From Hyphomonas sp. (GTDB taxonomy: Bacteria > Pseudomonadota > Alphaproteobacteria > Caulobacterales > Hyphomonadaceae), in NCBI RefSeq assembly GCF_013823385.1, contig NZ_PNMA01000017.1:1-64000 (forward strand): 64,000 nucleotides of DNA. The letters are read 5' to 3'. The notes under the pieces were generated by a model that worked only from the letters and a program-made list of their open reading frames with translations, did no database searches and was not told where the DNA came from. Below, piece after piece: positions 1 to 64,000 of this stretch. Each line of letters opens with the position of its first letter. Position 1 is the stretch's first letter. A program made the translations under genes and the position numbers.

Positions 1-209
1 CGCTGGAACTCCCCCTCGATGGCATCGGCATAGACGCGGCTTGGCTCCACCACCGCGAAATAGCGCACCGGCGAAGCGGTGGCCGCGAAATAGCCAAAGC
101 TCGCGCCAATGACCAGGAACAGCGGCACCGCCGCCAGGCTCAGCCAGAAGCCCCAGGCTTTGACATACCCAAGATAATCGCGCCGGAAGACCAGATAGAT
201 GTTGCGCAT
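1..209 (-). CDS. ABC transporter permease (NatB-like), 3' part truncated by window edge
   Basis: Minus-strand frame open to the window edge starting at cat 207-209 (MRNIYLVFRRDYLGYVKAWGFWLSLAAVPLFL...); ATGA overlap with the ATPase gene stop. Confidence 0.7.
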   Translation of the reverse strand, partial: MRNIYLVFRRDYLGYVKAWGFWLSLAAVPLFLVIGASFGYFAATASPVRYFAVVEPSRVYADAIEGEFQ

Positions 210-1180
210 CAGACAACCTCCCCTTCCGCCGGCATCGCGGGCGCGTCCAGCGCTGCCGCCTCCGCCTCGCCTACCAGCGAGACAAACACATCCCTCAGCC
301 GCGCTTCTTCCGGCTGGAAGCCGATAATCGGCGCGCCCGCCTCCAGCACGGCGCGCAGCGCGTCCTGCGGCCCCTGCCCGGGCGCCAGATCCACCCGCCA
401 AGCTTCACCCGGCCCCTTGTCGGCGGCGCGGTGAACGCCAAAGCCTTTCGGCGCCAGCGCCGCGGCGAGATCAAAGCCCGGCTCCAGTGTAATCCGCGCC
501 CCGCTGCCCAGCGTGGCATAGGCGTCTTCCAGCGTGCCATCGAGCACCTTGCGGCCCCGCGCCAGCATCACGATCCGGTCGCACAGCCGTTCGGCATGTT
601 CCATCACATGGGTGGAGAAAAGGATCGTTGCCCCGCGCGCATGTTCGGCCCGGATCAGATCTTCCAGCGTCTGCTGGTTCATCGGGTCGAGGCCGGAGAA
701 GGGCTCATCGAGAATGAGAAAATCCGGGCGGTGGGCCAGCGTGGAGAGGATCTGCACCTTCTGCGCCATGCCCTTGGAGAGTTTGGAAATGCGCGTCGTG
801 CGGAACTTGCCGAGGCCGGTCGCCTCCAGCAGCTCATCGGCCCGGGCACGCGCGTCACTGGCGCTGAGGCCCTTCAGGCGGCCGAAATAGGTGATCGTAT
901 CGCGCGCGGTCATCTTCTTGTAGAGGCCGCGTTCCTCTGGAAGGAAGCCTACGCGCTTCAGGTTCTTCAGCTCCGGCCGCGCGCCGAACAGGCGCACTTC
1001 GCCCTCATCCGGCGCCATCACGCCCAGCGACATCCGCAGGCTGGTCGACTTGCCCGCCCCGTTGGGACCCAGAAAGCCGACAATCTGCCCGGCAGGCACC
1101 TCGAATGACAGGTCATTGACGGCGGTGAATGCGCCGAACCGCTTGGTCGCGTGTGACAGGATAAGTGGCGCGTCGCTCAA
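209..1180 (-). CDS. ABC transporter ATP-binding protein (NatA-like)
   Basis: Walker A GPNGAGKST, signature LSKGMAQKV, Walker B FLILDEPFSGLDP. Confidence 0.93.
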   Translation of the reverse strand: MSDAPLILSHATKRFGAFTAVNDLSFEVPAGQIVGFLGPNGAGKSTSLRMSLGVMAPDEGEVRLFGARPELKNLKRVGFLPEERGLYKKMTARDTITYFGRLKGLSASDARARADELLEATGLGKFRTTRISKLSKGMAQKVQILSTLAHRPDFLILDEPFSGLDPMNQQTLEDLIRAEHARGATILFSTHVMEHAERLCDRIVMLARGRKVLDGTLEDAYATLGSGARITLEPGFDLAAALAPKGFGVHRAADKGPGEAWRVDLAPGQGPQDALRAVLEAGAPIIGFQPEEARLRDVFVSLVGEAEAAALDAPAMPAEGEVV

Positions 1181-1302
1181 AAGCGGCCTCCCAGAACCGG
1201 ACAGACTCTCAACTTTAGCGAGTTTCGATAAAGTTCAAGAGGGTATGCGGCAGAAGGCTTTGCGGCGGCGTTAACCGCGCCCTCAAATTCCTCAGGCGTT
1301 TG

Positions 1303-1605
1303 CTAGAGAAGAACGCCGAACAGCCAGATGAAGGCCTGCACCACCAGAGCGAGGCCGATCATCACCACAACGGTCGCCATCCAGCGGCCGCCGAGGTTCA
1401 GGAACAGGCCGGCGCCGAAGCCGAGGATCGCCATCAGGCCGAGGGCAACCACCCAGTTGAGGCCAATGGCAATTGCCAGGGTCGCATAGCCCACCACCAT
1501 GATGGTGATCAGCGAACCCCAGGTGGAGCCGGTGATGAAGCCATCCCAGGTCGCTTTCTGGCCGTGGATGTCCATTTCACCGCGATGATATTCCTGGCTC
1601 GCCAT
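1303..1605 (-). CDS. aa3-type cytochrome c oxidase subunit IV-like small membrane protein
   Basis: MASQEYHRGEMDIHGQKATWDGFITGSTWGS... typical of the alphaproteobacterial aa3 subunit IV family; ORF trimmed to the internal ATG. Confidence 0.65.
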   Translation of the reverse strand: MASQEYHRGEMDIHGQKATWDGFITGSTWGSLITIMVVGYATLAIAIGLNWVVALGLMAILGFGAGLFLNLGGRWMATVVVMIGLALVVQAFIWLFGVLL

Positions 1606-1703
1606 GAGGGCCTCCCCGACTACAGATTGTGACTTCAGATTACTGACAGGCCGCCTTCTACCCAAGCCCTCTGCCACGTTCAAGCGCGGCAAAGCGCGCG
1701 CCA

Positions 1704-2156
1704 TCAATTGAGCGGCTGTTTACGTTTGGCGGATTTGGGCGGCTTTGGCGCAAACGGCGCGGGCAGCGGCATCGCCGGGATGCCTTCCTCTGCCAGCGCT
1801 TCGCGTTCCTCCGGCGTCGTCTCACCCCAGATCGGGCGGTGATCCTGCTCGCCATAATAGATGGCGCGGGCCTCTTCGGCGAAATCTTCGCCAACATAAT
1901 CAAAGTTCTGCGAGACATGTTCGCGGGCGCGCCGGACAAATTCCTTCACCAGCGCCTCCTCATCCATCTTGCCCGGCAGCGCCTTGTCCGACGGGCGCAC
2001 GGCCGGCGCCATGATCTGCTTACCCACCCTGTGGCCGCCGCATTCCGGGCAATCGATCTGCTTGCGCTTGGCCAGGCGGTCAAACGCTTCGGAGCTGGCA
2101 AACCAGCCCTCGAACTCGTGATCGCAGTCACCACAGATCAGCGCGTAGAGAATCAC
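1704..2156 (-). CDS. DUF1178 family protein
   Basis: MILYALICGDCDHEFEGWFASSEAFDRLAKR...CPECGG pattern. Confidence 0.85.
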   Translation of the reverse strand: MILYALICGDCDHEFEGWFASSEAFDRLAKRKQIDCPECGGHRVGKQIMAPAVRPSDKALPGKMDEEALVKEFVRRAREHVSQNFDYVGEDFAEEARAIYYGEQDHRPIWGETTPEEREALAEEGIPAMPLPAPFAPKPPKSAKRKQPLN

Positions 2157-2173
2157 CGCGAACGCTCCGCCCT

Positions 2174-2434
2174 TCAGGCCTGCGCCAGCATCGGATCGAG
2201 CTTGCCGGCCCGCTCCAGCGCCATCATGTCATCGCAGCCGCCGATATGCGTCTCGCCCACAAAGATCTGCGGAAAGGTGCGCCCGCCATTGGAGCGCTGG
2301 ATCATCTCTTCGCGCAGCTTGGGATCCATGCCAGCGTCGATTTCCTTGAAGTCGGCGCCCTTTTCCTTGAGCAGGGCCACGGCGCGGGTGCAGTACGGGC
2401 AGAACTGGCGGGTGTAGATCGTAACCTTGGCCAT
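2174..2434 (-). CDS. grxC: glutaredoxin 3
   Basis: CPYC active site, TFPQIFVGETHIGGCDD; start trimmed to MAKVTIYTRQ. Confidence 0.93.
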   Translation of the reverse strand: MAKVTIYTRQFCPYCTRAVALLKEKGADFKEIDAGMDPKLREEMIQRSNGGRTFPQIFVGETHIGGCDDMMALERAGKLDPMLAQA

Positions 2435-2502
2435 GGCGCGAACTCCTTTCGTCAAAACCTGGACATTTCCGGACAGTCTGGGCCCGAAGTGTCATCAAGC
2501 GG

Positions 2503-3273
2503 TTATATGGTGACATCCGTTGCCCGGACAACGCGCGCCAGCACCAGAACGTCGATCTGCCGCGCGCCTGCCCGTTTCAGGGCCCGCACGCACGCATTCA
2601 GCGTCGCCCCGGTCGTCAGCACGTCATCCACCAGCAGCACGCGCTTGCCTTCCACCAGCTTGCGGCGGGAGGGGCGCACGTCAAAGGCGCCGGTCACGTT
2701 CCGCCGCCGCGCGCGGGTCGAGAGGCCCGCCTGGCTGGGTGTACGCCGCGTACGCCTCAGCCCGTCGACGCAGACACGCCGCCGGGAGGCCTGCCCGATG
2801 GCCTGGGCCAGCCAGGCGGACTGGTTGAAGCCCCGCATCACGAGGCGGGTATAGTGCAGCGGCACGGGCACGATCAGATCGGCCTCCTCCACCAGCGGGG
2901 CGCCCGCCTGCAGCATCCAGCCGGCGAGGATGTCCAGCCCGTCGCGGCGGCCGGCGCGCTTCAGGTCCAGCACCGGGCGGCGGGAGATGTCGTCATACAC
3001 AAAGGCCGCGCGCGCCCGGCCCCATCTGGGCGGCCGGGCGATGCAGGCAGGGCATTCGGCCTCCGGCCCGGCATCATACGCCTGCGGGGCGCCGCAGCGA
3101 TGGCAGACGGGGTCTGTAATGAAACGGATTTTTGTGAACTCGTCGGGCCTGAGCGGCCCGGCGCCTTCGCCCCGGTCGCCGCTGATCAGGGAGCGCGGCG
3201 GCCAGAGGAAATCCCGTGTCTGGCGGAATAGGCTCTTGGCCGCGAGCGCGCCAGCCTTCATATCCCCGCTCAT
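2503..3273 (-). CDS. ComF family phosphoribosyltransferase-like protein
   Basis: CxxC zinc motif N-terminus and VLLVDDVLTTGAT PRTase motif. Confidence 0.9.
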   Translation of the reverse strand: MSGDMKAGALAAKSLFRQTRDFLWPPRSLISGDRGEGAGPLRPDEFTKIRFITDPVCHRCGAPQAYDAGPEAECPACIARPPRWGRARAAFVYDDISRRPVLDLKRAGRRDGLDILAGWMLQAGAPLVEEADLIVPVPLHYTRLVMRGFNQSAWLAQAIGQASRRRVCVDGLRRTRRTPSQAGLSTRARRRNVTGAFDVRPSRRKLVEGKRVLLVDDVLTTGATLNACVRALKRAGARQIDVLVLARVVRATDVTI

Positions 3274-4195
3274 GCCCCCCTCCCCTCAATCCCCGTCCCC
3301 GCCGCAGATCTTCGACCGCGACAAGCTGCGCCGGCGGCGCCAGGCCTTTGCCCGCCACTATCCGGACTATGACTTCCTGCGCGCCCGCGTGTCGAGCGAT
3401 CTTGAAACGCGGGTGGCCGACACGCCGCGCATTTTCGAGACAATGCTGGAACTGGGCGGGGCAGAGGGCGGACTTTCCCGGACACTTCTTGGACAAAACC
3501 GGACAAAATCGGTCATCGTCGGCGACACCGCGGACCTCTTCCTGAAGGCCGCGGCCACCAGCGGCCTGGAAGCGGTCTTCGCCGATGAGGAAGCCCTGCC
3601 ATTCGGAACGGAACGTTTCGATCTGGTTATCTCGCCCCTCACCCTTCACTGGGTAAACGACCTGCCGGGCGCCCTCGTCCAGATCCGCCGCGTGCTGAAA
3701 CCCGATGGCCTCTTCCTCGGCGCACTGTTCGGGGCCGGCACGCTGGCAGAGCTGCGCGAGGTGTTGACCGAGGCGGAAACAGACCTCACCGGCGGCCTCA
3801 GCCCCCGCCTCTCCCCCCTGCCCGGCCTGCGGGACATGGCAGGCCTCCTCCAGCGCGCGGGCTTTGCCCTGCCGGTGGCCGACCGCGATACGGTGACCGT
3901 TCGCTACAAGACGCCGGAGGGTCTGCTGCGTGATCTCAAGGGGATGGGCGAGCGCGCCGCTTTCACGCGCGGGGTCAGCCGGCCGCTGCCCCGGCGGGTG
4001 CTGGCGCGGGCGATGGATCTTTACAGGGAGCGGTTCTCTGATCCTGATGGCCGCGTGCGCGCGACGTTCGAGATCGTTCACCTGTCAGGCTGGGCGCCGG
4101 CACCGGGGCAGCCTCAGCCGCTGAAACCCGGAAGCGCGAAGGCCAGCATGGCAGACGCTGTGCGCCGCGCGGGCGAGCCGGGCAGTGAAGGCTGA
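3272..4195 (+). CDS. class I SAM-dependent methyltransferase (BioC-like)
   Basis: Start trimmed to ATG 3272 (MPPSPQSPSPPQIFDRDKLRRRRQ); DLVISPLTLHWVNDLPGALVQIRRVLKPDGLFLGALFG. Confidence 0.88.
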   Translation: MPPSPQSPSPPQIFDRDKLRRRRQAFARHYPDYDFLRARVSSDLETRVADTPRIFETMLELGGAEGGLSRTLLGQNRTKSVIVGDTADLFLKAAATSGLEAVFADEEALPFGTERFDLVISPLTLHWVNDLPGALVQIRRVLKPDGLFLGALFGAGTLAELREVLTEAETDLTGGLSPRLSPLPGLRDMAGLLQRAGFALPVADRDTVTVRYKTPEGLLRDLKGMGERAAFTRGVSRPLPRRVLARAMDLYRERFSDPDGRVRATFEIVHLSGWAPAPGQPQPLKPGSAKASMADAVRRAGEPGSEG

Positions 4196-4216
4196 AAGGC
4201 GCCCTGACCGGACCGC

Positions 4217-4399
4217 TCAGATGCCGACGAGGTTCTCTTCGATTGTCTTGTATATTTCGTCATTGGCGTCCCCGAAGGAGTAGAGGCTGCCAATGATGGC
4301 GAGGACCATGAGCCCGGCGATCAGCCCGTACTCAATGGCCGTGGCGCCACGTTCGTCTTTCGCCCATTGGCGCATACGGGATTTGAACAGGCGCATCAT
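4217..4399 (-). CDS. Flp family type IVb pilin (orphan)
   Basis: DERGATAIEYGLIAGLMVLAIIGSL prepilin motif; ATGA overlap with the upstream mutT-like gene. Confidence 0.9.
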   Translation of the reverse strand: MMRLFKSRMRQWAKDERGATAIEYGLIAGLMVLAIIGSLYSFGDANDEIYKTIEENLVGI

Positions 4400-4812
4400 C
4401 GCTCCGCAAAGGTTTGGTCCATGAGCCAGTCGAACAGGGGGAGGTCTGCTGGTGGCGCCGGATAATCTCGCAGCCTTGCAGGCTCTACCCAGGCGATGGC
4501 TTGCCCTTCGCGCGGATGGAGGACCCCGGTCCAGCTCTCACAAGCATACAATGGCATCAACAGATGAAAGTCGGGGTAAGTGAAGCTCGCAAATGTCAGC
4601 GGCTTCAGTTCCTCTTCCTTAACCGTAATCGACAGCTCTTCGGCCAGTTCCCGCACCAGCGCGGCCTCCGGCGTTTCGCCGGGGTCGATCTTGCCGCCCG
4701 GAAACTCCCACAGCCCGGCCAGCTGCTTGCCCTCCGGGCGCTGGGCCAGAAGGATGCGGCCTTTCTCATCGATCAGCGCGGCCGCAACGACCAGCAGCAG
4801 GCGCCGGCTCAT
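4396..4812 (-). CDS. mutT: (deoxy)nucleoside triphosphate pyrophosphohydrolase, Nudix/MutT
   Basis: Nudix box GGKIDPGETPEAALVRELAEEL; start trimmed to MSRRLLLVV. Confidence 0.88.
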   Translation of the reverse strand: MSRRLLLVVAAALIDEKGRILLAQRPEGKQLAGLWEFPGGKIDPGETPEAALVRELAEELSITVKEEELKPLTFASFTYPDFHLLMPLYACESWTGVLHPREGQAIAWVEPARLRDYPAPPADLPLFDWLMDQTFAER

Positions 4813-6059
4813 GTCCGGTAGGCGCCGTTGATGTCGACATAGCCATGGGTGAGATCGCAGGTCCACACCGTCGCCCGGCCGGTGCCCACGCCAACCGAAA
4901 CGCGGATCGCGAATTCGCTTTTGGCAAATACGGCGCTGGCAGCGGCCTCATCATAATTGGGCGCGCGCGCGCCGCCTTCGGCCACCTGAACATCGTCAAA
5001 CCAGATGGCGAGACGGTCCAGCTCGATCGGCTCATACGCCTTGCCGACCGCCATGACGATCCGGCCCCAGTTGGCGTCGCCCGCCGCCATCGCGGTCTTG
5101 ATGAGGGGCGAGTTGGCAATCTCGCAGGCAATCTTCTTGGCCGAAGCGGGGGACGCAGCGTCTTCCACGGTGATGGTGGCCACCTTGCTCGCCCCTTCCC
5201 CGTCCTTCACCACCTGCATGGCAAGGTCGAGGCAAACCTCTTTCAGCGCGGCCGTGAAGGCGCGGAAGCGGAGGTCTTCTTCCGAGGTGACCGGCGCCAT
5301 GCCGCTCGCCCCGGTCGCAAACACCATCAGCGTGTCGGAGGTGGAGGTGTCGCCATCCACCGTGATCGAGTTGAACGTCTCGTCGGCCACCTGTTTCAGC
5401 GCGGTTTGCAGCAGCTCCGGCGCGATGGCCGCATCGGTGAAGACGTAGGACAGCATCGTCGCCATGTTCGGCGCGATCATGCCCGAGCCCTTGGCGATGC
5501 CGGCAAAGCGCACTTCGGTGCCGTCAATGCTGGCCACCGTGCCCGCGCCCTTGGGATAGGTGTCGGTCGTCATGAAGGCGCGCGCCAGGCGTTCCCAATC
5601 CGGCGCGCCGAGCTTCCCGGCCAGCTCCGGCACAAAGGCGCCCACATAGTTGGGGTCAGACAGCGGCTCGCCGATGACACCGGTGGCGGCGAGGAAGCAA
5701 TGCTCCTTCTTCACGCCGAGGGTCTGGGTCAGCGCTGCCAGGGTCGCCTCATTCTTCGCCGCGCCCTTGGGCCCAGTGAAGGCGTTGGAGTTGCCCGAAT
5801 TGGCCACCAGCGCCACCGCCTGCCCCCCGCCCTGCTCCAGCGCCTGCCGGCACCAGCGCACATCCGCCGAGGCCGTCAGCGAGCGGGTATACACCCCGCC
5901 GCAAGCCGTGCCGGGGTCGAACACCACCAGGAACACGTCATCGCGCGTGATGCCCCGGCGCGCATAGAAGCCGCGGCTGCCGGCGGCGGCCTTGAGGCCG
6001 CGCACAGCCGGAAGCGCCGGAAAAGCGGCAGGGGCAAAAGGCGAAGGGGTCAGGTTCAC
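4809..6059 (-). CDS. argJ: bifunctional glutamate N-acetyltransferase/amino-acid N-acetyltransferase
   Basis: Whole-length ArgJ pattern including KGSGMIAPNMATML and the SITVDGDTSTSDT motif. Confidence 0.97.
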   Translation of the reverse strand: MNLTPSPFAPAAFPALPAVRGLKAAAGSRGFYARRGITRDDVFLVVFDPGTACGGVYTRSLTASADVRWCRQALEQGGGQAVALVANSGNSNAFTGPKGAAKNEATLAALTQTLGVKKEHCFLAATGVIGEPLSDPNYVGAFVPELAGKLGAPDWERLARAFMTTDTYPKGAGTVASIDGTEVRFAGIAKGSGMIAPNMATMLSYVFTDAAIAPELLQTALKQVADETFNSITVDGDTSTSDTLMVFATGASGMAPVTSEEDLRFRAFTAALKEVCLDLAMQVVKDGEGASKVATITVEDAASPASAKKIACEIANSPLIKTAMAAGDANWGRIVMAVGKAYEPIELDRLAIWFDDVQVAEGGARAPNYDEAAASAVFAKSEFAIRVSVGVGTGRATVWTCDLTHGYVDINGAYRT

Positions 6060-6979
6060 AGTTCATCTCCGGTAAGGGCTTTGGCCGGGGCGGGCGCGCT
6101 TTCCGGCGTATAGGTCTGGCCATCCACCTTCTCGATATTCGCCTCGGTACGCAGGCGGCGGAGAATGCGGCTGACTTCACTGAGCGTCAGGAAGGTGGCG
6201 ATCTCCGGCCGCATCTCCTCGCGCGTCTTGGGCGGTTCGGTGCGGCGGTCCTTGACCTTCAGGATGCGCCAGCTGCCCTCCACTTCAAATGGCGGCGAGA
6301 CTTCGCCCACCGCCGTATTGGCAATCACCACCGGATAGGGATCGGGCAGATCATTGGGCGCGACATAGCCCAGGTCCCCATTCTCCATCCGGGTGGCGCT
6401 GTCCCTGGAATGGTTGAAGACGAGGCTCTCGAACGGCTCGCCCGCTTCCACGCGCAGCCAGACGGCCTCGGCCTCCTCCTCCGTATCGGTGACGATATGG
6501 GCCACCGACACCTGATCATTGACCTGCTGCAGGCGCACCTGCTCGGCATACATCTTGTCGATGATCTCGTCGGTCACCTGCTGGGCCACCACGCTTTCCA
6601 CAAGAAGGTTGCCCATGATCCGCTCCTGCGCCATTTCGAGGCGGCGCTGGGCGGCGGGGTCTTTCTCCAGCCCCAGCCGGTGGGCTTCCTGCGCCATCAG
6701 CTTCTGGTCGATCAGCTGGTCGAGCACCTGCTTGTAGGCCTCGTCCCCGCTGCGCAGCGCCGCGCCGGAGACCACCAGCCCCCGCGCCACGGCTTCCAGT
6801 TCCACATCCGCCGTATAGATCGCCTCGCCATTGACCCGGGCCGCCACCTCGCGGCTCACTTCCCGCCTCTGCTTCTCGTCCAGCTGGAAGCCATCCTGCG
6901 AGCAACCGGCCAGCGCCAGCGCCGCCAGGGCGGTACAAAGGACAGTAAAATCAGCGCGCCGCCGGGTCATGGGCCACAC
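6056..6979 (-). CDS. peptidyl-prolyl cis-trans isomerase (parvulin/SurA-type lipoprotein)
   Basis: Lipobox-like LALAGCSQ; parvulin-like VAHIVTDTEEEAEAV...F...A..HS.D; downstream argJ overlaps by ATGA. Confidence 0.85.
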   Translation of the reverse strand: MWPMTRRRADFTVLCTALAALALAGCSQDGFQLDEKQRREVSREVAARVNGEAIYTADVELEAVARGLVVSGAALRSGDEAYKQVLDQLIDQKLMAQEAHRLGLEKDPAAQRRLEMAQERIMGNLLVESVVAQQVTDEIIDKMYAEQVRLQQVNDQVSVAHIVTDTEEEAEAVWLRVEAGEPFESLVFNHSRDSATRMENGDLGYVAPNDLPDPYPVVIANTAVGEVSPPFEVEGSWRILKVKDRRTEPPKTREEMRPEIATFLTLSEVSRILRRLRTEANIEKVDGQTYTPESAPAPAKALTGDEL

Positions 6980-7151
6980 CTCTCTGGCTGAAGGCGCCGC
7001 ATTGACACCCTTTGGCGGCGTTCTTAAGTCTGCCCCGCGCGCTGGTCGAGTGGTTTCATCCGGTGAAAGCGCGGTGGGAGAACCCGGAAAAGTCCTGTAA
7101 GATGTCTGGCAGGATTAGAAATTTTCACCCGAACTGGTTGGTGCTGCTTAT

Positions 7152-9896
<2,745 letters not shown>

Positions 9897-9922
9897 TAGG
9901 CCGAATAACCGGGATCTCCGGT

Positions 9923-10036
9923 TCGTCACTCCCGATGGCCGAAGGCCATCTGGGAGCCTATCTCCTGCCCGCGCCGCTCTCCCGATCTATCTGGAGATGG
10001 GCACCCGGATGCGCTGACGCGCATCGGGTGTGACGA
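9923..10036. repeat. composite palindromic intergenic repeat, family A copy 1
   Basis: Outer arms tcgtcactcccgatg / catcgggtgtgacga with inner hairpins gatggccgaaggccatc and gatgcgctgacgcgcatc; related copy at 20391-20509. Confidence 0.8.
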
Positions 10037-10306
10037 GGAGGGCGGGGCAGCGGAAAAGAAGCACCCCTCCCGGAAAACGAAGCCCCTCCCCCGCTTCAGG
10101 GGGGAGACCTCCCTACGCGGGAGAACGCCAAACGATGGACCCGCTGCCCGTTCAAAGCCCCGGTCAAAACCGGGTAGCGGTTGGCGCCCGGTTGGAGTTT
10201 TCGGGCCAGCCGTTGGAGTTTTCGTTGGAGTTTTTTTGCGTCTTTTTCCCTCTGAGGGCCCCCGCAAAATTCCCCTGAGGGGCGAGCGCTTATCCGGTGG
10301 ACAAGC

Positions 10307-11248
10307 TCAGCCCATCTTGCCCCGCCCGCCGCGCCGGGCGAGCCATACTCCGCCGAGGATCAGCGCCAGGGCAAGGCCCGCATTCCAGCTTTGGGTCTCG
10401 CGGAAGAACAGCCAGCCGAACGCTGCCCCCGCCACCGGCACCGAATAGCCCGTCAGCGACTGGAACGTCGCCCCCGCCCGCGCCACCAGCGCCATGTAGA
10501 GCACCTGCGCCACCCCCGAGGGGCCAAGGCCGAGCCCCGCCACCGCCGCCCAATGATGCCAGTCTGCCGAAACCGTGGCCGGATCGACGGTGAACACGAG
10601 CGGCCAGGAAAGCACCGCCGAAACGGAAATGAACCCCGCCGCCATCGGGATTGCCTCCATCGGCGGGGCAGCCCGCGCGATCAGCGTGCTGGCCGAGAAG
10701 GCGAGCGTCGCCAGCAGAAGCAGCAGCTGCGCCGTCATGCTGGCCGAGCCGAAATGGCGGACCGCGTCCGGGCCGAACAGCGCCACCACACCGGCAAAGC
10801 CGAGCAGGATGCCAAGGCCGGTGTTCCGGGTCATGCGCTCTGCGGCAAACAGCAGGCTGGCGCCCAGGGTCACGAACACCGGCGCCGCAGCGGTGTAGAG
10901 CGCGGCCAGGCTGGAATCGACCGTTTGCTGGGCCACGGTGATCAGGAAGAAGGGGATCAGCGAGCCGATGACCCCCATGGCGATGATGACGCCCCAGCGG
11001 CGCCGGTCGCTCAGCGGCGGCAGGCGCTTTTCGAGCGCGAACATCAGGATCAGCAGGAACACCGCCCCGCCGGTCAGCCGGCCGGGGAGTACCCATTCGG
11101 GGGGCAGGCCTTCGGCGGTGTCCTTGCCAACAGCAATGCGTGTCAGGCCATAGGCCCCGGCCCACAGAATTGTCAGCACGGTGAAGATGATCCAGACGGC
11201 CAGAGGGCGGCGTCCGGTGCCTGACTGCGCCGTTCCGGGCATTGTCAT
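10307..11248 (-). CDS. EamA/DMT family transporter
   Basis: ~10 hydrophobic segments, duplicated EamA-like pattern; start trimmed to [10 protein letters not shown] within a spurious 1166-aa open frame. Confidence 0.88.
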
Positions 11249-11443
11249 CGTTGTCTCCCAGCCGCGTCTCTGCGCCGCCTGTCTCCCCTCCGGACTAGCA
11301 CGCAGCTTGCAAGCAGCAAGGCGGAAATCCTGTTTGTCCCGTTTCGCGTCGCGGTGCCGCACAGTGCGGGGTGGACGGGGCGGACACACCCATTTAAAGG
11401 GGCGCAAGCCTGTGAATTTGCTCGCCCAAGAGGAGAAATAAAG

Positions 11444-12454
<1,011 letters not shown>

Positions 12455-12463
12455 GCCCCTCCC

Positions 12464-12541
12464 CCGCCGCTCGCCCCCGCGAAGGCGGGGGCCTCGCGCG
12501 GCATGTAACCCTTCACGCGCCCCCGCCCTGGCGGGGGTGAC
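12464..12541. repeat. GC-rich double-hairpin repeat between gap and pgk
   Basis: gcccccgcgaaggcgggggc (12473-12492) and cccccgccctggcggggg (12520-12537). Confidence 0.7.
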
Positions 12542-12553
12542 CGGAGATACGCG

Positions 12554-13750
12554 ATGCCCGCCTTCAAACGCATTCCTGACGCAGGAAACCTCACCGGCAA
12601 GGTCGCGCTGGTCCGCGTCGACTTCAACGTGCCGATGGAAAATGGTCTGGTGACGGACGATACGCGCCTGCGCGCCGCCGTCGATACGGTCCAATCCCTG
12701 CGCACCGCGGGCGCCAAGGTCGCCCTGCTCGCTCATTTCGGCCGCCCCAAGGGCGAGCGTGTTGCCGAGATGAGCCTCGCCCCCATCGCCGGCGCCTTCG
12801 CCAAGGTGCTCGGCGCCAATGTCAGCTTCATTGCCGACTGCAAGGGCGATCATGTGAAACAGGCGATTGCCGAGCTTCCGCCCGCCGGCGTGATCCTCCT
12901 GGAGAACACCCGCTTCTACAAGGGCGAGGAAAAGGGCGACGCAGACCTGGCCAGGGAAATCGCCGCGCTTGGCGACCTCTATGTCAACGACGCGTTCTCC
13001 GCCGCCCACCGCCGCCATGTCTCGACGGCCGTGCTGGCAGACCTGCTGCCCGCCTATGCCGGTGTCACGATGGAGGCCGAACTCGACGCACTCGACAAGG
13101 CGCTCGGCCAGCCCGAACGCCCGGTGATGGCCATCGTTGGCGGCGCGAAGGTCTCCTCCAAGATCGACCTCCTGAAAAACCTCGTCTCGAAGGTCGACAT
13201 GCTGGCCATCGGGGGCGGCATGGCCAACACATTCCTCGCCGCAGATGGCGTGAATGTCGGCAAGTCGCTCTGCGAGCATGACCTCGCCGAAACCGTCCGC
13301 GAGATTCAGGCGGCTGCAAAGGCAGCCGGCTGCGAGATCCTGCTGCCGCGCGATGTGGTGGTGGCCAGGGAATTCAAGGCGAACGCCGAAAACCGTACCT
13401 GCGGCCTCAGCGATATTGCGGCCGATGAAATGGTGCTCGACGCGGGCGCCGAAACCATCCGCCATCTGACCGGTGCTCTCTCCCGCGCCAAAACCGTGAT
13501 CTGGAACGGCCCGCTCGGCGCCTTCGAACTGACGCCTTTCGACACCGCCACCGTGAAGCTGGCCGAGGCTGCTGCCGGCCTTGCCAAGTCCGGCAAGCTG
13601 GTGGCCGTGGCCGGCGGCGGGGATACGGTTGCCGCGCTTAACCATGCGGGCGTGGCAGATGATTTCACCTTCGTCTCCACCGCAGGCGGAGCATTCCTGG
13701 AATGGATGGAAGGCAAGGAGCTTCCGGGCGTCACCGCCCTGCTCAAATAG
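12554..13750 (+). CDS. pgk: phosphoglycerate kinase
   Basis: [34 protein letters not shown] motifs. Confidence 0.98.
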
Positions 13751-13859
13751 CCGCCACCTGACTGCTTCGCGGCGCCGTTCTTGCAAGGGGCGCCACAAAG
13801 CGGACAAGAATCCAAGTCAGTTAGCCACCAACGAACGAACCTACCGGGACACAAACATC

Positions 13860-14753
13860 ATGATGAACGCACAAATGGCGAAACAGGTCGCCGAAAAGCC
13901 TGGCTTTATCGCGGCGCTCGATCAGTCGGGCGGCTCGACTCCGAAAGCCCTGCGCCTCTATGGCATCCAGGAAAGCGCCTATAACAATGATGAGGAAATG
14001 TACGCCCTCATCCACCAGATGCGCGCCCGGATCATCAAATCCCCCGCCTTCACCGGCGAGAAGGTCGTTGGCGCCATCCTGTTCGAGCGCACCATGGAGG
14101 GCGAGATCGACGGCATTCCGACCGCAGAATATCTCTGGACGAAGCGTCAGGTCGTTCCCTTCCTGAAGGTCGACAAGGGCCTCGCCGACGAGAAAGACGG
14201 CGTGCAGCTGATGAAGCCGATGCCGGAGCTGGACACCCTGCTCGAACGCGCTGTTGCCAAGGGCATCTTCGGAACCAAGATGCGCTCGGTCATCAATGCC
14301 GCCAATGCAGAAGGAATCGCTGCCGTCGTTGCCCAGCAGTTTGATGTCGGCCGCCAGATCCTCGGCCACGGCCTGATGCCGATTATTGAGCCGGAAGTGA
14401 CCATCACCATCGCCGACAAGGCAGAGGCTGAAGAGATCCTGCTGGCCGAGATCCTGAAACAGCTCGACGCCCTGGGTCATGACAAGCAGGTCATGCTGAA
14501 ACTGTCGCTGCCGGAGAAAGCCAACCTCTACAAGCCGCTGGTCGACCATCCCCGCGTGATGCGCGTTGTGGCCCTGTCGGGCGGCTACAGCCGCGAGGAA
14601 GCCAACCGCCGACTTTCGGAAAATACCGGCATCATCGCCTCCTTCTCCCGCGCGCTGACCGAAGGCCTTTCGGCCCAGCAGGCAGACGGCGATTTCGACG
14701 CCGTGCTCGGGGAAACGATCGACTGCATCTGCGAAGCCTCCAAGGCAGGCTGA
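13860..14753 (+). CDS. fructose-bisphosphate aldolase class I
   Basis: [24 protein letters not shown]; start trimmed to MMNAQMAKQ. Confidence 0.95.
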
Positions 14754-14805
14754 CCGCTTGCCGCAGGGCTCGGCCCTTGAGGCGGGCGCAACTGCCCCCA
14801 TTTCA

Positions 14806-14836
14806 GGAAGCGCAGCAGGCCCCTGCTGCGCTTTCT
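14806..14836 (+). terminator. putative rho-independent terminator after fba
   Basis: aagcgcagcaggcccctgctgcgcttt then ctt. Confidence 0.6.
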
Positions 14837-14857
14837 TGTTTCTGGAGGACTGACGCC

Positions 14858-15157
14858 GTGAAATGCCCCGTCGACAATGAAACCCTCGTGATTGCGGAGC
14901 GCTCCGGCGTCGAGATCGACTATTGTCCCAAATGCCGGGGCGTGTGGCTGGACCGGGGCGAACTCGACAAGATCATCGACCGCGCCGCCACCGTCATCCC
15001 CGCCCCTTCGGCGCCGCACCCCGAAGCCCACCGCCCGGAACATTTCCGCGACGAAGATCGCTTCCGCAGCCGCGATGATGATGATGACGACTGGAAATAC
15101 CGGAAGGGCAAACGCTACAAGCGCGAAAGCTTCCTGAGCGACCTGTTCGACTTCTGA
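14858..15157 (+). CDS. zinc-ribbon (zf-TFIIB) domain protein
   Basis: MKCPVDNETL...DYCPKCRGVWLDRGELDKII; GTG start. Confidence 0.85.
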   Translation: MKCPVDNETLVIAERSGVEIDYCPKCRGVWLDRGELDKIIDRAATVIPAPSAPHPEAHRPEHFRDEDRFRSRDDDDDDWKYRKGKRYKRESFLSDLFDF

Positions 15158-15170
15158 GGACACCAGACCC

Positions 15171-15401
15171 ATGCTGGAAATGCGCCCGAACTGCGAATGC
15201 TGCGACCGTGATCTGCCCCCGGATGAACCCGGCGCCTTCATCTGCTCGTTCGAATGCACCTTCTGCGATGAATGCGCCGATGGCGATCTCGACGGGATCT
15301 GCCCCAATTGCCGGGGCGAGCTGGAACCCCGCCCGATGCGCCGGGGCGCCGCGCTGGCGAAAAATCCCGCCAGCACGAAACGCGTGCTGAAGAAGGGGTA
15401 G
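15171..15401 (+). CDS. DUF1272 domain-containing cysteine-rich protein
   Basis: MLEMRPNCECCDRDLPPDEPGAFICSFECTFCDECADG pattern. Confidence 0.88.
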   Translation: MLEMRPNCECCDRDLPPDEPGAFICSFECTFCDECADGDLDGICPNCRGELEPRPMRRGAALAKNPASTKRVLKKG

Positions 15402-15419
15402 CGTCCCCTTCCCCCCGTA

Positions 15420-15692
15420 TCAGCCTTTGGTGCCGGCCACGGGCGCGGCGGGCGAAAAGGGCGACTCCACGAATTTCAGCGCCAGCCGCCGTGCCAGTGG
15501 CGCGACGATCAGGATCGCCGGATAGGCCAGCATGAAGGCTAGGCCCCAGGAATGCATCCAGCGGCTGACGAAATCCGGCGGCAGGCCGACATTGATGGCC
15601 GTGATGGCGCCCGACATCAGGAAGCTCATGAAGAAGGCCATGAACAGGCCGAAGAGGGGCTGGAACAGGCGGACGGGCAGTTTCTTGGTCAT
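15420..15692 (-). CDS. DUF2798 family small membrane protein
   Basis: FMSFLMSGAITAINVGLPPDFVSRWMHSWGLAFMLAYPAIL pattern. Confidence 0.8.
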   Translation of the reverse strand: MTKKLPVRLFQPLFGLFMAFFMSFLMSGAITAINVGLPPDFVSRWMHSWGLAFMLAYPAILIVAPLARRLALKFVESPFSPAAPVAGTKG

Positions 15693-15804
15693 GGGGTCAG
15701 TATCCCGGAATAGAATAGTTCCATTTTGGAACTTATTACCATTGCTGCGCGAGGTCTACGCCTTCCGTTGACTTCCCGTGGCCGGGGCGCCAGAGGCTGC
15801 TGCC

Positions 15805-16473
15805 ATGTCTGACAAAGCCCCACCCCGCGCCCGCACACGCCTCTATCTGATCACACCGCCGCAGATCGGCGATGTTCAGGCCTTCGGAAAATCACTGGAG
15901 GACGCCCTCCGCGCCGGGGATGTGGCCTCGCTTCAGCTGCGCCTCAAGGGCCCGGACGGCATGGTAGATATGCAGGCCACGCGCGACGTTGGCCGCGCTG
16001 TCACTGCCATGGCGCAGGAAGCGGGCGTGGCCGTGCTGGTCAATGATTCCGCAGAGCTTGCCCGGGACCTCGGCGCCGACGGGGTACATGTCGGCTGGGA
16101 TGACATGCCGGTGAAGACCGCCCGCAACCTGCTGGGGCCGGACGCCATCATCGGCGCCACCGCCAAGAACTCCTATCACCGCGCCATGCAGGCCGGCGAG
16201 GACGGGGCCGATTACGTCGCCTTCGGGGCCTTCTACCCCACAACCACCAAGGAAGGCACGGTGCCCGCCGAGCTGGAGCTTCTGGAAGTCTGGCAGGCCG
16301 CCATGCTGATCCCCTGCGTCGCCATCGGCGGCATCAAGGTGTCCAACGCCGCCCCGCTGGTCACCGCCGGGGCGGACTTCCTCGCCGTTTCCAGCGGCAT
16401 CTGGGACCATGAAGAAGGCCCTGCCGCAGCGGTCAGGGCCTTCAACGCGATCTTCGACGAGCTGGCGCCCTGA
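15805..16473 (+). CDS. thiE: thiamine phosphate synthase
   Basis: TIM-barrel ThiE pattern: VNDSAELARDLGADGVHVGWDD, YVAFGAFYPTTTK, AIGGIK. Confidence 0.88.
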   Translation: MSDKAPPRARTRLYLITPPQIGDVQAFGKSLEDALRAGDVASLQLRLKGPDGMVDMQATRDVGRAVTAMAQEAGVAVLVNDSAELARDLGADGVHVGWDDMPVKTARNLLGPDAIIGATAKNSYHRAMQAGEDGADYVAFGAFYPTTTKEGTVPAELELLEVWQAAMLIPCVAIGGIKVSNAAPLVTAGADFLAVSSGIWDHEEGPAAAVRAFNAIFDELAP

Positions 16474-16785
16474 TCAGACGGCCGGCGGCACCACCGGCGG
16501 GACGCCCTTGGCGGTCTTGATGTCCCGCAGGTCATCGGCCATGCGGAACAGCAGCATGTACATCTCGCAGATGAAGCGCCAGAACAGCAGGCCCAGGGCC
16601 GCCCCGATCAGCGATCCGATCACCATGCCGATGCCGCCGAAAAAGCTGAAGCTCACCATGGTGCCAAGCCCCGACAGAACGCCGGCAATCAGGCCCAGGG
16701 CGATACCGATCAGCCCCAGATAGTAGAGGATGGTGATCAGCCGGGTGCCGATCAGCTTGTCGAATGACAGGAATTGAGTGAGCAT
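16474..16785 (-). CDS. DUF4282-like small membrane protein
   Basis: FLSFDKLIGTRLITILYYLGLIGI ... RFICEMYMLLFRMADDLRDIK. Confidence 0.75.
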   Translation of the reverse strand: MLTQFLSFDKLIGTRLITILYYLGLIGIALGLIAGVLSGLGTMVSFSFFGGIGMVIGSLIGAALGLLFWRFICEMYMLLFRMADDLRDIKTAKGVPPVVPPAV

Positions 16786-16954
16786 GTCTTCAGCCCTCCT
16801 TTGCTCATGAGAGGCCACAGTGCCGGGAGTTGACGCTTACGGCAACCACCTTGAGCCCCCGAGGGCCCGTTAACACTCCGGCGCCTTGACCCTGAGCGAT
16901 CAAAGGCTTACGCCCCCCGTTTCCGCCAGAAATGCGCCTAGACGAGACGTTCCC

Positions 16955-17776
16955 ATGTCGAAACCCTCTCCCGTTGGAGCCGTGATGATCGCCGCCGCCC
17001 TCGCTGCAGGCCGCAGCCTGGCGCGCGATTTCGGCGAGGTTGAAAACCTGCAGGTCTCCCGCAAGGGCCCGGCCGACTTCGTCACCAGCGCCGACATGCG
17101 CGCCGAAGAGATCATCTATACCAGCCTCACCAAGGCCCGCCCCGGCTATGGCTTCCTGATGGAAGAGCGCGGTATCGTCGAAGGCACCGACAAGTCGAAC
17201 AAGTTCATCGTCGACCCCCTGGATGGCACGCTGAATTTCATGCACGGCCAGCCCCATTACGCCGTCTCCATCGGCCTGGAGCGCGATGGCAGGCCGTTTG
17301 CCGGCGTCGTGTTCGATGTCGCCAAGAACGAGATCTTCTGGGCCGAAGTCGGCCGTGGCTGCTGGCTGGAACAGCGCAAGCTGCGCGTGGCCGCCCGCAA
17401 GAAGCTCGGCGAAGCGGTTGTCGCCACCGGCACGCCCTGGATGGGCAAGAGCGAGGAAAGCCACATCACCTTCGCCCGTGAAATGGCCGCCATGACGCCC
17501 GTCACCGCCGGCATCCGCCGCTATGGCTCGGCCGCGCTCGACCTCGCCTGGGTCGCCGCGGGCCGGTTTGACGCCTTCTGGGAACGCGGCCTGAAGCCCT
17601 GGGACATCGCCGCCGGCATCGTCCTGGTGCGCGAAGCAGGCGGCATCGTCGAGGAAATCGAAGGCGGCGATGTGATGAAAACCGGCAACATCCTCGCCGG
17701 TAATGAAGACATCGTGCCCGGCGTGAGGGAACAGCTGCGCCATGCCGGCTCCTTCGGCAAGGCTGCCAAGGTCTGA
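16955..17776 (+). CDS. inositol monophosphatase family protein
   Basis: FIVDPLDGTLNFMHG, WDIAAGIVLVREAGG; start trimmed to MSKPSPVGAV. Confidence 0.95.
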   Translation: MSKPSPVGAVMIAAALAAGRSLARDFGEVENLQVSRKGPADFVTSADMRAEEIIYTSLTKARPGYGFLMEERGIVEGTDKSNKFIVDPLDGTLNFMHGQPHYAVSIGLERDGRPFAGVVFDVAKNEIFWAEVGRGCWLEQRKLRVAARKKLGEAVVATGTPWMGKSEESHITFAREMAAMTPVTAGIRRYGSAALDLAWVAAGRFDAFWERGLKPWDIAAGIVLVREAGGIVEEIEGGDVMKTGNILAGNEDIVPGVREQLRHAGSFGKAAKV

Positions 17777-17884
17777 TTTTCCGGGCGCTGGCCCAAGGAA
17801 TTTGCACGGATACTGCCGGTTAAATTAACGTGACGCCCGCGTCACCTATTTCATTCTACGCAAAATCGCGTAGTCTCCGGCCCC

Positions 17885-19384
17885 ATGACCCAGCTCGACA
17901 CAGACATCCTCATCATCGGCGCCGGCCTCTCCGGCATTGGCGCTGCCGTGCATCTCACCAAGCGCAGCCCCGGCAAGCGCTACCGCATCTATGAGGCGCG
18001 AGACGCCATCGGCGGCACCTGGGACCTCTTCCGCTATCCCGGCATCCGCTCGGATTCGGACATGCACACGCTGGGCTATAATTTCAAACCCTGGACCGAG
18101 GCCAAGGCCATCGCCGACGGCCCCTCCATCCGCAAATACGTGAACGACACCGCCGATGAATACGGCGTCCGCAAGAACATCTCCTTCAACACGAAAATCG
18201 TCGCCGCCAACTGGTCGAGCGCCGATCAGGCCTGGACCGTCACCAGCGAAAACGTGAAAACCGGCGCGCAGGAAAAGACCACCTGCCGCTTCCTGTTCAT
18301 GTGCGGCGGATACTACCGTTATGACGAGGGCTACCGCCCCGAATTCCCGAACGAAGCTGCCTTCCGGGGACAGATCATCCATCCCCAGCACTGGCCCGAA
18401 GACCTCGACTATTCGGGCAAGAAGGTCGTCGTCATCGGCTCTGGCGCCACCGCCATGACGCTGGTGCCCTCGATGGCGGAGAAGGCTGGCCATGTCACCA
18501 TGCTGCAACGCTCGCCGACCTATGTGGTTTCCCGCCCGGCCGTCGATGGCCTCGCCAATTTCCTGCGCAAGATCCTGCCCGATCAGTGGGCCTATAATCT
18601 CATCCGCTGGCGGAACGTGGCCTTTCAGCAATTCTTCTTCCGCAAGACCCGGTCAGACCCGGCCGCAGCCCGCGAACGTCTGCTCAAGATGGTGCGCGAG
18701 GAACTCGGGCCCGATTATGACGTCGATAAACACTTCAACCCGGCCTATAATCCCTGGGAGCAACGCCTCTGCCTTGTTCCGGACTCTGACCTGTTCAACG
18801 CCCTGAAATCCGGCAAGGCCAGCATCGAGACCGACCATATCGAGCGCTTCACGGAAAAAGGAATCCTGCTGAAATCGGGCAAGGAGCTGGAAGCCGACAT
18901 CATCGTCACCGCCACCGGCCTCAACCTTGTCTTCATGAACGGGGTGGAAGTCTCGCTCGACGGGGCCAAGGTCGATCCCGGCCGCCTGCTCAACTATAAG
19001 GGCGTGATGCTGTCGAACGTGCCAAACCTTGCGGTCACCTTCGGCTACACCAACGCCTCCTGGACGCTGAAAGCAGACCTGACCAGCGAATATGTCAGCC
19101 GCCTGATCAATCTGATGGACGAAAAGGGCGCCACCTCGGCCATGCCCTATCTCGCCGCCTTCCCGAACGAGACCGAGCCATTCGTCGACTTCTCCTCAGG
19201 CTATTTCCAGCGCGTCATGGACCAGTTCCCCCGCCAGCACACAGAGGCACCCTGGAAGCTCAACCAGAACTATTTCGTGGACCGCAAGAACCTCCGCGAG
19301 CTGCCCATCGAAGACGGCGTCATGCAGTTCCACATCCCCGCAAAGGCCGCCCCGGCAAAACCCGCCCTGCAAGCGGCGGAGTAA
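17885..19384 (+). CDS. flavin-containing monooxygenase (Baeyer-Villiger type)
   Basis: GAGLSGIGAAVHL, GGTWDLFRYPGIRSDSDMHTLGY, second Rossmann VVVIGSGATAMTLVP. Confidence 0.95.
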   Translation: MTQLDTDILIIGAGLSGIGAAVHLTKRSPGKRYRIYEARDAIGGTWDLFRYPGIRSDSDMHTLGYNFKPWTEAKAIADGPSIRKYVNDTADEYGVRKNISFNTKIVAANWSSADQAWTVTSENVKTGAQEKTTCRFLFMCGGYYRYDEGYRPEFPNEAAFRGQIIHPQHWPEDLDYSGKKVVVIGSGATAMTLVPSMAEKAGHVTMLQRSPTYVVSRPAVDGLANFLRKILPDQWAYNLIRWRNVAFQQFFFRKTRSDPAAARERLLKMVREELGPDYDVDKHFNPAYNPWEQRLCLVPDSDLFNALKSGKASIETDHIERFTEKGILLKSGKELEADIIVTATGLNLVFMNGVEVSLDGAKVDPGRLLNYKGVMLSNVPNLAVTFGYTNASWTLKADLTSEYVSRLINLMDEKGATSAMPYLAAFPNETEPFVDFSSGYFQRVMDQFPRQHTEAPWKLNQNYFVDRKNLRELPIEDGVMQFHIPAKAAPAKPALQAAE

Positions 19385-19446
19385 GCGCGATCCGTAGGGT
19401 GCATTAAGCGCAGCGCAATGCACCGCCATCGCTGCGTTTGCCACTT

Positions 19447-19520
19447 CCCCCTCCGCCCTCCGGGCACCTCCCCTGCGAAGCGGGGGAGGTAGATTGCGCT
19501 TGGCGCAAGACGGAGGGGGG
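19447..19520. repeat. palindromic repeat, family B copy 1 (ccccctccg...cggaggggg ends)
   Basis: cctcccctgcgaagcgggggaggtagattgcgcttggcgcaagacggaggggg; inverted copy at 20303-20357. Confidence 0.75.
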
Positions 19521-19560
19521 ATAAATCCAGCCCTATCCTCCCTCCGTGCACCGCTCGCCC

Positions 19561-19666
19561 CGTCATCCCGGAATTTGCGAAGCAAATATCCGGGACCCAG
19601 AAAGCCCAGCAAAACAAAGCTCTATCTGGATCCCGGTCTTTGCCTCCGGCAAAACCGGGAAGACGG
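19561..19666. repeat. composite palindromic repeat, family C
   Basis: cccggaatttgcgaagcaaatatccggg (19567-19594) and tcccggtctttgcctccggcaaaaccggga (19631-19660), outer cgtc/gacg. Confidence 0.7.
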
Positions 19667-19725
19667 CCGAGAAGTTTTTTGGGAAACTTATCCAACCGGG
19701 TCCTCAACGCCCCCATCCTCCGCGC

Positions 19726-20301
19726 ATGGACATCACCGCGCCCCGCCCGGAACTCTGGACCCGCATCGCTGCCCTGCTCGGCGCGTTGCGGACCCTGCTG
19801 CGCGAGGCGGTGCCGGAACACTTCCACAAGATCGCTGCGGACGCCCGCGCCCAGCTCATCGCCGCCACCGCCCTGGTGCGCCGCTACATCCATGTGCTCG
19901 CCGCTGACATCATCCTCCCCGAACGCGCCGTTGGCGTTTCCCCGAAAAACTACAACGAAACTCCAAGGACAAACAAGGCGCGCCGCGAAGCCCTCTTCCG
20001 TCTCATCGAAGAAACGCGCCTCGCTCGCACCGCCTCAAAGTCAGACGGCGCAGACACCCCCTTCGTGCAATGGGCGCTGATGATGGAGGCCGCCCGGCGC
20101 CTCGCGCTCGTGCTCAACCATCCGGAAAGACACGCCCTGCGCCTCGCCCGGATGCTCCGCAGGCGGAAGGGCCGCGTCCTGAAGGATCTGCCCGTCCCCG
20201 GCCACATCATCCGCCGCCTGCCACCCTGGACCGATGCGCTGCTGCTCCGCCTGGATGAAGAAGCCCGGCCGCAGGATTGGGCCGGGATCAACAGCGGCTA
20301 G
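19726..20301 (+). CDS. hypothetical protein
   Basis: ATG 19726 in a long open frame with GC-biased third positions; no motif recognised. Confidence 0.7.
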   Translation: MDITAPRPELWTRIAALLGALRTLLREAVPEHFHKIAADARAQLIAATALVRRYIHVLAADIILPERAVGVSPKNYNETPRTNKARREALFRLIEETRLARTASKSDGADTPFVQWALMMEAARRLALVLNHPERHALRLARMLRRRKGRVLKDLPVPGHIIRRLPPWTDALLLRLDEEARPQDWAGINSG

Positions 20302-20302
20302 G

Positions 20303-20357
20303 CCCCCTCCGTCTTGCGCTGCGCGCAATCCACCTCCCCCGCTTCGCAGGGGAGGAT
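20303..20357. repeat. palindromic repeat, family B copy 2 (inverted relative to copy 1)
   Basis: ccccctccgtcttgcgctgcgcgcaatccacctcccccgcttcgcaggggagg, reverse complement matches 19467-19520. Confidence 0.75.
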
Positions 20358-20390
20358 AAGAGCGCTGCATGTAAGGCACAAAGCGAACCC

Positions 20391-20509
20391 TCGTCACCCT
20401 CGATGGCCAAAGGCCATCTGAGGGCCCAGCTCCTGCCGGTGACGCAGGCGCAAGGGGAAGGGTAAGGAAATGGGCCCTCAGATGCGCTCGCGCGCATCGA
20501 GGATGACGA
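20391..20509. repeat. composite palindromic intergenic repeat, family A copy 2
   Basis: tcgtcaccctcgatggccaaaggccatctgaggg ... ccctcagatgcgctcgcgcgcatcgaggatgacga. Confidence 0.8.
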
Positions 20510-20592
20510 TGAATGGAGACCGCAAATGAAGCCCATAGCCCTTCCCGCCCCCTCAGATTAAACTCTCCCTCTCAACCCGAAGGAGGTTCCCG

Positions 20593-20760
20593 ATGTGGCT
20601 CTGGCTTTTATGGTGGTGTGTGGATGATCATCTCGCCGCGGCGCTGGAAACGCCCGGTCTCGGCAACCTGCCGATCTGGGTGCCGCTGATCCTGTCCCTC
20701 GCCTTTTCCTTCTCCCTTGACGGCGCCCTGAAGCGCGACCGGAAGAAGCTGCTGGGCTGA
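20593..20760 (+). CDS. small Trp-rich putative membrane protein (55 aa), below the supplied ORF-track cutoff
   Basis: ATG 20593 preceded by aaggagg; MWLWLLWWCVDDHLAAALETPGLGNLPIWVPLILSLAFSFSLDGALKRDRKKLLG*. Confidence 0.55.
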   Translation: MWLWLLWWCVDDHLAAALETPGLGNLPIWVPLILSLAFSFSLDGALKRDRKKLLG

Positions 20761-20764
20761 GCCT

Positions 20765-22597
20765 TCAGCGCTCCGTGAACTGAAGTTCCGCCAGCCGCGC
20801 ATAGAGCCCACCCTGCGCCACAAGGCTGTCATGGGTGCCCTCTTCGACGATCCGGCCATGCTCCATCACCAGGATACGGTCGGCCCGGCGAACGGTGGAC
20901 AGGCGGTGGGCGATCACGATCGTCGTGCGCCCTTCGGCGGCATTCTCGATCGCCCGGCGTACGGCCGCTTCGCTTTCGGAATCGAGCGCCGAGGTCGCCT
21001 CATCCAGCAGCAGCACCGGCGCATTGCGCACCAGTGCCCGGGCGAGCGCAATCCGCTGGCGCTGGCCGCCCGAAAGGCTGCGCCCCTTCTGCCCAAGCTC
21101 GGTCGCCAGGCCTTCCTTTTCATCGAGGAAGCCCATCGCTTCGGCCATCCGCGCGGCCTGCTCAAGGATCGCGTCATCGGCGCGCTCGTCGCCAAAGCGG
21201 ATATTGTCGGCGGCCGAGCCGGTGAACAGCGCGGCCTCTTGCGGCGCATAGGCGAAACACCGGCGCCAGTCATGCGGCTCGGCCTCCGTCGATGCCACGC
21301 CGTCCAGCCGGATTTGCCCCGCCTGCGGATCAAACAGGCGCAGCGCCAGCCGGAACACGGTCGTCTTCCCCGCCCCGCTTGGCCCCACCAGGGCAACAAA
21401 CTCCCCCGGCTTCACATCCAGCGAGAAGTCTTCCAGCGCCGCCACGCTCTCCTCGCCATAGCGGAACGACACCCTGTCAAAGGTCAGCGCGCCAGGCCCC
21501 TTGGCGGGCAGCGGCTTGGGATTGGCCGGGGCGGAAATCTCCGGCACTGCGCGCAGCACTTCGGCCGCCCGGTCCGCTGCGCCGGCTGCCCGCATCACCT
21601 CGCCATAGACTTCCGCCAGCATCCCGAAGCCCGATCCGGCATAAGCGGCATAAAGCACCATCGTGGCAAGATCGCCAAAGCTCATCTCGCCGCTCGCCAC
21701 CGCCCGCGCGCCCAGCCACAGAACGCCGGTAAAGCCGCCGAACAGCAGAACGGAAACCAGCACGATCATGATCGCCCGCGCGCCCGTCCGGCGCATCGCG
21801 GCGGCAAAGGTTGCCTCCACTGCGCGCTCAAAGGCCGAAAGCTGGCCCGCCTCGCGGCCATAGGCCTGGACAAGCTCGATGGAGTCGAGCGTCTCGGCCG
21901 CTTCTGCGCCCGCGTCCGCCAGGCGCGACTGAGCCTGGTTGGACATCTTCCGGATCGTCCGCCCGATGATCATCACCGGCAGGATCGCCACCGGCAACAT
22001 CGCCAGCAGCGTCAGTCCCAGCTGCCAGTTCACCGCCAGCATCAGCGCCAGCGCGCCGGTGGTTGTCATCAGCGTTCGCGCCGCCAGTGAGGCCGACGAT
22101 CCGAGGAACGTCTCCAGGAGCGTGATGTCCGCCGTCAGCCGGGAGACGGCTTCGCCCGAGCGCATCTTGGCGTGATAGGCAGGCGAGAGCTTCAGGAGAT
22201 GGGCATAAATGTCCCGGCGCAGGTCAGCGGCAATCCGTTCGCCGAAGCGGGCAACAAAATAGAAGCGGATCGCGCCCAGGATGCCCGAGCCGACGGCGGC
22301 CGCAAACACCCAGAGGAAGGCCTGATCGATCAGCGCCTTGAGCAGCGCCGGGTCCTGCCCTGCCCGCTGCCCGGCATCGGCTGCCCGGCCGAGCAGCATG
22401 GGGATCGCCAGGCTGAGCACGGCCGCGGCCACCAGGAAGACCAGGGCCACGGTAACCGTGATCCAGTGCCGCCGGGCATAGGGCCATAGCAGCGCCAGCG
22501 GCTTCAGGCTGCGTCCGCGCGGACGGGCAATGGCTTCCCCGCCTTCAGGCAGGGTTGTGCGGCGATCATCCACGATACTGGGGCTGGAATCGGCCAT
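20765..22597 (-). CDS. ABC transporter transmembrane/ATP-binding fusion (MsbA-like exporter)
   Basis: TM domain then GPSGAGKTTVF, LSGGQRQRIALARAL, VLLLDEATSALD; start trimmed to MADSSPS. Confidence 0.95.
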   Translation of the reverse strand: MADSSPSIVDDRRTTLPEGGEAIARPRGRSLKPLALLWPYARRHWITVTVALVFLVAAAVLSLAIPMLLGRAADAGQRAGQDPALLKALIDQAFLWVFAAAVGSGILGAIRFYFVARFGERIAADLRRDIYAHLLKLSPAYHAKMRSGEAVSRLTADITLLETFLGSSASLAARTLMTTTGALALMLAVNWQLGLTLLAMLPVAILPVMIIGRTIRKMSNQAQSRLADAGAEAAETLDSIELVQAYGREAGQLSAFERAVEATFAAAMRRTGARAIMIVLVSVLLFGGFTGVLWLGARAVASGEMSFGDLATMVLYAAYAGSGFGMLAEVYGEVMRAAGAADRAAEVLRAVPEISAPANPKPLPAKGPGALTFDRVSFRYGEESVAALEDFSLDVKPGEFVALVGPSGAGKTTVFRLALRLFDPQAGQIRLDGVASTEAEPHDWRRCFAYAPQEAALFTGSAADNIRFGDERADDAILEQAARMAEAMGFLDEKEGLATELGQKGRSLSGGQRQRIALARALVRNAPVLLLDEATSALDSESEAAVRRAIENAAEGRTTIVIAHRLSTVRRADRILVMEHGRIVEEGTHDSLVAQGGLYARLAELQFTER

Positions 22598-22769
22598 CGG
22601 CCTGTCGTTTCTCCCTTTCGGACCGGCGGGCGCCGAATCCCTGTCAGCGCCTCTTGCGGGCGCCAAGCCTTTCCCTTATACGGCCCACTTCTAATTCCGG
22701 CTGAGACATGCCAGCGCACCCAGCTGCGTCAACCCGTTGCGAACCGTTTATGAGAGAGAGGCCCAGGCC

Positions 22770-22988
22770 ATGAAAAAAGAAGGGCATCCCGACTATCACT
22801 TCATCACCGTGGTGATGACAGATGGCACCGAGTACCAGACCCGTTCCACCTGGGGCAAAGAGGGTGACCGCATGGTGCTCGACATCGACCCGAAAGTGCA
22901 CCCGGCCTGGACCGGCGGCGAGGGCAAGTCCCTGGACCGCGGCGGCCGCGTTTCGCGCTTCAAGGACAAGTTCAAAGGCTTCGTGTAA
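22770..22988 (+). CDS. rpmE: 50S ribosomal protein L31
   Basis: [33 protein letters not shown]...[13 protein letters not shown]. Confidence 0.97.
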
Positions 22989-23020
22989 GGCTTTCTGCTT
23001 CTACGCGATGTGTAGCGTGA

Positions 23021-23051
23021 AAAACCCCGGCCTTCTGGCCGGGGTTTTTTC
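23021..23051 (+). terminator. rho-independent terminator after rpmE
   Basis: aaaaccccggccttctggccggggttttttc. Confidence 0.9.
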
Positions 23052-23165
23052 TTTGCCCCGAAGAAATCACGATTCTTCCGGAAGTTGACATGGCCGCGCC
23101 CTCGCAATGACCCGCTCACTCCGGATGGAAGAGGCTCACTCCTCTTTCTCATCTGGATATGTCTC

Positions 23166-24560
23166 ATGACCGAACCGTCCCCTGATTTGCCTTCCCCGTT
23201 CACCCTGCCTCTGCCGGAGCGCTCAGCGGGGTTGAAACTGATCCTTGTCTGCGGCCTCGCCCTGCTGATGGCGATCCCGGCGCTCTTCATTTACAGCGTG
23301 GTACGCGAACGCACGCTCGGCCAGATGCAAGCTTTCGCGGCCGTCAGTGATGGCGTTGGCGGGCAACAAGCCGTGCTTGGGCCGGTCATCTCGGTTCCGT
23401 TCGAGCATGCCCCATCCGCCCAGCGTGGGCAGCAGAAAGCCTATGGCATCGCTGTGATCTATCCCGAGACAGGCAGCGCCACCGCTGAGGTCAAGGTGGA
23501 AGAGCGCAAACGCGGGCTCTACCTCATTCCGGTGTTTGAAGCGGGCATCCATTTCACAGCCCGGTTCGATACAAATGCGATCCGGGATACACTACCCCGC
23601 GACGCCGTTCCCCTCTGGCATGAGGCCCGCCTGCTGACCGGCGTCAGCGACACGCGGGGCATTCGGGACGAAGTTGCGGTCACGGTAAACGGCCGCAAGC
23701 TGATGATGGAGCCCGTGGACCCCCAGACCAGGGAACCGGGCAGCTTTGCCATCGCCCCGCGCGCTTCGGTTTCTCTTGCGGGTGCCCGGCTCATCAACCT
23801 TGATACGGCAACCGGCCCGCTGACGGTGACAAGTCAGCTGAAGCTCAGCGGCGCCGAACGGCTGACAGTCGGCCCCTTTGCCAAGGACACATCCTTCAGC
23901 CTCTCCAGCAACTGGCCGGACCCGAGTTTCACCGGCGGCGTTCTTCCGCTGACGCATACCGCCGGCAAGGCGGAAACCGGATTTGAAGCCGCCTGGAGAG
24001 TTGCCTATCTGGCGCGCGGCATTCCGGGTTCCGGAACAGACCTCAATCTTGCCGATGTCACATCGCAGAACCAGCGTGAGATGGGTGTCCGGTTCATGCG
24101 GGAAGCCAACCCCTATCAGAGCGTGGAACGTGCCCTGAAATACTGTGTCATGTTCGTGGGCCTCGTTTTCCTTGCCTACTTTCTGCTGGAAATCATGAGC
24201 GCGGCACGCGCGCACCCGGCGCAGTATCTGCTTGTGGGTCTGGCACAGTCGGTCTTCTACCTGCTGCTATTGGCCTTTGCCGAGCGGATCGGATTTGATG
24301 GCGCCTTTGCACTTGCCGCCGGAATGACGGTTGCCCTGACTTCAGGCTATGCTGCCAGCGTTTTCCGGTCGGCGTATTACGCCCTCAAGGCACTAGTGAT
24401 CCTCTCGGCAATTTACGGGCTGCTCTATGCCCTGATGCGCGCCGAAGGCTTCGCCCTGCTGGCCGGCGCTCTGGCAAGCTTTGCGGCCATCGGCCTCACC
24501 ATGTTCGTCACACGGAACATCGACTGGTATGGCAGCCGGAAACCGGTTGCCATGAGCTGA
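23166..24560 (+). CDS. creD: cell envelope integrity protein CreD
   Basis: RSAGLKLILVCGLALLMAIPALFIYSVVRERT and C-terminal multi-TM CreD pattern (FVGLVFLAYFLLEIMSAARAHPAQYLLVGLAQSVFYLLLLAFAE). Confidence 0.93.
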   Translation: MTEPSPDLPSPFTLPLPERSAGLKLILVCGLALLMAIPALFIYSVVRERTLGQMQAFAAVSDGVGGQQAVLGPVISVPFEHAPSAQRGQQKAYGIAVIYPETGSATAEVKVEERKRGLYLIPVFEAGIHFTARFDTNAIRDTLPRDAVPLWHEARLLTGVSDTRGIRDEVAVTVNGRKLMMEPVDPQTREPGSFAIAPRASVSLAGARLINLDTATGPLTVTSQLKLSGAERLTVGPFAKDTSFSLSSNWPDPSFTGGVLPLTHTAGKAETGFEAAWRVAYLARGIPGSGTDLNLADVTSQNQREMGVRFMREANPYQSVERALKYCVMFVGLVFLAYFLLEIMSAARAHPAQYLLVGLAQSVFYLLLLAFAERIGFDGAFALAAGMTVALTSGYAASVFRSAYYALKALVILSAIYGLLYALMRAEGFALLAGALASFAAIGLTMFVTRNIDWYGSRKPVAMS

Positions 24561-24608
24561 AACCTCCCAGCCCTGGCGGGTACGCCTGCCAGGGTTTCCC
24601 CACCCGGC

Positions 24609-25421
24609 TCACCGTCGCAGGGCTAGAACCAGCCCGATGAAGGGAACGGCCACTTCCACCATCGCCCGCTCAAGCGGGCTTTTGGCAAACTTCCGGAAGT
24701 AACGCCCCAGGCTGCGGGCCTTCTGCTGCTGCACGAAGGCCGAGGGCACATCGGATGTGGAGGTGTAATGCAGCGCGCCGGCGAGCGGCTGGTAGATTAC
24801 GCTGCCTCCGGCCTCGATGGCGCGGCGGCAGAGATCAACGTCCTCCACATGCAGGAAATAGGCTTCATCGAAACCGCCGAGCTGCTCGAAATCGGCCCGG
24901 CGCATGAGGAAGAAGGCGCCGGATATCGCCCCAATAGGCACCGGCCCGGGCGGTGGGGGCTCATTCTCCAGCGTCCAGCGGGAAAGGCCGAGCGCGGCGC
25001 TCAGCGTCAGCGTGGTGCGCCGGGCGCCGCGCTGTTCGCGCCCGTCGACGCCGAAGATGCGCCCGCCCGCTATTGCCGGCGCCGGCGCGCCCTCCAGCGC
25101 GGCCGCAAGCTGGCCCACCGAGCCACGCCGGATCACACAGTCGGGATTGATCACCAGCAGCTGCTCAGCGGCCGTTTCGCGGGCCAACCGGTTGACCGCC
25201 GCGCCAAAGCCCGGATTGTCCAGCCTCAGCAGCTTCGCCCGCCCGCCACAGGCGGTCACAAAGCCATCGAGCCAGGCCTGAACTTCGGGCGGGTTTCCGT
25301 TGTCCGCGATCACGATCTCGGAAACTGCCGGGTCGGCTTTCAGCGCATAGAGGCATTCGGTGAGCCGCGGACCGGTATGATAGGTCACGACCAGGGCAGC
25401 GGTCTGCGCGGGGGCGCTCAT
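24609..25421 (-). CDS. glycosyltransferase family 2 (rhamnosyltransferase-like)
   Basis: ALVVTYHTGPRLTECL..., LLVINPDC, GAISGAFFLMRRADFEQLGGFDEAYFLHVEDVDLCRR. Confidence 0.92.
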   Translation of the reverse strand: MSAPAQTAALVVTYHTGPRLTECLYALKADPAVSEIVIADNGNPPEVQAWLDGFVTACGGRAKLLRLDNPGFGAAVNRLARETAAEQLLVINPDCVIRRGSVGQLAAALEGAPAPAIAGGRIFGVDGREQRGARRTTLTLSAALGLSRWTLENEPPPPGPVPIGAISGAFFLMRRADFEQLGGFDEAYFLHVEDVDLCRRAIEAGGSVIYQPLAGALHYTSTSDVPSAFVQQQKARSLGRYFRKFAKSPLERAMVEVAVPFIGLVLALRR

Positions 25422-26692
25422 TCAGCCGCCTTGCCGCTGCGATGGAGCAGGATGAGCATGGCAACGGCAAGGGCAAGCCCAGACCAGAACGCTTCGTTCC
25501 ATACGCTGTAGGAGAAGTTGAAGATACTGAAGGTGGCGCCCGCCATGCCGGCAATGGCGAAGCGGATTTCCGGACGCAGCTGCGAGGGGCGCGGCAGGCG
25601 GAACCCGATCACCGTGATGGCAAAGGCGGCCAGCATCGCCCCGACAAAGCCGGTCTCGGCCCAGATCTGCAGCGGCATATTGTGGGGATGCCCCGGCACG
25701 ACGGGGAATTTTTTCCAGAATTCGGGGAGCTGCGCTGCCCAGGCCGGATAGTCAGCATAGGTCTCGCGCCATGTCCGGGTGGCCATCAGGCCGTGGCCCG
25801 TATAGGGCGCCTCCCCGATACGGTTCATCACCACCTCCCAGGACCAGAAACGGGACCGGAAAGACGGCGGCAGGATACTGTCCAGACCAGTCATCAGGCG
25901 GATGAACAGGCTGACCAGCAACGGCGCAGCCGCGAGATGTCCCGCAATGGCGCCAAACAGCCAGCGATAGCCGGTCTCGGGCAGCAGGCGGATCAGCAGG
26001 AAAGCGCCGAGCATGCCGCAGACGGCAAAGACGGCGGCATGATTGTCCGTCATCAGGGCGGCAAAAACCGTCAGCAGCACCAGGCCCGAAGCCCCCAGAA
26101 GACCGGCCCGGTCGCCCCGCGCGCCGAGCGCTGCGGCGAGGATCGGCAGAACCACCGCGAAGAGGTTGGTGTTGCGGCCGATATTCTGGACGCCGTTGAC
26201 AACATCGCTGGGGTCATCGCCGTAAAGGAGTCTCAGCACCGGGCCAGAGGCCAGCGCCGAGATGAAAACCAGCGCGCCCTGCAGGGCCAGAACGCCATAG
26301 ATCCATTTGCGTGTGCGCGGCCCCAGCTCGGAGCGCATCGCCCCGGCAATCGTCAGCATGGCGAATACGGCTGTGAGCACCACAATCAGGCTGCGCGCGC
26401 CGATGGCGAAGTTGCCTTCAAGCAGATTGCCGCTGACCAGCCGGCTTGTGGCGGGCGACCAGACCTCGCTGATGGCCGCCCAGCCGATGAAGGCAATGGC
26501 AAAGATGGCATAGAGGGTGGGCGGAATGCGGGGGCGCGCCAGGATCAGCGCGGTAATCCCCGTCACCCCGAGAAGCGGCGCAAAGCCAAGCGTTCCCAGC
26601 ACGGCCAGAAGCGGCCAGAGCAGAAGCAGTCCGGCAAAGACAGGTCCGTAAGCCATTCTGCTCACTCTGGCCGTTGAGGACGGGGTTGTCAC
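25418..26692 (-). CDS. O-antigen ligase-like multi-TM protein
   Basis: Many TM segments, GHGLMATRTWRETY...PGHPHNMPLQIWAETGFVGAML Wzy_C pattern; ATGA overlap with the GT2 gene. Confidence 0.85.
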   Translation of the reverse strand: MTTPSSTARVSRMAYGPVFAGLLLLWPLLAVLGTLGFAPLLGVTGITALILARPRIPPTLYAIFAIAFIGWAAISEVWSPATSRLVSGNLLEGNFAIGARSLIVVLTAVFAMLTIAGAMRSELGPRTRKWIYGVLALQGALVFISALASGPVLRLLYGDDPSDVVNGVQNIGRNTNLFAVVLPILAAALGARGDRAGLLGASGLVLLTVFAALMTDNHAAVFAVCGMLGAFLLIRLLPETGYRWLFGAIAGHLAAAPLLVSLFIRLMTGLDSILPPSFRSRFWSWEVVMNRIGEAPYTGHGLMATRTWRETYADYPAWAAQLPEFWKKFPVVPGHPHNMPLQIWAETGFVGAMLAAFAITVIGFRLPRPSQLRPEIRFAIAGMAGATFSIFNFSYSVWNEAFWSGLALAVAMLILLHRSGKAAE

Positions 26693-26698
26693 CGCCCC

Positions 26699-28681
26699 TT
26701 AGCTGCGCGCGCGCTTCAGATCAGGCGGAAGGGCTTCCTCTGCCAGCGAAATGAGCGCTTCTTCCAGCGAGAGGATCTGCTGGCCGTTCGAGCCAAGCCG
26801 GCGCAGTGCCACCTTGCGCTCATCAGCCTCCCGCGCGCCGACCACCGCAATGACCGGAACCTTCTGCATGGAATGTTCCCGGACCTTGTAGTTGATCGTC
26901 TCATTGCGCCGGTCGACTTCCGCCCGCAGCCCTGCCTTGCGCAGCTCGGCGGCGACTTCTTCGGCATAGCTGCCGGCAGCATCATCGGAGATCGCCGCGA
27001 CGACGACCTGAACCGGCGCCAGCCAGATCGGGAAAGCCCCGGCGAACTCTTCGATCAGGATACCGATGAAGCGCTCCATGGAGCCGAGGATCGCCCGGTG
27101 CAGCATCACGGGGCGCTGCTTGGAGCCGTCAGAAGCTATATACTCAGCCCCCAGACGTTCGGGCAGAACATAATCGAGCTGGAGCGTGCCGCATTGCCAG
27201 ACCCGGCCGATGGCGTCCGTCAGCTGGAATTCGAGCTTGGGCCCGTAGAAGGCGCCCTCCCCCGGCAGCAGCTCGCAGGGCAGGCCCGCGGCATCGACCG
27301 CCGCCTTGAGGCCGGCCTCGGCCCGGTCCCATGTCGCGTCATCACCCGCGCGCACGTCCGGGCGCGTGGAAAGTTTTACCGCGATCTTCTCGAAGCCGAA
27401 GTCGCGGTAGACGCTTTCGAGCAGGCGGCAGAACTGGATCGACTCTTCCACAATCTGGTCTTCGCGGCAGAAGATGTGCGCGTCGTCCTGCGTGAACTGG
27501 CGCACGCGCATGATGCCGTGAATGGCCCCGTGCGGCTCGTTCCGGTGGCAGCACCCGAACTCGGCGAGGCGCAGCGGCAGGTCGCGGTAGGATTTCTGGC
27601 CCGACTTGAACACCTCGACATGCGCCGGGCAGTTCATCGGCTTCAGCGCCATCAGCTTGGCGTCCTCCGGCACGGAGATTTCCACGCCCTCATCGCCCGC
27701 CGGAATGAAATCCGGAACGATGAACATGTTCTCGCGATACTTTCCCCAGTGGCCGGACTTTTCCCACTGGACGGAGTCCATCAGCTGCGGCGTCTTGATT
27801 TCCTCATAACCCGACGCGTCGAGGCGCCGGCGCATATAGGCCTCGATCTGGCGCCAGACCTGGAAGCCGTTGGGATGCCAGAAGACAGAGCCAGCCGCCG
27901 CCATGCCGTCGAGGTGGAAGAGATCAAGTTGCGCGCCGAGTTTCCGGTGATCGCGCTTTTCGGCCTCTTCCAGGCGGTGGAGATGTTCCTTGAGGTCTTT
28001 CTCATTCGCCCAGGCCGTGCCGTACATGCGCTGGAGCATCTCGTTGCGATGGTCCCCGCGCCAATAGGCACCGGCAAGCTTCATCAGCTTGAACGCCTTG
28101 GGCAGTTTGCCCGTGGACGGAAGATGCGGGCCGCGGCAAAGATCGAACCAGTTGCCTTGTTTGTAAACTGTGATGGCTTCGCCCGGCGGGATGATGTCGT
28201 CGATGATCTGGGCCTTGTAGTCTTCGCCGATACGCTTGAACTCCGCGATGGCGGCGTCCTTGTCCCAGACTTCTCGGATGATCGGATAATCGGCGTCGAC
28301 GATCTCGCGCATCTTGGCTTCGATCTTTTCGAACTCGTCCGTGGAGAAAGGCTCCTTCCGCGCAAAGTCGTAATAGAAGCCGTCATCGATGACCGGGCCG
28401 ATCGTCACCTGGGCATCGGGATAAAGCTCCTGCACAGCTTGAGCGAGGACGTGGGCGGCGTCATGACGGATGAGCTCGAGACCTTCAGGGTCTCGGTCCG
28501 TGATGATGGCGACATTGGCGTCACCTTCCAGCGGGCGGACAAGGTCCCACATCTGGCCGTCAACCTTGGCGGCAAGGGCTTTCTTGGCGAGGGATTTGGA
28601 GATCGACTCGGCAACGTCCAGCGGCGAAGCGCCGTCCTGGTATTCGCGTTTCGAGCCATCGGGCAGCGTGACTTGGATCAT
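26699..28681 (-). CDS. thrS: threonine--tRNA ligase
   Basis: TGS domain, [48 protein letters not shown]. Confidence 0.98.
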
Positions 28682-28944
28682 GGGTCTTTGGTTTCTTTGG
28701 CGGGCTGCGGAACGGCATGTTCCTGCAGGAAAATCTGGGAATCCGGCTAAGGTTTCTGGCGGGCCGTGATTAACGCGGCTTTACCGGAAATCCTACCCCG
28801 TTTTCAGGGCAGCCGGGACGGCTCATCTTGTGCGGGTGCATGAACGGGGCGCGCTGGCGCGCTTTCAGGAGTGCGTCATGCACCCTGACGAGTTCGCGGG
28901 GTCAGCCCGGTGAGAAAGAAACCTGCGTTCATGGGGCTCATATG

Positions 28945-29277
28945 TCACGCCTCGGGCGGGGTTTCAACCAGGCCGCCGGAACCGTCTCTGGGGCCCGATT
29001 TCCAGTCGCCATAGCGCCAGGGCTGCCAGAACGGTACGGCGGGTTTCGTTTCCGGGGGCGGGTCGATGCCATGGCTGCCGCCGGGCCGGCAGCGGATGAA
29101 GCGGGCAAGCGCCATCCACCCCCCTGCCCACCAGCCATGCCGGGCGACGCATTCGGCGCCATATTCACTGCAGGTGGGGTGGTGCTGGCAGCGGGCGCCG
29201 AAAAGCTGCAGCGCCTGGCTCGGGCCATGCTTGTAGATGGCAAGGAGCACATAGGCCGTGCGCCGGCGCAGGGACAT
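28945..29277 (-). CDS. yidD: membrane protein insertion efficiency factor YidD
   Basis: LFGARCQHHPTCSEYGAECVARHG, C-rich YidD pattern. Confidence 0.9.
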   Translation of the reverse strand: MSLRRRTAYVLLAIYKHGPSQALQLFGARCQHHPTCSEYGAECVARHGWWAGGWMALARFIRCRPGGSHGIDPPPETKPAVPFWQPWRYGDWKSGPRDGSGGLVETPPEA

Positions 29278-29720
29278 CAGACATCCGCCCGCGCGGCGAG
29301 GGCGTGGTCTATGGCGGCCACGGCCGCTTCGAAGGCGAGCAGCGTGGAGGCGTGGCGGGGCGGATAATCGGCCACGGGTTCCAGATGGCGCAGTTCCCAG
29401 AAGCGGCCTTCGGGCGGCGGGCCGCCTTCCTTCAGCATGGCGCGCAGCGCCTCAAGGGCGGCGCGGATTTCGCTGACCGTTGCGCCAACCGCATTGGCCG
29501 AGAGGATGGAGGTAGCCGCCTGCCCCAGCGCGCAGGCCTTGGGATCAACGGCGATGGCGGTAACTGTCTCGCCGGCCGCATCCAGCGTCAGGGCCACATG
29601 CACGGTCGAGCCGCAGACGCGCGAGACTTTCAGCGCCTGCCCCTCCGCGCCCGCAAGCTGGCCGACATTCGGGATGTCGGCAGCGAGTTCGAGGATGCGG
29701 TTGTGATAAAGCTCGCTCAT
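29277..29720 (-). CDS. iron-sulfur cluster assembly scaffold protein (NifU N-like)
   Basis: RVCGSTVHVALTLDAAGETVTAIAVDPKACALGQAATSIL. Confidence 0.85.
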   Translation of the reverse strand: MSELYHNRILELAADIPNVGQLAGAEGQALKVSRVCGSTVHVALTLDAAGETVTAIAVDPKACALGQAATSILSANAVGATVSEIRAALEALRAMLKEGGPPPEGRFWELRHLEPVADYPPRHASTLLAFEAAVAAIDHALAARADV

Positions 29721-29763
29721 GGCTGCCTAGATGGCCCGGCCGGACTTCACCGGCAAGAGGCGA

Positions 29764-29812
29764 GAAAAAAGGCCTGCCGGGCCGGTCTCTGGAGACACAG
29801 GCCGGCAGGCCC
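29764..29812 (-). terminator. putative minus-strand terminator downstream of exoD-like gene
   Basis: Minus strand: gggcctgccggcctgtgtctccagagaccggcccggcaggccttttttctcg. Confidence 0.7.
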
Positions 29813-29916
29813 AAAGGCGAGAGGTGGAGAAATGAGGCCGAAGGCCATGAGGGGTCGATGCCCGCCCCATGCCCTAGGGTCAACTTAACGATTGGAGAGG
29901 CTTGGCAGCCCGTATT

Positions 29917-30537
29917 TCAGAACGGCCACAGTGCCAGCAATCTGGGCGTAAGGTTCACCACCAGCAGGATGGCCCCGGCAAAGGCGGCCCCGGCCAGCAG
30001 CAGCACAAACCCGTCGCGCGCCGTCAGCGCCAGGCCGAACAGCAACACGGTCAGGCTGGGCAGAAGCGGCCCGAGGGGCACGAGACCCAGCGGATAGGTA
30101 AGCAGGGCGGCCAGCACGCAGATCACCGCAACGATCTGGAGGAAGGGCGGCTCTGTCAGGAAGGTGAGGCGCGGCTTCACCAGCGCGTCGACCATATGGG
30201 CATAGCGTTCCCCGGCCGCGACGCCCTGCACGAGATGGTCCCGCTTGAACTTGATCTCGGTAACCCCCTTGGGCAGCCAGGGATGGTTCAGGCCGAACAC
30301 GATCTGCAGGGCGAAGGCCAGGATGACGGTTGCGATGAACCAGTTGGCGCCCGGAATGATGGTCAGCGGGCTGACGGCGATGAAGCCCAGCAGCAGGAAA
30401 ACCGGGCCATGGGCCCGCCGGCCGATCGCCACCAGCAGCTCATGAACGGTCACCTCATCCCCTTCCGTATTGAGGACGAGCGACCGCATCATGGTGCGCA
30501 GATTGGTGACAGGAATATCCGTGCCGTTGCGGTTCAT
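29917..30537 (-). CDS. ExoD family exopolysaccharide biosynthesis protein
   Basis: VTVHELLVAIGRRAHGPVFLLLGFIAVSPLTIIPGANWF. Confidence 0.88.
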   Translation of the reverse strand: MNRNGTDIPVTNLRTMMRSLVLNTEGDEVTVHELLVAIGRRAHGPVFLLLGFIAVSPLTIIPGANWFIATVILAFALQIVFGLNHPWLPKGVTEIKFKRDHLVQGVAAGERYAHMVDALVKPRLTFLTEPPFLQIVAVICVLAALLTYPLGLVPLGPLLPSLTVLLFGLALTARDGFVLLLAGAAFAGAILLVVNLTPRLLALWPF

Positions 30538-31097
30538 GGCAGAGGCGTTTCTGCGCCCGGTGAAGGCGCGCCATACCGTTCGATCTGCGAGCTGACCTGA
30601 CCGCCACCGGTAAGCGTGATGACATAGAGCCGGTCGAACTCGGCTGCGTCATTGATCGGCGGGCCGGGATCGGCGCCGATCAGGGCGGCCAGAGCGTCAG
30701 TCGTGTTGGAATGCCCCACCACCAGCTTTACCCCCGGCGTTGCGGCAAGCTGGCTGCCAAGGGCAGGCAGTTCAGCCGCGTCATAGGTCTGCACCGGCAA
30801 GCCGAGAGACGCCGCGAGCGGCGCGGCGGTTTCCTGCGTGCGGCGGGTTGCGGTCGACCATATCTCGGTAACGCCTTCAGCCGACAGGCGTTCCGCCAGC
30901 GCAGCGGCCCGCAGGGTGCCAGCGGGCGTCAGGGCCGGATCAGAGCCGGCCTCCTTCTCGCCATGGCGCACCAGGAAAAGCCGGGTCACCGGCTCGGCGG
31001 CTGGCTCTGCAGACGCCTCAATAGGGATCATGCAGGCCGATATGAGGCCTGCTGCGACAATTGCCAGAAACCGGCGGCGGATCAGATGCGCCGCCAT
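30534..31097 (-). CDS. histidine phosphatase family protein
   Basis: LFLVRHGEKEAGSDPALTPAG...EIWSTATRRTQETAAPLA...VVGHSNT. Confidence 0.9.
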   Translation of the reverse strand: MAAHLIRRRFLAIVAAGLISACMIPIEASAEPAAEPVTRLFLVRHGEKEAGSDPALTPAGTLRAAALAERLSAEGVTEIWSTATRRTQETAAPLAASLGLPVQTYDAAELPALGSQLAATPGVKLVVGHSNTTDALAALIGADPGPPINDAAEFDRLYVITLTGGGQVSSQIERYGAPSPGAETPLP

Positions 31098-32467
31098 GTG
31101 CTGCCTGCCGGACCGTCCATGATCTCGATCCCCTCTTCTGCCAGCGCCTTGCGGATGCGGTCTGCCTCGGCCCAATCCTTGGCAGCGCGCGCATCAATGC
31201 GGGCCTGCACAAGCGCGTCGATGCGGGCGTTCTCGTCCGTATCGCCGCCCTGCTCCCATTCCTTGGGCGTTTTGGTGAGCAGGCCAAGCAGCTTGCCTGC
31301 GGCCAGCAGATTTGCCCGCGCGTTTGCCATGCCGGTAGCATCTTTCACATCGGCGGCCGTATTGGCTTCGGTTGCCAGGCGGGAAAGCTCGGCCAGGGCG
31401 TCGGGCGTGCCGAGATCGTCCTCCAGCGCTCGCAGCACACCGGTGTCCCGTGCCTCGCCACCTTCCGCCTCCCAGACGCGGCGCAGGGCGCCGTAAATCC
31501 GGTCGAGCGTGGTCTTGGCCTGTTTCAGCAGGTCTTCGGTCCAGTCGAGCTGGGCGCGGTAATGCGCCGTCAGCAGCGCAAAGCGCAGCACTTCGCCCGG
31601 CCAGGCCTTCAGCAGGTCATGCACGGTCACGATGTTGCCGAGCGATTTCGACATCTTCTCCCCGCCCATGTCGAGGAAACCATTATGCATCCAGTAGCGG
31701 GCAAGTTCTTCGCCGTGAGCGCATTCGGACTGGGCAATCTCGTTTTCATGATGGGGGAAGGTCAGGTCCACGCCGCCGCCATGAATGTCGATCGTGCGGC
31801 CGAGATGCTTCGCCGCCATGGCCGAGCATTCGATGTGCCAGCCAGGGCGGCCCCGGCCCCAGGGGCTCTCCCAGATCGCGTCTTCAGGCTCGCCCGGCTT
31901 GGCGAATTTCCAGAGGGCAAAGTCTGCCGGGTCCTTCTTGTCCTCATCAACCGCCACACGGGCGCCGGCTTCATTATCCTCCGGCTTGCGGCCAGAGAGG
32001 CGGCCATAGTCAGGCATGGACGGCACGGAGAACCAGACGCCCGTTTCGCCGACATAGGCGTATTTCTTGCGGACCAGCTTTTCGATCATCTCGATCATCT
32101 CCGGCACATGGCCGGTCGCCCAGGGCTCAATGCTGGGCGGGATGACGTTCAGCGCCTGCACGTCCGAATTGTAGATATCGGCATACTTCTTCGTGATCGC
32201 AGCAATCGGCTCGCCCGAGGCGAGGCTCGCGGCGATGATCTTGTCTTCGATGTCGGTGATGTTGCGCGCATAGACGACAGCGCGCTCGCCATACTTCGCC
32301 ATCAGCACCCGCCGCAGCACATCGAACACGACCGGCGGGCGGGCATTGCCGATATGGGCATGGTTATAAACGGTCGGGCCGCAGACATACATCGTGATCC
32401 GCTTCGGGTCCTGGGGCTCGAAGACGCGTTTCTTGCGCGCGGCAGTGTCATATATGCGGAGGGTCAT
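31082..32467 (-). CDS. cysS: cysteine--tRNA ligase
   Basis: YVCGPTVYNHAHIGNARP, GGGVDLTFPHHENEIAQSE, KMSKSLGN. Confidence 0.98.
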   Translation of the reverse strand: MTLRIYDTAARKKRVFEPQDPKRITMYVCGPTVYNHAHIGNARPPVVFDVLRRVLMAKYGERAVVYARNITDIEDKIIAASLASGEPIAAITKKYADIYNSDVQALNVIPPSIEPWATGHVPEMIEMIEKLVRKKYAYVGETGVWFSVPSMPDYGRLSGRKPEDNEAGARVAVDEDKKDPADFALWKFAKPGEPEDAIWESPWGRGRPGWHIECSAMAAKHLGRTIDIHGGGVDLTFPHHENEIAQSECAHGEELARYWMHNGFLDMGGEKMSKSLGNIVTVHDLLKAWPGEVLRFALLTAHYRAQLDWTEDLLKQAKTTLDRIYGALRRVWEAEGGEARDTGVLRALEDDLGTPDALAELSRLATEANTAADVKDATGMANARANLLAAGKLLGLLTKTPKEWEQGGDTDENARIDALVQARIDARAAKDWAEADRIRKALAEEGIEIMDGPAGSTWRRI

Positions 32468-32830
32468 CGTATCTCTTGGATCGGGAATGTCGGGGGAGCA
32501 GCTCGCGGGCTGGATGTTCCGGGCAGCCCTATGGCCCGTTGCGGCCTCAGCAGCAACAGGGACGGCAGCAGGAATATGCAAACGCGGCGCTCGACATGGG
32601 CCGGTGCGTATCACTTTCCGCTGGGAAAGCCAAGAATTCCGTAATCCAACGCCCAGGTTTCCCCGTAGAAAGCGCTGGAAACAGAGACCCGCCGGGCCTA
32701 TGTATCCTCACATCGCCCTGAGGGTATCAACTCCGGGCGGGCGTTAAGTCCGGGCAAGAAGGCGTCAAAGACCTTCAAGGGATGCCCCGGCTCGACCCCC
32801 GTCCCTCAGTGAAGGACAACTGAATTGGCT

Positions 32831-33451
32831 ATGGACGCCGTGACCCCCAAAAAAGATATTCCGCGCGCGGATTCCGTTCGCCGCCCCACCCAGGAAGAGG
32901 CCGAAGAAGCCGTCCGCACGCTCATTGCATGGGCTGGCGATGATCCGGCCCGCGAAGGCCTGCTCGACACGCCCAAGCGTGTGGTGAATGCCTACAAGGA
33001 GTGGTTTGAAGGCTATGGCGAAGACCCGGTGAAATATCTCAGCCGGACCTTCGAGGATGTGCAGGGTTATGACGACATCGTCATGCTGCGCAACATCGAG
33101 GTGGAGAGCCATTGCGAGCACCACATCGCGCCCTTCATCGGCAAGGCTTTCGTAGCCTACAAGCCGTCGAATGCCGTGGTCGGCATTTCCAAGCTGGCGC
33201 GTGTTGTCGAGATCTTCGCCAAGCGCCTACAGACGCAGGAAACGATGACGGCGCAGATCTGCGACGCCATCACCGAAAGCCTCGCCCCGATGGGCACCGC
33301 CGTCTTCATCGAAGCCGAGCATCAGTGCATGTCGACCCGCGGCGTTCACCACAAGCATGTCACCACGATCACCACGCAGTTTACCGGCGTGTTCAAATCC
33401 GACGCTGACCTGCGCAACCGCTTCCTGGCAATGTGCGGCCAGAACAGCTGA
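32831..33451 (+). CDS. folE: GTP cyclohydrolase I
   Basis: [31 protein letters not shown]. Confidence 0.97.
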
Positions 33452-33481
33452 TCTTTTCAGACGGCTGAAGAATTTTCTGGA

Positions 33482-33516
33482 TACGCCCTGCCTTTCTGGC
33501 GGGGCGTTTTCATTTG
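33482..33516 (+). terminator. putative terminator after folE
   Basis: tacgccctgcctttctggcggggcgtttt. Confidence 0.7.
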
Positions 33517-33524
33517 GGGTCAGG

Positions 33525-34277
33525 TCAACGCGCCAGCCAGGCGGCGATATCCGCGACGACTTTTTCCGTGCCCGGCTCATCCACGATCCAGTGGGCGTGA
33601 CCCGGATATTCGATGAAGTCTCCCGGCACGGGGCTGGCAGCATATTTGGCGGCCACCTTGCGCACGGCCTTGGGAAGCGTGGCGCGGTCTTTCCCGGCAG
33701 CAATCGTCAGTGTGGGGAGGGTGATCTTCTTTTCGTCTATCTCGATTCCATCGGTGATATCGCCATAGACCCGGCCGGAATCGTAAAGCGCGCCGGCATA
33801 GATCTCGTCATGGCGCGCCTTGGGCACGCAGTTGAGCACGCCGTAGCGGAAGCCGGTTTTCCAGACCTTGTGGGCCTTTTTCCGGTCCTGCGACAGGATC
33901 ACGTTGAAGAAGGTCCAGGCAACAGACGGGCCGATGACCGCGCAGCCTTTGGGCTGGGCGGGCGTCAGGAAGACGGCTTTTGAAACATCGCCGCTTTCCG
34001 CCAGGGCCTGCGCGATGAGGCCGCCCATGGAATGTCCGATCACGGCAGGTTTCTGGCCAGTGGCAGCGGTGATGCGCGCCGCCTCGGCCCGCATCGCCTC
34101 GATATAATCCTGCAGGCCGAGGTCTGACAGAGTGGCAGGCGGATTTTCCCGCACGCGCCGGTCCGGGAAAAGGGTTGGCGTGTGGCAGGTCCAGCCGCTG
34201 GCCTCAAACAGGGGTTTCATCCGGTCCCAGGCTGAGCCGTCGCAGCCCACTCCGTGGATCATCAGAAGATCGCCCAT
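33525..34277 (-). CDS. alpha/beta hydrolase
   Basis: LLMIHGVGCDGSAWDRM, nucleophile elbow GHSMGG, C-terminal GHAHW. Confidence 0.92.
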   Translation of the reverse strand: MGDLLMIHGVGCDGSAWDRMKPLFEASGWTCHTPTLFPDRRVRENPPATLSDLGLQDYIEAMRAEAARITAATGQKPAVIGHSMGGLIAQALAESGDVSKAVFLTPAQPKGCAVIGPSVAWTFFNVILSQDRKKAHKVWKTGFRYGVLNCVPKARHDEIYAGALYDSGRVYGDITDGIEIDEKKITLPTLTIAAGKDRATLPKAVRKVAAKYAASPVPGDFIEYPGHAHWIVDEPGTEKVVADIAAWLAR

Positions 34278-34296
34278 GTCCCCTACCCCTCTCCTG

Positions 34297-34812
34297 TCAG
34301 CCCTGCGGTACCCTGCCCGGCAACACCGGCTCTGTCCACGGCTGGAAGCGGGTCACCACTTCCTGATAGACAGGCCGCTTGAAGGGCACAATCAGGTCCG
34401 GCGTTTCCTCCAGCCTTGCCCAGCGCCAGGCGTCAAATTCGGGCGTATGCCGGTCCAGGCGCACATCGCTGTCAGAGCCCTTGAAGCGGAAGGCGAACCA
34501 TTTCTGCCGCTGGCCGAGATAAGGGCCGGGCATCCGCTTCTTCAGGTCTGGCGGGAAATCATAATAGAGCCAGTCGCTGGTCTCTTCGAGCACATCGACG
34601 AGCTTGGCGGGCACGCCGATTTCCTCTTCCAGCTCGCGCAGGGCGCCGGTCAGGGGATCTTCGCCGGGGTCCACCCCGCCCTGCGGCATCTGCCACTGGA
34701 AGGGGCCGCGGCCATTGATACGGCGGCCGATGAACACATGCCCCGCCTTCGAGAACATGGCGAGGCCGACATTGGCGCGATAAAGCTGGGGATCGAGTCT
34801 GGGCTGGGTCAC
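34297..34812 (-). CDS. rppH: RNA pyrophosphohydrolase
   Basis: YRANVGLAMFSKAGHVFIGRR, WQMPQGGVDPGEDPLTGALRELEEEIG. Confidence 0.95.
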   Translation of the reverse strand: MTQPRLDPQLYRANVGLAMFSKAGHVFIGRRINGRGPFQWQMPQGGVDPGEDPLTGALRELEEEIGVPAKLVDVLEETSDWLYYDFPPDLKKRMPGPYLGQRQKWFAFRFKGSDSDVRLDRHTPEFDAWRWARLEETPDLIVPFKRPVYQEVVTRFQPWTEPVLPGRVPQG

Positions 34813-36110
34813 CCGCCGGTTTTTAGACCAGCCTTGCCTGCGCTGCCAGTGCGAAGCTCGCGGCGCTCGGCCAAAGGCGGGGCGGCAGGCTGTGCCGAGC
34901 GGGGCACGAGGGCAGATACCGGCGCCAGCACCAGGCCCTTTTCGTCCAGCGTGTCGATCCAGAGCGAGGCCGCTTCGATGGTCACCGGGAAGGCAAAGCC
35001 TGCCCCGATGGCGCCGCCATGCGTCCGGGCGAGGGTTTCAAGCTCCATGAACTCGGCGGCGATGTCCTGCGGGGACTGGCGGGTATCGACCGGGCCGGCC
35101 GCGCGCGCAAAGCGCAGGCCCTTGGTATCAGCCACCTGGCCGAAGAAGGCCTTGTGAACGCTGCCATCATCGATGAAGGCAAGGCCGCGCTCGGCCAGCA
35201 CATCGAAGATCGGCTCAATAGAGCCGGTATCGGCGCTGAACTTGGCGCCCTGATAATTGATGACGCCGAAATAGCCGCTGGCACGGCTCAGCACCTGGTT
35301 GAGCTTGGCAAGGTTTGCCTTCTTGTCGGCCCCGGCGATCAGCGTGTCCGGGTGCATCCGCATCCGGCCATATTCATAGGCCTCCATCGGCACTTCGATC
35401 AGCACTTCATGGCCATCTGCCCGGGCCATCTTGATCCAGTAATCAAGGCGGCTGGCATCGGGCGCAAAGGACAGGGTGACATCGGCCGGCAGCGCGTCAA
35501 TCGCCAGCTTGGTCTGGGTGGAGTTGATGCCAAGGCCGCCGATCACGAGCGAGACAACAGGGCGCCCCTCCGGATTGGAGAAGGGCCGGGCATAGATATC
35601 GGCAGGCGCCTTGCTGGCGGGCTTGGGCGCGGTCTCGGCAGTGTTGAGTTTGAGGGGCGTGCCGGTAGCCGCAGCCTCTGCAGGCGCGCCGGAAGACACT
35701 TCGCCGAAGGACTGGCCTGGCTGCACGAGGCGGCCATTGATCCGGATACCCGCCGCTGGCGCCACGATCGGGCCGCCCTGCCCGCCGGTGATGTCGATGC
35801 GCATGCCTTCGCCATCAAGCTCGGTATAGGCCAGGTCCATGCCCCCGGCGACCGGGTAGTCTGCCGGAACATAGTCTTCGTCATAATCGGCGGCGCGGAT
35901 GCCGGCAAAGGCAGCGCCTCTCTCATCGGCGTCGCCGGAGCTGGTTCCGAACAGCGAAATCGTCTGGCGAGGGCCAGCCGCGGTCGGGTCGGCCGTTATG
36001 TGGATGCCTGCGCCCAGCACGACGGCGAGACCGCCAAAGACGCTGAGGCTCATGCCAGCGTGCATGAGGCCGGTCTTCAGCGGTGACGGCTCTGACTGCC
36101 GGTAACCCAT
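34809..36110 (-). CDS. divergent polysaccharide deacetylase family protein
   Basis: PVVSLVIGGLGINSTQTKLAIDALPADVTLSFAPDA...EVLIEVPMEAYEYGRM. Confidence 0.88.
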   Translation of the reverse strand: MGYRQSEPSPLKTGLMHAGMSLSVFGGLAVVLGAGIHITADPTAAGPRQTISLFGTSSGDADERGAAFAGIRAADYDEDYVPADYPVAGGMDLAYTELDGEGMRIDITGGQGGPIVAPAAGIRINGRLVQPGQSFGEVSSGAPAEAAATGTPLKLNTAETAPKPASKAPADIYARPFSNPEGRPVVSLVIGGLGINSTQTKLAIDALPADVTLSFAPDASRLDYWIKMARADGHEVLIEVPMEAYEYGRMRMHPDTLIAGADKKANLAKLNQVLSRASGYFGVINYQGAKFSADTGSIEPIFDVLAERGLAFIDDGSVHKAFFGQVADTKGLRFARAAGPVDTRQSPQDIAAEFMELETLARTHGGAIGAGFAFPVTIEAASLWIDTLDEKGLVLAPVSALVPRSAQPAAPPLAERRELRTGSAGKAGLKTGG

Positions 36111-36237
36111 GTATCGACCTCGCGGAATTCTGATGGCTGCGGAAAAGCAGATTTCAGAATCGCCGCGCAGGGTTAACAGGAGGCAAACATATGCTTACCG
36201 CGCCCGAATGAATCGGGACTTTAAGCAGTGGAAATCG

Positions 36238-37602
36238 TTAACCAGCCTTATCAGCCTGCATGGCAAGGCGAGAAACGGCGGCCTTGCCCTCTTTCACCAG
36301 CTGCATCGCCCGCTCGAGTTGGAAGTCTTCGCCCTCATACCCTTCCGGCGGCTGTTCATCCGGCATGCGCAGCTTGGAACGCTCTGCACCAGACTCATTG
36401 GCCAGAGCATGGGGCAGATCTGCTTCGGAGAAGCGCTGGATACGGGCGAGTTCTTCCTCGGTCAGGCGCACCTGCGTGATCATGATGTCCGGCTCGATCC
36501 CGAGGGCCTGAATGGAGCGGCCCGCAGGCGTGTAATACCGGGCGGTGGTCAGGCGGATGGCGCCGCGCTCAGCCCCCAGGGGGATCACGGACTGGACCGA
36601 TCCCTTGCCGAAGCTGGTCGTCCCCACAACCAGGGCCCTGCCCCGGTCCTGCAGCGCGCCGGCGACAATCTCGGACGCCGAAGCCGAGCCGCCATTGATC
36701 AGCACGACCAGCGGAACGCCCTTGAACACTTCCGCCTTGGTGGCATTGCGGCGTTCAACGTCAATCGGCCGGCGCCCCTGGGTCGAGACAACCTCACCGC
36801 CAGCGAGGAAGAAGTCAGACACCTTCACCGCTTCGTCGAGCAGGCCGCCGCCATTATTGCGCAGATCCAGGACGATCCCCGCAGGCTTGGGGCCGATCTC
36901 GCGGCTGATCGCCTGCACGGCATCTTCAAGCAGGGTGCCGGTGCGCTCGTTGAAGGTGGAAACACGGATATAGGCGATGTCGCCCGGCTCTTTCTTCCAG
37001 GTGACGGATTTCTGCTGCACCACATCGCGCACCAGCTTCACCGGGAACGGGTCCACGCCTTCGCGCAGGATGGTGATCTCGATCTCGGTGCCCTTCTCGC
37101 CGCGCATTTCCTTGACCGCGTCGTTCAGCGTCTGGCCCATGATCGGCTTGCCATTGATGGCGGTGATGTAATCGCCCGGCTGGATGCCGGCGCGCTGGGC
37201 GGGGGTGTCGTCGATCGGGGAGATGACCTTCACGAAGCCATCTTCCATCGTCACTTCAATGCCAAGGCCGCCATACTCACCGGACGTCTGGACCTGAAGC
37301 GACCGGAAATCTTCCGGGTTCATATAGCTGGAGTGCGGGTCGAGCGAGGTCAGCATGCCGTTGATGGCCGACTCCATCGCTTCGCGCTCGTCGATCGGCA
37401 CGACATAATCCCGCTGCGCGCGCGCGAAGATTTCTGCGAACAGCTCGATCTGCTGATAGGTGGCAACGCGCGGGTCTTCAGGCGGCCGGGTGTCCTGCCC
37501 CTGAGGCCAGGCCATCGCCGCAAAACCCACCGCCAGCGCTCCCAGAACTCCACCCAGGGCCGTTCCGGTCAGCAATGAACGCATATTCCACTCCATCATC
37601 AT
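36238..37602 (-). CDS. ctpA: S41 family carboxy-terminal processing peptidase
   Basis: PDZ GGLGIEVTMEDGFVKVISPIDDTPAQRAGIQPGDYI, catalytic GSASASEIVAGALQD, FGKGSVQ; start among several ATGs uncertain. Confidence 0.94.
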   Translation of the reverse strand: MMMEWNMRSLLTGTALGGVLGALAVGFAAMAWPQGQDTRPPEDPRVATYQQIELFAEIFARAQRDYVVPIDEREAMESAINGMLTSLDPHSSYMNPEDFRSLQVQTSGEYGGLGIEVTMEDGFVKVISPIDDTPAQRAGIQPGDYITAINGKPIMGQTLNDAVKEMRGEKGTEIEITILREGVDPFPVKLVRDVVQQKSVTWKKEPGDIAYIRVSTFNERTGTLLEDAVQAISREIGPKPAGIVLDLRNNGGGLLDEAVKVSDFFLAGGEVVSTQGRRPIDVERRNATKAEVFKGVPLVVLINGGSASASEIVAGALQDRGRALVVGTTSFGKGSVQSVIPLGAERGAIRLTTARYYTPAGRSIQALGIEPDIMITQVRLTEEELARIQRFSEADLPHALANESGAERSKLRMPDEQPPEGYEGEDFQLERAMQLVKEGKAAVSRLAMQADKAG

Positions 37603-37616
37603 CCTCACACGGCGGA

Positions 37617-38837
37617 TCAGCCGCCACGCATCATCCACTCTGCAGGATTAAGCACCCTGTCGCCAAGCCTTAATTCCAGAGTGAGTTCCGGTGGCGGGTC
37701 GGTGCGATCAGGCATCAACCCCACCGGCTCACCGGCAGTAACAGACTGGCCTTCGGATACATAAATCCGGCTCATCCCCGTCAGAATAACATGATAGCCG
37801 TCGCTTGTACGGAGAATCAGCATCGAACCATAGCTACGGAAGGGCCGGGCATATTCGACGGTGCCACCCACCGGGGCGACAACCTGGGCTTCAGCGCGGG
37901 TTTCAAAACTCACCCATTCTGCAGTACTTCCGCCAGAAAGCTTGTCCCCGAAGCGGTTGCGCACATCGCCTGCGACTGGCTGGAGCAGGCTGCCGAGGGC
38001 GGCTTTTCCAAGCGGTTTTGACGAAGATTTGATCGGCGCGCTCTTGGTGCTGGGCGGGGCGGACTTCGGAGCCGGCTTCAGCGCGGCCAGTTGCGGGCGC
38101 TGTTTGGGCTTGATGCCGGGCGCGGCCGGGGCGCTGGATTCCAGCGCGGCCAGCAGGTCGCGCAGCGTATCGGCTTCCCGGCCAAGCTTTTCGGCTCTGG
38201 CCTTGAGGGCTGTGACATCGCCGGCAAGGCCCTCATACTGGCTGCGCTTGGCCGCGGCGAGACGCTCGATTTCCTCTTTTTTCAAGGCGATGGTGGCCTC
38301 GGCCGCGTCCAGGCGGGCCTGCTCGGTGCGGATCTGATCTTCCAGCCTGTTGAGCGCGGTGATCTCGCCGGAAATGCGCTGGGCGCGGGCATTGAGTTCG
38401 GGCAGCGTTGCCTGCATCAGCACGGCGCGGCGGATGGCGGTGCCGGACTGGCCGGGCGAGACCACCAGCGCAGGCGGGCGGCGCCGGTTGGCGGCGGCGA
38501 GCGCGGCGATCAGATCCTCATAAGCGCCTTCATTTTCAAGGAGTTGAGCCGAAGCCTTCTCCCGTTTGACCGACAGGTCGATCAGCGCCTTTTCTGCCGA
38601 GACGGCCTGCTCCTCCCGGCGGAGGGCTTCGGCGGCAGCGGCGAGAAGATCCTGGTCCAGCGATTTGAGATCGCGGACGGTGGTTTCGCCAGTAGACTGA
38701 AGTTGTTCGAGTTTCTGTTCGGCAGCGCGCTTTTCCTTTTCCAGCGCCTCCAGATCCTGCCGCGTGTAGGTGTCCGGCCCCGCAGCAGTCAGCGCGAGCG
38801 CGAGGCAGGAAAGGACAAGCGGTCGGAAAAATCGCAT
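37617..38837 (-). CDS. murein hydrolase activator EnvC-like (coiled coil + LytM-type peptidase domain)
   Basis: Signal peptide, long coiled coil, C-terminal EVQAQVVAPVGGTVEYARPFRSYGSMLILRTSDGYHVILTGM. Confidence 0.9.
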   Translation of the reverse strand: MRFFRPLVLSCLALALTAAGPDTYTRQDLEALEKEKRAAEQKLEQLQSTGETTVRDLKSLDQDLLAAAAEALRREEQAVSAEKALIDLSVKREKASAQLLENEGAYEDLIAALAAANRRRPPALVVSPGQSGTAIRRAVLMQATLPELNARAQRISGEITALNRLEDQIRTEQARLDAAEATIALKKEEIERLAAAKRSQYEGLAGDVTALKARAEKLGREADTLRDLLAALESSAPAAPGIKPKQRPQLAALKPAPKSAPPSTKSAPIKSSSKPLGKAALGSLLQPVAGDVRNRFGDKLSGGSTAEWVSFETRAEAQVVAPVGGTVEYARPFRSYGSMLILRTSDGYHVILTGMSRIYVSEGQSVTAGEPVGLMPDRTDPPPELTLELRLGDRVLNPAEWMMRGG

Positions 38838-38873
38838 GGCGCCAGAAATGCGCCAGGAGGCGTCACTTTGACG

Positions 38874-39446
38874 TTAATCGCGGGCCTTTCCGGGGAGTTT
38901 CGCCGCCAGAGCCGCGCCAAGCGCGGTCAACTCCCGATCAATCAGGGACAAAAAGAGGACAAATCCGGACACATCGAACGCCGGATGGGTCAAAAGCAGA
39001 TGGCGAATGACATCCACCGCCACCCGGGCGAATGCGGCGGGGTTTTCCGGCACCGCAAAGCCGAGCCCATGAACGGCGGCATTGCGCATGGCCACAAGCT
39101 CCTCAAGCCCGCGCACCTGCGCGCCGGTAAGGTCCAGCCGTTCAGGTGTGTTGAGATGTTCCGAGGATCTTGCCCGGCGCAGCAGCAGGGCAATGGGCGC
39201 CACCCGGTCTGACTGGGAGGGGTTGCCGACATCCTCCGGCCGGGCCGAAGCATAGCCCGAAAGCGCGGCGACGAGCGCGGCCTGCAGCGCGCTGACGAGG
39301 CCCAGCGCCACCCAGCGCCAGCGCTCTGGCTGGGTGTCTGTTCCGGCAAGCTCCCGGCCGGCCAGGCGCAACGCCTCGAGGGCTGCCTCAAGCGCGTCGG
39401 CGATCCTGGTTTCCGGATCGGGGCTGAACTGGCGATCTGTATCCAT
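38874..39446 (-). CDS. hypothetical protein with HEPN-like motif (MRNAAVHG)
   Basis: All-helical 190-aa composition; RWVALGLVSALQAALVAAL and LEELVAMRNAAVHGLG (R-x4-H). Confidence 0.6.
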   Translation of the reverse strand: MDTDRQFSPDPETRIADALEAALEALRLAGRELAGTDTQPERWRWVALGLVSALQAALVAALSGYASARPEDVGNPSQSDRVAPIALLLRRARSSEHLNTPERLDLTGAQVRGLEELVAMRNAAVHGLGFAVPENPAAFARVAVDVIRHLLLTHPAFDVSGFVLFLSLIDRELTALGAALAAKLPGKARD

Positions 39447-39601
39447 CAGGCCCCCTGAGTTGCAGGCTCACGCCCGCCTCGCAAGCCCTCCTGCGAAACT
39501 GGCTGAGACGAGGCCGATCGTTTCCCTGCCCTGCGCACATCCAGCCGGAACCCTGAAGGACTTCAGACGTTGGAACGGCAAGAGAAAACAAGGAGTTCCC
39601 G

Positions 39602-39898
39602 ATGAAGCACATTTCCGCCGCCCTGATTGCCGCCGCCCTCGCCGCCCCGGTTCCGTTTGCCCTGGCCCAGTCTGGCGGCGCAGAGACGATCAGCCGCGAG
39701 CAGGCGATCGACATCGCCAGCCAGAAGGGCATGGTGCATGTGCTCGAGATCGAGCTGGATGATGGCGAATGGGAAATCGAAGGCTGCACGGCCGACGGGC
39801 GCGAAGTGGAAATCGACGTTCACAGCCGCACCGGAGAGATACTCAAATACGATCTTGATCGTGACACGGATGATGATTGCCTGCGCGTGATGCGCTAG
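39602..39898 (+). CDS. PepSY domain-containing periplasmic protein
   Basis: Signal peptide MKHISAALIAAALAAPVPFALAQ; MVHVLEIELDDGEWEIEGCTADGREVEIDVHSRTGEIL. Confidence 0.88.
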   Translation: MKHISAALIAAALAAPVPFALAQSGGAETISREQAIDIASQKGMVHVLEIELDDGEWEIEGCTADGREVEIDVHSRTGEILKYDLDRDTDDDCLRVMR

Positions 39899-39925
39899 AC
39901 GCGGGCCGCGCTATTCAAACAGAGC

Positions 39926-39957
39926 AAGGCGCAGGGGAACCCCTCTGCGCCTTTTGC
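39926..39957 (+). terminator. putative terminator after PepSY gene
   Basis: aaggcgcaggggaacccctctgcgcctttt. Confidence 0.75.
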
Positions 39958-39966
39958 GTTGCCGGC

Positions 39967-40509
39967 TCAGCCGCCGCGGCGGGCGCGCCAATCCTCTGCC
40001 GATTGGCCGTAGATGTCCCAGACCACATCCTTGAAGGGCGGCGGCGCGGGCACCGTGCGCAGCTTGCGGGAGCCCAGACGCTCCGCGACGCGGATCGAGG
40101 GCGCGTTTTCCGCTTCAATACAGTGGATGATGTCCTGCCAACCGAGGACGTCCACCGCATAGTCCATCGCGGCCGAGGCGCCTTCCACGGCATATCCCCT
40201 GCCCCAGGCCGATTTCACCAGGCCCCAGCCGACCTCTGTGCCCGGCCAGCCTTCAGGCTGCCACGGCCCGAGCCGGCCGATCCACTGGCCGGTTTCCTTC
40301 TCGATCACCGAGAACATGGAAAAGCCCCGGATGGTCCACGCGCCGGTGATGGTGCAGAGGGCACGCCAGACGCTTTCGCGCGGCTGCACCCCGCCGATGA
40401 AGCGCGCCGCTTCCGGGTCTGCCGCCAGCGCGCAGAAGCCGTCAAAGTCTTCCGCCTGCGGAGGGCGCAGGATCAGGCGCGGGGTTTCGAGGACGGGCCC
40501 TATCGGCAT
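39967..40509 (-). CDS. GNAT family N-acetyltransferase (RimJ/RimL-type)
   Basis: LETPRLILRPPQAEDFDGFCAL...GWGLVKSAWGRGYAVEGASAAMDYAV. Confidence 0.92.
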   Translation of the reverse strand: MPIGPVLETPRLILRPPQAEDFDGFCALAADPEAARFIGGVQPRESVWRALCTITGAWTIRGFSMFSVIEKETGQWIGRLGPWQPEGWPGTEVGWGLVKSAWGRGYAVEGASAAMDYAVDVLGWQDIIHCIEAENAPSIRVAERLGSRKLRTVPAPPPFKDVVWDIYGQSAEDWRARRGG

Positions 40510-40513
40510 CGCG

Positions 40514-40816
40514 TCAGACTTTCCGGGACTGCATTACTTCGTGGGCCTGCAGGTTGCGCTCAACCACAGAGACGGCGGCCAGCGCCGCGCGCCAGGGGAT
40601 CATGTGCGGCCGGGCGAAATGGTCTTCCAGCGCCTGCCAGCTTTCCCAGCGCTCGAGAACGCGCATCAGGCAGGGATCAGCCACATCGAGCGCGTAAGTG
40701 TAGGCAAGGCAGCCAGGCTCGGCCCGGCTGGCACTCATCTGGGCGAAGGCCGCGTCGCGGATGCAAGGGAAATCTCCCGCATCCGCAAACCGCACATAGC
40801 CTTCGACTATGATCAT
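40514..40816 (-). CDS. antibiotic biosynthesis monooxygenase (putative quinol monooxygenase)
   Basis: EPGCLAYTYALDVADPCLMRVLERWESWQALEDHFARPH. Confidence 0.85.
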   Translation of the reverse strand: MIIVEGYVRFADAGDFPCIRDAAFAQMSASRAEPGCLAYTYALDVADPCLMRVLERWESWQALEDHFARPHMIPWRAALAAVSVVERNLQAHEVMQSRKV

Positions 40817-40824
40817 CGCGGGGC

Positions 40825-41934
<1,110 letters not shown>

Positions 41935-42708
41935 TCAGTCGCGCGAGAGCAGCGACATCAGGATCGTGAACATGTTGTAGAACATGATGAAGAAGTTGAG
42001 AGCGCCCCAGTTCGTCATCACGGCGAGGGAGCGGGTGTTTCCCTCATTGGCGAAGTAGCCCTCTTTCAGTTCCTGCGTCTGGAAGGCAACGAGCACGCCA
42101 GAGATGCCGAGCACGGCGACCTGGACGATGACTTCGAACATGCCCGAAGGCGGGAACAGGAAGCTCAGCAGCGAGATACCCACCACGCCCCACAGCGCGA
42201 AGACGGCGATGATGCCGATCGGGCGGAGGTTTGTCTTGGTGGTGTAGCCGAACAGGCTGAGCGCGCCGAAGGCAGAGGCCGTCAGCAGGAAGGCTTTCGT
42301 CATCGTCGTGAAGGTGACGTTGAGCGCCGCGCCGCCCCGTGTGGTCACGCCGGTCTGCGCGGCCGCCATGGCCACCCAGATGGACAGACAGACGCCGAGC
42401 ATGACCACGATGGTCCAGTAAAGAATACCGGTTGCCAGCGGGGACGGGTTCCGCATCAGGAAGGCTGAGCCCAGGATCAGCGCCAGCGGGCCGAACTGGA
42501 ACAGGTAGAAGAGTGGCGTGCCGAGAAGCAACTGCGTCAGGCCAGGCACGAGGCCCGAACCGACGAGGAAGGCAACGCCGCCAGACAGAGCGATGCCGAG
42601 CGCAAGCTTCTGATATACACCCAGCATGAAGGTCCGCAGACCAACATTGACTGAGGTGTCCATCGAGCGAACATCGACCGCGCCGAAGCCCCGGTTGAAT
42701 TCGTTCAT
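41935..42708 (-). CDS. Bax inhibitor-1/YccA family membrane protein
   Basis: 7 TM segments; FMLGVYQKLALGIALSGG..., NWGALNFFIMFYNMFTILMSLLSRD; start trimmed to MNEFNRGFGA. Confidence 0.93.
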   Translation of the reverse strand: MNEFNRGFGAVDVRSMDTSVNVGLRTFMLGVYQKLALGIALSGGVAFLVGSGLVPGLTQLLLGTPLFYLFQFGPLALILGSAFLMRNPSPLATGILYWTIVVMLGVCLSIWVAMAAAQTGVTTRGGAALNVTFTTMTKAFLLTASAFGALSLFGYTTKTNLRPIGIIAVFALWGVVGISLLSFLFPPSGMFEVIVQVAVLGISGVLVAFQTQELKEGYFANEGNTRSLAVMTNWGALNFFIMFYNMFTILMSLLSRD

Positions 42709-43086
42709 GATTTTCAAGTCCTTTCTTGTGAACCCGGCAACCCGAGGGTGCCGTTCACTGCTGAATATGGGCATTTCGCCTTCGCTCCGCAACAAAAACC
42801 GGGATGAAGCGTTCAGTTTAGCAATTGCGCAGGCACACCAACTCTTCCGGACGGGGCTCTATCGGCAATAAACCAAAAGTATTTATTGTAATGATGCTTG
42901 ATGTATTGAAATATAATATGTCTAGATTTTGATTTTTATTTCAATGCCTCAATCCATCCCGATTTTGTCCAAATGTAGCCGTGCCCGCCATTTAAGTATC
43001 ATTGACTCGGCACGGGCGAGGGTTAAACCTCTCCGTGTGGAGAACCTCCATCAGGAGGCGTTCCATCAAATGAGAAGGGGAAACTC

Positions 43087-43419
43087 ATGGCTGATGCTTC
43101 TGCTTATGCTGAGAACATCAAGAAATACAGTAAAGGGTACAATCAGGCGGCTGCCGAGAAGATTGTAGGCCATCTGGGGATCGCGCTGCGCAACAAGGAC
43201 AGCTCGATCGTCGCCTGCACGGACTCGGGCGAACTTGACCGTGTGCGTGAGAAATGGTGCCGCGGAAAGCTGGGTCTGGCGCACAAGCAGCAGGAGCTCG
43301 ATGCCGCGATCCAGTCCGTCTGCGAAACGATGAAGGCCGAAGGGGGCCAGAAATCGCGCGTGACCTTTTATTATCTCCTGGCGGAGCATTTCGGCCGCCT
43401 GGAGGCTCTTTCCGGTTGA
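43087..43419 (+). CDS. DUF2853 family protein
   Basis: YAENIKKYSKGYNQAAAEKIVGHLGIALRNKDSSIVACTDSGELDRVREKW. Confidence 0.9.
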   Translation: MADASAYAENIKKYSKGYNQAAAEKIVGHLGIALRNKDSSIVACTDSGELDRVREKWCRGKLGLAHKQQELDAAIQSVCETMKAEGGQKSRVTFYYLLAEHFGRLEALSG

Positions 43420-43492
43420 AATCCTGACTGAAAAGCCCGCCCGGCCACCGGCGCGGCTTTTCATGACCGGAGCAGTGTGGTGAACAGGCGGA

Positions 43493-44053
43493 ATGTACCG
43501 CTTGTTCGCTGCCCTTCCCGTTCCGCCGGAGATATCGGCACCCCTGCGCAAGCTGCAGAAGGATCTGCCCGGCGCCAGCTGGCGGCCGGAAGAGAATTTC
43601 CATGTGACGCTGTGTTTCTATGGTGAGCTTTCCGAGAATCAGGCCCGCGATCTGGACGAGCTACTGGCCGAGATCGAGGCGGACGCCTTTGACCTGCGCG
43701 TAGAAGGCATGGGCTGGTTTGGCCGGCGCGAACCGAGCGCCGTCTGGGCCCGGATCGGCGAGAGCGACGAACTGCGCGCGCTGGCCAGCCAGTGCGAACG
43801 CGCCGCGCGCCGGCTTGGCATCCCGCTCGAGAAGCATCCCTTCACGCCGCATATCACGCTGGCTTATCTGCACGGCACACCGCTCGACACGGTGAGGGAC
43901 TGGACAGAGGCCCACCAGGCCCATCGCAGCGCGCCCTTCCGCGCCCGCCTGTTCCATCTCTATGCCAGCGTGCCCCGCCGCAGCGGCGGCCCGTCCCGCT
44001 ACGACCCCATGGCCGACTACCCCCTGCGCGACCTGCACGCCGGCTTCGACTGA
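43493..44053 (+). CDS. thpR: RNA 2',3'-cyclic phosphodiesterase (2H superfamily)
   Basis: MYRLFAALPVPPEISAPL, two H-x-T/S motifs: FHVTLCFYGEL and FTPHITLAYL. Confidence 0.94.
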   Translation: MYRLFAALPVPPEISAPLRKLQKDLPGASWRPEENFHVTLCFYGELSENQARDLDELLAEIEADAFDLRVEGMGWFGRREPSAVWARIGESDELRALASQCERAARRLGIPLEKHPFTPHITLAYLHGTPLDTVRDWTEAHQAHRSAPFRARLFHLYASVPRRSGGPSRYDPMADYPLRDLHAGFD

Positions 44054-44118
44054 ACAAACGGCGCTTGGCCGGACTCGACCTCCTCGCAACCGGTTGTGCT
44101 GTAAAGGCGCGCAAACAT

Positions 44119-44140
44119 CCTGATCCGTTCCCGGATCAGG
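44119..44140. terminator. perfect hairpin in the convergent thpR/acyl-CoA dehydrogenase gap
   Basis: cctgatccg-ttcc-cggatcagg; no T-run, so terminator role is uncertain. Confidence 0.4.
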
Positions 44141-44146
44141 ACGCCC

Positions 44147-45319
44147 TTAATGCCCGGCCTTGAGTTGGGCTGACTTGATCTTCTTGGCGAGCGACCATTT
44201 GTGTACCTCGGTCGGACCATCATAGATCCGGAAGGCGCGCACTTCGCGGAACAGCTGTTCAACAATCGTGTCGCGCGAAACACCCAGCCCGCCCATCACC
44301 TGCACGCACCGGTCAGCCACCCGGAACAGCGCCTCGGAAACGGCCACCTTCGCCATAGAGCTTTCGACATTGCCATTCTCGCCCGCGTCGAGCGCATCTG
44401 CGCACCAGTCGATCATCAGCTCGGCCTGCTTCAGCTCGATCTGGTTTTCCGCCAGCATGAAGCCAACGCCCTCATGATCGATCAGCAACTTTCCGAAAGC
44501 CTTCCGTGTGCAGGCATAATCCGTGGCAATCTCCTGCGCCCGCGTCGCCACACCGTGCCAGCGCATGCAATGGGAAAGCCGCGCCGGCGCGAGGCGGATC
44601 TGCGCATAGCGAAACCCCTCGCCGGGGTTGCCCAGCATGTCCGCCTGCGGAACACGCAAATTCTCGATCATCACCTGCGCGTGGCCGCCCGGCATGGAGC
44701 TGTCGATGGTATCGAGCAGGCGCTCGATGCGGATCGCCGGGTTCGGCAGGTCCACAAGGAACATGCACGCGCCCTCTTCTGCCTTCGCCATCACGATGCC
44801 GACCGAGGCCCCGTCCGCCCCGGTGATGAAGGTCTTGCGGCCATTGATCACCCAATGGTCCCCGTCCTTCACGGCGGTCGTCTTCATCATCGATGGGTCA
44901 GACCCTGCCCCGTCTTCACCCGCAGGCTCTGTCATGAAAAAAGCCGAGCGCGCCTCACCTGAGACCAGCGGTTCCAGAAAGCGCGCCCGCTGCGCATCGG
45001 TCGCCACCTTGCCCAGCAGGAACATGTTGCCTTCGTCCGGCGCGCCAGTATTGCAGGCCACGGGCCCAAGCGGAGACAGCCCCGTCTTCTTCAGCACATG
45101 CGCGGTGCCCCGCTGCGAGAGATGGCTTTGATCGGGCAGGATGTGCGGCGTCATCACGCCGGCGGCCCGGGCCTTTTCCCGCAGCTCCACCACCAGCTCC
45201 GGTGAGGGGCCATGTTCTTCCAGACGCGGGTCGCGCTCATATGTGGCCACCACTTCGCGCACGAACTTCTCGACGCGTTCGCCAATCTCGATGGCGAGGG
45301 CCTGATCGGGGTAAGACAT
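44147..45319 (-). CDS. acyl-CoA dehydrogenase family protein
   Basis: FFMTEPAGEDGAGSDPSMMKTTAVKDGDHWVINGRKTFITGA; C-terminal CVQVMGGLGVSRDTIVEQLFREVRAFRIYDGPTEVHKWSLAKKI. Confidence 0.95.
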   Translation of the reverse strand: MSYPDQALAIEIGERVEKFVREVVATYERDPRLEEHGPSPELVVELREKARAAGVMTPHILPDQSHLSQRGTAHVLKKTGLSPLGPVACNTGAPDEGNMFLLGKVATDAQRARFLEPLVSGEARSAFFMTEPAGEDGAGSDPSMMKTTAVKDGDHWVINGRKTFITGADGASVGIVMAKAEEGACMFLVDLPNPAIRIERLLDTIDSSMPGGHAQVMIENLRVPQADMLGNPGEGFRYAQIRLAPARLSHCMRWHGVATRAQEIATDYACTRKAFGKLLIDHEGVGFMLAENQIELKQAELMIDWCADALDAGENGNVESSMAKVAVSEALFRVADRCVQVMGGLGVSRDTIVEQLFREVRAFRIYDGPTEVHKWSLAKKIKSAQLKAGH

Positions 45320-45816
45320 GGTGCCGCTCCTTCTGCCGGTGAATTCCGGGCAGACCTATGGCACCCCTGCGCGGCCCTTGCACCCCGGCGGAGTGCCGCT
45401 TGCCGCCACGTCATGACGCATCCTGGAGGTCGCTGATCCGCTCTTTCGAAGGCATCGCGCTTTTCAGCGCATCGCGCGCCGGGGTGCCGGGAAAGGCTCA
45501 CCCCGTCATATTCTTCACCATCCGGTCAGCACATTCAGATTTTCGCCGGCCGCTGCAATCACGGTCTCGATTCTATGCGCTAACGTATTGTTTTTGGGAT
45601 ATTATATACCGCTTCAAACCATCTCGGACCGTCTGAAACGCTCGGACCTGGCCGGACTCGAAGTTGCCGCAAGTTCCTGTTCTGTAATGGAAAAATCCGA
45701 CCCTTGAGTCTGGGCCATCAAAAATGCCAACAACATTTTATCGTTATTCGGTATGAGTCCCGATTTTGTCAGAATTCCTGTGGAAAACGTCAGTCTATCT
45801 CAGTTCTACCGGGCCG

Positions 45817-49047
<3,231 letters not shown>

Positions 49048-49051
49048 CGCC

Positions 49052-50818
49052 TCATATCAGTTTCTCGAAGCCTCGACGGATAATATCCGCCATCAGCCTC
49101 CGGCGTTCGCCAAGGAAAGCATCATAGCTCATTTGTTCCCAATCCGGCGGCAGCGCGTGAAGCTCACACATTCGTCGCCAGTCGCCTTCATTGAAGCGGG
49201 CCCGTACCTCTGGCACATAAGCAGCGGGCGGATTATCACTGATCTCCAGGTTGTCGGGCCATTCAAGCAGGGCAAAGTTGGCCATTTGATTGATCTGCCG
49301 AAGGTCTGTCAGACCCTGCCGCTCCAGCCAGGCGCGCGGGAAGAGATGGTGGCGCTCAAGCGCCTTTCGGCGGGTCTGGATTGCCGGATCGATCAGGTCA
49401 GCAACTGTCTTATGAGAGAACAGCACCGGGGCGCCGAGTTTATTCTGTGCAGCCACATAAGCAAAAAGTTCTGGATTGCGGGCCGAGGAGCTATCGAGGT
49501 TCATAGGCAGCGAAATGGACCAGAAGTCGCTCGTGAGCTGCCCAGCGATGATGTCATCAAGGATCTGGAGAAACTCTTCTCCGCTCTCCACAGTACGGAA
49601 CCGGGCAAGGTCGCTGTCCATTACCGTTTCCGGTGAGCTAGTGTAGCGGCCGGTGAGCGATACCGCGAAGAACCAACGCCCAATCGCCTTCTGCAGAAGA
49701 TGTTCTGGCACCCGGTAACGCACGCGGCCGAGGAGGTAGAAGGCATAGCTAAAGAGCAGCGCGTTCTGAGACGAGATCATCTCGGCGCTCCGGAAGCCGG
49801 CACCAATCAGAGCGCTCAGAAACTGATGCCAGTTGGTCAGGTGTAGCACATGCGCCTGAGCTTCCTTCAGCCGGGCGAATTGCTCCTCCCTACGCTCAGC
49901 GAGGAAGGCCCCTGTCTCAGGGTCCTTTCCGCGCAGCACTTGATAGACGCTCTTGAGCCGTCCCCGGCCAAAGGCAATGGCTACAGCCACCCGGAGGAGC
50001 TGGTCAGGATCCGGCTGGATGAAGTGATTGAAGGGGGACGCAGCGCTGCCCTGCACTGGGGCTATCCGTGAAGCACGGCAGAAGGCTTCCAGATCCGCGC
50101 GCCCCTCCTCCCAGAAGACTGAAAGCAGCGTCAGGATGAAGTCGGCCTGGTTGAGTTTTACGCCCTCGCTGTTGATCCGGACGAAGATGTCAGCAACCTG
50201 TTCTTCATCGACATCCGAGGCGATCTCCAGCGCGGTGAACGGGTACTTCTGGAGATCGAACAGCCGATCCAGATTGTGCGAGATCAGCTCTTCCTCTTCT
50301 TCCGTCAGCGCCTGCTTGGCGGACGCCTGCTCGATAAAGTCGTTCACCAGTTTCCGGCTGGACTTGCCAGACGCCCACATTGTGGAAATGTCAGCGATCC
50401 ATTCTGGATCCCGGCGGATCGCAGCGTCCGCAACTTCAAACTTTCCATCGCGAGGCCGGAAGGCGATTTCGATGCCGCGCGCCTTGTAGTCCTCATCGAT
50501 GACACTCCGCCCCCGGAAGACCGCATACAGTGAGGTAAGCCTCTGCTGCCCGTCAACGATAAGCCGGTTGGCCACGGCGCGCGCCTTGGCGTCGGTGCCG
50601 ATCTGACGCGAGCCGGTGGCGCTGCCATTCTCCCAGAATAGCAGATAGCCGACTGGAAAGCCGCGATACATGGAATCGAACAGATCGCGCACCTTGGCAT
50701 TCGACCAGACGAAGGGGCGCTGGATGTCGGGCAGGCCAATGTCTCCGACGTCGATGTAGTGCAGCAGGCCACCGAGGTCATAATCCACCCGCTTGAAGCA
50801 TGTCTTGAGTTCGCTCAT
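49052..50818 (-). CDS. DUF262 domain protein with C-terminal HNH-like (DUF1524-type) region, GmrSD-like
   Basis: [19 protein letters not shown] (DGQQR motif); C-terminal [20 protein letters not shown]...[23 protein letters not shown]. Confidence 0.88.
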
Positions 50819-50831
50819 GAGGTTGTTCCCG

Positions 50832-51299
50832 CTATTTATTAGAGCTGCTTACATTTCGACTGGGACTCGGGGAGAGCAAACCGATCAAATGTTTCAGCTC
50901 CCGCTCATGCAACCTTGCTTTCATCGAAATGTTCGACCGCGAGATGTCATCCAAATCAAATGTCGTTCCGTCGAAGGTGAACCGGCCATGTGCAAATGCA
51001 TTTCGTAAATGCCGGAACAACGCTGCGGCTTGGGCTTCACTTCCAACACTTATGTAAGCGAAACTTCCGGTCGACGGACTAAGTCCCTTACGGAGGTTTT
51101 CGTGCAGCTCTTTGTTGGAGGCATAAGCCCTGAAGTCGATATTCGCCTTCTTCATATAATCCACCCACTCTGCGCTGGGCGGTTTGGGCCATTCTACCTC
51201 CCCTACAGATAGCTCTTTCTCCCAGCGCAGTATAATGCTTGAGTAAATGAAAGCAGACAAACCTGTACCGAGTGTGGGGGTACGCTGATTTTTCCTCAA
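50832..51299 (-). CDS. small HEPN-motif protein embedded in type I RM operon
   Basis: 155 aa; AALFRHLRNAFAHGRF (R-x4-H, RNxxxH-like); overlaps the hsdS stop by 4 bp. Confidence 0.7.
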   Translation of the reverse strand: MRKNQRTPTLGTGLSAFIYSSIILRWEKELSVGEVEWPKPPSAEWVDYMKKANIDFRAYASNKELHENLRKGLSPSTGSFAYISVGSEAQAAALFRHLRNAFAHGRFTFDGTTFDLDDISRSNISMKARLHERELKHLIGLLSPSPSRNVSSSNK

Positions 51300-52587
51300 A
51301 GCGACACACCCTCGGCAGTTCGCGCTACTTCCATCTTCAATTCCCCCGAAATCAGGCGCGGCAATAGTAGGTCGCGGGTTTGAGCCAGGGTGCGGGATTC
51401 GGCGTTATTCGTGCCTATCAGTTCGACGTTCGCGGAAAGCGCATCACGAAAGGCCGCCAACACGACCTCGGACGGAATAACGATTTCAGTCGCAGCCACG
51501 GCGTCCGGCCTGACAGCAGGATAGGCGCCGCCATCTGCCAGGTGATTAAGTCGGTTGATGTTCTCGACACTGGTTGAGGCGCACCAAACAAACACCCTGT
51601 CTCTTGCGTTCTTTGGGCGCAAGACAGCGAAACCTGTGCTCCCAGTTAGCCCATCTTCGGCCACATAGCAGAACGAGCCATTCCCGGGACGAACCGTACC
51701 AACGATGGTATCACCAGCTCGGAGGATGCGGCGCGCCCGGCTCGGCGCATCGGCCCAAGCGTAATTCTCCACTTTGTCGATGCTCCCCCATTTGGTGTTC
51801 GCCAAATCGACGTATGAGACTCGCGCCGGAGCATTTCGCGCGGTCCAGCTTTCGGGGTTCAGTGAGGCGAGGTCATTGAGAGTTCCCGCTGCCCACCCCT
51901 CCGGCTTTCCCTCGTCGTCGAGGCGGTCGGGGAATAGGGACCAGAGGTCTTCGGAGAGGTAGGCGGGGCGGCCTTCCATCTTGGCGCGGGTGGGGCCGAA
52001 GTCGACGAACCAGTCCCGGAACAAGGCCCGCGCCATCGCCTCCAACGTCTCGTTCATCTTCCGGTTCAGCTCGATCTTGTCATCGAGCGCGCCTAGGGTG
52101 TTGGCGATAGCGCGTTGTTCGGGGAGAGGAACCGCCGGAATCTCGAACTTCTCGATCATTCCTTTGGTCAGTGCATTCCGGGTTGCGCCAGATGCCGCCA
52201 GCCCAAGCATGTGAGCCTGCATCTCCGGGGAGACCAGGAAGTATCGCAGAAACCGTGGGTCAATTACTTCAGGATTCGGCCGAATGATTGCGACATGCTG
52301 GTTCACCCGGGCAGGCAAAACTATCGGATCGACCTGGCACACCCGGGCGACGCTATCGCCTGTGATGTTCAAGAGAACATCGCCGGGCTGAACCTCTACG
52401 TTCGATAGTTGGTCAGCTTGATCTTGCGAGATGAACGCGAGCCCGCTAAAGGAAAAACGATCATTCAAGACGTTCTGACTGCGGATGAGGGAGAACGGAC
52501 CTTCGGCAAGATATGCTTCTTTGCCGCCGCGTGGAGTCGCGCCGCTGCCGATCTTCAGACAGTGATCTCCGAGTCTAAGGCTCGCCG

Positions 52588-52591
<4 letters not shown>
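51296..52591 (-). CDS. hsdS: type I restriction-modification specificity subunit
   Basis: Two TRD-like halves; [45 protein letters not shown] conserved region. Confidence 0.95.
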
Positions 52592-54126
<1,535 letters not shown>

Positions 54127-54309
54127 GCGGTGTTTTTCCCGTTCGAATTCTGAATGCTACGTTTCATCAGGTAGGTGAGGCGTCAACCGCAATAACCGGG
54201 GGCATTCAATTCTAGCAGACGAAGAATGACGGGCAGCATCAGTCAATCCAATCATCGCTAGAACGTGAAAGAAACGGCCAGCCAATATAAGCTGCCAATC
54301 TTTGCGAGA

Positions 54310-55821
54310 TCACGGCTCAGACGCTCCATCTACGGGCTTCTCTGATTGAGGTTCCTGCCGACCCTCGCCCTGGGTCGGCTGAAACGACGCCGGAGGTGCG
54401 GGTTCTGCCTCTTGCTGTTCGGAAACCTTTTTTGGTTCGTCATCTTCTACAACGGACGGTGAGGTTGCTCCTGCGTTGTTGTTTGGAATCGCCTTGATCG
54501 GCACCAGAGCCACCCACGCCGTGACGAGAAAGGCCAAGGCTACCGAAATTCCGCCAACCCACGAAACCCGCTTAAGGGTTTTCTCGGCATCCAAGCTCGG
54601 TTGAATGACCAGCTTCTGGTATTCATCAGGCGACAGGAATCTGTAAATCTGGTTCCGCCACACGTCCCTCAATCCTCGCTGCAAAGCGGCAAACCTGTGT
54701 CCTGAGTAAATCACTACGAAGATATAGCCTGTCACAACAAACATCACCGCAAGCACCAAGAGACCGGGTGCGTTCGCCACGATCCTGGCCGCTATAAGAC
54801 CGATGCCGATGGCCAGCGCAGAGGCCAGCGCGCCAACCACTTGGCGCACGGCATCGGTGATCTTCGCCGTTTCTTCCGTAACTGCCTTCCGGAGATCCGC
54901 GAGGGCCTTCAGGTTATCGGCGCTCACTTTTGCGACGGACATGGCGTGAGCAATCTTGGCGCCCTCAAGAGCGTGGCCCAGATTGTCACGCAGGCATTCT
55001 AGTGTGTCGGCACCCGCGCTTCCGGTGCGCGCAAACTCTGTCGCGAAAAGCGTGTGGCGATTCTCTGCTTCTCGGTCGAACTCGTAAACCCACCTGACCG
55101 CGGCCTGCAGGTTCTCGAAGCCCACACGGCCAATTGTGCCAAAGATGTCTCCGCCAGCTTCCAACTTTGCGAGCGCAAGGCGCGGAGGGCCTCTGAAAAC
55201 GTATGATCCAGAGACATGATCGATCTCCGTGGCCAGAGCGGGCAGAAGTGCCCGAACGGCATAGCCGACCCAGAGCCGATACCTGCCGTCTTTTTCGTGC
55301 CAAGTCGACGGCTCCACGAGAAGCCATTTGCCGATCACACTTGGGACTATCCGGTTTGTTCCGTACTCGCGGACCAGTGTTTGCGGGTTTCGGAAAGATT
55401 GCCCGACGCTGATACCGCTCGAAACCTCTTCCTCCGGAATGAACCGCATGCCTTCAACAGCGAAGGCATAATCCAGCCCGACGACTGCAATCTCTACGCC
55501 TTCCATATCGCTGAGAAGTATTTCGCCAAATCCCGCATCCGATACCACCAACGCTGCCACGTCCAACCGCGTTGGCTTGACGGCTGTGATGCGAAAAGGC
55601 CCAAAACTGTCGTCGAGATCGCCCAACTCAGTCTCATTTTCCGCTCTATCGAATATGCTGGCCTGCCAAGATAGGTCGGCTATCATCCCTGCGAGGACTT
55701 GCGCAGACGCTGCTGAAAGCTCCGAAACCTTCAGCACATCAGGCAACTCACTGACCACCGCACCGGCCGTCACCAATTCATCTAGTTTTAATGCGAGCGT
55801 TCTCAGAAACGATGCGCTCAT
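54310..55821 (-). CDS. uncharacterised multi-TM protein with large soluble N-terminus and disordered acidic/Pro tail
   Basis: Start trimmed to MSASFLRTLALKLDELV (ATG at 55821) after RBS-like aggtcac region; TM-like VVGALASALAIGIGLIAARIVANAPGLLVLAVMFVVTGYIFVVIY and GGISVALAFLVTAWVALVPI. Confidence 0.75.
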   Translation of the reverse strand: MSASFLRTLALKLDELVTAGAVVSELPDVLKVSELSAASAQVLAGMIADLSWQASIFDRAENETELGDLDDSFGPFRITAVKPTRLDVAALVVSDAGFGEILLSDMEGVEIAVVGLDYAFAVEGMRFIPEEEVSSGISVGQSFRNPQTLVREYGTNRIVPSVIGKWLLVEPSTWHEKDGRYRLWVGYAVRALLPALATEIDHVSGSYVFRGPPRLALAKLEAGGDIFGTIGRVGFENLQAAVRWVYEFDREAENRHTLFATEFARTGSAGADTLECLRDNLGHALEGAKIAHAMSVAKVSADNLKALADLRKAVTEETAKITDAVRQVVGALASALAIGIGLIAARIVANAPGLLVLAVMFVVTGYIFVVIYSGHRFAALQRGLRDVWRNQIYRFLSPDEYQKLVIQPSLDAEKTLKRVSWVGGISVALAFLVTAWVALVPIKAIPNNNAGATSPSVVEDDEPKKVSEQQEAEPAPPASFQPTQGEGRQEPQSEKPVDGASEP

Positions 55822-56833
55822 CTGTGACCTTCTTTGTACGAATTGTGATTGTCTCACCGCCGGCCTCGGTCTTCTCACGATTGACCATGGCAGTAGCATC
55901 GTCCGGATACACAACAACTACGCCTTCCGTAGTGCGCAGCCGCAGCATCGCGGGCTTCTTAATAATCTTTCTATCGGGAGCGAATGCAAGTCCCTCAAGC
56001 TTGGCGCTCTTCACCCTGCGGCCGATAGTCCGATCAATCCGTCCGATGGTCTTCTCGTCCTCCGGATTGCCGGCTGCCGCAAGCACAGCGTCCCGGACCG
56101 AATCTTCCGTTACCATTATGCGGTCATGTAGATGGGCCTGAGCTCGCCTGAACGCAGCGGCGACATCCTTCTCTGGCAAATCGTCTGCGTGCTCAGTAAG
56201 CACCTCGCGAAGCACCTTTACAACTGCCCGACTCAAGTCCTCGTCGCTCCGTGTGCGATTCACCTCCAAGTATTTGGCGAAATAGTCGCCGATGTCTGGT
56301 CCGGGCTTGATTCTGTCAGTCGCACAAAGGCCAGACTCCGCTTTACCGTCTACGACCCTTACTAGGGCAGCCTTCTGTATCGAACGCTTCCCAGCAACGA
56401 AGGCCTGGACTATGAGCCGCAGCATAGCATCGACATTACCGTCCGTCTGTTCGACTACTTCCTCATAGTCATACTTAATCAGACTAAAGAACTTAATGTT
56501 CGGCAGTCCAGCGCTAAGCTCAAAAATGAAAAAAGCGCCCTCCCGGCTAGTACCATCGTGAAAGCGGTTGAACTCCCGCGCGAGAGTCTGGGCGCCCGTC
56601 TCGAACGAGAGAGCCCCAGTGGCTATACTTTCGATAGTTCTCTTTGTGCTCGAGGCCGGATCGAAGCCAAAGACAGCTGCAGCGTCACTTTCGCGTATCC
56701 GGGCGAGAAAGAAATCTTCATGTTCCACCGAGCGAGCTGGCTGAGGCACGAATTCGGCGCCACTCACGCCGTGCAGCGCCATGTTCACAATCTTCAAAGA
56801 ACTTAATTCGTCGTCACTCAGAAATCCCACCAT
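55778..56833 (-). CDS. nucleoid-associated protein-like (NdpA/YejK, PF04245-type) protein
   Basis: ATG 56833 after gggggaag; ALHGVSG...HEDFFLARIRESDAAAVFGFDPAS...AQTLAREFNRFHDGTSREGAFFIFEL...KFFSLIKYDYEEVVE resembles the NA37 family. Confidence 0.55.
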   Translation of the reverse strand: MVGFLSDDELSSLKIVNMALHGVSGAEFVPQPARSVEHEDFFLARIRESDAAAVFGFDPASSTKRTIESIATGALSFETGAQTLAREFNRFHDGTSREGAFFIFELSAGLPNIKFFSLIKYDYEEVVEQTDGNVDAMLRLIVQAFVAGKRSIQKAALVRVVDGKAESGLCATDRIKPGPDIGDYFAKYLEVNRTRSDEDLSRAVVKVLREVLTEHADDLPEKDVAAAFRRAQAHLHDRIMVTEDSVRDAVLAAAGNPEDEKTIGRIDRTIGRRVKSAKLEGLAFAPDRKIIKKPAMLRLRTTEGVVVVYPDDATAMVNREKTEAGGETITIRTKKVTDERIVSENARIKTR

Positions 56834-57563
56834 CTTCCCCCTTAGATTGTAGGCGTTTTCTGTACTAAATCGTGGCTTTAGGCAACAACCGCGCCGAAAC
56901 TTACACCCGCACGCGAATGGTCCCCGGAACGAAAAATCTGTGAAACGCTTTCTAACATCAATTTTGGAACAAATATAGAACAAAAAGCTCCTGGCTAAAC
57001 GATGACACTGATCGTCAGATGATCTGAGGCTTCCCTAAGAAACTGGTTCATATGCGACTAACTCCAACTTGCTCATCGCGCGATATCTTTTTCCCGCCCT
57101 GCCCCGTTCCGGGGGCTGTTCGATGGGCGGTTGCCCATCGGCCCGGCTCGGCTCCGGTCCCCACGCTGCCCTGCGGGCCATCGCGGCGCTGCGGGGTCTC
57201 CCCGGCAGGGCGGCGCACAGGCGCTTCCCATTGGCGGGGCAAGGGGGTCACCTGTGCGATGCGTTCGCTCATAAATGTCTGAAGGCGGCGCCTGGTTGTT
57301 TCAGCTCCACGCGAGACAGGTCAAATCGTGGCGCCGGCATCTCAAAAGCATCAAAGCCTCTGCACACGGCGGGAGGGGCCGGACGTCGCTTATGCCGGGG
57401 CGCGGCGGACGCGCACGGGGGGCGGGATTATAAGCGTCTGGATTGTTGCTGTCCTCCGACCTGACCCCGTGCCCGCCCGCCTTTTACGCCCCGCCAGCGC
57501 GCCTTTCTCCGCCCCCTCCCGCCTTATGCGGGAAGGCACCCGGGACAGAGAGGAGCACGGATT

Positions 57564-58118
57564 ATGACTGACCCTGTTGAACCAACCCCCGCCGTAGCGG
57601 CTGACGCCCCTGCCCGGCCGCGTATTTATGTGGCCTGCCTTGCCGCCTATAACTCCGGCATCCTGCATGGAAGGTGGATTGCTGTTACCACTCCCGATGA
57701 AGTGAAAGCGGAAGTGGGCGCCATGCTGAGTGAAAGCCCGGTGCCTCGCGCCGAAGAATGGGCAATCCATGACTATGAAGGGTTCGAGGGCATATGCCTC
57801 TCTGAACACGCGTCCTTCGAGACGGTCTGCGAACTGGCCAGCTTTATTGAAGAGCGCGGCAGGCTGGCGGCGAAGCTTTACAGCCATTTTGGCAACGGTC
57901 TCACCGAAGCCCGCGCCGCGTTCGAGAACTATGCCGGGCAGTATCAGACGGCAGGCGCGTTCGCCGAAGAGATGATCCGGGAAACCGGGACGGAGATTCC
58001 GGCTTCTCTGGAATACTACATCGACTGGCAGGCCCTCGCCCGTGACATGGCGCTGAATGGCGAAATCCTCGTCATCCAGGTCGGCTTTGATGAAGTGCAT
58101 GTGTTCTGGTGCCGGTGA
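57564..58118 (+). CDS. ardA: ArdA-like antirestriction protein
   Basis: RIYVACLAAYNSGILHGRWIAVTTPDEVKAEVGAML...EEWAIHDYEGFEGICLSEHASFETVCELASFIEERG; acidic. Confidence 0.92.
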   Translation: MTDPVEPTPAVAADAPARPRIYVACLAAYNSGILHGRWIAVTTPDEVKAEVGAMLSESPVPRAEEWAIHDYEGFEGICLSEHASFETVCELASFIEERGRLAAKLYSHFGNGLTEARAAFENYAGQYQTAGAFAEEMIRETGTEIPASLEYYIDWQALARDMALNGEILVIQVGFDEVHVFWCR

Positions 58119-58820
58119 AGGTATGTGCCCTCGCGTCTCGCGCGGGCACGCCAAGGCGCCTCAGACAGGGGCAGCGCCCTTGCCGTCAATCTGGGCCGTC
58201 CACGGACATTCGCGCAGCCCTTCTGCTTCAGTCTGCGTGCCTTGGTGCTCAGTCATTGGACACGCCCTCTTGGCCTTCGGCGGCGCATCAGCAGATCGGC
58301 CGGACTGCTGCCCACTGCGGAGACAGCGATGGGGAAGAATGATCACACCCGCCAGCACGGGCCTTCAATGTCCCCAGACCGGCGAACCCGGTTCGTCGCC
58401 GAAGCATGAGAACGACAGACAGCGAACCGGGAAAGGTCTGGCGGCTCTTCGGTGTGAAGACCATTTGGGCTCAGCCTCGTTGCGAACCATCAGGGCCGAT
58501 AGTTTCGATGAGGTCATGGGAGTGGTTTTCCGGGCACCTGCTTTTCTTCCTCTGGCAAGGTCCGCCCGCCCCCTTGTCTCCGTCTCTTGCCGTTTGACCT
58601 GGACGACCTCCGCCGTGCCTGAAACCGCCACTTTCGAGGAAATTTCCCCTGCGCCTCACGGCGCATTCCTCGCGGCCCAAATTTCCTCTGCGGGGCGGTG
58701 CTCCGCTTTGCTGCGCCCCTGCCGGGTTCAGGCCCGCCGAAGGCCGTCCTCCCGGTCCGGCGTCGACGGGAACAAAGGGTTCCCGGAAGACAAGAGCCAG
58801 GAAACGCAAAGGAGATCCCC

Positions 58821-59144
58821 ATGGCAAACGCACTCGGATACGTCACCGAAACCAAGACCGGCTTTGAAGGCACCCTCGCCATGATGAGCCTCTCAGCCCC
58901 CCTCATCATCCGGAAGAACGCGGACAAGACCGCTCCGGCCCAGCCCGACTACCGCATCTTCGCAGGCGATACCGAAACCGAGATCGGCGGCGGCTGGATC
59001 ATGAAGGCGAAATCCAGCGGTAAGGAGTACATCTCCCTGACCCTCGCAGACCCCCAGATCGGGCCGCGCCGGATCTACGCCAACCTCGCCCCGGTCAAAG
59101 GCAAGAAGGGCCGCTACGCCCTCCTCTGGAACCCAGGGGAGTGA
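58821..59144 (+). CDS. DUF736 domain-containing protein
   Basis: LGYVTETKTGFEGTLAMMSLSAPLIIRKNADKTAPAQPDYRIFAGDTETEIGGGWIM; ggagat RBS. Confidence 0.93.
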   Translation: MANALGYVTETKTGFEGTLAMMSLSAPLIIRKNADKTAPAQPDYRIFAGDTETEIGGGWIMKAKSSGKEYISLTLADPQIGPRRIYANLAPVKGKKGRYALLWNPGE

Positions 59145-59246
59145 AAACCGGCCAGCCGCGCCCCGCGCGGCTGGCCCTTCCCGGCTTACGGCAGGCTCAA
59201 CTGAAGGGAGGATTGGCGCTTTGCACGCCGTGCGGCGCTCCTTAAG

Positions 59247-60176
59247 ATGACGATGATGCGAACCGACCTCGACCACCTCCCCCATGGCAAGCAGCGCGAA
59301 CTCGCCCGCGTGACGGAAATCCTGTTCGAGGAATTTGCTGACGCCATGGCGGGCGCTTCTTCCCCGACGAAGAAGCAAGGCCGCATCCTCAAGATCATCC
59401 TCTTCGGGTCGTATGCACGCGGGACCTGGGTGGACGAGCCCCATACCGCGAAGGGATACCTCAGCGACTATGACCTGCTGATCGTCGTCAACCAACAGAG
59501 CGTCGTTGATTTCGCGACCTACTGGTACCGGGCCGAAGACCGGATCATGCGGGAAACCAGCATCAGGACCCCGGTCAATTTCATCGTGCACACGATGGAC
59601 GAGGTGAACGATGCCCTCCGCCAGGGCCAGTACTTCTTTACCGACATCATCAAAGAGGGCATCGCGCTTTATGACCTCAAGGGCAGCACGCCCTTCGTGA
59701 CGCCACAGCCGCAGACGGCCGGGGAAGCGCTGACCACTGCAGAAAAGCACTTTGAGGTAAGGTTTCCTCGGATTGAACAGGCCCTTACAGGCGCCAAGTT
59801 CTACGTGTCTGTAGGCAACCTGCGTGACGCAGCATTCACATTTCACCAAGCCGTGGAGCGCGCCTATACTTGCCTGCTCCTTGTAGAGACGAATTACTCG
59901 CCATCAACGCACAGCATAAAATTCCTACGCTCCCTTGCAGAGCAGATCGACCCGAACCTGATCACAGCTTGGCCGCGTGAGACGAAGCATGACCGGCGGC
60001 TGTTTGAATTGCTCAAGCGCGGATACATTGATGCGCGGTATTCAGAGCACTACGCCATCACAGTTGAGGAGCTTGCCTGGCTCGGTGAGCGGGCGGAAGT
60101 CCTTCGGGAGCTTGTGGGAAAACGTTCGCAATGCAAAATCGAGCAATTGAGAGATGGCGCGCTATCCAGTGGTTAA
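59247..60176 (+). CDS. fused MNT nucleotidyltransferase-HEPN domain protein
   Basis: N-terminal ILFGSYARGTWVDEPHTAKGYLSDYDLLIVV; C-terminal FHQAVERAYTCLLL...RGYIDARYSEHYAIT. Confidence 0.9.
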   Translation: MTMMRTDLDHLPHGKQRELARVTEILFEEFADAMAGASSPTKKQGRILKIILFGSYARGTWVDEPHTAKGYLSDYDLLIVVNQQSVVDFATYWYRAEDRIMRETSIRTPVNFIVHTMDEVNDALRQGQYFFTDIIKEGIALYDLKGSTPFVTPQPQTAGEALTTAEKHFEVRFPRIEQALTGAKFYVSVGNLRDAAFTFHQAVERAYTCLLLVETNYSPSTHSIKFLRSLAEQIDPNLITAWPRETKHDRRLFELLKRGYIDARYSEHYAITVEELAWLGERAEVLRELVGKRSQCKIEQLRDGALSSG

Positions 60177-60481
60177 GTTCTTCACCGGGAGTGGGCGTTT
60201 CTCCAGCATCCAGCAGGAGCGCATCATGTTCTCGCCGAAAGTACAAAGATATCGCAGTTCTTTGTTGTCTGCAGTTGGCGCGAACGAAAATTGAAGGGAT
60301 CGCTCTTCACTTGGTCAAATTAGGCACAGTGCAGCCACTTGGACGCACCGACCGGCACTTCACGTTAAATCTCGAAGTCAGAAACTCGTGCATGAACCAA
60401 GTGAAAGGATACGGCAAAATGCTGCGATCGTAAGAATACCGCACCTGTTTGGCCAGAGTACGCAATTTTTACGCTACCAAG

Positions 60482-60787
60482 TTAGAAGCCGAGAAACGAC
60501 TTGGCAGCTGACATGTTAGGAGCGTAGCTTATGTTTGACTGTCCGAAGTCTGACACAAGCGCAGGCTCCAGAACCCCTCCTCCAGTTTGATAGTCTTTTG
60601 TATTCGAAGACAGAAAAACTGCTGTGGTTTGCATTCCTGCGGCGCGCAGCGAATCTAGTGCATCCAGATAGGTTTCAACAACAATGCAGTCTTTCGAAGA
60701 TTCCTTGCCTCTGCGCGCTGGGGCGATGTTTTGATTCATTCGCTTCATCGCGCGGACGGCAATTTCATCCCTAGTAGGCAAGCGCAA
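60482..60787 (-). pseudogene. C-terminal remnant of a PIN-domain (DUF4935-like) protein
   Basis: ARRGKESSKDCIVVETYLDALDSLRAAGMQTTAVFLSSNTKDYQ...YAPNMSAAKSFLGF with in-frame stop immediately upstream and no N-terminus. Confidence 0.55.
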
Positions 60788-60914
60788 TTTTTGGTAGTTT
60801 CATGCCGTTTCATTGGGTTGCGGAACGCTCCTTACTATCCCTGTATATATTGAATTATTTCACGATTCATGCTCCCTTAGGTTTCATCGCGTTTTTCTTC
60901 AAGCAGCGGCCAAA

Positions 60915-61000
60915 TGGGACCCGGGGTCCTTGACCCCCTGTATGAGGCTTGGAGCCGAAATCGGATCGTCTGGGGGTCAGAAGTCCCTCCCGGGGTCCCA
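60915..61000. promoter_or_regulatory. long imperfect inverted repeat directly upstream of the integrase RBS
   Basis: tgggacccggggtccttgaccccc (60915-60938) versus gggggtcagaagtccctcccggggtccca (60972-61000). Confidence 0.7.
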
Positions 61001-61010
61001 AAGGAGGAAT

Positions 61011-62300
61011 ATGATGCGACAGAATATGACAGCGCGCTTCGTGGAAACCATCAAACCCAAGTCAGGCGAACGCCTCACCGTTACAGACTCAGTCGTCGAA
61101 GGGCTGGAGCTTCGGGTCGGCACGAACGGCTCAAAAATGTGGTCGCTGCGCTACCGGACAAAGGGCGGTAAGCGAAACAGACTTTCCCTTGGACGGTATC
61201 CCGCCCTCACACTCGCCGAAGCGCGGGACCGGGCCATCCAGGCGCTCGCGGCTGCTGTCAGTGGCGGTGATCCGGCAGCCGTCAGGAAGACCGAGAAAGC
61301 GGAGGCAATCGCGGCAGAACGCACTGTCGAGGATCTCGCTACAGCGTTCTTTGCCTCGCCCGAAGCCGCCCAGCGCACAAAGCAGACAAACATCATGGAA
61401 TCGGGGGTCTGGCGAAACCACCTCGCTCCGAAACTGGCAAAACGTCCATTGCAGGAACTGAAACGCGGCGAAGTGCGCGCCTGTATCCGGGAGGTCGCCG
61501 AAGCCTCCGGGAACAGGACAGCAAATTATACCCATGCTGTCCTGCGACGGATCTATAATTTTGGCATCCGGGAAGAATGGGTCGAGATGAACCCGGCTCA
61601 GTTTCCCCAGCTCTATCAACACAGGTCCCGCGACCGCGTCCTGAGTGAAGCTGAAATCCGGCTATTCTGGCAGACCTGGTCGGTGGCAAAGACCGGCGGG
61701 AAGCTGGGCGTGTCCGAACCCATCGCGATCGCCCTCCAGCTCTGCCTGGCAACGCTGCAGCGGGCGGGCGAAATCATCGGCATGCACACGGATGAACTGG
61801 ACTGGACCACCCGGTCCTGGGTGATTGCGTCGGAGCGGTCGAAGAACCGGAGGTCCCATCATGTGCCCCTCTCTCCTCTCAGCCAGCAGCTGATCCGGCG
61901 AGCGCTGTCGCTCGCCACAGCGACCGAAGTTCCAAAAGATATCGATAAACCCCTGCCGCGGCTCGTCGCCGATTACCGGGGCCACGTCTTCCCGGCGATC
62001 CATGGCAACGGGCCGGTAGATCGTCACGTCGTCACGCGTGCCATGAGCCGGATCCGTGAGAAGCTGAACATCGACAATGCAACCGCCCATGACCTGCGCC
62101 GCACAGGCGCAAGCATGATGGCGTCCGAGCGGTGCGGCGTGCGCGGAGAAGTGATCGCCCGCATCCTCAACCACACACCGCTCGGCTCACCGGTCACGCA
62201 GATCTATAACCGGTATGACTATGCGGCGGAGAAACGCGCCGCGCTCGAACTCTGGGCTGAAACCCTGCTGAAGATAAGCAGTGTGGCGCAGTCAAAATAG
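61011..62300 (+). CDS. int: tyrosine-type site-specific integrase (P4-like, DUF4102 N-terminus)
   Basis: KMWSLRYRTKGGKRNRLSLGRYPALTLAEARDRA; catalytic ATHDLRRTGASMM-type and HTPLGSPVTQIYNRYDY; start trimmed to ATG 61011 after aaggagg. Confidence 0.95.
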   Translation: MMRQNMTARFVETIKPKSGERLTVTDSVVEGLELRVGTNGSKMWSLRYRTKGGKRNRLSLGRYPALTLAEARDRAIQALAAAVSGGDPAAVRKTEKAEAIAAERTVEDLATAFFASPEAAQRTKQTNIMESGVWRNHLAPKLAKRPLQELKRGEVRACIREVAEASGNRTANYTHAVLRRIYNFGIREEWVEMNPAQFPQLYQHRSRDRVLSEAEIRLFWQTWSVAKTGGKLGVSEPIAIALQLCLATLQRAGEIIGMHTDELDWTTRSWVIASERSKNRRSHHVPLSPLSQQLIRRALSLATATEVPKDIDKPLPRLVADYRGHVFPAIHGNGPVDRHVVTRAMSRIREKLNIDNATAHDLRRTGASMMASERCGVRGEVIARILNHTPLGSPVTQIYNRYDYAAEKRAALELWAETLLKISSVAQSK

Positions 62301-62423
62301 CAAATAAACTGAATGACATCTCAGCCTCGTCCGATGCGGCTAAAGATACACCCCCCACGGCTTCTTGCGGGGATGCGCTTTTCCAGCGCGATCACTAGAA
62401 ACGTTGTACGATTCTGCAACGGC

Positions 62424-63245
62424 CTAATCGAGAAGCTTGTCTTTCAGGGCGCTCACATCTATTTCATCTAAACCGTACACGGTCTTTACAAATGATTCGA
62501 TGGTCCCGTGCTGTCCTTCCAGCTCGGAGAACGTTGCCCTTATATAGTCGGGATGGGACATGAGAAGCGGCTCAACCACCTCCTCAGCGAGCTCGCGCAA
62601 CATACTTTGCCCGTGCAGCCCGGAGGGGGTCTTGTCGTCGAGGCCAAGCTCCTTTCGGTAATCCACGATCCGGGCCGACAGCGCGTAATCTTCGATGACG
62701 AGAGGCTCGGGGACACCCAACAGAGACAGGATGATGGCAGCCAGGACCCCGGTTCTGTCTTTTCCGGCGGCGCAATGAAACAGAAGCGGAAACTCTCCTT
62801 CAGCCAGGCATCGCAAGACTGATGCATAAGCCTCAGCATGATCGTAGGGCAGGCGCCTGTAAAGTTTTAGCATTAAATCGGTCACGGCTTCCGGCCGCAG
62901 GTCAGGGTCTGTAAACGTGGCGGCCATCGCATCCAGGTTGCCATTGTCGCCCGACTGGAAGCCGGCCTGCCTGACAGGGTTGCCGACCCAGACAGTGGGT
63001 AAGGCGTTGCGTTCCTCCGGGGTTCGCAAGTCAAACACGCCTTTCAGCTCCAATCTGTCGATTTTGCGATAGTCAGACTGCGTCAGCTTATTCAGCCCTG
63101 CAGAACGGAAAATCTGATATCTCCTAACGGATTTTCCGCAGACGGTAGGATATCCACCAAGATCACGGAAGTTCTGCGCTCCCTGCAGTTTCAGGACGCG
63201 GCTGGGAACACTTCCTGCGTAGGGTTTGAATGTACGTATCCACAT
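62424..63245 (-). CDS. tyrosine-protein phosphatase
   Basis: FHCAAGKDRTGVLAAIIL (CX5R P-loop), NFRDLGGYPT. Confidence 0.93.
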   Translation of the reverse strand: MWIRTFKPYAGSVPSRVLKLQGAQNFRDLGGYPTVCGKSVRRYQIFRSAGLNKLTQSDYRKIDRLELKGVFDLRTPEERNALPTVWVGNPVRQAGFQSGDNGNLDAMAATFTDPDLRPEAVTDLMLKLYRRLPYDHAEAYASVLRCLAEGEFPLLFHCAAGKDRTGVLAAIILSLLGVPEPLVIEDYALSARIVDYRKELGLDDKTPSGLHGQSMLRELAEEVVEPLLMSHPDYIRATFSELEGQHGTIESFVKTVYGLDEIDVSALKDKLLD

Positions 63246-63374
63246 ATCCGCCTTCTATCCGATTTTATCGCATGCTTGGGCCCACCGGAATTCATTGCCG
63301 CGCCCCCGCCGACAGAGATCAGCGGATTGCTGACGCTGGTAGAGTTTGCGAAACAAGACCGCGACGTCGCGTTC

Positions 63375-64000
63375 TCATGAACTCATGATGCGCTGGGCCA
63401 TGTCCCAGTAAAATGCAGTCATGGCCTTGTACTGGGCGGCAATATCTCCAGGGAGATATCTCGACATGGACCCCATGCAGATCAGAATTTCATAAGCGGC
63501 GTGCACCTTATAATAGCTCAGATCGCCGATCGGCTTTCCACCGACATCCGCATACATTGAAAGCCAGTCTGCTTCTGTGGGCGGAGCGACCGGCAGACTT
63601 GCCGCATGCGGCCGATGTGGATCCATTGAGACAATCTGAATTGCCAGATCGAGCTCCGCCGCGCCGACCGAACTCAGCTCCCAGTCAAGCATCGCAGAGA
63701 CACGATTGTTATGCAGCAGATAATTGCCGAGATTGGGGTCTCCATGCATGAGCACAGGCTGTCTGATAACCGGCGCATTTGTCAGCAGCCACTCATGGAT
63801 CGGAAGCAAGCGCTCATAATCATCGGGCCTGGCCCAGTCCCAAGTCTTGCGCCACCAGTTAATGAATTTCTCCGGCGGCGACCCGCCATGGGCCTCTTTC
63901 GAAAAATCCGCCAGGCCGTAAGCGGCGTAGTCGAGACTGTGCACGGCTGCGAGATTGCGAAGAATGTCGAGATAAATTTCACGGCGCTCAGGCTGAGTTG
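63375..64000 (-). CDS. aminoglycoside phosphotransferase-fold (APH) family protein, truncated by window edge
   Basis: LMHGDPNLGNYLLHNNRVSAMLDWELSSVGAAELDLAIQ; frame open to 64000 (TQPERREIYLDILRNLAAVHSLDY). Confidence 0.9.
   Translation of the reverse strand, partial: TQPERREIYLDILRNLAAVHSLDYAAYGLADFSKEAHGGSPPEKFINWWRKTWDWARPDDYERLLPIHEWLLTNAPVIRQPVLMHGDPNLGNYLLHNNRVSAMLDWELSSVGAAELDLAIQIVSMDPHRPHAASLPVAPPTEADWLSMYADVGGKPIGDLSYYKVHAAYEILICMGSMSRYLPGDIAAQYKAMTAFYWDMAQRIMSS

Follow-up and report, generated by a model that had tools for sequence, protein, structure and literature searches.

A probable two-gene defence system pairing an NA37/YejK-type protein with a membrane protein of no known family

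The 64,000-nucleotide stretch of Hyphomonas sp. DNA analysed here (the window) carries two overlapping minus-strand genes between hsdM and ardA, a position that the first-pass annotation had described as a defence-type island. The question that this locus raises is whether the pair is itself a defence system and, if so, how its two products could act together. Judged from sequence comparison, the pair is probably an undescribed bacterial defence system.

The two genes and their products

Both ORFs proved open as the first-pass annotation had read them, gene 1 at 55778-56833 and gene 2 at 54310-55821 of the minus strand, and direct reading gave the same overlap of 44 bp, in different frames (55778-55821). 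Gene 1 starts at the ATG at 56833, directly after AAGGGGGAAG, with a GTG at 56830 as an equally good start, and GAAGGT lies upstream of the gene 2 ATG, inside gene 1. This arrangement fits coupled translation of the two genes.

Gene 1 encodes a protein of 351 aa that belongs firmly to the NA37 family. The window protein itself gave a sub-threshold Pfam match to NA37 (PF04245; 19.2 bits, E 8.6e-4, cut-off 24.6), and each of the 36 homologues in its family alignment matched NA37, the best at 8e-22. The AlphaFold model of the protein (pLDDT 86.6) had one significant match in the PDB, 9be2, which is E. coli YejK (E 2.4e-7, probability 1.00, with a modest TM-score of 0.41), and the gene 1 profile matched the canonical YejK profile at E 5e-6. 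The resemblance to NdpA/YejK noticed from the letters alone is thus borne out by the homologues and the model. A Pantoea relative scored ~48 bits on NA37 versus ~370-390 for canonical enterobacterial YejK, which marks gene 1 as a member of a divergent NA37 subfamily. A profile search of the window's genome returned no NA37 match over the cut-off, and gene 1 therefore does not duplicate a housekeeping gene resident there. It also differs from YejK, the housekeeping nucleoid protein of E. coli, in its membrane-gene partner, its mobility and its patchy distribution. By analogy with its family, the product may bind DNA or the nucleoid.

Gene 2 encodes a membrane protein of 503 aa without a known family or fold. 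No credible Pfam family was obtained for any of its homologues (0/35), the protein had no credible match in NCBIfam, PHROG or PADLOC, and its model (pLDDT 84.9) had no fold match in the PDB or BFVD; the first reading had recognised no family either. According to the model and the secondary structure, the protein opens with a soluble alpha/beta region that is probably cytoplasmic (residues 1-270, 55012-55821), followed by a long helix or coiled-coil stalk, placed by conservation and the model (residues 273-329, 54835-55005), that runs on into TM1. Hydropathy and the helices of the model place three predicted TM segments: TM1 (residues 330-349, 54775-54834), TM2, which forms a hairpin with it (residues 353-375, 54697-54765), and TM3 (residues 419-439, 54505-54567). 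Conservation, model and charge delimit a basic helical loop between TM2 and TM3 (residues 376-418, 54568-54696) and, after TM3, an acidic Pro/Glu/Lys-rich tail that is disordered, probably periplasmic and unconserved in the family (residues 440-503, 54313-54504), all on the minus strand. The helices of the model span residues 273-349 (~77 residues, entering the membrane), 353-391 and 398-439. Of the original description, the roughly three hydrophobic segments and the composition of the tail stood, while the soluble N-terminus has to be shortened from ~380 aa to ~330 aa.

The stalk is the most conserved stretch of gene 2 and holds most of its invariant residues (S300, K305, L307, D309, L310, R311 and K312); W388 is a further one and lies in a conserved region of the loop together with R385, P408 and Y416. 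The loop has a net positive charge and is therefore probably cytoplasmic; with the net negative charge of the tail, this fits a topology in which the N-terminus and the loop are inside and the tail outside, the charge signal being weak across the family. A HEPN-like RxxxxxH motif was present in some members and was rejected, as it is not conserved. The C-terminal module resembles in layout (TM hairpin, helical loop, TM) the octameric 8xMP family (PF24838), to which it also has weak profile similarity (hhalign E 0.003, probability 10.7%, 63 columns); we treat this as a lead that may point to an oligomeric pore and not as evidence of one.

The pair as a conserved unit

Co-occurrence of the two genes in unrelated genomes, which the first-pass annotation had named as a check, turned out to be conserved, and two of the three refuting conditions that it had listed, those on co-occurrence and on known families, did not overturn its reading. 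With the membrane protein alone as query, a genome scan returned 35 loci in alpha-, beta- and gammaproteobacteria, and an NA37 gene lay directly upstream of the membrane gene in 34 of them; the exception (L010) is a truncated copy. The NA37 gene is frameshifted in L009 and L041. Viral contigs were searched with the membrane protein (7 loci) and, as a reciprocal test of the pairing, with the NA37 protein (6 loci), and both genes were found on all 10 of the distinct contigs. On plasmids the partner was present for 8 of 10 NA37 matches, one such membrane gene being interrupted by a transposase, and the remaining two matches, from Bradyrhizobium, are decayed copies. Searches of E. coli DNA and of phage records found no close homologues. 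Individual cases of decay include a membrane gene of S. meliloti that a transposase splits (L002:8977-12433), a Klebsiella membrane-gene fragment adjoining IS26 (L007:8788-9984) and a broken Bradyrhizobium NA37 gene for which no partner was found (L008:9001-9742).

The soluble NA37 gene came first in all intact pairs, and an overlap of 4-62 bp was retained in 35 of the 37 pairs compared. Alpha-, beta- and gammaproteobacteria all yielded pairs with this order and an overlap, so that chance does not account for the two ORFs. The distance matrices of the two proteins were correlated with a Mantel r of 0.973 (0 of 2000 permutations as high, none above 0.198), a correlation to which shared ancestry contributes.

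The overlap of the two genes, with the putative neutraliser in first place, the oligomer-type architecture of the membrane protein and the frequent decay of the pair could also fit a toxin-antitoxin system, in which the NA37 protein would hold a toxic membrane protein in check. We consider this very unlikely, as both proteins are large for such a pair and the NA37 protein has no regulator-like domain. All copies of the membrane gene that lacked an NA37 gene were fragments (L007 and L010), which is no measure of toxicity.

Genomic setting and distribution

The pair was present in 2 of 385 genomes of the class and in 4 of 399 of the phylum, the window's own genome counted, and thus in ~0.5-1% of the sampled Pseudomonadota genomes. 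One of the pair-bearing genomes sampled (G684) appears to be the Pantoea contig of locus L032, so that the genome sample and the set of loci overlap. The GC content of the pair is 54-57%, against ~64% over most of the window.

The neighbourhood of the pair is rich in defence genes. Among 224 neighbours (up to five genes away, at 28 loci), PADLOC matches to defence genes were abundant and many were below 1e-50, counted per family and not per locus; they include matches to HamB (9e-244), PtuA (5e-199), SIR2 (7e-182) and HerA (2e-161), and QatA, AbiEii, GajB-type (Gabija), CBASS cyclase and type IIG RM proteins were further types. The systems represented comprise Hachiman, Septu, SIR2-HerA, Qat, AbiE, dGTPase, IetAS, MADS, DRT and DISARM-type. 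In a control of 115 genes, taken at fixed positions and from four pair-bearing genomes only, the best PADLOC match was 9e-23, to a generic helicase. At some loci the surrounding genes are ordinary metabolic ones. The Methylocystis pair sits next to DUF262 and genes annotated as anti-phage.

For the window itself, Pfam confirmed both flanking genes named at first sight, hsdM at 52588-54126, separated from gene 2 by a gap of 183 bp, and ardA at 57564-58118 (ArdA antirestriction, E 6e-42). With ArdA next to both the pair and a type I RM operon, defence and counter-defence genes lie together here. In the operon (45817-54126), which the pair adjoins, hsdS and hsdR are separated by two additional genes: one encodes a DUF262/GmrSD_N protein (49052-50818), and the other is small, with weak HEPN-like matches and 49% GC (50832-51299). 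Elsewhere in the window, a single protein combines an N-terminal nucleotidyltransferase (Polbeta/NTP_transf_2) with a C-terminal HEPN domain, as in a fused MNT-HEPN type toxin-antitoxin (59247-60176); a short ORF that matches PIN_12 in part (E 2.8e-4, to the end of the profile only) is possibly a remnant (60482-60787); and a further gene (60813-62300) reads like the tyrosine integrase of an integrative element. The window contained no tRNA, and the island no RNA families and no convincing attachment repeats.

Such settings also bear on a housekeeping role on mobile elements, in which a membrane-anchored NA37 nucleoid protein would organise, partition or regulate plasmid, ICE or prophage DNA. 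Several pairs are on plasmids or near conjugation genes, phage F116 carries a lone NA37 gene among its replication genes, without such a membrane partner, and NdpA2 of the ICE PAPI-1 regulates transfer with MvaT and TprA (PMC8565334). On phages and ICEs, NA37 proteins also work simply as nucleoid proteins or regulators (PMC8565334), which counts against a defence system. However, TprA is a DNA-binding regulator, whereas the partner in the window is a three-TM protein; many pairs sit on chromosomes next to defence genes, and the adjoining element genes differ from locus to locus. A housekeeping role therefore appears unlikely to us.

Relation to known systems and proposed mechanism

A second kind of NA37 and membrane pair, type B, is found mainly in lambdoid prophages (L075:12005-14376, L076:8005-10376, L068:4502-6901, L069:4960-7316, L105-L107 and L109), mostly on the opposite strand between the antiterminator Q and the lysis genes, and also in Klebsiella phage P7641 and in plasmid or prophage elements of E. 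coli and Klebsiella. In L068, a lambdoid prophage, and in L069, the NA37 genes are intermediate between YejK and gene 1, with the membrane gene downstream; a relative of L068 occurs in 30-40 of 5,426 E. coli genomes. The type B partner, of ~405 aa, has a soluble N-terminus and a helical stretch (coiled coil) ahead of a TM hairpin, which a helical loop connects to the final hydrophobic segment; some members have just one or two clear hydropathy peaks. Type B is thus like the pair in the window in gene order, in overlap (4 bp in E. coli) and in the layout of soluble part, coiled coil, hairpin, loop and third TM, but its NA37 protein is far closer to canonical YejK, and profile comparison detected no homology between the two membrane proteins (E 0.5).

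An E. coli transcription unit with a YejK nucleoid-associated domain was validated experimentally as anti-phage by DefensePredictor (PMC13092281). It shares with the pair an NA37/YejK domain in an anti-phage unit, and this domain alone is named in the text, so that the unit cannot be equated with the pair in the window or with type B (PMC13092281); we infer that it may be the type B pair. More broadly, and tentatively, a wide, undescribed class of immune systems coupled to the membrane could be built around NA37 proteins, which would have recruited at least two coiled-coil three-TM partners, unrelated to each other in sequence, to convert surveillance of DNA or the nucleoid into a membrane response. 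A literature search, largely restricted to sources other than subscription papers and preprints, found no publication describing such a pair.

The closest known layout is that of Kiwa, which likewise consists of two genes, for a membrane protein and for a DNA-associated protein. The first-pass annotation had called the two alike in layout and not in homology, and profile comparison agrees, with hhalign giving E 0.39 (probability 0.2%) for gene 1 against KwaB (PF16162) and E 0.3 for gene 2 against KwaA. Together with the lack of a PADLOC match, these comparisons rule out membership of the pair in Kiwa. The order of genes differs as well, the membrane gene preceding kwaB in Kiwa (L062-L066) and the soluble gene coming first in the window, and KwaA is a small multi-TM protein, whereas gene 2 has three predicted TMs and a large soluble domain.

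A mechanism like that of Kiwa, reached without homology, is the main rival to our proposal, ahead of a mobile-element regulator or a toxin-antitoxin. Here the roles would be reversed: the membrane protein would detect or mark the site of injection, and the NA37 protein would be the effector, coating the entering phage DNA and blocking its replication or transcription. The same division of labour is found in Kiwa itself, whose membrane protein works with a partner that binds DNA without cutting it (PMC12904381). No catalytic activity is known for NA37, and Pfam searches found no nuclease family. However, neither protein is related in sequence to KwaA or KwaB, and the invariance of the stalk suggests that the signal is transmitted toward the membrane, a direction that it does not fix. 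We regard the reversed roles as possible but doubtful.

The best reading of the sequences, in our view, is that the pair would be a two-gene defence of the membrane plus DNA-binding kind, built of parts unrelated to the known ones. Our full proposal, a horizontally acquired module against phages or other mobile elements in which an NA37 sensor acts on a membrane effector, we put at a probability of about 0.5, and a role in defence in general is more probable than that. In this proposal the gene 1 product, a nucleoid protein of the NA37 type, would bind DNA in the cytoplasm, and the gene 2 product would lie in the inner membrane and dock with it through a cytoplasmic N-terminal domain. During infection, the NA37 protein would meet abnormal phage DNA, incoming or replicating, or a disturbance of the nucleoid, and the signal would pass from the docked protein through the long helical stalk to the three-helix membrane module. 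The membrane partner would then oligomerise or open, and the cell or the infection would be stopped. This direction of signalling, from the NA37 sensor to the membrane effector, is something we infer.

If true, the proposal would link immunity to a widespread and poorly understood family of nucleoid proteins and would add a coupling of DNA to the membrane that is not homologous to Kiwa. The E. coli defence system with a YejK domain, already validated, would also gain a context ready for work on its mechanism. The gene 2 protein, large and conserved, is a concrete target for studies of structure and function.
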